From Bacteroidales bacterium (GTDB taxonomy: Bacteria > Bacteroidota > Bacteroidia > Bacteroidales > S143-33), in NCBI GenBank assembly GCA_015489395.1, contig WFZV01000046.1:1-35130 (forward strand): a stretch of DNA of 35,130 nt, read 5' to 3'. Under the pieces are notes generated by a model, which was given only the letters and a program-made list of their open reading frames with translations, did no database searches and was not told the DNA's origin. The position numbers were made by a program, and so were the translations under genes. Of this stretch, positions 1 to 35,130 are shown piece by piece (positions within the stretch are counted from its first letter, which is position 1; each line of letters starts with the position of its first letter).

Positions 1-10
1 AAATGAGGTT

Positions 11-736
11 ATGAACTTTAGGCAGATAGCGCTAAATAAGATTTTGTTTTTGGATATCGAGACGGTTCCGGCTTTTGAGTCGTATGAACAGATGCCAGAT
101 GATTGGAAGCGGTTGTGGGATAAGAAGGCGAGTTTTATTAATCGTGATGGGGTGGAGGATGCTGAGTTTTATCATCAGGCTGGGATTTATGCGGAATTTG
201 GTAAGATTGTCGCTATTTCGGTAGCTTTTATAACGCAGCAGCGGCAGTTGAGAGTTAAGTCGTTTTATGGTGAGGATGAAAGCTGCATTTTAGAGAATTT
301 TAAGCAGTTAGTTGAGAAGCATTTTTCGGGTAAAGATTCGTATTTGTGTGCGCATAATGGTAAGGAGTTTGATTTTCCGTATATAGCACGGCGGATGTTG
401 GTCAATGGTATTTCGTTGCCGTCAGTTTTAGACACGCATGGTCGTAAGCCGTGGGAGACAAGGTTTCTCGATACTATGGAGCTATGGAAATTTGGTGATT
501 ACAAGCATTTTACGTCGTTGGAGTTGTTGGCAAAGCTTTTTGAGCTTCCAAGTCCGAAGGCAGATATTTCGGGTGAGGATGTATGGAAGATTTATTGGCA
601 GGACAAAGAGGTAGAGCGTATAGCAGAGTATTGTGAGAAAGATACGGTTTCGGTTGCGCAGATTTTTTTGAGGTTTAGGGGGGAGGAGGTTATTCCGCAG
701 GAGGATATAGTAATTGCAGGCAGAGAAAAATGTTGA
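11..736 (+). CDS. Predicted 3'-5' exonuclease, PolB-like (DEDDy type)
   Basis: The 241-residue protein has the three exonuclease motifs of the DnaQ-like superfamily. Exo I is DIET (D15, E17), Exo II is AHNGKEFDFPYIARR (N116, D121), and Exo III is YCEKD (Y207, D211). The Y-x3-D form of Exo III marks it as a DEDDy enzyme of the stand-alone 'DNA polymerase B exonuclease 2' type. It carries no polymerase domain and no signal peptide, so it should be a cytoplasmic nuclease in DNA repair or nucleic-acid turnover; the true substrate cannot be read from sequence. The upstream context lies outside the window. The coding strand is G/T-rich, like the noncoding DNA that follows. I am sure of the superfamily and less sure of the biological role. 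Confidence 0.88.
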   Translation: MNFRQIALNKILFLDIETVPAFESYEQMPDDWKRLWDKKASFINRDGVEDAEFYHQAGIYAEFGKIVAISVAFITQQRQLRVKSFYGEDESCILENFKQLVEKHFSGKDSYLCAHNGKEFDFPYIARRMLVNGISLPSVLDTHGRKPWETRFLDTMELWKFGDYKHFTSLELLAKLFELPSPKADISGEDVWKIYWQDKEVERIAEYCEKDTVSVAQIFLRFRGEEVIPQEDIVIAGREKC

Positions 737-1390
737 TGTTCAGAATTTATCGTGTGGTTTTTAGTTTTTAGATTGTTTTAGTTTTTGTGTATGATATTAT
801 TGTTGTTTTTTTGTCAGTGATTTTGCTTTTTTCGAAATATTTAGTCATATAGTTATCCGCAAGTGTTGTATTTATCTTTTTTTGTAATTTAATGGTTTTG
901 GTTTTGTTCAAAGTATTTTATCGTGTAGTGGAAGCTTTAGTTTATTTAGTTTTTTTGCCCTCCTTGTAGTAAGTTTAGCTTTCCTTTGATTTGGCTGGTT
1001 TAAAGAAGTTTTCGCATTAAGTCAAAGTTTATCTGTGTGGCTTGTTTTTTTCGTAAAAAACATGAGAGTAGTTTGAAGTAGTTTTTGATTTTTTGTAAAA
1101 ATTAAGTTACAGGATTTGTTTGGTAAGTAAAAAAGTACGTGCTTATGATTTTTGTGTATGACGTTTTTTCCAAAGTTTTTTAGTAATAGCGTTAGATTTC
1201 CTGTCTAAAAACGAGGGGTAATGGATTTGTTGAGATGTTGCAAAATTTGCAGCAAAAAAGCTAAAGTTTTTCGTGAATACCCGCCTAATTTAGCCATTTT
1301 CCGGATTGTTAGGTGATGAAAGTTTTTGTCTAAGATGGTAAATTTGGGCAAGTATCTGGAAATTTTCGTTAATGGAACGAGGTGTTTTTT
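737..1390. other. Gene-poor T/G-rich intergenic stretch
   Basis: About 650 bases lie between the exonuclease stop and the tRNA terminator. The plus strand is strongly T/G-rich with many runs of T. The only ORF track entry (1205..1432, minus) starts inside the tRNA and runs through its terminator, so it is spurious. The longest alternative I noticed is a 25-codon hydrophobic frame starting near 889, with nothing to support it. I see no promoter match to the local TTTG/TAnnTTTG pattern and no strong hairpin. It could be decayed coding DNA or hold an unrecognised RNA. Confidence 0.5.
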
Positions 1391-1426
1391 AGAAACGAAA
1401 AGCGGGCTGGCATTTGCCAGCCCGCC
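1391..1426 (-). terminator. Rho-independent terminator of tRNA-Glu
   Basis: GCGGGCTGGC (1403-1412) pairs perfectly with GCCAGCCCGC (1417-1426) around a 4-base loop. On the minus strand the stem is followed by TTTTCGTTTCT. It begins directly after the encoded CCA end of the tRNA, so it should end that short transcript. Confidence 0.85.
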
Positions 1427-1502
1427 TGGCACCCGGTACGGGACTTGAACCCGTGACCTCCAGGTTGAAAACCTGGCGTCCTAACCACTAGACGAACCGG
1501 GC
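1427..1502 (-). tRNA. tRNA-Glu (anticodon UUC), 3' CCA encoded
   Basis: Read on the minus strand, the acceptor arm GCCCGGT pairs with ACCGGGT (one G-U pair). The D arm contains TAGTGGTTAGGAC. The anticodon stem CCAGG/CCTGG encloses the loop TTTTCAA, giving anticodon TTC (Glu). The T arm is ACGGG-TTCAAGT-CCCGT. The 73-base body ends at 1430 with discriminator G, and CCA is encoded at 1429-1427. A promoter lies upstream at 1522-1553 and a hairpin terminator follows at once, so it appears to be a single-gene transcription unit. Confidence 0.97.
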
Positions 1503-1521
1503 GCTTATTTCAAAAGCACTG

Positions 1522-1553
1522 CAAAGATAAAATTATCGGATTTATGTCACAAA
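1522..1553 (-). promoter_or_regulatory. Bacteroidota-type promoter for tRNA-Glu
   Basis: On the minus strand TTTG (1553-1550), a 20-base spacer and TATCTTTG (1529-1522) match the Bacteroidota primary-sigma consensus TTTG / TAnnTTTG. The predicted start, about 7 bases past the -7 box, lies near 1515, about 13 bases before the mature tRNA 5' end. Confidence 0.75.
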
Positions 1554-1574
1554 TGCTTTAACGTTTTTTTATAA

Positions 1575-2624
1575 TTAAACTATCCGTCCTTCGCCAAAAA
1601 ATGTTTCTAATGAATTTTGTACGTTTAAATTTATATTTTCGATGTAAACTTCGAGGATTTTCGATTTTTCGAATGGTAAAAGCTTGACTTCTGAGAATTC
1701 AGCAGGTAGAAGGACTGTCTGACCTTTTTTAAGTTCAATGCGCTGCTTTTTGTAATATTCCAGTGCAAAATATCCTTCGACAACGATATAAATTACAAAT
1801 GAGTCGAGGGCCAGGTAGTTTTTTTCGATTATTCGGTTAAATTCAAGGAGATTTGTTGTAAAATGTTCGCAACTTACCAGTTGTACCGTTTTGTTAAGTT
1901 CAGGTTTGTAGCTGATTTTGTAATTGTCGTAAGCTTTATAGTCAATTACGTCTATTGCCAGGTCAACGTGTAAAGGACGAGGTTTGCCGTCCAGACCTAC
2001 CCGTCCCCAATCGTACAAGCGATAAGTAATATCAGAAGTTTCCTGGATTTCGGCAACTACAATGCCTTTGCTTAAAGCGTGAACGCGGCCAGGGGGAATA
2101 AAGAAGACATCGCCTGGTTTTACTGTTTCGACGTTCAAATGCTCAGCAATAGTTCCGTCGTCCAGTGATTTAAGCAATGTTTGCCGGTCCATGTCGTGTT
2201 TCCAGCCCATATAGAGTTTAGCGTCAGGCTCAGCGTGAATTACGTACCACATTTCTGTTTTTCCGTAAGCATAATGTCGAAATTTAGCAGTATGGTCGTC
2301 GGGGTGAACCTGTACAGAGAGGGTGTCGTTGGCATCGATAAATTTAATCAGTAAAGGGAATTCAATGCCGTATTTGTAATAGACTTTATCGCCGACCAGG
2401 TCTGTCAGGTATGTTTCAATGATTTCCTGTAGGTTATTTCCGGCCAGGAATCCGTTTTCAGCAATAGAAATATTGTCTTGCACTGCGGATATTTCCCAGC
2501 TTTCGCCGATTGGTTTAGTAGGGTCGCAGTTTTTGTTGAGAATTGTACAAAGGCGGTTGCCGCCCCAAACTTTTTCTTTGAAAATAGGTTTAAATTGTAT
2601 TGGGTAAAGCTGATGTACTTTCAT
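1575..2624 (-). CDS. manA: Type I mannose-6-phosphate isomerase
   Basis: This is a zinc-dependent cupin-fold isomerase interconverting mannose-6-phosphate and fructose-6-phosphate, which feeds GDP-mannose and envelope sugar synthesis. At 349 residues it fits the short bacterial class I enzymes. Visible family features are the N-terminal FKEKVWGG, the metal-site motif QVHPDDHTA with the following TEMWYVI strand, and FFIPPGRVHAL in the second half. It is the last gene of the minus-strand operon, only 15 bases after glmS. Both enzymes use fructose-6-phosphate, so the pair links hexose phosphate to mannose and glucosamine branches. The start at 2624 is the only good ATG. Confidence 0.93.
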   Translation of the reverse strand: MKVHQLYPIQFKPIFKEKVWGGNRLCTILNKNCDPTKPIGESWEISAVQDNISIAENGFLAGNNLQEIIETYLTDLVGDKVYYKYGIEFPLLIKFIDANDTLSVQVHPDDHTAKFRHYAYGKTEMWYVIHAEPDAKLYMGWKHDMDRQTLLKSLDDGTIAEHLNVETVKPGDVFFIPPGRVHALSKGIVVAEIQETSDITYRLYDWGRVGLDGKPRPLHVDLAIDVIDYKAYDNYKISYKPELNKTVQLVSCEHFTTNLLEFNRIIEKNYLALDSFVIYIVVEGYFALEYYKKQRIELKKGQTVLLPAEFSEVKLLPFEKSKILEVYIENINLNVQNSLETFFGEGRIV

Positions 2625-2639
2625 GTCAAAGTTTTTAAG

Positions 2640-4478
2640 TTATTCAACAGTAACTGATTTAGCCAGATTCCGTGGTTGATCTACGTCGTTACCGCGAAGT
2701 ACAGCTGCATGATAAGCCAGCAGTTGCAATGGTACAACTGCCAGTAACGGGGTTAATTCTTCGGGGACTTCTGGTATTTCGATAATGTGATCGGCCAATT
2801 TAGACGCGATTTCATCGCCTTCTGTTACAATAGCGATTACTTTACCGTGACGTGCTTTAACTTCTTTGATGTTGGATATAACTTTTTCGTAGATTTTATC
2901 TTTAGTAGCCAGGAAGACCACAGGCATATTTTCGTCAATCAGGGCTATAGGGCCGTGTTTCATTTCAGCGGCAGGGTATCCTTCGGCGTGAATGTATGAA
3001 ATTTCTTTGAGTTTAAGCGCGCCTTCTAAAGCAACGGGATAAAGGTATCCACGTCCTAAATACAGGAAGTTTGAAGCAGTTTGATATTTTTCTGCCAGTT
3101 GTTTTATATACTCGTTTTGGTCCAGAATTTTCTGTAATTTTTCGGGGATATGGTAAAGTTCCTGGGTAAGTTTTTTAAAACGTCCGTATGGTAAAACTTC
3201 TTTTTCGTAACCAAGCATTAAAGCCATCATTGTCAGGACAGTAACCTGCGCAGTAAAAGCTTTAGTAGAAGCTACGCCGATTTCTGGTCCTGCGTGAGTG
3301 TAAACTCCTGCGTGTGTTTCGCGTGGAATACTCGAACCAACGACGTTGCAGATGCCTAAAACTGTCGCTCCTTTTTCTTTTGCCAATTTGACAGCTTCCA
3401 GAGTATCAGCGGTTTCGCCGCTTTGGCTAATGGCAATTACAATGTCGTCCTTGTAAATGATAGGGTTACGGTACCGGAATTCAGAGCCATATTCTACTTC
3501 GACAGGTATACGGGCAAGGTTTTCGATTAAATATTCGCCGACTAAGCCTGCGTGCCAGGAAGTACCACAGCCGACAATGATCAGACGTTTAGCATTTAAG
3601 ATTTTATCCATAACATCGAGGAGACCGCCCAGTCGAATAGACGAAAAATCAGGAGCAATACGCCCGCGCATTGTATTGTGTAAAGCCTCAGGTTGTTCGA
3701 AAATTTCTTTAAGCATAAAATGATCAAAACCGTTTTTCTCAATGGCTTGAATGTCAAAGTCGATTTTTTGGATATCAGGTTTAAGTTTTTTATTGTCTAA
3801 AGTCTTAAGAATCAACTCGTCTTCTTTCAAAATCGCAATATTATCGTTGTTGAGGTAAATAACTTTGTCTGTATGTTCAACGATAGGAGTAGCGTCGGAG
3901 GCAATGAAATATTCATTTCTGCCAAGGCCAATAACCAGCGGGCTACTTTTTCGAGCGGCGATAAGTTTATCAGGTTCATTTTCAGCTAAAACAACTATAG
4001 CGTAAGCGCCGATAACTTTGGATAATGCCAGTCGCACAGCTAACTCAGCATCTGTTTCACCTTCGAGGTATATGTATTCGATCAGGTTAACCAGTACTTC
4101 AGTGTCAGTATCTGATTTAAAAGTATAGCCTTTTTCGATGAGAAATTTTTTGAGGTGGTTATAATTTTCTATGATACCGTTGTGTATCAGAGTGAAAAGT
4201 CCGTTTTGCGAAGTATGCGGATGAGCGTTTTGGTCGTTAGGTTCGCCGTGTGTAGCCCAACGAGTGTGTCCAATTCCAATAGTTCCCTGAATGTTAAGAT
4301 GTTTAGTTTCAGCTTCTAAATCGCTGACTTTTCCTTTTTTTTTGAAAACTTTTATTCCCTGGTCAGTGACAATTGCAATTCCAGCAGAGTCGTAGCCTCT
4401 GTATTCCAATCGTTTGAGGCCATTTATAAGGATAGGATATGCTTGTCTTCGTCCAATATAGCCAACTATTCCGCACAT
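2640..4478 (-). CDS. glmS: Glutamine--fructose-6-phosphate aminotransferase (isomerizing)
   Basis: The enzyme makes glucosamine-6-phosphate from fructose-6-phosphate and glutamine, the first step to UDP-GlcNAc for peptidoglycan and lipopolysaccharide. The 612-residue length is normal. The N-terminus MCGIVGYIG supplies the class II amidotransferase nucleophile Cys2. The amidotransferase domain covers about 1-220, the first SIS domain about 285-425 (CGTSWHAG, ISQSGETADT), and the second about 460-600 (LGRGYLYPVALEGALKLKE). The C-terminus DQPRNLAKSVTVE is the conserved isomerase tail. It starts 11 bases after the DUF4270 gene and is followed closely by manA. I see no glmS ribozyme upstream; the gene is simply inside an operon. 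Confidence 0.97.
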   Translation of the reverse strand: MCGIVGYIGRRQAYPILINGLKRLEYRGYDSAGIAIVTDQGIKVFKKKGKVSDLEAETKHLNIQGTIGIGHTRWATHGEPNDQNAHPHTSQNGLFTLIHNGIIENYNHLKKFLIEKGYTFKSDTDTEVLVNLIEYIYLEGETDAELAVRLALSKVIGAYAIVVLAENEPDKLIAARKSSPLVIGLGRNEYFIASDATPIVEHTDKVIYLNNDNIAILKEDELILKTLDNKKLKPDIQKIDFDIQAIEKNGFDHFMLKEIFEQPEALHNTMRGRIAPDFSSIRLGGLLDVMDKILNAKRLIIVGCGTSWHAGLVGEYLIENLARIPVEVEYGSEFRYRNPIIYKDDIVIAISQSGETADTLEAVKLAKEKGATVLGICNVVGSSIPRETHAGVYTHAGPEIGVASTKAFTAQVTVLTMMALMLGYEKEVLPYGRFKKLTQELYHIPEKLQKILDQNEYIKQLAEKYQTASNFLYLGRGYLYPVALEGALKLKEISYIHAEGYPAAEMKHGPIALIDENMPVVFLATKDKIYEKVISNIKEVKARHGKVIAIVTEGDEIASKLADHIIEIPEVPEELTPLLAVVPLQLLAYHAAVLRGNDVDQPRNLAKSVTVE

Positions 4479-4489
4479 AGCCCTTGAGT

Positions 4490-5800
4490 TTAATAATTAG
4501 AATAAAAAACAACTAATTTAAGAGGTTTCGAATTGTTTTGTGTCGTTAAGACTGCTCGTGTAAGCTGTTGATTGTCAAATAAATCTATAATTGAGTAAAT
4601 TAGAGTGTCCTGGTCTGGGTGGTTTATAATTTTTTGCAAAAGATGCGTGACATTAATTGAATAATGGTCAAATTGGAGTTGAAAGCCTTTATATTCAACG
4701 GTTTGACGGTTGAAATAATCAGCTAAAAATACAGGTTCAGCAGTAGAATCATCAGGTTTTCGACCGACAAGAAAGACTTGTTTAGGCGGCATGTAAGAGG
4801 TTTGCTCAGTATATTGTGGGTTTTCAAGTTGGAGAATTAATTCAGCTTTATGTATAACTTTATTTTTCAAAGCATTAATATACGGAAAACTAACGTCGAT
4901 AGCTGTGCCTGCAGTTTGTAAATAAACGACAGAATCGTTATTTGAATTAAAAATGTTGGTATTGGAATAATCATGTTCTATTAACGTAAAATATTTACTC
5001 ATTCCACTTGAAGGTAATTTATATAAATAAGATGTATCCGACACAGTATCAGGGTGATAGTAAATGTATAAACCAGACGTCAGCTGGTCAACAGTAATGT
5101 GTGGATTAATAACTGCCGGGAAGGGTATTTTATAAATAGCTGCGTCGTAAAAATTTCTACCAGGAGTTATTATAAATCCAGGAAATCGGTCAGTGAAATG
5201 AGCTGAATCGTTAAAAAAGTAGTAATCAGCACTATCGATGAATTTGTATGCTAAAGATTTATCAATATAGATTTTAAGAATGGTATCGCTTTCAATATTG
5301 AAGATGCTGAATTCAGTATATCCCAGAGTGTCGCTAAAGTCTGTAAATTCTGTGATAGAATCGTCGGCATAGATGCGCCTTGTGATACTTATCGGTTCTT
5401 TGATTGGAAAAACGTAAAGCGGTAATGGATTATAGATTTTACCATAAGGAGTGTAACCAGGGTCTAATTTAAGCATTAAAAAAACTGAGTCAACTGTATA
5501 AGTTACAGCTGAGTCAGTAAAATCCGGATAAGAAAATTGTTGAATCTGTATGCCTATAGAAGTTTTGGTATATCCGAAAATTGGGTCTTTATACGAACCA
5601 ATGAGTACAGCTTCCTTACCCATAGTCTGGATATGCGTATAAGGGCGAGTGTGAACGTTAACTGTGAAAGTATCTGCAAAATTGGTGTTGATAAGGTCTT
5701 GCTCTGGTAAAATATTTAAACCAAAATCTTGATGTTTATCGCATGAGAAAGTAAAAGTCAATAATAACGCAAATAGAATAGGCAAAAAAAATTTGTTCAT
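4490..5800 (-). CDS. DUF4270-family outer-membrane lipoprotein
   Basis: The protein is about 436 residues from the preferred start. It opens with a lipoprotein signal peptide (MNKFFLPILFALLLTFTFSC), then a long beta-rich body with no catalytic motif visible. Placement next to a GT5-like gene and glmS, together with the N-terminal GLNILPEQD and the GSYKDPIFGYTKTS stretch, is what I recognise as the Bacteroidota DUF4270 family, whose function is not established. The ORF track starts at 5830, but that adds ten polar residues before the signal peptide. The Met at 5800 gives a normal export signal and leaves 40 bases after the upstream gene. It is probably anchored in the envelope and co-transcribed with glmS and manA. 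Confidence 0.82.
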   Translation of the reverse strand: MNKFFLPILFALLLTFTFSCDKHQDFGLNILPEQDLINTNFADTFTVNVHTRPYTHIQTMGKEAVLIGSYKDPIFGYTKTSIGIQIQQFSYPDFTDSAVTYTVDSVFLMLKLDPGYTPYGKIYNPLPLYVFPIKEPISITRRIYADDSITEFTDFSDTLGYTEFSIFNIESDTILKIYIDKSLAYKFIDSADYYFFNDSAHFTDRFPGFIITPGRNFYDAAIYKIPFPAVINPHITVDQLTSGLYIYYHPDTVSDTSYLYKLPSSGMSKYFTLIEHDYSNTNIFNSNNDSVVYLQTAGTAIDVSFPYINALKNKVIHKAELILQLENPQYTEQTSYMPPKQVFLVGRKPDDSTAEPVFLADYFNRQTVEYKGFQLQFDHYSINVTHLLQKIINHPDQDTLIYSIIDLFDNQQLTRAVLTTQNNSKPLKLVVFYSNY

Positions 5801-5840
5801 TGAATTGTATTTTAAATTTTCTAATTCCAAAATTGTCCTG

Positions 5841-6650
5841 CTAAGCTAAAAGATTATCGAAAAATTCAGAATATTTTTCAACAATTTTTTCTTCTGGTAC
5901 GAAAGGTAAAACTGTTTTCTTTTGTTTTTCAATGAATTCCAAAATTTCAGGATCGATATTTTCTGATGCTAAAACGACAGCATCACTGTATTTGATAGCT
6001 AATTTTGTAAGATTTTGGTAAGTAGGGTTTTTGACTAAATCTAAATCTTTGTCGGTGATTATGTCGAATTTGGCTTTTGATTTGAATTGCTTGTTTAGAG
6101 GCTCATCGAATCCATTATCATAAATTGTATATACGACTTTGCTGTGTTTATAAATAGGGTCTTCTTGATATGCTTTTTTGACGTATAATGGAACTAAAGC
6201 ACCGAGCCAGCCATGGACATTGACTATATCAGGCTCCCAGCGAAGTTTTTTGACAGTTTCCAGTACCCCGCGAGAAAAGAAAATAATCCGTTCGTCATTG
6301 TCCTTGAAAAAGTTGCCATTTTCGTCTTTAACCATAGCTTTGCGATGGAAGTAATCTTCGTTGTCTATAAAGTAAATTTGCATTCTTGCTGAGGGAATTG
6401 AAGCAACTTTGATGATGAGGGAGTGGTCTGTATCATTGACAATTACGTTCATCCCAGAAAGTCGGATAACTTCGTGCAATTGGTGTCTTCGCTCTTTAAT
6501 TATACCATATCGAGGCATAAAAACGCGGATTTCTTTGCCTTTTTCCTGTATCCCTTGCGGGAGAATGCGACCTACTTTAGACATAAAAGTCTCGGGGACA
6601 TATGGGGTAATTTCTTGCATTACAAAAAGAACCTTTTTTTTATTAGCCAT
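5841..6650 (-). CDS. Half-length glycogen/starch synthase-like protein (GT5 N-terminal domain only)
   Basis: From MANKKKVLFVMQEI at 6650 the protein is 269 residues. It resembles only the N-terminal Rossmann domain of GT5 starch/glycogen synthases: an N-terminal glycan-binding strand, PRYGIIKERRHQLHEV, the IYFIDNEDYFHR strand and DIVNVHGWLGALVP. The C-terminal GT-B domain that normally binds the nucleotide sugar is absent. Short versions like this are common in Bacteroidota and annotated 'glycogen/starch synthase', so the length is not a local truncation. The ORF track start (6776) adds 42 atypical residues and spans a TAACTTTG -7 box at 6716-6723, so 6650 is better. It is the first gene of the operon with DUF4270, glmS and manA. 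Catalytic activity is doubtful. Confidence 0.8.
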   Translation of the reverse strand: MANKKKVLFVMQEITPYVPETFMSKVGRILPQGIQEKGKEIRVFMPRYGIIKERRHQLHEVIRLSGMNVIVNDTDHSLIIKVASIPSARMQIYFIDNEDYFHRKAMVKDENGNFFKDNDERIIFFSRGVLETVKKLRWEPDIVNVHGWLGALVPLYVKKAYQEDPIYKHSKVVYTIYDNGFDEPLNKQFKSKAKFDIITDKDLDLVKNPTYQNLTKLAIKYSDAVVLASENIDPEILEFIEKQKKTVLPFVPEEKIVEKYSEFFDNLLA

Positions 6651-6715
6651 AACACAAAATTTTTTATTCTTCAAAAAAACAAGGCATAAAAAGCCTGAAA
6701 ATGCTTTAACTTTAG

Positions 6716-6723
6716 CAAAGTTA
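6716..6723 (-). promoter_or_regulatory. Candidate -7 box for the gt5-DUF4270-glmS-manA operon
   Basis: TAACTTTG on the minus strand matches TAnnTTTG and lies 66 bases upstream of the preferred start at 6650. No TTTG is seen at the expected -33 distance, so only the -7 half is supported. Confidence 0.45.
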
Positions 6724-6820
6724 ATATTTTTTTCGGTAAAAACTTGTTGATTAACATTTTTTTTCTTTACACTCAAATTTAATTTGGGCTAAAACAGTTC
6801 GCTTTCTAAAAAATAAATCC

Positions 6821-6828
6821 TATTTTTG
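6821..6828 (+). promoter_or_regulatory. Candidate -7 box for the YfiR-like gene
   Basis: TATTTTTG matches TAnnTTTG and lies 26 bases before the ATG at 6854, giving a leader of roughly 19 bases. No convincing -33 TTTG is found at 19-21 bases. Confidence 0.4.
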
Positions 6829-6853
6829 ATAAAAATTTTAAATTTCTTTTGTG

Positions 6854-7456
6854 ATGAAAAAGTTTATTACATTATTAACTATATCCGCCATTTTATTTGT
6901 TTTTAATCATAGTCTTCTTGCTCAAACTGTAACAGTCGATACAAATCAGGCAACAGATTCGACAAAAATCGATACTACGCAAAGCCAGCCAGTTGCTGTA
7001 ATGCCAATAAAAGGGATTTCACCAACAGAAATAGGCGATTATATTTTGAATTTGTCCAGATTGTTGTTTTGGGAAAAATATAAGGAATCGTTCATTATTG
7101 GAGTGACAGACAGTAGATTGGAGTATTTTTTGACAAAATATTTTGCAGATAGGACTTTACATGGTTTGCCAGTAAAAGTCGTTCTGGTAAATGCCAATAC
7201 ATTGCCCTGGGCCAACATTATTTTCCTGTCGAAAAAAAATAGAGATTTAATACCTAAGTTACAGTCTGCTTATTCAAGGACTCAGACTGTCATTATCTCT
7301 GAAGCCCCACAGGATATTGCATATTTTTCGTTTTCATTGGTAATGATTAAAATTCCTTCAGGGGATTTAATACACACTTATCGTTATAATCCAATGCGGT
7401 TGAAAGCCAAAGGCGTTTATGTTTTGCCAGAGATAAAAGCTTATGGCATACGATGA
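6854..7456 (+). CDS. Exported YfiR/DUF4154-like protein
   Basis: The ORF track begins at a GTG (6851) that is followed immediately by ATG; ATG 6854 is the natural start, giving 200 residues. A signal peptide ends near LLAQ, followed by a Thr/Asp/Gln-rich linker. The mature domain (about 50-200) follows the YfiR-like DUF4154 pattern: helix NLSRLLFWEKY, strand SFIIGVTDSRLEYF, VKVVLVNANTLPWANIIFLSKK, then TVIISEAP and a closing strand/helix. In Pseudomonas, YfiR is a periplasmic repressor of a diguanylate cyclase, but the fold is used widely in other settings and nothing here shows a c-di-GMP link. The end overlaps the next gene by 14 bases, so the two are translationally coupled. Family assignment is moderate. 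Confidence 0.6.
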   Translation: MKKFITLLTISAILFVFNHSLLAQTVTVDTNQATDSTKIDTTQSQPVAVMPIKGISPTEIGDYILNLSRLLFWEKYKESFIIGVTDSRLEYFLTKYFADRTLHGLPVKVVLVNANTLPWANIIFLSKKNRDLIPKLQSAYSRTQTVIISEAPQDIAYFSFSLVMIKIPSGDLIHTYRYNPMRLKAKGVYVLPEIKAYGIR

Positions 7457-8132
7457 ACAAATAAAGCTTCCAAAGCATTTGCAGGAGCTTATTGAGCAGC
7501 GAGAGGGACTTCAGCTGGATTTTAAATTCGAGGTTTCCGATTTGTCTAAGATTGCAAGGAGCATAGTTGCTTTTGCAAATACTAAGGGTGGAATTTTGCT
7601 TATAGGTGTTAAGGATAATGGTAAAATCGCAGGTGTACAGTCTGAGGAGGAATTGTATATGATTCAGGCTGCAGCGAGGATGTATTGCCGTCCTTCGGTA
7701 GATTTTTATTTTCGTTCGTGGCAAGTCAAGAAAAAGACAGTTTTAGAAGTTATTATACCCGAAAGTAAGCATAAGCCACATTATGCAAAAGATAGCCAGG
7801 GGCGTTGGAAGGCTTATGTCCGTGTTAATGATAAAAATTTTTTAGTTAATAACGTGCAGCTTCGAGTGTGGCGCAGCCAATTTAAGTCGAGGCAATCAGT
7901 GAATATAAGATTTGACCGAAAGGAGGACGTGTTGTTGAGATACCTTCGTTCGCATGATTTTATTACTTTCCGTAAGTTTTGCCAGCTCGCTAAAATCCCG
8001 CCAAAAGTAGCAGAGGACGTACTTGTGGATTTAATTTTGATAGATGTTTTAAAAATCAATTATTCAGATACGGGCGTGGTTAGGTATTCATTGCAAGATG
8101 ATACATTATCAGAAAGCAGTTTGTCTGATTAA
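7443..8132 (+). CDS. AlbA_2 (Schlafen-type) domain protein with winged-helix tail
   Basis: The N-terminal ~135 residues fit the AlbA_2 domain: EQREGLQLDFKFEV, then IARSIVAFANTKGGILLIGVKDNGKIAGV, and a C-terminal RWKAYVRVNDKNF strand. Such proteins are usually annotated 'ATP-binding protein', although nucleic-acid binding is better documented for the fold. Residues ~150-229 (DVLLRYLRSHDFITFRKFCQLAKIPPKVAEDVLVDLI) look like a winged helix. At 229 residues it lacks the longer helicase-like or ATPase parts of many AlbA_2 regulators. It overlaps the end of the exported YfiR-like gene by 14 bases, an odd pairing of an exported and a cytoplasmic protein. A regulatory role is likely but unproven. Confidence 0.78.
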   Translation: MAYDEQIKLPKHLQELIEQREGLQLDFKFEVSDLSKIARSIVAFANTKGGILLIGVKDNGKIAGVQSEEELYMIQAAARMYCRPSVDFYFRSWQVKKKTVLEVIIPESKHKPHYAKDSQGRWKAYVRVNDKNFLVNNVQLRVWRSQFKSRQSVNIRFDRKEDVLLRYLRSHDFITFRKFCQLAKIPPKVAEDVLVDLILIDVLKINYSDTGVVRYSLQDDTLSESSLSD

Positions 8133-8242
8133 AGCGATAGTTTAATATTGAAATTTTGGCGATATTTATATTTTTTTTCGCCTGACAACCACAAAAGTTT
8201 TTATCAGTTTTGGGTTGATAGTAATTAAATATTTTAAAAGTT

Positions 8243-8632
8243 TTATTTCATAAGCTTAGGTGGCAGCCCAAGCCTCAGTTTTAAACGTTTGATTGTCTCA
8301 TCCCATAGTTTTTGTAAATCTTCTGCATCTTCTTCATTTTCAGCGAAATCTGTTATTTTTAGGGAAGTGTCTTTACTGAGTTTATTGTAAACAAGTTTTA
8401 ATTCAGTGTATTTTTCTTCTTCGTCGATCCAATCAAATTTTACGTAGTAATTTTCGTGGTTAATTTGTACAATTGCATCCATGCGGTAGTCTGCCCATTT
8501 GAAAATGAACATATTGTCCATAACGTCGACATCCTGGGCAAACCAGCCCGCAAGTCCAGAAGGTGTGCTAATTTGTTTGAAAAGAATCTTGGGCGTAGTG
8601 TGAAAGATGTATTCAAGCTCTAATTTTATCAT
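8243..8632 (-). CDS. START-like (SRPBCC-fold) domain protein
   Basis: The protein is a 129-residue single domain. The start KLELEYIFHTTPKILFKQISTPSGLAGWFAQDVD and the C-terminal helix DAEDLQKLWDETIKRLKLRLG are typical of the Bacteroidota START-like / AHSA1-like SRPBCC family. These proteins have a hydrophobic ligand cavity; the ligand is unknown. There is no signal peptide, so it is cytoplasmic. It stands alone, convergent with the AlbA_2 gene (110 bases apart) and divergent from the Memo-like gene. Expression control is not visible. Confidence 0.85.
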   Translation of the reverse strand: MIKLELEYIFHTTPKILFKQISTPSGLAGWFAQDVDVMDNMFIFKWADYRMDAIVQINHENYYVKFDWIDEEEKYTELKLVYNKLSKDTSLKITDFAENEEDAEDLQKLWDETIKRLKLRLGLPPKLMK

Positions 8633-8704
8633 AGTAAATGATTATTAATTAGTTGACAAGTTATATTTTTTTGGGCAAATTCCAAAATTTTGCCAGAAAA
8701 AAGT

Positions 8705-8712
8705 TATTTTTG
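8705..8712 (+). promoter_or_regulatory. Candidate -7 box for the Memo-like gene
   Basis: TATTTTTG matches TAnnTTTG and lies 20 bases before ATG 8733. TTTG at 8689-8692 is only 12 bases away, too close for a normal -33 element, so the call rests on the -7 box. Confidence 0.38.
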
Positions 8713-8732
8713 AATAAAAAAGCTTTTTAGCC

Positions 8733-9839
8733 ATGTCAAAAGCAAAGTTTTGGGCGCTGGCAATTTTAATGGTTACGTTTTTTATTGGTTGCCAGCCGTC
8801 TAAAGTACAAAAAAATCGAGAAAAAATACGAAATTTTGTTGATACAGTTGGCTTTGCACATAAAAGCTGGCAATTGGATTCTGTTTTAGCTCGTACATAC
8901 CGAAATTTCGGACAGTTGATAAAGCAGCGGGAAGATAGCCTGGGTCTGGATTCGCAGGTAGTATGGAAAGTTGTAATTAGTCCGCATGATGATCATGCTT
9001 ATGTTTCGTACCTGTACCCGTTGCTGTTGAAGCATGTCAGGGCCAGGACTTTAATAATTTTCGGCGTAGCGCATAAAGCATGGAAATTTGGCTTACGTGA
9101 TAGTTTGATTTTCGGTACTTTTGATTATTGGCGTGGAGCTTATGGTAATATAAAAATTTCGCCATTGCGAGACACCATACTGCAGCGTTTACCGAAAAAG
9201 GATTATATTGTGCATGATTCGATGATGGCAGTCGAGCATTCTATTGAAGCATTTTTGCCATATTTACAGAAATTAGACCGTAAAGACATTGAGATTGTGC
9301 CGATTTTGGTACCTTATATGAAATATGAGCGTATGAAACAAATTGCCCAGGATTTATCAGATGTTTTAGCGCAAATCGTAAAGAATAGGCATTGGCAATG
9401 GGGTAAAGATTTTGCGATAATCATCAGTACTGACGCTGTACATTATGGTGATCAGGGCTGGGGTGGTGAGAATTTAGCTTATTATGGCGCAGATTCCGCA
9501 GGTTATCGAAAAGCTGTGCAGCACGAACATGAAATTATTTCGACAATTATCGGGGAATTAGACACAAGTGGTATTCACCAGTTTGTTCATTACACGGTCC
9601 AGGACACAAATTATATGAAATATCGTTGGACATGGTGCGGGCGGTATAGTGTACCGTTTGGCCTTTTGACCAGTTATTATTTATCGAAAAAATTAGGTGT
9701 AACGCTGCATGGAATTTTAGTTGGTTACGCAAACAGTATTGATCATAAAATGCTGCGGGTTAAAGATTTAGGTATGGACACGACAGCAGTGGCAAATATT
9801 CATCATTGGGTCGGTTATGCAGCAATTGGCTATAGATAA
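8733..9839 (+). CDS. Memo-family (AmmeMemoRadiSam protein B) lipoprotein
   Basis: The 368-residue protein follows the Memo/LigB-like plan: SPHDDHAYV (H85, H88), FGVAHKAW (H114), VEHSIEAFLPYL (E168, H169), STDAVHYG (D234, H237) and WCGRYSV (C302). These match the conserved residues of human MEMO1 (APHAGY, GPSHH, EEHSIE, SSDFCHWG and CGR), so the metal-binding pocket seems intact. Unlike cytoplasmic Memo proteins it has an N-terminal hydrophobic segment ending in FFIGC (Cys20), a probable lipoprotein signal. No AMMECR1 or radical-SAM partner is nearby; an AI-2E permease gene follows after 42 bases. Enzymatic activity is unknown for the family. Family call strong, lipoprotein call good, role unknown. 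Confidence 0.82.
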   Translation: MSKAKFWALAILMVTFFIGCQPSKVQKNREKIRNFVDTVGFAHKSWQLDSVLARTYRNFGQLIKQREDSLGLDSQVVWKVVISPHDDHAYVSYLYPLLLKHVRARTLIIFGVAHKAWKFGLRDSLIFGTFDYWRGAYGNIKISPLRDTILQRLPKKDYIVHDSMMAVEHSIEAFLPYLQKLDRKDIEIVPILVPYMKYERMKQIAQDLSDVLAQIVKNRHWQWGKDFAIIISTDAVHYGDQGWGGENLAYYGADSAGYRKAVQHEHEIISTIIGELDTSGIHQFVHYTVQDTNYMKYRWTWCGRYSVPFGLLTSYYLSKKLGVTLHGILVGYANSIDHKMLRVKDLGMDTTAVANIHHWVGYAAIGYR

Positions 9840-9881
9840 AAGTTTTTTCGCAAACTTGAAAAATCTAAAAAGTACGAAAAA

Positions 9882-11054
9882 ATGGATTTCTTTCAACGGC
9901 CATTTACATTTGACCGGGTTGTCAGGATAATCATAACTTTGAGCATAATTATTGGTTTGATCTGGCTCATAGGCTATTTGAGCGATGTTTTGCTGCCGTT
10001 TTTCGTGGCAGTAATTTTAGCTTACATGATGAATCCGTTTGTAAACTGGCTGCAGCGGTTTGTTAAGTCCCGCATAGCAGCTGTATTGCTCAGTTTAGTG
10101 ATAATTATTAGCGTGTTTGTTGGTGCGCTTTTTATTGTCGTGCCAATGATGATAAACGAGGTGCATGTGCTTGGTAAGATGGTAAATGAGTTGGTGAGCA
10201 AACATGATATTTCGCAGCAGATTTCGAGGTATTTACCGCCCAAATTAGCTGATGATGTTAACCGGTTTCTGGAAAACAAGAATTGGAAGGAGCTTTTGAG
10301 TTCACAGGAAGTAAAAAAGTATCTGGCTTTAGTATGGAAAAAGATTTCGCCTGTTCTCGGTGATATTTTTACAGGCACGTTAAGTGCGATTTTCTGGATT
10401 GTGAGTTTGTTTATCATTTTGTTGTATTTAGTTTTTTTGCTTAAAGACTATAACAAAGTCTTAGATGAGTGGCGTGAGATGCTGCCACCTATGTATCGTA
10501 AGCCCATACTTGATTTTTTGCATAATTTTGAACGAGCGATGAATAGTTATTTTCGTGCGCAGGCAGCCATAGCTTCAATAGTAGGTATTTTGTTTGCGAT
10601 AGGATTTACAATAATAGGGTTGCCATTGGGGATAGTTTTAGGACTTTTTGTTGGTTTGTTAAATATGGTTCCTTATTTACAGAATATAGCGTTAATACCT
10701 GCATTCTTTTTAGCATTGATTAAATCATTGGAAACGGGGCAGAATTTCTGGGTAGTTTTGACAATGACTCTATCTGTTTTTGCAATAGTGCAATTAATTC
10801 AGGATTCGATTCTTACGCCTAAGATAATGGGTGATGCAACAGGGTTAAATCCTGTAATTATTTTACTTTCGTTATCAATTTGGGCAAAGATTTTAGGCTT
10901 TTTGGGTCTGCTTCTGGCTATACCGCTAACCAACTTGATTTTGTCGTATTATAATACATTTATCTCGAAGTCAGCGCGATTGGAGGCGCCTCGCAAAGTA
11001 CCTGGCAAGATAGACATACCTGAAGCTACAGCAAAGCGGATTTTACCTTTATAG
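9882..11054 (+). CDS. AI-2E family transporter (TqsA/PerM-type permease)
   Basis: The protein is a 390-residue polytopic inner-membrane protein. Two N-terminal hydrophobic helices (IIITLSIIIGLIWLIGYL, VLLPFFVAVILAYMMNPF) are followed by a third, then a soluble loop of about 80 residues, then four or five more membrane segments. The C-terminal signature includes GLLNMVPYLQNI and LIQDSILTPKIMGDATGLNP, conserved across the family. Members range from AI-2 exporters to Na+/H+ antiporters, so the substrate cannot be inferred; no autoinducer genes are seen here. It sits between the Memo-like gene (42-base gap) and miaA (12-base gap) and is probably co-transcribed with miaA. Confidence 0.9.
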   Translation: MDFFQRPFTFDRVVRIIITLSIIIGLIWLIGYLSDVLLPFFVAVILAYMMNPFVNWLQRFVKSRIAAVLLSLVIIISVFVGALFIVVPMMINEVHVLGKMVNELVSKHDISQQISRYLPPKLADDVNRFLENKNWKELLSSQEVKKYLALVWKKISPVLGDIFTGTLSAIFWIVSLFIILLYLVFLLKDYNKVLDEWREMLPPMYRKPILDFLHNFERAMNSYFRAQAAIASIVGILFAIGFTIIGLPLGIVLGLFVGLLNMVPYLQNIALIPAFFLALIKSLETGQNFWVVLTMTLSVFAIVQLIQDSILTPKIMGDATGLNPVIILLSLSIWAKILGFLGLLLAIPLTNLILSYYNTFISKSARLEAPRKVPGKIDIPEATAKRILPL

Positions 11055-11066
11055 AGTTTTGATGTT

Positions 11067-11972
11067 ATGGGTAAAAAGTTAGTAATAATCGCTGGGCCAA
11101 CGGCTGTAGGCAAGACAGAGCTGGCAATTTGGCTGGCAAAGAAGTTTTCGACGGTTGTTGTGTCGGCAGATTCCCGTCAGATTTACAAAGAAATGCAAAT
11201 AGGTACTGCCCGTCCTACAGAGGAAGAAATGCAGGGCGTTAAGCATTTTTTCATCGCAAATAAATCGGTTGAACAGTATTACAACGCTTATAAGTACGAA
11301 GTTGAGGCCTTGGAGCTGTTAAACCGGCTTTTTAAACAATACAATCCAATTATAATGGTCGGTGGTTCAGGGTTATACATCGATGCTATTGTTAAAGGGA
11401 TTGACGATATTCCCACAGTTTTACCGCAAATCCGCCAGCAATTAATGCAATGGTACCAGGAGGCAGGAAAAGAAAAATTGCAGCAATTGCTTTACCGACT
11501 CGACCCTGAGTATTATCGACGGGTAGATTTAAACAATCAAATGCGTTTGCTCAAAGCCCTTGAAATAACAATACAAGCTGCGCGTCCGTATAGCAGTTTT
11601 CTTAAAGGAAAAAATAAACAGCGAGATTTTGACATAATATTAATAGGTTTAAATCGTCCGCGTGAAGAGCTTTACCAAAGGATAAACAAGCGAGTGGACA
11701 AAATGATACAAAGCGGATTAATAGACGAGGTGAAGCGGCTTTATCCATTAAAACACTTAACAGCTTTGCGCACAGTAGGTTACCAGGAGTTGTTTCAATA
11801 TTTAGACGGGAAAATAACTCTTGATGAGGCTATTGACCTGATAAAACGAAATACTCGAAAATATGCCAGACGACAGCTTACATGGTTCCGTCGATACGAT
11901 AATATTAAATGGTTTGAGCCACAGCAGAAAGAGCAGATTTTTTCATACATAAAAGAAAAACTGAACGAATAG
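11067..11972 (+). CDS. miaA: tRNA dimethylallyltransferase
   Basis: The enzyme transfers a dimethylallyl group to the N6 of A37 in tRNAs reading UNN codons. At 301 residues it has the P-loop GPTAVGKT (10-17), SADSRQIYKEMQIGTARPT, the GGSGLYIDAIVKGID stretch and the C-terminal RTVGYQEL and RNTRKYARRQLTWFRR motifs, all diagnostic. The central HFFIANKSVEQYYNAYK segment is the Bacteroidota version of the usual HHLID region. It follows the AI-2E gene by 12 bases. I see no obvious terminator; a separate promoter for the next gene lies 22 bases past the stop. Confidence 0.96.
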   Translation: MGKKLVIIAGPTAVGKTELAIWLAKKFSTVVVSADSRQIYKEMQIGTARPTEEEMQGVKHFFIANKSVEQYYNAYKYEVEALELLNRLFKQYNPIIMVGGSGLYIDAIVKGIDDIPTVLPQIRQQLMQWYQEAGKEKLQQLLYRLDPEYYRRVDLNNQMRLLKALEITIQAARPYSSFLKGKNKQRDFDIILIGLNRPREELYQRINKRVDKMIQSGLIDEVKRLYPLKHLTALRTVGYQELFQYLDGKITLDEAIDLIKRNTRKYARRQLTWFRRYDNIKWFEPQQKEQIFSYIKEKLNE

Positions 11973-11993
11973 CCTTTGTAAATCGCTTAAAAA

Positions 11994-12024
11994 GTTGGGT
12001 ATTTGCTTAAATTTTTTATATTTG
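11994..12024 (+). promoter_or_regulatory. Bacteroidota-type promoter for the 12047-13618 gene pair
   Basis: GTTG (11994-11997), a 19-base spacer and TATATTTG (12017-12024) fit TTG-N19-TAnnTTTG. The predicted start lies near 12031, about 16 bases before the ATG at 12047. Confidence 0.6.
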
Positions 12025-12046
12025 TCTAAACAAAAAATCAACTGTA

Positions 12047-12685
12047 ATGTCCAAAAAATTACTTTATACTCTGATCGGTTTAGGTCTGTTTATCATACTG
12101 ATTTCCAGTATTTATTGCGCAACGACATGGCAGCAACGAAAAATTAGCCAACTCAATAAGCAAATCGAGTTTTTGAAACAAGAGGTTGTTCCGATACGAT
12201 TTAAAGTGCTTGCCCGCAGGAATGATACCATTTACTTCAGCATGAAATTTTACGATTTAGACCATAACGTAGTATTTTTTTATGACGATAATGGGGAAAA
12301 ACATGAGTTTGTACGCATGAGGCTTCCGGGGAAAGAGCTTTCATTTGATTTTGTAGTGGTTCCAATAGCAGATAGATTTGTAGCTTTTCCTTATAAAGTA
12401 TTTTCTGATGCTATACCACCGAAAAATGGCATAGTGTTGTTTAAATTTTACGATAGAGATAATTTTCCGCAGATTTACTATTCAGAAAATTCATCACCTG
12501 CTTTTAATTCAGGCATGGCTGCGCTATTCCAGAAAATTAAAAAGGGCGATGTGGCAGATATTAAGGGGATTTTCGGAAGCATGGTTCAAGATGTGCAAAA
12601 CTTTTCGCAGTTTAAAGTTGGTCGTATTTATCGAATAGTTTTTCATCCTGCAAAAGGTGGCATTGAAATTATCGAAGAAGAATAA
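12047..12685 (+). CDS. Membrane-anchored protein with short coiled coil, function unknown
   Basis: I do not recognise this 212-residue protein. It has one N-terminal transmembrane helix (LLYTLIGLGLFIILISSIYCA), then a short heptad-like helix (QQRKISQLNKQIEFLKQEV), then a beta-rich body of about 150 residues (FKVLARRNDTIYFSMKFYDLD, FDFVVVPIADRFVAFPYKVF, VLFKFYDRDNFP). The C-terminus is acidic (GGIEIIEEE). The Cys after the hydrophobic stretch is not in a convincing lipobox, so a signal-anchored periplasmic domain is more likely. It has its own promoter and is followed after 6 bases by the TIGR01777 gene, so the two are an operon; the neighbour does not suggest a function. Confidence 0.75.
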   Translation: MSKKLLYTLIGLGLFIILISSIYCATTWQQRKISQLNKQIEFLKQEVVPIRFKVLARRNDTIYFSMKFYDLDHNVVFFYDDNGEKHEFVRMRLPGKELSFDFVVVPIADRFVAFPYKVFSDAIPPKNGIVLFKFYDRDNFPQIYYSENSSPAFNSGMAALFQKIKKGDVADIKGIFGSMVQDVQNFSQFKVGRIYRIVFHPAKGGIEIIEEE

Positions 12686-12691
12686 AAAATC

Positions 12692-13618
12692 ATGAGCGAG
12701 TCGGCGAAAAATATTTTAATCACAGGCGGAACAGGTCTTGTAGGCAGGGAACTTACCAATTTATTGTTGCTTAAAGGGTATAAAGTTAGCTATTTGTCAC
12801 GCTTTCCTGAAAAAATTAAAAAAGTCCCTGCTTATAAGTGGGATATTGACAAAGAATACATTGAGCCTGAGGCTCTGGAGCATACTGACATAATTGTGCA
12901 TTTAGCTGGAGAGAACATATCAGAAGGCAGATGGACCAAGCAAAGGAAGGAGCTTATTTACAAAAGCCGTGTACAAGGGGCGAAATTGCTTTTAGACAAG
13001 GTTTTGCTTTATAAAACACCTTTGAAGGCTTTTATAAGTTCGTCTGCAATAGGTTATTACGGAACATTTACTTCTGATGAAATTTTTACAGAGGATTATC
13101 CCAGTGGCGAGGACTTTTTAGCTCAAGTAGCAGATGATTGGGAGTCAGCAGCATGGGAGTTTTATAAAAACGGTTTTAGAGTGGGAATCGTAAGGACAGG
13201 GGTTGTTTTGGCACCTGACGGGGGATTGATTAAGAAAATTTATCCTTTAGCGCGTCTGGGATTTTTATCCATTTTAGGTTCAGGAAAACAGTATGTTCCA
13301 TGGATTCATATTAAGGATTTAGCGCGAATTTACCTTATGCTGATTGAAAGCAATAATTCAGACGTATTTAATGGTGTCGCCCCAGAGCATGTCACTTATG
13401 AGCAGCTGGTAAAAACTTTCATGCGATTGCTTGGTAAACGTGTCTGGTTGCCACGAGTTCCAGAGTTTGTGGTTAAGATGATGTTTGGAGAAATGGCAAG
13501 TATTATGCTTTATGGAAGCCGCGTATCTGCCCAGAAATTACTTAAAGCTGGATTCGAATTTTTATTCCCCGGACTTGAAGATGCTTTGAAAGATATTGTC
13601 CAAAAACTGAAGTCTTAG
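12692..13618 (+). CDS. TIGR01777-family NAD(P)-dependent epimerase-like SDR
   Basis: This is a 308-residue extended short-chain dehydrogenase of the SDR39U1/YfcH type. It shows the nucleotide-binding ITGGTGLVGRELTNLL, VHLAGENISEGRWTKQRK (family signature), SSSAIGYYG with the active-site Tyr region, VVLAPDGGLIKK, the VPWIHIKDLARIY motif and the C-terminal DUF1731-like tail (PEFVVKMMFGEMASIML and SAQKLLKAGFEF). It is cytoplasmic; its substrate is unknown even in well-studied members. It starts 6 bases after the anchored coiled-coil gene and ends 3 bases before a convergent gene, so no independent terminator fits in the gap. Confidence 0.93.
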   Translation: MSESAKNILITGGTGLVGRELTNLLLLKGYKVSYLSRFPEKIKKVPAYKWDIDKEYIEPEALEHTDIIVHLAGENISEGRWTKQRKELIYKSRVQGAKLLLDKVLLYKTPLKAFISSSAIGYYGTFTSDEIFTEDYPSGEDFLAQVADDWESAAWEFYKNGFRVGIVRTGVVLAPDGGLIKKIYPLARLGFLSILGSGKQYVPWIHIKDLARIYLMLIESNNSDVFNGVAPEHVTYEQLVKTFMRLLGKRVWLPRVPEFVVKMMFGEMASIMLYGSRVSAQKLLKAGFEFLFPGLEDALKDIVQKLKS

Positions 13619-13621
13619 CAG

Positions 13622-14239
13622 TTAATTATTGTTCTTGTTCGAGGCGTGGGACCGTTGTTTGCTCAGATAAATGTAATAAGTCAGGAAGAAATCGTCTTTG
13701 GTTAAAGGGGTTTTTTTCTGCTGCCAGCGGTCGTAGAGTTTTATGATTTGTTGCTTTTGATGCTTGTCTTTGATGTAAAACGATAAAATCTGGTGCGGAG
13801 TAATGGAATAAAACCAGATGCCAACCAAAAAGGCGACTGCACTATGTGGCAGGGTGTATTTGAAAAATATTTTGAGCTTTTGGTTTGCTTTAAATACGAA
13901 AAATAAGTGTAAAACGCTGATTATTAGTAATATTAAACCTGTTTTGAGCAAAATCATGTCGTAAGGTAAAAAGTAAATCTTAAAGATTACACCCAGATAA
14001 ATTATCGATATTCCCCAGCCGGCTAACGCGATGGAAAAGACTTTACAGAAATTTAATGTTTCGAATGTTTGTGTTTTAAAATTTTTAGTCTGTAAAACAA
14101 TAAAACCGAACAAAGCGTACAAAAGCGATAAGCTTATTGCAGAGATATTAAACAGGTTTTCTGCGATATCTGAAACGGGCGAAAAATATCCGGTAACAAA
14201 AGTTGTTATTCCCAGTAAGACGAAAATTAGTTGAATCAT
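13622..14239 (-). CDS. Uncharacterised integral membrane protein
   Basis: The protein is 205 residues with about six predicted membrane segments: IQLIFVLLGITTFVTGYF, FNISAISLSLLYALFGFIVL, VFSIALAGWGISIIYLGVIF, ILLKTGLILLIISVLHLFFVF, and others. It ends in a soluble, charged C-terminal tail of about 50 residues (HQKQQIIKLYDRWQQKKTPLTKDDFF). I do not recognise a family. It begins 17 bases after the symporter stop and is probably co-transcribed with it. It ends 3 bases from the convergent SDR gene. No charged residues typical of a transporter pore stand out. Confidence 0.75.
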   Translation of the reverse strand: MIQLIFVLLGITTFVTGYFSPVSDIAENLFNISAISLSLLYALFGFIVLQTKNFKTQTFETLNFCKVFSIALAGWGISIIYLGVIFKIYFLPYDMILLKTGLILLIISVLHLFFVFKANQKLKIFFKYTLPHSAVAFLVGIWFYSITPHQILSFYIKDKHQKQQIIKLYDRWQQKKTPLTKDDFFLTYYIYLSKQRSHASNKNNN

Positions 14240-14256
14240 GGCTCCATGGTTTTAAA

Positions 14257-15492
14257 TTACAAATCGATTTTAAACTTTTCACCTTCCATTCGGGCTATTG
14301 TAACTGCAGCTACAGAGTCGCTCAGGACATTTACCGAGGTTCGAAACATATCCAGAAATCTATCTACTGCCAAAATTAAACCAATTCCTTCTAAAGGCAA
14401 ACCTAATGTCGATAAAACTATTGTAATCATAATCAAACCTGCCATAGGGACGGCAGCAGCGCCAATCGATGCTAATAAAGCTGTGAATACAGCAATAAAT
14501 TGTTGGCCAAAACTTAAATGTATTCCATACGCTTGGGCAATGAACATGGCTGCAACTAACTCGTATAAAGCTGTCCCGTCCATGTTGATTGTTGCACCTA
14601 AGGGCAGGGTAAAGCTGGCGATTTTGTTCGATACGCCTACGTTGTTTTGAATTCTATCCATTGTTACAGGCAGAGTTGCGCCAGATGAAGCAGTCGAAAA
14701 AGCCATTAAAAGAGCATCACTCATTGCTTTAAAATGTCGTAATGGGTTCACTCTGGAGATAAATCGCAGCACAGTTGGCAAAGTGATAAAAGCATGAAAC
14801 GATAAAGCCAAAAACACTGTTAAAATGTACAATCCCAGGCTTTTAAACAAACCTATTAAATCATTTTGTTTGCTGATAATCACCGCAATAAGTGCGAAAA
14901 TTCCAAATGGCGCAAAAAGTATCACGAATTGGGTAATTTTCATAATCACTTCAAAAGCAGCATTAAAAAAATCAGTCAGAATCTGCCGGTGTTGCTCATT
15001 TTTTAATTGTGAAACAAAAAATCCAAAGAGCATTGCAAAAAAGATAACCTGCAGCATATTGCCTTTAACAAAAGCTTCGAAAATATTGGCAGGTACAATG
15101 TTTACAATTAAGTCCGAAAAACTTTGATGTGCTACAGGTAAGCCGGTGACTTTCTGCTTTAAACCTAAATTTGCACCTACACCTGGTTTTAATAAATTCA
15201 CAAAAAACAGACCTGTAAGTATAGCAACCAGACTCGATAAAATGTAATACGTAAATGTACGCAACGTCAGTCTCCCTAAATTTTCAGTAGTACCAATATT
15301 GGCGACCCCTGAAATTATCGAAGTCAAAATCAATGGGACGATTATCATTTTTAAGCCTCGCATGAACATGTCGCCCATCCACGAAATATACTTGACTTGA
15401 TGCGGCAAATATACTCCATATAAAATCCCGAGTACCAGCGCAACAAGTATCTGCGCCCACAGTGGAAATTTAAACTTTTTACCTTTGCTCAT
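14257..15492 (-). CDS. Dicarboxylate/acidic amino acid:cation symporter (DAACS, GltP-like)
   Basis: This inner-membrane secondary transporter has 411 residues from MSKGKKFKFPLW. Hairpin HP1 carries STASSGATLPVT, TM7 carries NMDGTALYE, and TM8 carries DRFLDMFRTSVNVLSD. Aligned by eye to GltPh (D390, D394, R397, T398, N401, D405) all the substrate and cation residues are present. The Arg that pairs with an acidic side chain is kept, which favours aspartate, glutamate or C4-dicarboxylates over neutral amino acids. The ORF track start at 15732 adds 80 residues and runs antisense into tpiA; 15492 is the sensible start. It shares a 96-base divergent intergenic region with tpiA and is followed by a small membrane-protein gene. 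Confidence 0.9.
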   Translation of the reverse strand: MSKGKKFKFPLWAQILVALVLGILYGVYLPHQVKYISWMGDMFMRGLKMIIVPLILTSIISGVANIGTTENLGRLTLRTFTYYILSSLVAILTGLFFVNLLKPGVGANLGLKQKVTGLPVAHQSFSDLIVNIVPANIFEAFVKGNMLQVIFFAMLFGFFVSQLKNEQHRQILTDFFNAAFEVIMKITQFVILFAPFGIFALIAVIISKQNDLIGLFKSLGLYILTVFLALSFHAFITLPTVLRFISRVNPLRHFKAMSDALLMAFSTASSGATLPVTMDRIQNNVGVSNKIASFTLPLGATINMDGTALYELVAAMFIAQAYGIHLSFGQQFIAVFTALLASIGAAAVPMAGLIMITIVLSTLGLPLEGIGLILAVDRFLDMFRTSVNVLSDSVAAVTIARMEGEKFKIDL

Positions 15493-15526
15493 AACAGATT
15501 TGCCTTTTAAAAAATTAAACCTGATA

Positions 15527-15557
15527 TTTGACAATCGCAAAATTTGTCGTAATTTTC
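15527..15557 (+). promoter_or_regulatory. Candidate promoter for tpiA
   Basis: TTTG (15527-15530), a 19-base spacer and TAATTTTC (15550-15557) match the TTTG/TAnnTTTG pattern except for the last base. It would give a leader of about 25 bases before ATG 15589. Confidence 0.45.
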
Positions 15558-15588
15558 GAAACAAATTCAATCTAAAAGTAATAAAAAT

Positions 15589-16362
15589 ATGCGAAAATTC
15601 ATAGTTGCCGGAAACTGGAAGATGAACACAACAGTGCCAGAAGGCGAATTGCTTGCAAATGAGATACAAACAAAAATTTGGCACTATGACCGTGATAAAT
15701 TCCAGCTTATTGTAGCTCCTCCTTACACTCATCTGGCTACAGTAGGACAGATTTTGGACAGTGACCGCGTCAAACTTGGCGCACAGAATCTGTTTTGGGA
15801 AGAAAAAGGCGCTTATACTGGCGAAGTTTCTGCTGCAATGCTAAAATCCATTGATGTTGAATACGTTATAATCGGTCATTCCGAACGAAGAAAGTATTTT
15901 AACGAGTCAGACGAAATTTTGCTTAAAAAAGTACAAATCGCACTGAATTATAATTTAACGCCAATCTTTTGTATTGGCGAACAACTTGAGCAACGAGAAG
16001 CCAACGAGCATTTCGACGTAATAAAAAGCCAGTTGGAAAACGTAATTCTCCGTCTTTCTGCTGAGCAGCTGTCGAAAGTTATAATTGCTTATGAGCCAGT
16101 CTGGGCAATTGGTACAGGTAAAGTGGCTACTCCTGAACAGGCCCAGGAGATTCACCATTTTATACGTCAGTTAATCAGTGAGAAATTTTCCAGCAATTTG
16201 GCTAATGACCTGACGATTTTGTACGGTGGAAGTTGTAAGCCTAACAATGTGGCAGGACTTTTCGAAAAGCCAGACATTGACGGTGGGCTGATAGGTGGCG
16301 CATCGTTAAAAGCTGACGATTTTCTCGAGATTTTTAAGATTTTGATTGACAAAAAGTCGTAA
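15589..16362 (+). CDS. tpiA: Triosephosphate isomerase
   Basis: This glycolytic TIM-barrel enzyme interconverts dihydroxyacetone phosphate and glyceraldehyde-3-phosphate. All catalytic residues are visible: Asn9 and Lys11 in AGNWKMN, His97 in IIGHSERRKYF, Glu169 in YEPVWAIGTGKVA. The phosphate-binding YGGSCKPNN and DGGLIGGASL loops are intact. At 257 residues the length is normal. It stands alone, divergent from the symporter. It shares a strong hairpin downstream (16436-16475) with the oppositely oriented THX gene. Confidence 0.98.
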   Translation: MRKFIVAGNWKMNTTVPEGELLANEIQTKIWHYDRDKFQLIVAPPYTHLATVGQILDSDRVKLGAQNLFWEEKGAYTGEVSAAMLKSIDVEYVIIGHSERRKYFNESDEILLKKVQIALNYNLTPIFCIGEQLEQREANEHFDVIKSQLENVILRLSAEQLSKVIIAYEPVWAIGTGKVATPEQAQEIHHFIRQLISEKFSSNLANDLTILYGGSCKPNNVAGLFEKPDIDGGLIGGASLKADDFLEIFKILIDKKS

Positions 16363-16424
16363 TTGCCACAAACTCAGGTAAGTAATTGTTAAGGCTTAAC
16401 TGGCGGAAGAAAAAACTTATCGCA

Positions 16425-16475
16425 GAAAAAAGAAAAACTCTGCACACTTTGCCGAAGGCAAAGCTATGCAGAGTT
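16425..16475 (-). terminator. Hairpin terminator between tpiA and THX (probably bidirectional)
   Basis: AACTCTGCA (16436-16444) pairs with TGCAGAGTT (16467-16475), and an inner CTTTGCC pairs with GGCAAAG around GAA. On the minus strand the stem is followed by TTTTCTTTTTTC, a good U-tract for ending THX. On the plus strand it is followed only by AAGTTT, so termination of tpiA is less certain. Confidence 0.75.
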
Positions 16476-16490
16476 AAGTTTATAAACCGG

Positions 16491-16613
16491 TTATTGGTTA
16501 GTTTGCGAAGAATTTGATTTTGCCTGATTCTTCTTTTTTTTGCGAGGCCGTGTTTTGCCGTAGCTGCCTTTGAAGATTTTGCCTCTGCGAGTTCTTCTGT
16601 CTCCTTTTCCCAT
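16491..16613 (-). CDS. 30S ribosomal protein THX (bTHX)
   Basis: This gene is too short for the ORF track. Reading the minus strand from ATG at 16613 gives [20 protein letters not shown] followed by a TRPRKKKK stretch and a polar tail, 40 residues in all. The start closely matches the known THX pattern (MGKGDxKTxRGKIxxGSYGKxRPRK). THX is a tiny basic protein in the head of the small ribosomal subunit, first seen in Thermus and also present in Bacteroidota. It has its own TTTG-N20-TACCTTTG promoter about 27 bases upstream of the start and a hairpin terminator just after the stop, making a compact single-gene unit. Confidence 0.95.
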
Positions 16614-16639
16614 ATCAGTAAGTATTAATTTTTGACGCC

Positions 16640-16671
16640 CAAAGGTATAAAATTCTTGCGAAAAGAGCAAA
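16640..16671 (-). promoter_or_regulatory. Bacteroidota-type promoter for THX
   Basis: On the minus strand TTTG (16671-16668), a 20-base spacer and TACCTTTG (16647-16640) match the consensus exactly. The predicted start near 16633 gives a leader of about 20 bases. Confidence 0.75.
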
Positions 16672-16678
16672 GTTAAAA

Positions 16679-17644
16679 TTACTGATTTTCGGCAAAGTAT
16701 TTTTTAAATCGTCCGTAAGCCTGGTGAAGTTTTTGCAAGCTGTTTAAGTCAATAGCGATGTTCTCAGAGACGTAAATTTGATTGTAAAGTGTTTTGATAG
16801 AGTCTAATTGTGATGATAGATTTTGCAGTTCAATGCTCAGGTCAATGGATTCGACGTCCAGAAGCGTGTTGTTTATGTATTGTTTAAATTTGTCGATAGT
16901 AGAACCCTGTTGGCTGATAATTTTGTACACGTCCATTGAAATGTTTTGATTTTTAATGGCATTGCCAGTAATCAGGTATAAAGTTTCGCTCCAACTACCG
17001 GCAAGAGCGAAAGGTAAAATACTAATTTGGTGGGATTCAGATAATTGTTGGCAGGTTTTGATAATAGCGTTTTGGATAATGATTTTTGCAGAATCAGTCT
17101 TAAAGTTTTGTTTAAATTTGGTCAAATAAGCTTTTGTGAAGTTCTGTTTTATGCTTAAATCTGTGGCAAGTTTTAGTACAATATCGTAATAATCGACGAA
17201 TTTAGTTTGATTGTTGTAAATCAATGTATAAGTTAAATCTGCAGTGTAAACGCCGAAGAAGAACGATTTTTGAGTTATTTTTATAAATCTGTCAGCGTAA
17301 GAAGTTGGGAAAAGCATTTCGAAATCAGGTGCGCCTAAGGTTTGGGTATCTAAAAGGGTGTAGGGCAGTGGAATCGAATACTTTTCAACGATATCGCATT
17401 TATTTGTTTTGGTTAAATTAAGTTGATTTGCTGGTTTTGTTTGTGTTTTTGTGATTAAACTGTTTTGTTTAGTCTCACTTTGGGTTAAATTTATTGAATC
17501 ATTAGCGATTTGTTGATTTTTATATTCAAATTTGGCTTTGAGTTCTGCAGGTTTGAGTGTTTTTGTACCGTTTTGTCCTTTTTGACAATCGAATAAAAAG
17601 AGTGTTATAGCCAGTATTAAAATAAGAACTAAATTTTTGTTCAT
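16679..17644 (-). CDS. Uncharacterised Bacteroidota lipoprotein, paralogue of 32410-33261
   Basis: The 321-residue protein has a lipoprotein signal peptide ([12 protein letters not shown]) and a low-complexity Lys/Thr/Gln/Asn linker to about residue 80. A mostly helical domain follows. Three blocks match the gene at 32410-33261: [26 protein letters not shown] with the following Tyr; and [20 protein letters not shown] recall similar '(L/F)G.Y.ADL.Y' and 'G.W.E.LY' blocks in many Bacteroidales hypothetical lipoproteins, a family of unknown function. A TAAATTTG -7-like box (17659-17652) sits so close to the start that a leaderless message is possible. The THX gene follows on the same strand but has its own promoter. 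Confidence 0.8.
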
Positions 17645-17745
17645 AGTTCTGCAAATTTAGTCGATTTTTACACTAACTTTTTATGCAAATAATAATCCAA
17701 AACTTTTTTAAAAGCGAAATTTTAAGAAAACGTTTTAGAAAAAAA

Positions 17746-17779
17746 TTGACTGTACATTGGAAGCCAAGTTTTATTTTTG
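17746..17779 (+). promoter_or_regulatory. Candidate promoter for the phosphofructokinase gene
   Basis: TTG (17746-17748) and TATTTTTG (17772-17779) are separated by 23 bases, at the long end of the accepted Bacteroidota range. The -7 box is a full match to TAnnTTTG and gives a leader near 37 bases. Confidence 0.42.
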
Positions 17780-17823
17780 TTATTTTTACTGAGTTAAAAT
17801 TCAAAATTAAATAAACCAAAGCG

Positions 17824-19149
17824 ATGGACATTAGCAATTATACATTAGAAGATTTTTTGGTTAAAGAGCTTGGTCCGCGGCGGGTACGTTCACCGATTAA
17901 ACTTTCAAAAAAACGTGGAGATGGAATTTATAATTACATTGAGGACGGTGAACGTATTTTGTATGACGCATCGTTAGCCAGTATTGAATACTATGAGAAG
18001 ACCGGGCAAATGCCAATTTCATTTGAAAAAGCCGGCCCAAAAGAGTTTATTTACTTTGAGCCGAGTAAAACTAAGGTCGGTATTGTTACGTGTGGCGGTT
18101 TATGTCCTGGTTTGAACAATGTTATTCGTGGACTGGTTATGCAGTTGTGGTATCGTTATGGTGTACGGCGGATTTTGGGCTTTAGATATGGTTATGAGGG
18201 ACTTGTGCCAAAATATAACCATCCTTATATGGAACTTAATCCGCAGGTCGTTGAACGTATTCATAACCAGGGCGGTACAATTTTAGGTAGTAGCCGTGGC
18301 AAACAGGATGTTACGGAAATAGTCGATACTTTAGAAATTCACAATATAAACATATTGTTCACAATCGGCGGAGATGGGACGTTGCGTGGCGCTCATGCTA
18401 TTCATGAGGAAATCGAAAGAAGAAAGTTAAAAATAGCTGTTGTTGGTATTCCAAAGACCATTGATAACGACATCAATTTTATAGATCGTTCTTTTGGTTT
18501 TGAAACAGCATTTGCTATAGCTGACCAGATAGTAAGAAACGCTCACAATGAAGCTCGAGGTGCTTATAATGGCATCGCGATAGTCAAACTAATGGGACGA
18601 GATTCTGGCTTTATCGCAGCAAATGCAGCTTTAGCTACGCAAGAAGCTAATTTTGTACTAATTCCAGAGATGTATTTCACTATTGAAGGGCTTTGTAAAG
18701 CATTGAAAGAAAGACTTGAACGCCGTCATCATGCTTTGATTATTGTGGGCGAAGGAGCAGGACAATACTTTTTTAAAGGTGAAAATGTCGAAAAAGACCC
18801 ATCCGGAAATATTAAATACAAGGACATTGGTGCATTTCTTCAAAACAAAATACACGAGTGTTTGACGCAATATGGAGTTCGTCATACCATAAAGTATATT
18901 GACCCAAGCTATATTATTCGCAGCGCACCAGCTATACCGAACGATAGTAAGTTCTGTAATTTGTTGGCTCAGAATGCAGTACATGCGGCAATGGCAGGAA
19001 AAACCGATGTTGTTGTCGGACATTGGAATCAGAGTTTTACTCTTTTGCCAATACCAGCAGCTGTGCGTGAACGCAAACATATTAATTTAGAAAGTGAATT
19101 ATGGTGGAATGTTCTTGAAACTACAGGACAACCCCCGCAAATGATATAA
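17824..19149 (+). CDS. pfkA: 6-phosphofructokinase, plant/trypanosome-like 'long' ATP type
   Basis: The enzyme phosphorylates fructose-6-phosphate to the 1,6-bisphosphate. At 441 residues it is longer than the ~320-residue E. coli PfkA, with an extra ~80-residue N-terminal region. Motifs include CGGLCPGLNNVIRG, IGGDGTLRGAH (182-186), PKTIDNDI (210-217), SFGFETA, MGRDSGFIA and EGAGQ. The phosphoryl-donor positions are mixed: Gly185 in GGDGT favours ATP (PPi enzymes have Asp), while Lys211 in PKTIDND is shared with PPi enzymes and with plant and trypanosome ATP enzymes. ATP use is the better guess. The gene is monocistronic, with a near-perfect promoter box upstream and a perfect 36-base palindromic terminator downstream. 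Confidence 0.93.
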   Translation: MDISNYTLEDFLVKELGPRRVRSPIKLSKKRGDGIYNYIEDGERILYDASLASIEYYEKTGQMPISFEKAGPKEFIYFEPSKTKVGIVTCGGLCPGLNNVIRGLVMQLWYRYGVRRILGFRYGYEGLVPKYNHPYMELNPQVVERIHNQGGTILGSSRGKQDVTEIVDTLEIHNINILFTIGGDGTLRGAHAIHEEIERRKLKIAVVGIPKTIDNDINFIDRSFGFETAFAIADQIVRNAHNEARGAYNGIAIVKLMGRDSGFIAANAALATQEANFVLIPEMYFTIEGLCKALKERLERRHHALIIVGEGAGQYFFKGENVEKDPSGNIKYKDIGAFLQNKIHECLTQYGVRHTIKYIDPSYIIRSAPAIPNDSKFCNLLAQNAVHAAMAGKTDVVVGHWNQSFTLLPIPAAVRERKHINLESELWWNVLETTGQPPQMI

Positions 19150-19170
19150 TCAGTTGTCATTTTTTGATTG

Positions 19171-19211
19171 AAACGAAGGCGCACCTGTACAGGTGCGCCT
19201 TCGTTTTTGTG
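19171..19211 (+). terminator. Rho-independent terminator of the phosphofructokinase gene
   Basis: AAACGAAGGCGCACCTGT (19171-19188) is followed at once by its exact reverse complement (19189-19206), a perfect 36-base palindrome, then TTTGTG. The run of T at 19202-19208 supplies the U-tract. Confidence 0.88.
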
Positions 19212-19362
19212 TATACTGAATGTGATTTGTTGTGCTTTAAAATAAATTTTGTGGAAATTAAGTAGATGTTTAAAAAAATTTAAACAGTAAATTTTTATAA
19301 AACTTATGGGAATAAATTTTCGTAAATATTTAACAAAAACCAAACCCCTAAAACATTTTACT

Positions 19363-21144
19363 ATGAAACGGACTTTTACTATAGTGGTAAGTTTGTTTTT
19401 AGCCATACTTACCTTTGCGCAGCAACCCTTACCTGTAAAAAAAGGCTGGTATATTAACGATAAAGGACGCTTTTTTGTAAACAAACACCTTGGAGTATAT
19501 TTGTGGCTATCGTTTTCACCTGATCCAAATTCACCAAAGCACCTTTTAAAAAGCGAATCTACCAAGCATACTAACCCAATGTACTTTGATTCAGAAGGTT
19601 ATAACTCCATCCGTTCGCCATGGGAGATAGATTCTACAGGAAAGTATATTTTGCCAAAACATGATATTGTATTTGAGGTTTATGCCGATGGCTTACCTCC
19701 TATTGTTAATTCAACCTTTTACGGCGCGCCTAAATACGTTAAATCAGGTACTGTTTATTATGGAAAAGGCTTGAAAGTTAAGCTTACTGCTACAGATGCC
19801 CGTCCAAGTGAAGGTTTGTCTAAAGACGTAGTTTCTGGTGTAAAAGCTATTTACTATTCAATCAATGGCCAGAATTACCAGGAATATAAAAACGAACTTG
19901 TTTTTGACAAAGAAGGTTCGTTTACCCTCAAATACTATGCTGTTGACAATGTAGGTAATGTTTCACAACCAGTTGAAAAGAAATTCATCGTTGACCTGAC
20001 TCCTCCTGAGATTGCTCAGAACATCGAAGGAGACGCTGTTGGTACAGTTTATTCCCCACGTGCTAAAATTGTTTTGACCAGTACAGATAATCTTTCTGGT
20101 GTACGTCACACTTATTACTCAATCGATGGTCGTAAGCCTGTTATTTATACCCATCCGATTCCTATTACAGCTTTAAGCACAGGCGCACATACTTTCGAAT
20201 ATTGGTCTGTTGACAACGTTGACAACAGCAACCGTGGCTTAGGTGGTAATGGAGCAAAAGGTGGTGTTAAATATACATTTGAATACGATAATATTCCTCC
20301 AAAAGTCTGGTTCGAAATTGTTGGCGACCATTATAAGGGCAAATACGATTACATTTCATCACGTACTCAAATCAAACTTCTTGCTGACGATAAAAATGGT
20401 GTAAAAAATATCTTCTACGGTATAAATCGTCCTGCATCAGAGATTTATCAGCAACCATTCCACATGCCACCACAGACCGGACTTGAAACTTTCTACTACA
20501 AAGCTGTTGACAAGCTCAATAACATGAGCGCTCAAAAGAGCAAAGTCGTTTACATGGATAACACTCCGCCTATTACTGCTATAAATTACAAAGTTCCTCA
20601 ATTCTTCAACCGCGACACTTTGTTTATCACCAAACACACAAAGATTCAGCTCTTTGCTAAAGACTATCAATCTGGCTTACAGCGTATAGAATACAAAATC
20701 GACGATGGTCAATGGCAGACTTACAATGGCGAATTCGTTATTCCTAAAGAAGGTTATCACGTAATTACTTTCCGTTCAGTTGATAATGTCAACAATGTAG
20801 AGGCAGAGAAGAAGAGTACTTGCTTTGTTGATAATACTTCACCGGTTATTTATATTAACTTCAGTATAGAGCCAGTTAAATTTGAAAACGAAAATGGTCA
20901 GAAAATTCCAGTTTACCCAGCATATTCAAAGATTTATTTAGGTGCAACAGACTCTTACGCAGGTACAGAAGCTATTTACTTCTCAATCAACGGCGGTCCA
21001 AAAATGCGTTACATCAGTGCTAAAGAAATTGCACGTAAAGGTTTGATTCGTAAACCTGGTAAATACACAATTACTGTTGAAGCTGTCGATAAATTAGGAA
21101 ACAAGAGTACAAAGACCCAAACATTCTACATCTTGAACAAGTAA
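19363..21144 (+). CDS. Secreted OmpL47-like multi-repeat surface protein
   Basis: From MKRTFTIVVSLFLAILTFAQ at 19363 the protein is 593 residues with a clear signal peptide; the ORF track start (19306) adds 19 residues in front of it and is unlikely. After a ~110-residue N-terminal part come five tandem beta-sandwich repeats starting near residues 131, 229, 328, 418 and 517. Each runs from a KIxLxATD-type strand through YYSI(N/D)G to a YxAVDNVGN-like strand, as in OmpL47 / Ig-like surface proteins. No catalytic motif or C-terminal sorting domain is seen. Codon use is visibly richer in C-ending codons (TTC, TAC, GAC) than its neighbours, which hints at high expression. Strong terminators stand on both sides. 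Confidence 0.82.
   Translation: MKRTFTIVVSLFLAILTFAQQPLPVKKGWYINDKGRFFVNKHLGVYLWLSFSPDPNSPKHLLKSESTKHTNPMYFDSEGYNSIRSPWEIDSTGKYILPKHDIVFEVYADGLPPIVNSTFYGAPKYVKSGTVYYGKGLKVKLTATDARPSEGLSKDVVSGVKAIYYSINGQNYQEYKNELVFDKEGSFTLKYYAVDNVGNVSQPVEKKFIVDLTPPEIAQNIEGDAVGTVYSPRAKIVLTSTDNLSGVRHTYYSIDGRKPVIYTHPIPITALSTGAHTFEYWSVDNVDNSNRGLGGNGAKGGVKYTFEYDNIPPKVWFEIVGDHYKGKYDYISSRTQIKLLADDKNGVKNIFYGINRPASEIYQQPFHMPPQTGLETFYYKAVDKLNNMSAQKSKVVYMDNTPPITAINYKVPQFFNRDTLFITKHTKIQLFAKDYQSGLQRIEYKIDDGQWQTYNGEFVIPKEGYHVITFRSVDNVNNVEAEKKSTCFVDNTSPVIYINFSIEPVKFENENGQKIPVYPAYSKIYLGATDSYAGTEAIYFSINGGPKMRYISAKEIARKGLIRKPGKYTITVEAVDKLGNKSTKTQTFYILNK
19753..21141 (+). repeat. Five tandem ~90-99-residue protein repeats
   Basis: Repeat units begin near 19753, 20047, 20344, 20614 and 20911. 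Diagnostic cores are YYSINGQNYQEY, YYSIDGRKPVIY, FYGINRPASEIY, EYKIDDGQWQTY and YFSINGGPKMRY. The closing strands are YAVDNVGNVS, WSVDNVDNSN, KAVDKLNNMS, RSVDNVNNVE and EAVDKLGNKS. The units are diverged at the DNA level, so the duplications are old. Confidence 0.85.
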
Positions 21145-21162
21145 TTTAAATCATAATACTTC

Positions 21163-21198
21163 GGCAAAGCTGCTCAGCCTGAGCAGCTTTGCCTTTAA
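21163..21198 (+). terminator. Rho-independent terminator of the repeat-protein gene
   Basis: GGCAAAGCTGCTCA (21163-21176) and TGAGCAGCTTTGCC (21180-21193) form a 14-bp perfect stem with a GCC loop, followed by TTTAATA. It lies 18 bases past the stop codon. Confidence 0.85.
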
Positions 21199-21269
21199 TA
21201 TAAAATCGTTTTTTTTAAACTGTCATGTTAAATGCCATTTACTTTTTTTAAACCTTAAAATACAAACTT

Positions 21270-21617
21270 ATGGCTGCACGAAAAGTCTGGAGAATACCTG
21301 TTCTGATAAATTCTACAGGAGATATTGTTAAAATCTGGAAGCCACGTCAGTGGACAATCGATCCTCAAAATGACTATTATGAGCCAGAAATTGCGATGAA
21401 TGCTTTTAATAGTCGAAAAGTCAAGAAAAGTCTGTTGACACGTGGTCTGCCGCCAATGAAAAACGTACAGTTGGTTGTACGTAAAGACCCGGGTAAGACC
21501 AAAGACGAAATTATGCAAACGTACAATTTGCTGCTTTCAATGCCTACGCTCCTGGCAAAAGGTACAGACGAAGAATTTGATGCATTTTTGCGTAAAGTTT
21601 TGCCTCGTAGGGTTTAA
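21270..21617 (+). CDS. Orphan 115-residue basic protein, function unknown
   Basis: I do not recognise this protein. It starts MAARKVWRIPVLINSTGDIV, has no signal peptide or membrane segment, and is rich in Lys/Arg with an aromatic patch (KIWKPRQWTI, NDYYEPEI). The C-terminal third (KTKDEIMQTYNLLLSMPTLLAKGTDEEFDAFLRKVL) is predicted helical. It is bracketed by two strong plus-strand terminators (21163-21198 and 21709-21742), so it forms its own transcription unit, which supports it being a real gene. The overlapping ORF at 21475 is a shadow. I see no clear promoter box in the 70 bases upstream. Confidence 0.72.
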   Translation: MAARKVWRIPVLINSTGDIVKIWKPRQWTIDPQNDYYEPEIAMNAFNSRKVKKSLLTRGLPPMKNVQLVVRKDPGKTKDEIMQTYNLLLSMPTLLAKGTDEEFDAFLRKVLPRRV

Positions 21618-21708
21618 AGATAAACGCAGCTTCCCCCTGAATTTTTACGTGATATAAGACGATTGAATAGTTTAATTGAGCAAAATTTTCGGTTTTTTGT
21701 ACGAGTAA

Positions 21709-21742
21709 GACGGCGCTGGCTATGCCAGCGCCGTCATTTTTT
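21709..21742 (+). terminator. Rho-independent terminator of the 115-residue orphan gene
   Basis: GACGGCGCTGGC (21709-21720) and GCCAGCGCCGTC (21724-21735) form a perfect 12-bp GC-rich stem with a TAT loop, followed by ATTTTTTG. It is about 90 bases past the stop codon. Confidence 0.88.
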
Positions 21743-22083
21743 GCCCGAAACCTGAGTTTAGCGTACAGACTAATGTACGTTCGAGCCCGGAAATGTGTAA
21801 CTTATTGAATATTCGTAAATTAACGGCTTAAGTATGTGCCACAGCTGCCCGAAATATCAACGGATAAGTGCGTCTGCTCGGCTTTTTTGTAAATTTCAGT
21901 AAACGCTGCGACCCTGGGCTTAAGGCCGTGTTAATAGTGATTTGCCCTGTGCTACTAGATATTTTAGCCGTGAAAGCCTTGTACATGTTCAAATGCAAGT
22001 TTTGTAGCCGTGCAAAGATTCTGTACTTAATTTTGTCAAGTTACAGATTTTAGTCCGTAAAATAACTTCAGAAATCTGCAGGA
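21743..22083 (+). other. Unexplained 340-base gap between convergent genes
   Basis: This follows the orphan gene terminator and precedes the 3' end of the xanthine dehydrogenase-like gene (minus strand). The only ORF (21868..22053) has a GTG start and no recognisable content. The stretch has higher G+C than other gaps and contains loosely repeated motifs: GCCCGAAA twice (21743, 21848), and GCCGTG near 21925, 21967 and 22017 with a related GTCCGT near 22053. A weak 7-bp inverted repeat (CAGATTT/AAATCTG) lies at about 22044-22079. It may hold a small RNA or a decayed gene; nothing is firmly supported. Confidence 0.4.
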
Positions 22084-24666
22084 TTAAGATTTACGTTTAA
22101 GTGGAGCGTATTTAAGCAACGGCAGTTTATATCGTCGAATTCCGTCGTATTGGTAGAAAGCATTAGCTATTGCAGGAGCAGTCGGAACAAGGCCAATTTC
22201 GCCGATGCCTTTAGCGCCATAAGGGCCGATTTTATCCGGGACTTCCACGATAATAGTCTTAATTTCCGGTACCTGGTCGATACGCAACAGACCTAAGTCT
22301 TTTAGCTTTTGCGTGGTTAAATAGCCATGTTCCATTGGCAATTCTTCGCTGAGAGCGTAGCCAATACCCATAGCCACTGCACCTTCGATTTGACCTTCGA
22401 CCATCATTGGGTTGACAGCTTTACCAACGTCGTGTGCGGCGTAAATAGTTTTTATGTTGCCGTCATCGTCCAGAACACAAAGCTGAGCAGCATAACCGTA
22501 TGCAAAGTGGGTTTTAGGTTCTTTGACGTCGGCACCTGGTTTTGTAGTCCAATCGACTTTGAAGTAGCCAACGTACTTTTTACCGACAAGTTCGTCTAAG
22601 CTGTGCTGTTCGAGGTCTTTTTTTAGTTTCAGTCCAGCGTCTTTGATAGCGTTACCCAGCAGGGCAGTAGCACGGGAAGCGGTTGTCATGCCAGTAGGTA
22701 TTTGTGCTTCTGTGTCAATGACAACGTCCATGATGTCGGGCTTAAGGCCGGTTGTTTCGCAGAGCATTTGAATAGCAACCGTATTAACTCCCTGTCCCAT
22801 TTCAGTCCAGCCGTGTTTGATAATGATTTTTTCAGGCGAAAGAATTTCAATAATAGCGTAAGAGTCATCGACCATTCCGTTTCCGATGCCTACGTTTTTA
22901 ATACCAATTGCTAAGCCCGCATATTTAGCTTTGTAAAACGGCTCTTTAAGGGCTAAAAGACACTGTTTAAGTCCGACTTGATAGACTTTTTGACCTGTAG
23001 CAGTTTGTAAGCCGTCGTCCAGAGCATTATCGTATCTAAATTGCCAACGGTCAAATCCGCCTAATTCACAAAGTTCGTCGATAGCAGCTTCGACAGCGAA
23101 AGTAACTTGATTCGCACCAAATCCACGCATTGCGCCGCAAGGAACGTTGTTGGTGTAAATCGTAAATGTTTTTATATCGACGTTTGGAACGTAATATCCG
23201 CCCGTAGCGTGTCCTGCAACACGTTCCATAACTTTGTTTCCGACTGACAGGTAAGCGCCTGTATCGCCGTAAGCTCTAAGTTTTAGTGCTACTAATTTGC
23301 CGTCTTTATTTGCAGCTACTTTAATGTCCATAAATACAGGATGACGCTTAGGGTGAACACGAATTGATTCTTCACGGGTGAGAGTGATTTTTACAGGACG
23401 ATTAAGCAAATAAGCGAAAAGTGCTGTATGTCCCTGAATGCTTAAATCTTCTTTTCCGCCAAAACCTCCGCCGTTAGGCAAAAGGATAACCCGTACTTTT
23501 TCTTTTGGAAGGTTTAAAATTTGTGCTATTTGCCGTTGGTCTTCGTACACACCTTGCGATTGCGAATAAACGATTATGCCGTCGTTTCCATCAGGTTTAG
23601 CAACGCAAGATTCAGGTTCAAGAAAAGCATGTTCGATACGTTGTGTTTCGTAATGACGTTCGATAACGTAATCTGCTTGTTTGAAAGCTTTTTCAACATC
23701 GCCACGCTTTGTAAAAGAAATATCAGCGACATTTGACTGGCCTTCGTGAACCTGTATTTCGTCTTTCATAGCCTCGTAAACATCGGTGACTGGTTTAAGA
23801 ACCTGGTATTCGACTTTGATTTTTTCCACAGCCTGACGGGCAATATCTTCTGTTTCAGCAACGACACCCGCAATAACGTCGCCAACGTAATGAGTAATTT
23901 CGCCTACGTCAATCATCAAGTCCCAGTCAGAACGGATAAGTCCGATTTTTTTGTTACCCGGAATGTCTTTAGCAGTGAAAATTCGAACTACACCGGGAAT
24001 TTTTTCGGCTTCTGAGGTGTCGATGCTAAGGATTTTGGCGCGAGGATGGTCAGAGAATTTCAAAGCTCCGAAAAGCATGTTTTCAAGATAAAGGTCGGCA
24101 ACGAATTTTCTAAGTCCGATAGCAGCCTCGTAAGCCTGGTATTTAGGTTGTCGCTGACCTAATTTTCCGTCGGTTTTACGTAGTTCGATAGGTTTATTGG
24201 TTCTGATTGCTTCAGCAGCTTTGAAAACAGCTGATTCGATTTTTTTATATCCAGTACAACGGCAGTAGTTAGGTCTAAGTGCTTTTATGACCTGTTCTTC
24301 AGTAGGTTCTGTTGTTTTATCCAGGAGATTTTTAACCCGCATAATGAATCCAGGTGTACAAAAGCCGCACTGTACAGCTCCTTCGTTGACAAAAGCTTTT
24401 GCAATGTTATCGCGTGTATGTTCGGGTATGCCTTCTAAGGTGTAGATTGTAGCATCTTGAAGGGATTTCATTTTAGTTCTACAGGAAAGTCTTGGTTTTC
24501 CATTAATTTCAACTGTACAAGCGCCGCAATAACCCTGTCCGTTACATCCGTCTTTGACTGAAGTAAGGTGTAAATCTTCTCGTAAAAATTTAAGGAGGGT
24601 GCGGTCAGGATCGCCGTCGTATTGGATTTTTTGACCATTGACAGTTAAAGTTATCATTTTTGACAT
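22084..24666 (-). CDS. Xanthine dehydrogenase-type molybdoenzyme, fused 2Fe-2S and Mo domains, no FAD domain
   Basis: The protein is 860 residues. The N-terminal part binds two [2Fe-2S] clusters: Cys41, 47, 50, 62 (CNGQGYCGAC) and Cys100, 103, 135, 137 (CGFC, CRC). The molybdopterin part follows from about residue 175, with GAMRGFGANQ, TEMGQGVN and the catalytic Glu823 in KGIGEIGLVPTAPA. Arg482 in MERVAGHATGG and the Glu in TREES align by eye with the substrate residues Arg880 and Glu802 of bovine xanthine oxidase, favouring a purine or N-heterocycle over an aldehyde. The architecture resembles Desulfovibrio aldehyde oxidoreductase and the 'selenium-dependent XDH' group. No FAD-binding subunit, Moco insertion chaperone or purine gene is nearby. 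There is no signal peptide, so it is cytoplasmic. Confidence 0.9.
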   Translation of the reverse strand: MSKMITLTVNGQKIQYDGDPDRTLLKFLREDLHLTSVKDGCNGQGYCGACTVEINGKPRLSCRTKMKSLQDATIYTLEGIPEHTRDNIAKAFVNEGAVQCGFCTPGFIMRVKNLLDKTTEPTEEQVIKALRPNYCRCTGYKKIESAVFKAAEAIRTNKPIELRKTDGKLGQRQPKYQAYEAAIGLRKFVADLYLENMLFGALKFSDHPRAKILSIDTSEAEKIPGVVRIFTAKDIPGNKKIGLIRSDWDLMIDVGEITHYVGDVIAGVVAETEDIARQAVEKIKVEYQVLKPVTDVYEAMKDEIQVHEGQSNVADISFTKRGDVEKAFKQADYVIERHYETQRIEHAFLEPESCVAKPDGNDGIIVYSQSQGVYEDQRQIAQILNLPKEKVRVILLPNGGGFGGKEDLSIQGHTALFAYLLNRPVKITLTREESIRVHPKRHPVFMDIKVAANKDGKLVALKLRAYGDTGAYLSVGNKVMERVAGHATGGYYVPNVDIKTFTIYTNNVPCGAMRGFGANQVTFAVEAAIDELCELGGFDRWQFRYDNALDDGLQTATGQKVYQVGLKQCLLALKEPFYKAKYAGLAIGIKNVGIGNGMVDDSYAIIEILSPEKIIIKHGWTEMGQGVNTVAIQMLCETTGLKPDIMDVVIDTEAQIPTGMTTASRATALLGNAIKDAGLKLKKDLEQHSLDELVGKKYVGYFKVDWTTKPGADVKEPKTHFAYGYAAQLCVLDDDGNIKTIYAAHDVGKAVNPMMVEGQIEGAVAMGIGYALSEELPMEHGYLTTQKLKDLGLLRIDQVPEIKTIIVEVPDKIGPYGAKGIGEIGLVPTAPAIANAFYQYDGIRRYKLPLLKYAPLKRKS

Positions 24667-24783
24667 GTTTATGAAGTTTTAGAGACGAAAATAATAAAAA
24701 TAGCAGCAATTACTCAATTTTTTGTTGAAATTTCTGAATAAAAATTTAGATTTAAGAAACAAAAACCCTAAAATTTAAAAGTT

Positions 24784-25137
24784 ATGAAACGTGTAATTTT
24801 AAGTTTATTGATTATTTTTGCTGCAAGTTTTGCTTTTTCGCAGCAGCAACAGCAAGGTGGATTGATTTTTGGCAAGGTTGTTGGACTTGATGGCAAGCCG
24901 CTTGTTGGCGCACAGGTAACAGTGCAAGGTTTTGGCATTTCGACGATTACAGATGTCAAAGGAGAGTTTTCGCTTCATGTAAACACCACAGCGCCAGTTA
25001 GTTTAGTGGTTAAATACGGAAAATTTAGACCTTATGTAATTGGTGGAGTAAAGATTAATTCCGGCGTTGTTGTTGGCTTAGACAAAAAAGGCAAAAAAGC
25101 CTGGCATTACATTCTAAACTGTAAATGCGAAAAATAA
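24784..25137 (+). CDS. Small secreted single CarboxypepD_reg-like domain protein
   Basis: The protein is 117 residues. The signal peptide MKRVILSLLIIFAASFAFSQ is followed by a Gln run and one beta-sandwich domain with the classic pattern GKVVGLDGKPLVGAQVTVQG, ISTITDVKGEFSLHV and a VSLVVKYGKFRP closing strand. In Bacteroidota this domain usually sits at the front of TonB-dependent receptors or peptidases; here it stands alone and ends with NCKCEK, two cysteines near the C-terminus. It is divergent from the xanthine dehydrogenase gene and lies 5 bases upstream of a glycosyltransferase gene, so the two are probably one operon. Its function cannot be inferred. Confidence 0.82.
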   Translation: MKRVILSLLIIFAASFAFSQQQQQGGLIFGKVVGLDGKPLVGAQVTVQGFGISTITDVKGEFSLHVNTTAPVSLVVKYGKFRPYVIGGVKINSGVVVGLDKKGKKAWHYILNCKCEK

Positions 25138-25142
25138 ATTAA

Positions 25143-26273
25143 ATGGACATAAAACGTGTTTTGATTGTCGGTCCTGCTTATCCTTTTCGTGGAGGTATCG
25201 CAGAATTTAATAATAATTTGTGTTCGACATATTTGCGATTAGGAATTGATTGTCAGGTACTTTCATTTAGTGTTCAGTATCCCGGGATTTTGTTCCCGGG
25301 CAGTTCTCAATTTGAGAACCAGCAGCGAGTGATTGACTTTCAAGTCAATCGTGTAATAAATTCTGTTAATCCTTTTACGTGGTCAAAAGCTGCCCGGTAT
25401 ATAAAAAAATTCTCGCCTGATTATGTGTTGGTGGCATATTGGATACCGTTTATTGGTATTTCCACGGGTTTTGTGATGAAAAAAATTAAAAAGCAAATTC
25501 CTACCCTTGTTTTAGCCCATAATATCCAACCTCATGATGCTAAACCATTTGACAGGCAAATAACCAGGTTCTTTTTGAAGCAAGCAAAAGGAGTGGTTTT
25601 ATTGTCGAAAGCAGTTGAGAAAGAGTTAGATATGTTTAACAGGAGTTTGCCGCGTATGATAGGTTTTCATCCGATTTATGATTTTGGTGAAAAGGTTGAC
25701 AGGCAAGAAGCATTTAATTTGCTTGGTATTGAACCATCGAAATATGTTTTATTTTTTGGTTTGATAAAGAAATACAAAGGTCTTGACGTTTTGCTAAGGG
25801 CTTTTGCTACAGAGATATTGCGCAATACAGACATAAAGTTAATTGTCGCAGGTGAATTTTATGATAACAAGAAGCAATATCTGAATATGATAAAGGAATT
25901 GGGTATTTCAGATCGAGTGAAATTGTTTGATTATTTTATTCCCACCTGGCAGGTAAGGTACTTTTTTTCAGCAGCAGACGCAGTGGTTTTGCCTTATCGC
26001 AGTGCAACGCAGAGTGGAGTTACACAGGTTGCTTATCATTTTGAATTGCCCATGATTGTAAGTGATGTAGGTGCTTTGCCTGATTTAGTTCCTGATGGCA
26101 AGGCAGGTTTTGTGTTTAAATCAGAAGATTATGAGCAATTAGCCCACAAAATCGTTCAGCTATATGAAGATAATAATTTACAGCGGTTTAGTCGTTTTAT
26201 ATCAGAGAGAAAAAGGGAGTTTTCGTGGGAGAAACTCGTTGAGCAAATAAATGAATTTTATAAGCAACTTTAG
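25143..26273 (+). CDS. GT4-family (GT-B) glycosyltransferase
   Basis: This 376-residue cytoplasmic GT-B glycosyltransferase has the N-terminal glycine loop VGPAYPFRGGIAEFNNNL, a central linker, and the C-terminal donor-binding domain with YVLFFGLIKKYKGLDVLLRAF, VKLFDYFIPTWQVRYFFSAADAV, then SATQSGVTQVAYHFELPMIV and SDVGALPDLV. The usual EX7E motif is altered: the first acidic residue is replaced in the SGVTQ loop, as in a recognisable subset of Bacteroidota GT4 enzymes. The likely job is lipopolysaccharide, capsule or glycolipid sugar transfer. It follows the small secreted protein by 5 bases and overlaps the 3' end of the convergent tetR by 4 bases. Confidence 0.88.
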   Translation: MDIKRVLIVGPAYPFRGGIAEFNNNLCSTYLRLGIDCQVLSFSVQYPGILFPGSSQFENQQRVIDFQVNRVINSVNPFTWSKAARYIKKFSPDYVLVAYWIPFIGISTGFVMKKIKKQIPTLVLAHNIQPHDAKPFDRQITRFFLKQAKGVVLLSKAVEKELDMFNRSLPRMIGFHPIYDFGEKVDRQEAFNLLGIEPSKYVLFFGLIKKYKGLDVLLRAFATEILRNTDIKLIVAGEFYDNKKQYLNMIKELGISDRVKLFDYFIPTWQVRYFFSAADAVVLPYRSATQSGVTQVAYHFELPMIVSDVGALPDLVPDGKAGFVFKSEDYEQLAHKIVQLYEDNNLQRFSRFISERKREFSWEKLVEQINEFYKQL

Positions 26274-26869
26274 TTCTGTAATTTAGGCTTTAGGTCTTCG
26301 GACATAACAGCTTCCACAATTTCGTCAATTGATGTGTCAGGGAAAATGCTCATCCATGCAAACATGCCGTCGTATTCAAAAATTAGCCTTTTGACCAGTG
26401 CTGAAGCTTGTTCTTCTGTCAAATTGAGTTCTTCGACGGCTTTTTGTTTAAAAAATTTGTGGTATTTCTGATAGTTTGTTTTTACTTTTTGGTAAATTTC
26501 CGGTAAAATAATCAAAGATTCGTAGTAAAGACGCTGAAAATGAGCAATGGAGAAGTTAGTTTGTTGTATTAGTTCTTTGAGATAATTGTAATGATTTTCA
26601 ACTACAATTTTAAAAGCTTTTGTTAAATTATATTGTTTTATTTCGTCAAGTGCGATAAGTTTATTATCTATGTCTAAAAATTGATAAATTATTGTGCGGT
26701 AAAGGTCTAATTTACTGTCGAAATGATAATAAAAAGCGCCTTTAGAGATATGAACAGAATCGATGATGTCCTGTACAGAGGTTGCATAATAGCCTTTTTC
26801 CAGGAACATCAGCGAAGCTATAGCTATAATTTGTTGGCGGGTATGTAAAGCTTTTTTACTTTTGTTCAT
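26270..26869 (-). CDS. TetR/AcrR-family transcriptional regulator
   Basis: The protein is 199 residues. The N-terminal helix-turn-helix is clear: IASLMFLEKGYYATSVQDII, then VHISKGAFYYHFDSKLDLYRTI. The rest is an all-helical ligand-binding domain typical of the family; the ligand is unknown. Transcription diverges from the Tricorn-like protease gene. A consensus promoter (26925-26894) and a palindrome (26907-26927) lie in the 89-base shared region. Autoregulation is therefore likely, and the neighbouring protease gene is the first candidate for a second target. Its 3' end overlaps the glycosyltransferase gene by 4 bases. Confidence 0.93.
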   Translation of the reverse strand: MNKSKKALHTRQQIIAIASLMFLEKGYYATSVQDIIDSVHISKGAFYYHFDSKLDLYRTIIYQFLDIDNKLIALDEIKQYNLTKAFKIVVENHYNYLKELIQQTNFSIAHFQRLYYESLIILPEIYQKVKTNYQKYHKFFKQKAVEELNLTEEQASALVKRLIFEYDGMFAWMSIFPDTSIDEIVEAVMSEDLKPKLQN

Positions 26870-26893
26870 GGGAAAAAAGAGATTAGACTTTTA

Positions 26894-26925
26894 CAAAGAT
26901 AATTCGAATTTGTATTTTGTACAAA
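26894..26925 (-). promoter_or_regulatory. Bacteroidota-type promoter for tetR
   Basis: On the minus strand TTTG (26925-26922), a 20-base spacer and TATCTTTG (26901-26894) match the consensus exactly and use the same spacing as the tRNA-Glu and THX promoters. The predicted leader is about 18 bases. Confidence 0.75.
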
Positions 26926-26927
26926 TT
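26907..26927. promoter_or_regulatory. Candidate TetR operator palindrome
   Basis: AATTTGTA (26907-26914) and TACAAATT (26920-26927) are exact inverted repeats around a 5-base spacer. The site covers the -33 box and much of the spacer of the tetR promoter, so a bound dimer would block it. Confidence 0.55.
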
Positions 26928-26958
26928 TTAATATAAAAAATTTTAAAAATAGCTAAAA

Positions 26959-29900
26959 ATGAGACGATTACTTGTTTTGCTAATAATTTTTGTCTTTAGC
27001 TTTTCTGCCTTTTCGCAAACCAATGAGGCTCGTCTGCTACGATTCCCTAACATCCATGGAAATAAGGTTGTTTTCTCTTATGCAGGCGATATTTATATTG
27101 CTGACATAAACACTGGACTTGCTCGTAGATTGACTTCTGACCCTGGATATGAGATGTTTCCAAAATTTAGTCCTGATGGTAAGTGGATAGCTTTCACAGC
27201 CCAGTACGATGGAAATACTGAAGTTTATGTTATGCCTTCAGAAGGAGGTGTTCCGCGCAGGCTGACGTACACAGCGACTTTGAAACGCGACGATGTCTCA
27301 GACCGCATGGGACCTAACAATATTGTAATGGGATGGACACCAGACAGTAAAAAGATTATTTTTCGTTCGCGTATGCACTCGTTTAATTCGTTTCGAGGAC
27401 ATTTGTATTTAGTTGATTTAAAAGGCGATATGCCTGAACCGGTGCCTATTATGGACGGAGGTTTTTGTAGTTTTTCGCCTGATGGTCAAAAATTAGCATT
27501 TAATTACGTTTTTCGTGAATTCCGTACCTGGAAGCATTATCGCGGCGGTATGGCTGATGACATCTGGATTTATGATTTTAAAACCGGTAAAGCTAAGCGT
27601 TTATTTAAAAATCCTGCACAGGACATTTTCCCTATGTGGTACAAAGACAAGATTTTCTTTATTTCTGACCGCGATTGGACTATGAATTTATTTGTTTATG
27701 ATTTAAAAACCGGGAAAACTACCAAACTTACAAACTTCGACAAATACGACATCAAATTCCCGTCAATAGGTCAAAATCGAATAGTCTTTGAAAACGGCGG
27801 ATATTTGTATTATTACGATATCCCGACAGGTCAGCTAAAGCAGATTCACATTTACATTAAGAATGATTTTGCTTCGACAAGAAACCATCTGGTCGATGCT
27901 TCCAAATACATTGAAAGTTACGATGTATCGCCGCACGGTAAAAATTTAGTTTTTTCTGCCCGCGGCGATATTTTTATTGTGCCAACCGACAGCAAAAAAG
28001 CTACAAAAGACATTACAAATACACAGGGGGTTTTTGAACGTGATGTAGCCTGGTCGCCAAAAGGCGATTATGTTGCTTATTTCTCTGATAAATCTGGCGA
28101 GTACGAAATTTATATTCAAAAAGCCGATGGCTCACAACCACCGCAGCAAATTACCAAAAACGCTGATACTTATTACTATGACTTACTCTGGTCGCCTGAC
28201 GGAACTAAATTACTTTTTAACGATAAAAAACTCAGATTGCGTTACGTTGACATAAAAACAAAGAAAATTACACTGGTTGATACTTCAAATTATTGGGAAT
28301 TTCGCGATTTTGCCTGGTCGCCAGATAGCCGTTATATTGTTTATTCAAAATTAGATTTTTCGCACACATATCCAGTGATTTACATTTATGACACTAAAAC
28401 GCACAAACGCCATGCTATCACAGATGGCTGGTATTCTTCGCATTCCGCCATATTTAGCAATGATGGCAAATACCTGATTTTTGTTTCCGATCGTGATTTT
28501 AACGCTATTTACAGCGATGTAGAATGGAATTACGCCTACAAAGACATGGCACGACCATACATTGTACTTTTAAGCAAAAACACACCAAATCCTTTCCTGC
28601 CTGAGAAGCAAGAAAATGCTGACAATCAAAAAAATAAGTCTAAAGCTGACAGCGGCAAAGTACAGGTTAAAATCGACTTTGACGGAATTAAAGACCGTAT
28701 TATCCAGATACCAGTCAGGCCAGCAAATTACTATAACCTGGATTACGCTGACGGCAAAATTTATTACGTTTACAAGAAATTCAACGACGAGCATACAACT
28801 GTTTGTTATTACGACCTGAACAAGAGAAAAGAGGTGCAAATCGGACAGGATTTTAGCTTTGAAATAACACCCGATGGTAAAAAAATGTTGGTGGTTAAAG
28901 ACGATAAATATGCAGTGATTGACCTGCCAACATCCCAGGTTAGTATTGATAAATACGTTGACTTGAGCGGCATGAAATTATGGGTCGATTACCAGGCAGA
29001 ATGGCGTCAGATTTTCTATGACGTTTGGCGTCAGATGCGCGATTTCTTCTATGACCCTGATATGCACGGCGTTGACTGGGAAGCAGTTAAGAAAAAATAT
29101 GAAGTTCTTTTGCCTTACGTTCACCATCGTAATGACCTGACTTACATTTTAGGCGAGATGATTGGCGAGTTAAACATCGGACATGCTTACGTTGGTGGCG
29201 GTGACCGCCCGAAAATTAAACGGATTTACACTGGTTTACTGGGCGCGCAATTCAAAAAAGACCCGAAAACGGGATATTTCAAGGTTTCGAAGATTTTACA
29301 GGGAGCTACCTGGTCTAAAGATTTACTTTCGCCTTTGCAAATGCCAGGTGTTGACGTAAAACAGGGCGATTATATCCTGGCAATTGACGGAGTCCCGACA
29401 AATACTGTAAATAACATCTACCAGCTTTTGGTCGGTAAAGGCGGGCAATATGTCGAATTGACGGTTAATTCAAGACCAGATTTAGCTACGGCAAGAAAAG
29501 TTACAGTTAAAGCACTAAAGAGCGAAGCCGATTTATACTATTACGACTGGGTACAGCATAATCTCAAGTATGTTTCGCAAAAGTCTAACGGACAAATCGG
29601 CTATATTCACATTCCGGACATGATGAGCGAAGGACTTAATAAGTTCGTTGAATATTTCTACCCACAGTTGCGTAAGAAAGCTTTGATTATCGACGATCGC
29701 GGAAATGGCGGTGGTAATGTATCGCCGATGATAATTGAACGTTTACGCCGTAAAATGATAATGCAAGTAATGGCACGTAATGTACCGACCATGGGACCTG
29801 TGCCAGAACAAACGCAAGTTGGACCTAAAGTTTTGTTAATCAACCAGTATTCTGCATCTGATGGCGATTTATTCCCGTATCAGTTCAAAGCCTACAAAAT

Positions 29901-30213
29901 TGGACCGTTAATTGGTGTTCGTACATGGGGCGGTGTAACCGGCATACGTGGTAGTTTGCCATTGATTGACGGAGGCTATCTGTATAAACCAGAGTTCGGT
30001 CATTATTCGGCAGATGGCAAAAAATGGATAATCGAAGGTCACGGCGTTGATCCGGATATTGTTGTCGAGAATAATCCTGCTGACTATTACCGTGGACATG
30101 ACGCACAATTGGATAAAGCAATTGAGGTGGCTAAGCAGCTAATGAAAACTTATCCGCAGAAAATCACGCCACATCCTGCTTTCCCGAATAAAAGCAAGCC
30201 ACAGGGCAAGTAA
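26959..30213 (+). CDS. Tricorn-like S41 serine peptidase, exported
   Basis: The protein is 1084 residues with a signal peptide (LLVLLIIFVFSFSAFSQ). Residues ~20-640 hold many WD40/PD40-like beta-propeller repeats (MFPKFSPDGKWIAFT, DVAWSPKGDYVAYFS, LLWSPDGTKLLF). From about 668 comes the Tricorn C1 region (VWRQMRDFFYDPDMHGVDW), with the candidate catalytic His near 742 in NIGHAYVGG. A PDZ domain (~770-860, GDYILAIDGVPTNTVNN) and the S41 catalytic domain (DDRGNGGGNVSP, QYSASDGDLFPYQF, with the nucleophile Ser near 967) follow. The residue before the His is Gly where archaeal Tricorn has Ser745. It probably cleaves peptides in the periplasm. It is divergent from tetR and ends at a strong terminator. 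Confidence 0.93.
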   Translation: MRRLLVLLIIFVFSFSAFSQTNEARLLRFPNIHGNKVVFSYAGDIYIADINTGLARRLTSDPGYEMFPKFSPDGKWIAFTAQYDGNTEVYVMPSEGGVPRRLTYTATLKRDDVSDRMGPNNIVMGWTPDSKKIIFRSRMHSFNSFRGHLYLVDLKGDMPEPVPIMDGGFCSFSPDGQKLAFNYVFREFRTWKHYRGGMADDIWIYDFKTGKAKRLFKNPAQDIFPMWYKDKIFFISDRDWTMNLFVYDLKTGKTTKLTNFDKYDIKFPSIGQNRIVFENGGYLYYYDIPTGQLKQIHIYIKNDFASTRNHLVDASKYIESYDVSPHGKNLVFSARGDIFIVPTDSKKATKDITNTQGVFERDVAWSPKGDYVAYFSDKSGEYEIYIQKADGSQPPQQITKNADTYYYDLLWSPDGTKLLFNDKKLRLRYVDIKTKKITLVDTSNYWEFRDFAWSPDSRYIVYSKLDFSHTYPVIYIYDTKTHKRHAITDGWYSSHSAIFSNDGKYLIFVSDRDFNAIYSDVEWNYAYKDMARPYIVLLSKNTPNPFLPEKQENADNQKNKSKADSGKVQVKIDFDGIKDRIIQIPVRPANYYNLDYADGKIYYVYKKFNDEHTTVCYYDLNKRKEVQIGQDFSFEITPDGKKMLVVKDDKYAVIDLPTSQVSIDKYVDLSGMKLWVDYQAEWRQIFYDVWRQMRDFFYDPDMHGVDWEAVKKKYEVLLPYVHHRNDLTYILGEMIGELNIGHAYVGGGDRPKIKRIYTGLLGAQFKKDPKTGYFKVSKILQGATWSKDLLSPLQMPGVDVKQGDYILAIDGVPTNTVNNIYQLLVGKGGQYVELTVNSRPDLATARKVTVKALKSEADLYYYDWVQHNLKYVSQKSNGQIGYIHIPDMMSEGLNKFVEYFYPQLRKKALIIDDRGNGGGNVSPMIIERLRRKMIMQVMARNVPTMGPVPEQTQVGPKVLLINQYSASDGDLFPYQFKAYKIGPLIGVRTWGGVTGIRGSLPLIDGGYLYKPEFGHYSADGKKWIIEGHGVDPDIVVENNPADYYRGHDAQLDKAIEVAKQLMKTYPQKITPHPAFPNKSKPQGK

Positions 30214-30235
30214 ACCGTAATTTATGGCTAATAGA

Positions 30236-30278
30236 GGCTGGCGGTGGCCACTTGCAATTGCCACCGCCAGCCTTTTTT
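30236..30278 (+). terminator. Rho-independent terminator of the Tricorn-like gene
   Basis: GGCTGGCGGTGGC (30236-30248) pairs with GCCACCGCCAGCC (30260-30272) around an 11-base loop, followed by TTTTTT. It ends only 22 bases before the next gene's ATG at 30300. Confidence 0.88.
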
Positions 30279-30299
30279 CGTAACAAAACGCGTACGTTT

Positions 30300-31757
30300 A
30301 TGAACAGGAGTTTGCGCAAAATAATATCGATTATTCGTGATTTTGCAGAGCAGTGCGATCATATCGAAGGCTATTACGAAATGAGCAGCGTAGTGCGGGA
30401 TAGTGACTTTTATTATTCCGTTGGCGGTGCGATTGTTTTTCTTTACGATTGCCAGATGCTTTTTGCTGTAGCGCAACAAATGAAAAGCTATGTAAGCCGA
30501 CAGGTGGATTTGTCTGTGGCACAGGTTTTCGAAGGTCAAAAGCTTGTGTTTATCACCGGAGATTTAGTCAGGTTTAAAGTAGAATTTTCGAGCATAGGAC
30601 GCATAAATCATCATGTAAAGTTGCTCGTTGACAGCGGAGTACGTGATTACAAAGCGTCTTTGTTGATTGACAAAGATGGTCGTTTGAACCGTGAGTTTGA
30701 GCGTCTATGGCGTAAACCCAAAGACCAATTACAAGAAGTTTTCGAGGAATTGACAGCAGGTTTTAAGTATTGGAGTTACGAATTTCGTATGTTGTCAACG
30801 CGTTTAGACCATTTTCGTGCATACAAGGCTTATGTGGAGTTATATTACAAGTTCGTAGGGTTAAAGTTATTAGCTTCAGACAACTGGAAAAATTTGTTGA
30901 GTTTTAAGCAGGCTTTTTATCGAAAAATCAAGGACGACAATGAGTTTGAAAAGATAGTGGATTTAGCGCCGCAGCTGTTTATACAGTCGCTTATGCCATT
31001 GTATTACCGTATTATTGAGGACTTTTTGACGACTTATCAGAGGATTTGTGAACATTTTGGTTTTCAGTGTGATAATGGTTTAGTAAAATATTTTGAAGAT
31101 TTAGACCGTAAGTTTTACCCTGCATATAATTTTCGTGATTTTGCATTAGTTGTAAACCAGTGTATGGAGCGGCAGTATTTGAGACAGGGCAAGGTGTTTC
31201 GTTCAGGACAATTAGATATTTTCCCGTTGGATTATGTAAATTCGCTTTTTCACAGGTTTAACATAAAGACTGTTATTGATTTACGCAGGCATGAGGAACT
31301 GGATGAAGCAAGGGAGTATGATGTTGACGAGTATTTTCACGTTGTAATCGAGGAAGTTGGATATGATTATGACAGGGGGCAAGAGACGGAGGACAATTGG
31401 CCGTTTGATGTTTATTACGCTGGTATAGCGGAGCTTCAAGCAGAGAAATTAGCTCTGATTTATCGTAAAATAATTGAAGGTTTGAACAGGGGGGCTATTT
31501 TAGTACATTGCAATGCAGGAAAAGACCGTACTGGTGTTGTGATAGCTTTGTTGCAAAAGTTGCTTGGAGTTCCAGATAAGTGTATTATAGAAGATTACAT
31601 GGCAAGTTTTACTATTCATACGACCCGGGACATGAGTAAGTTTTTGCAGAAGTTACAAGCCCGCTATGGCGATGTTCGTAATTGGTTCATGGAAAAAGCT
31701 GGATTAACTGCAGCAGAGATTGAATATTTAAAAAGCGAGTTGTTGGCAGATGATTAG
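30300..31757 (+). CDS. Tyrosine-phosphatase-like protein (Y_phosphatase3) with an uncharacterised N-terminal half
   Basis: The protein is 485 residues from MNRSLRKIISI; the ORF track start at 30252 lies inside the terminator hairpin and is rejected. The C-terminal ~190 residues form a Y_phosphatase3-type phosphatase: GKVFRSGQL, IKTVIDLRRHEEL, then the P-loop HCNAGKDRTG with nucleophile Cys404 and Arg410. The N-terminal ~280 residues match no family I can name. An alpha/beta part (~1-140, with VRFKVEFSSIG and ASLLIDKDGRLN) leads into a helical part (~150-280, HFRAYKAYVELYYKFVGLKLL). This order weakly resembles a nucleotidyltransferase fold followed by its helical accessory domain, without an obvious active site. 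There is no signal peptide, so it is cytoplasmic. The coding strand is G/T-rich, unlike the protease gene before it. Confidence 0.85.
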   Translation: MNRSLRKIISIIRDFAEQCDHIEGYYEMSSVVRDSDFYYSVGGAIVFLYDCQMLFAVAQQMKSYVSRQVDLSVAQVFEGQKLVFITGDLVRFKVEFSSIGRINHHVKLLVDSGVRDYKASLLIDKDGRLNREFERLWRKPKDQLQEVFEELTAGFKYWSYEFRMLSTRLDHFRAYKAYVELYYKFVGLKLLASDNWKNLLSFKQAFYRKIKDDNEFEKIVDLAPQLFIQSLMPLYYRIIEDFLTTYQRICEHFGFQCDNGLVKYFEDLDRKFYPAYNFRDFALVVNQCMERQYLRQGKVFRSGQLDIFPLDYVNSLFHRFNIKTVIDLRRHEELDEAREYDVDEYFHVVIEEVGYDYDRGQETEDNWPFDVYYAGIAELQAEKLALIYRKIIEGLNRGAILVHCNAGKDRTGVVIALLQKLLGVPDKCIIEDYMASFTIHTTRDMSKFLQKLQARYGDVRNWFMEKAGLTAAEIEYLKSELLADD

Positions 31758-31799
31758 GATTTGGCCAATTTATGCTGTATTGACATTTTGAAAATCGTG

Positions 31800-32405
31800 T
31801 TATTTATCTTTAGGCCGTTCTTTGAGTAGGCCATAGAAAAGCAGGTCAAGCAGGACGTTAAGTCTTTCTTTAAAAAGTGTATATTTGCTTTCGATGAAAA
31901 ATGGGATTTCCAGACCTTTAATAGCAGAAGCCAGGCCGTAAACTATCGGGTCTAATTCGTCGTAAGTAATTCTGAGTTCGTCGTTTTCAATACCGCGAAT
32001 AAGTATGTTTTTTAAAGCTAAAATTTCGAATTCATCAAAGCTTCGTCTGTATTTCTGGATCAGATTGTAAATATCCATTGTTTCGTGACGGACTAAGTTA
32101 TAGAGTTTAGCGATTTTGTTGGAATATTCCATACGTTTGATTATGTATCGTTTAAGCAGGGTTTTGGTATCTGCTTTGGATTTAATGACTTTCATCAATT
32201 CGTTTTGCAGTTCTTCGGCAATATCTTCAACGATCGCAGCGAAAATGTCTTCTTTGCTTTTAAAATAATAATAAAGTGTGCTTTTACTTTTGTTTAAAGC
32301 TTTGGCTATGTCCATCATTGTAGTTTTTGCATAGCCTTTACGCTGGAAAATGCGACGTGCAGTTTCCAGGACTTGTTTGCGAAAACGCTCGCTTCGTGGT
32401 CTCAT
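31800..32405 (-). CDS. TetR/AcrR-family transcriptional regulator (second)
   Basis: The protein is 201 residues from MRPRSERFRKQ at 32405, or 207 from the upstream ATG at 32423, which overlaps the preceding gene by 14 bases. The helix-turn-helix is plain: ARRIFQRKGYAKTTMMDIAKALNKSKS, then TLYYYFKSKEDIFAAIVED. The C-terminal helical domain has no recognised ligand. It lies directly downstream of the lipoprotein gene at 32410-33261 on the same strand, so both probably come from one transcript and the regulator may control that unit. It is not an obvious close copy of the TetR at 26270-26869. Confidence 0.92.
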   Translation of the reverse strand: MRPRSERFRKQVLETARRIFQRKGYAKTTMMDIAKALNKSKSTLYYYFKSKEDIFAAIVEDIAEELQNELMKVIKSKADTKTLLKRYIIKRMEYSNKIAKLYNLVRHETMDIYNLIQKYRRSFDEFEILALKNILIRGIENDELRITYDELDPIVYGLASAIKGLEIPFFIESKYTLFKERLNVLLDLLFYGLLKERPKDK

Positions 32406-32409
32406 AGTT

Positions 32410-33261
32410 TTATAGTTTCCCATTTAAAAGTTGATTACGGTAATTGTTTATAGATTTGATGATTTTCTTGTAAACAATTGGTTTTTTGTTGTTTAAAACG
32501 ATTTTGTATTCGCTATAAAGGTTGATGATATTTTGGATAAATTTAATAATTTTTTTCAAATCATCGTAATAATAATACGCGCTACTTTCCAACAGCGCAT
32601 CGTACAAGAATTTTTGTAAGTTTTTGAAGTTCTGTTCCTGGTTTAAAATGATTTTTTGTATCTGAGGATCGTTTTCATTGCACGATCTAATCAGAATGTG
32701 TAAAGATTCAAACCATCCGCCAACTACGATAAAAGGCAGAATGTTGTATTTATTATTGTCTTGCAGGAAGTTACAGGAACGGTTATAGGCTTCATTAGCC
32801 AGTTTTTTCAAACTGTCGATATTATCTTCGTTATTTTTAAACCGTTTATAAAGCTGGTCTGAATAGCCATTTTCTATGCCCAGCTCATTGGCTAAATTTT
32901 TCGAGACTTTAAAGTATTTTAAAGATAACTGGTTGTTGTTCAGAAAAGTACAATAAGCTAAGTCAGCATTATAAAAACCAAGGTAAATAGCTCTGGATTT
33001 ATCAGAAATAAGCTTTTGAGCTAACGAAACGTCTAATAAAATATCAGTCGAACAATTTCTGGTTTTTGTAATAAACCTGTATAAATCGAGGGGTAAAGGT
33101 AAATGATATTTATCGTAAACATGGTTTTGAACAGTAAAACTATCCCTTGTGTTTAATAAATTTTCTAATTCTTGCGGAGGTGTAACGTGATTTTTATTTT
33201 TGTTACACGACATCAAGGAAAATATGCTTAAAAATATGATGCCAACCCAGATTTTATTCAT
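32410..33261 (-). CDS. Uncharacterised Bacteroidota lipoprotein, paralogue of 16679-17644
   Basis: The protein is 283 residues with a good lipobox (IFSLMSC) after MNKIWVGIIFLS. The linker after the Cys is shorter than in the paralogue. The mostly helical body shares three ordered blocks with it: YHLPLPLDLY; LGFYNADLAYCTFLNNNQ with YFKVSKNLANELGI; and YNILPFIVVGGWFESLHILI. The C-terminal part is Tyr/Lys/Asn-rich. It is followed by, and may overlap, a TetR gene, and it diverges from the S9 peptidase gene with only 77 bases between. No function is known to me; the periplasmic face of the envelope is the likely site. Confidence 0.82.
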   Translation of the reverse strand: MNKIWVGIIFLSIFSLMSCNKNKNHVTPPQELENLLNTRDSFTVQNHVYDKYHLPLPLDLYRFITKTRNCSTDILLDVSLAQKLISDKSRAIYLGFYNADLAYCTFLNNNQLSLKYFKVSKNLANELGIENGYSDQLYKRFKNNEDNIDSLKKLANEAYNRSCNFLQDNNKYNILPFIVVGGWFESLHILIRSCNENDPQIQKIILNQEQNFKNLQKFLYDALLESSAYYYYDDLKKIIKFIQNIINLYSEYKIVLNNKKPIVYKKIIKSINNYRNQLLNGKL

Positions 33262-33280
33262 AATTTAATCGACTGAGGTG

Positions 33281-33311
33281 TTTGTTAAATAAATAAATTA
33301 AAATAACTTTC
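33281..33311 (+). promoter_or_regulatory. Candidate promoter for the S9 peptidase gene
   Basis: TTTG (33281-33284), a 19-base spacer and TAACTTTC (33304-33311) match TTTG/TAnnTTTG except for the final base. The leader before ATG 33339 would be about 20 bases. Confidence 0.45.
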
Positions 33312-33338
33312 AGACACAAATTTAAAAAATTAATCGAA

Positions 33339-35130
33339 ATGAAACGAATATCTTTGTATTTATTTTTGTTATTTTTTTCATTTACAGCTGTTTATGCACA
33401 AAAGCGATTAACCCTTGAGCAAGCTGTTTTTGCCTATAGCAAAGGCTTATATCCCAAGACCCTGCCTGGCTTGCAATGGCGTTCTACTCTGGACAAATTG
33501 GTGTATGTTAAGGACTATTCTACTTTAGTACAAATCGACCCTGTTACAGACCAGGAGCAACAACTCGTTACTTTGGACGAGATTAATGAACAATTGCCCG
33601 ACGGACGAAAACTTCAATATCTTTATGACATCAGATGGCTCAGTCCAAATACTTTTTATCTAATTCAAAATCATACAGTTATTGTTTTTAATGTCGAAAA
33701 TAAAAAGATTATAAAAGTCTATAAGCTTCCACAAAACGCACGAAATATTTTCTACTCACCTGAAGCTAAAGCTGTGGCTTTTACCATTAAAAATAACCTA
33801 TTTTACATGGATAGCTTAATGGTCCAGCGACAAATCACCTTTGACAAGGACACAAACATCGTCAATGGCGATAATTACGTTCATCGTCAGGAATTTGGCA
33901 TTGACCACGGAATTTTTTGGTCACCAAACGGAAATTACATAGCATTTTACCGCAAAGACCAGCGAATGGTCGAAAATTACCCTGTTATTGACTACACTGT
34001 TTTCCCTGCAAAAGTACACTATTTCAAGTACCCATTTGCGGGGCATACCAGCGAACAGGTTAAATTAGGCGTATATAACCTTAAAACCCATGAAATTGTT
34101 TATCTCAACACAGGCCAGCCTGCTGACCATTATTTAACACAGGTTACCTGGGACCCTTCTGAAAATTATATTTATATCGGCATCTTAAACCGCGACCAAA
34201 ACCATCTATGGCTCAACAAATACGATATACACACTGGAGACAAGGTTAAAACACTGTTCGAAGAGACTAACCCTAAATACGTCGAACCACTTTTCCCGCT
34301 GTATTTCGTTCCACACCATCCAGACAAGTTCCTGTACTTTAGCCAGCGCGATGGTTGGCAACACCTGTATTTGTACGATACAAGCGGAACTTTAATCAGA
34401 CAGGTTACAAAAGGCAAATGGGAAGTAACTAAATTACTGCAATTTAGCCATGACGGACAGTATGTTTATGTCCAGACCACAAAAATTAGCCCAATACAAC
34501 GCCACGTTTATAAGGTCAACCTAAATAACGGTCGTATGCTGCGGTTGACTTCAGAACATGGCGAGCATACAATTGCAGTTTCAGCCGACGATCAATATTA
34601 TTTTGACTCATACTCAAGTCTGGACGTACCGCGAAAAATCGATTTATACAAAAATTCAAGATTCATACGAAACCTGCTTACAGCCAGTGATCCGCTTGCC
34701 GATTATGACAAACCAACGATTAAAATCGGTACCATCACAGCAGCCGACGGCAAAACCAAACTTTATTACCGTTTGATTTTGCCTCCGCATTTAGACAAAA
34801 GCAAAAAATATCCTGCCATAGTGTATGTTTATGGCGGACCACACGTCCAGCTTATTCACGATACATATTTGGCAGCAGCGCAAATGTGGCTCATTTACCT
34901 GGCACAAAAAGGTTACGTTGTTTTTACAGTTGACAACCGCGGATCAGATAATCGCGGATTTGCCTTTGAAAGCGTAATTTACCGTCAATTAGGCGTAAAT
35001 GAAATGAAAGACCAAATCCAGGGCGTAAAATTCTTAAAATCATTACCATTTGTTGATTCGACACGTTTGGGCGTAACAGGCTGGAGCTTTGGTGGCTTTA
35101 TGACTACATCGCTGGTTACTACTTATCCTG
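33339..35130 (+). CDS. DPP-IV-like S9 prolyl oligopeptidase family serine peptidase (3' end outside window)
   Basis: The gene is open to the window edge and so is missing from the ORF track; 597 residues are visible. The signal peptide MKRISLYLFLLFFSFTAVYA ends at AQ, then comes an eight-bladed-propeller-type region (IFWSPNGNYIAFYRKDQ, YVEPLFPLYFVPH, FLYFSQRDGWQHLYLYD). From about residue 480 the alpha/beta hydrolase domain begins (YPAIVYVYGGPHVQ, VDNRGSDNRGFAFE), with the nucleophile motif GWSFGGFMT at the end. The catalytic Asp and His lie beyond the window. In place of the Glu-Glu motif that anchors the substrate N-terminus in DPP-IV, this protein has YVHRQEFGIDHG, as in a distinct Bacteroidota S9 group I recall, so DPP-IV specificity should not be assumed. 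Confidence 0.9.
   Translation, partial: MKRISLYLFLLFFSFTAVYAQKRLTLEQAVFAYSKGLYPKTLPGLQWRSTLDKLVYVKDYSTLVQIDPVTDQEQQLVTLDEINEQLPDGRKLQYLYDIRWLSPNTFYLIQNHTVIVFNVENKKIIKVYKLPQNARNIFYSPEAKAVAFTIKNNLFYMDSLMVQRQITFDKDTNIVNGDNYVHRQEFGIDHGIFWSPNGNYIAFYRKDQRMVENYPVIDYTVFPAKVHYFKYPFAGHTSEQVKLGVYNLKTHEIVYLNTGQPADHYLTQVTWDPSENYIYIGILNRDQNHLWLNKYDIHTGDKVKTLFEETNPKYVEPLFPLYFVPHHPDKFLYFSQRDGWQHLYLYDTSGTLIRQVTKGKWEVTKLLQFSHDGQYVYVQTTKISPIQRHVYKVNLNNGRMLRLTSEHGEHTIAVSADDQYYFDSYSSLDVPRKIDLYKNSRFIRNLLTASDPLADYDKPTIKIGTITAADGKTKLYYRLILPPHLDKSKKYPAIVYVYGGPHVQLIHDTYLAAAQMWLIYLAQKGYVVFTVDNRGSDNRGFAFESVIYRQLGVNEMKDQIQGVKFLKSLPFVDSTRLGVTGWSFGGFMTTSLVTTYP

Follow-up and report, generated by a model that had tools for sequence, protein, structure and literature searches.

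The window, a 35,130-nt stretch from a Bacteroidales bacterium (contig WFZV01000046.1, assembly GCA_015489395.1), carries a gene in which a Y_phosphatase3 domain follows an N-terminal half that recalls nucleotidyltransferases (NTases). Translation confirmed the initially annotated reading frame at 30300-31757 on the forward strand. The features of the locus are:

30236-30278, forward: hairpin followed by a T-run (RNA fold -36.2 kcal/mol, z -5.4)
30300-31757, forward: phosphatase-fusion gene, 485 amino acids plus stop, ATG start (ORF and translation)
30309-30518, forward: putative degenerate NTase core, residues 4-73, spanning helix 1, strand 1, loop, strand 2 and the next helix (HHalign)
30417-30428, forward: predicted dead metal site SVGG, residues 40-43, with LnuB Ser39-Asp40-Ile-Glu42 corresponding to Ser40-Val41-Gly42-Gly43
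30660-30692, forward: LLIDKDGRLNR motif, residues 121-131, whose counterparts in the same register are LIDKDGHLTK / LIYDETGQLE in Lnu proteins and IIFDKSNSIL in intact fusions
30762-31109, forward: putative helical accessory domain, residues ~155-270 (co-linear HHalign over 221 columns, P 0.049 alone; MAFFT)
31110-31754, forward: Y_phosphatase3 / atypical lipid phosphatase (MptpB-like) domain, residues ~271-485 (Pfam, phmmer and tree; motifs NFRD, FRS, DLR and P-loop)
31506-31535, forward: P-loop HCNAGKDRTG, residues 403-412, with nucleophile C404, K408, D409 and R410
31800-32423, reverse: TetR-family regulator, convergent with the fusion gene
32410-33261, reverse: lipoprotein-like protein of 283 amino acids, SCNKNKN

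The mechanical ORF extends upstream to a TTG at 30252. We place the start at ATG 30300 because the stretch from the TTG is a strong hairpin and T-run, and same-genus homologues also begin MN..LR. This hairpin lies between the fusion gene and a preceding tricorn-like protease gene and is likely the intrinsic terminator of the latter, so that the phosphatase gene would not simply be read through from it. A promoter scan at the gene was uninformative. No signal peptide was apparent by eye, the N-terminus being helix 1 of the NTase, which points to a probably cytoplasmic protein, in contrast to lipoprotein-like relatives (L004 and L008).

The genome holds one Y_phosphatase3 gene of this sort, and the gene, with its putative degenerate LinB-type NTase half and its Y_phosphatase3/ALP half, is real. 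The arrangement is not a chance observation, since two homologues from the same genus keep it: full-length P0003 (480 amino acids, 26-27% identity) and L023 (264 amino acids, cut by the contig end).

Pfam Y_phosphatase3 (PF13350) matched residues 275-438 (E 2.4e-36) at 126.3 bits versus a curated cut-off of 22.2, and phmmer matched the phosphatase half to M. tuberculosis PtpB (1YWF, E 3.6e-7). The initial annotation had noted a complete phosphatase loop, and we found it at residues 403-412, where it fits the consensus HCXXGKDR[TA]G of atypical lipid phosphatases; the loop Asp of these enzymes serves in catalysis and the Lys in substrate binding (PMC3091653). The active-site residues are complete, and the NFRD and DLR regions are likewise shared with MptpB and Y_phosphatase3 atypical lipid phosphatases. 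By analogy with MptpB, the C-terminal half would be a working phosphatase in which Cys404 attacks the phosphate and Asp409 is the likely general acid. The two-part layout first proposed holds, with different sizes: we put the phosphatase part at about 215 residues where ~190 had been given, and the N-terminal part at about 270 where ~280 had been given. The usual Y_phosphatase3 members in the order are shorter, many of 350-380 amino acids, and carry a different N-terminal domain (L004, L008 and L009) and no NTase half.

Intact fusions and their cassette

Searching 99 related genomes for homologues revealed P0002 (L005), a 477-residue protein from another family of the order, whose best match was to the phosphatase. 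Its N-terminus, IETVLLIGSFGRRTPKPNSDIDYQIIV, is an intact nucleotidyltransferase signature, and Pfam Polbeta matched its N-terminal half (E 3.8e-7). A MAG labelled Melioribacter (L018) and Winogradskyella ludwigii HL116 (L020) carry further fusions, near-identical or 41% identical. Proteins that join GS...SDxD to the same phosphatase (L005/L019, L018 and L020) are rare and come from Bacteroidota/Ignavibacteriota. HHalign matched their N-terminal half to Lnu(B/F/G/H) with a P value of 3.8e-9 over 194 columns, and a PDB HMM match aligned residues 2-250 with the LinB structure 3JYY (E 0.0013); by these profile matches, this half is a LinB/Lnu-type nucleotidyltransferase. AlphaFold2 modelled an intact fusion poorly (pLDDT 48), and we give little weight to the top Foldseek hits of that model, LinB (E 4e-4) and a bacterial PTP. 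A weak PADLOC PDC-S09 match to the intact NTase core was taken as a generic NTase match.

The flanks of the carriers, whose survey was proposed at the outset, place the intact fusions within a cassette that includes a radical SAM gene. Its order is GT4 glycosyltransferase, radical SAM/SPASM protein, NTase-phosphatase, O-methyltransferase and WG-repeat protein, with the first two fused in L018 and L020 and the O-methyltransferase absent from L019:

L018:452-6571, L019:3728-10132, L020:5701-11081 and L003:3144-1 (minus strand): cassette, in distant Bacteroidota/Ignavibacteriota
L003:1492-2109, minus strand: phosphatase alone, 205 amino acids, in the NTase-phosphatase slot, NTase half missing

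The L003 phosphatase without an NTase half agrees with a view of the phosphatase as the core activity. The cassette resembles a mobile cluster for biosynthesis or modification, for which we found no name.

The intact fusions ('Draconibacterium' MAG L019, L018 and L020) resemble the window protein in length (474-478 amino acids), in the order of NTase core, helical domain and Y_phosphatase3, and in their related phosphatase. They differ in having all NTase catalytic residues and in lying in the cassette, whereas the window gene stands alone by a TetR regulator; radical SAM, O-methyltransferase and WG-repeat genes are absent beside it, its neighbours being the tricorn-like protease and TetR genes.

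A strict whole-fusion search of 396 genomes, none of them a known carrier, gave no match, and a phylum-wide scan with the fusion NTase half returned stand-alone NTases including Lnu(H), which we used as a yardstick. Lnu(H)-like lincosamide nucleotidyltransferases were seen in genomes sampled across the phylum (L025, L028, L029, L042, L044 and L046), L025 reaching 567 bits against the NCBIfam cut-off of 540. PHROGs and phage records held nothing for the window protein, viral contigs nothing for the fusion, and the genome contigs scanned with the window protein no relative. We found no description of an NTase-phosphatase fusion in open PMC papers, nor, in the literature searched, pseudoenzymes from drug-modifying NTases or links of such enzymes to Cys-phosphatases.

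The N-terminal half and its metal site

Residues 1-270 gave no direct match in Pfam, NCBIfam or PDB, in keeping with their first description as a half without a recognised family, and a search for another well-described family to which they might belong found none that claims them. Single-sequence AlphaFold2 of the window protein gave a pLDDT of 35, too low for fold assignment. We took a weak PADLOC PtuB1 match (E 0.001, residues 111-185) as chance.

We aligned the three genus members (window protein, P0003 and L023) over their N-terminal halves and compared the alignment with an NTase profile built from 30 diverse sequences that were gathered without reference to the window protein. HHalign scored 25.7 (P 0.0011) and placed residues 4-73 on columns 4-73 without a gap, with S30 at the GS position and S40-V41-G42-G43 at the S-D-x-D/E position of the core loop. 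By comparison, column and block shuffles averaged 11-12 (SD 2, maximum 19.3, n=1,200), the reversed profile scored 9.9, ten control families drawn from the same loci and comparable in depth scored 10-17 (maximum 16.8), and 203 unrelated single ORFs reached at most 20.8. Each of the three divergent sequences alone had its best alignment on the same diagonal; single sequences without a profile scored close to noise.

The NTase signal emerged only with the deep, diverse profile. Neither the three intact fusions by themselves (P 0.09-0.23) nor the Lnu family by itself (P about 0.05) gave a significant match. Against a LinB-plus-fusion profile the match was co-linear over 221 columns (7-242/5-237) with a P value of 0.049; 3 of 300 shuffles scored as high, none spanning more than 132 columns. 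Most of the statistical weight comes from residues 1-73, and the helical part is backed mainly by co-linearity. LinB/Lnu(B), Lnu(F), Lnu(G) and Lnu(H) (PDB 3JYY and 3JZ0) appear to match the N-terminal half of the window protein in their ~265-residue layout and in register, with S39, the arginine helix and a DKDG-like motif in common. They differ as stand-alone enzymes with D40/E42/E89, where the window protein has V41/G43 and an attached phosphatase.

In LinB, the ligands are Ser29, Ser39, Asp40, Glu42 and Glu89, plus two arginines of the second subunit, Arg165 and Arg170, that reach the ATP across the dimer (PMC4631478). Asp40 is replaced by Val in all three genus members (V41 invariant) and Glu42 by Gly in the window protein or Arg in P0003 and L023. 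Ser39 is kept as Ser40 of the window protein. At Ser29, the Ser of the GS motif, P0003 and L023 have Pro. The Arg165 position holds Arg or Leu (R168 in the window protein), and Arg170 is kept (R173, in the helical domain). The position of the catalytic base Glu89 is ambiguous: one alignment places it on K93 and another on E95, with Lys or Asp across the genus, and aligning the genus members pairs E95 with Asp. Instead of the catalytic GS...SD-x-[DE] with Glu89, the window protein reads SS...SV-G-G, and P0003 and L023 read SP...SV-S-R. The initial annotation was therefore right that the GS/DxD active site is absent, both metal-binding acids being replaced. The Val shared by all three proteins suggests that the metal site was lost before they diverged.

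Ancestry, selection and neighbourhood

Homologues of the window-type N-terminal half were found in one genus only. A tree built from 23 phosphatase domains separated two window-type and four cassette proteins from the 17 others by a branch with support of 92/94, below the starred threshold; a 13-row tree gave the split at 99/98. Judged by these trees, the phosphatase halves of window-type and cassette proteins are of common ancestry.

Between P0003 and a close homologue, dN/dS was 0.20 over the N-terminal half and 0.21 in the NT core alone, versus 0.02 for the adjoining mutS. These ratios argue for relaxed but clearly purifying selection and a maintained function, and so against a decaying pseudogene. 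Between the window genome and genome G001 the gene has diverged far more (22% identity in the N-terminal half, 33% in the phosphatase half) than its convergent TetR neighbour (67%).

In G001 and G003 the phosphatase gene lies 4 bp after mutS (L002:1495-2937 and L023:1501-2292). In G002, mutS and the TetR gene adjoin with no gene between them (L059:1890-1957), so the fusion gene is dispensable. The TetR gene is the same neighbour in other genomes, including G002 with no phosphatase gene. The lipoprotein-like gene lies by the TetR gene in the genomes checked; its product is 46% identical to that of G001 and had no Pfam match.

Proposed function and alternatives

The initial proposal of a degenerate nucleotidyltransferase with a helical accessory part fused to a phosphatase gains support from the intact fusions, the gap-free NTase register and the replaced metal ligands. 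We consider it probable that the gene encodes a cytoplasmic Y_phosphatase3/ALP phosphatase joined to a LinB/Lnu-type pseudo-NTase that lacks the metal acids and binds a substrate, ligand or partner. The NTase half would no longer transfer nucleotides and would still form a two-lobed, probably dimeric LinB-like body. By binding a nucleotide, another small molecule or a phosphorylated partner, its cleft would deliver substrate to the phosphatase or control it. Ligand binding and dimerisation of the pseudo-NTase, like the activity of the phosphatase half, are inferred. If this reading is correct, a bifunctional fusion with an intact NTase stands beside a phosphatase that lacks the NTase half (L003) and beside a form that has decayed yet been conserved, making the role of a dead NTase for a phosphatase directly testable. 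The case would also caution against reading drug resistance from a likeness to Lnu sequences.

The strongest competitor, which we nevertheless think unlikely, is that the N-terminal half is an unrelated, genus-specific alpha/beta and helical domain with a chance likeness to NTases, acquired independently of the intact fusions. Its confinement to one genus, the lack of a library or PDB family match, and the non-significant direct comparisons with the fusions and with Lnu alone would all fit such an origin. Against it, the gap-free NTase profile match exceeds all nulls and controls, the order, lengths and motif spacing are those of the intact fusions, and the phosphatase halves group together at the 92/94 branch described above.

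An N-terminal half that still transfers nucleotides via an altered metal site, making the protein a bifunctional NTase-phosphatase, seems very improbable. Purifying selection on the reading frame (dN/dS 0.2), the kept Ser40 and Arg173, and an acid (E95 or Asp) near the strand of the LinB catalytic base would favour retained activity; however, both metal ligands are replaced in three of three proteins, by Val and by Gly or Arg, and the GS-motif Ser is Pro in two of the three. Most remote of all is the reading of the half as merely an enlarged phosphatase lid, an outcome we checked and rejected: MptpB-type phosphatases do have helical lids, but this half is a separate 270-residue block ahead of NFRD, the first conserved phosphatase motif, rather than an insertion, and homologous fusions carry a recognisable NTase at the same place.

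Turning from these alternatives to how a pseudo-NTase might have arisen and act, we offer a speculative extension that is more doubtful than the pseudo-NTase reading itself. The ancestral NTase-phosphatase would belong to a previously undescribed family in Bacteroidota and serve the radical-SAM cassette as a two-step enzyme that dephosphorylates its substrate before a nucleotide is added; in the window genus, its NTase would have turned into a pseudoenzyme that senses a nucleotide or metabolite and switches the phosphatase. Regulation of a phosphatase in this way, by a dead LinB-type enzyme, would be new in kind. The mammalian mRNA capping enzyme, with its CX5R RNA triphosphatase and guanylyltransferase, also unites a Cys-phosphatase and an NTase in one chain; the likeness is one of analogy only, as domain order, NTase fold and substrate differ and the NTase halves have no homology.

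In P0003 (L002:1498-2937) the phosphatase DLR motif is gone and the region reads TIVSLIERN. The phosphatase of this homologue may be weakening too, and efficient phosphatase activity need not extend to every member.
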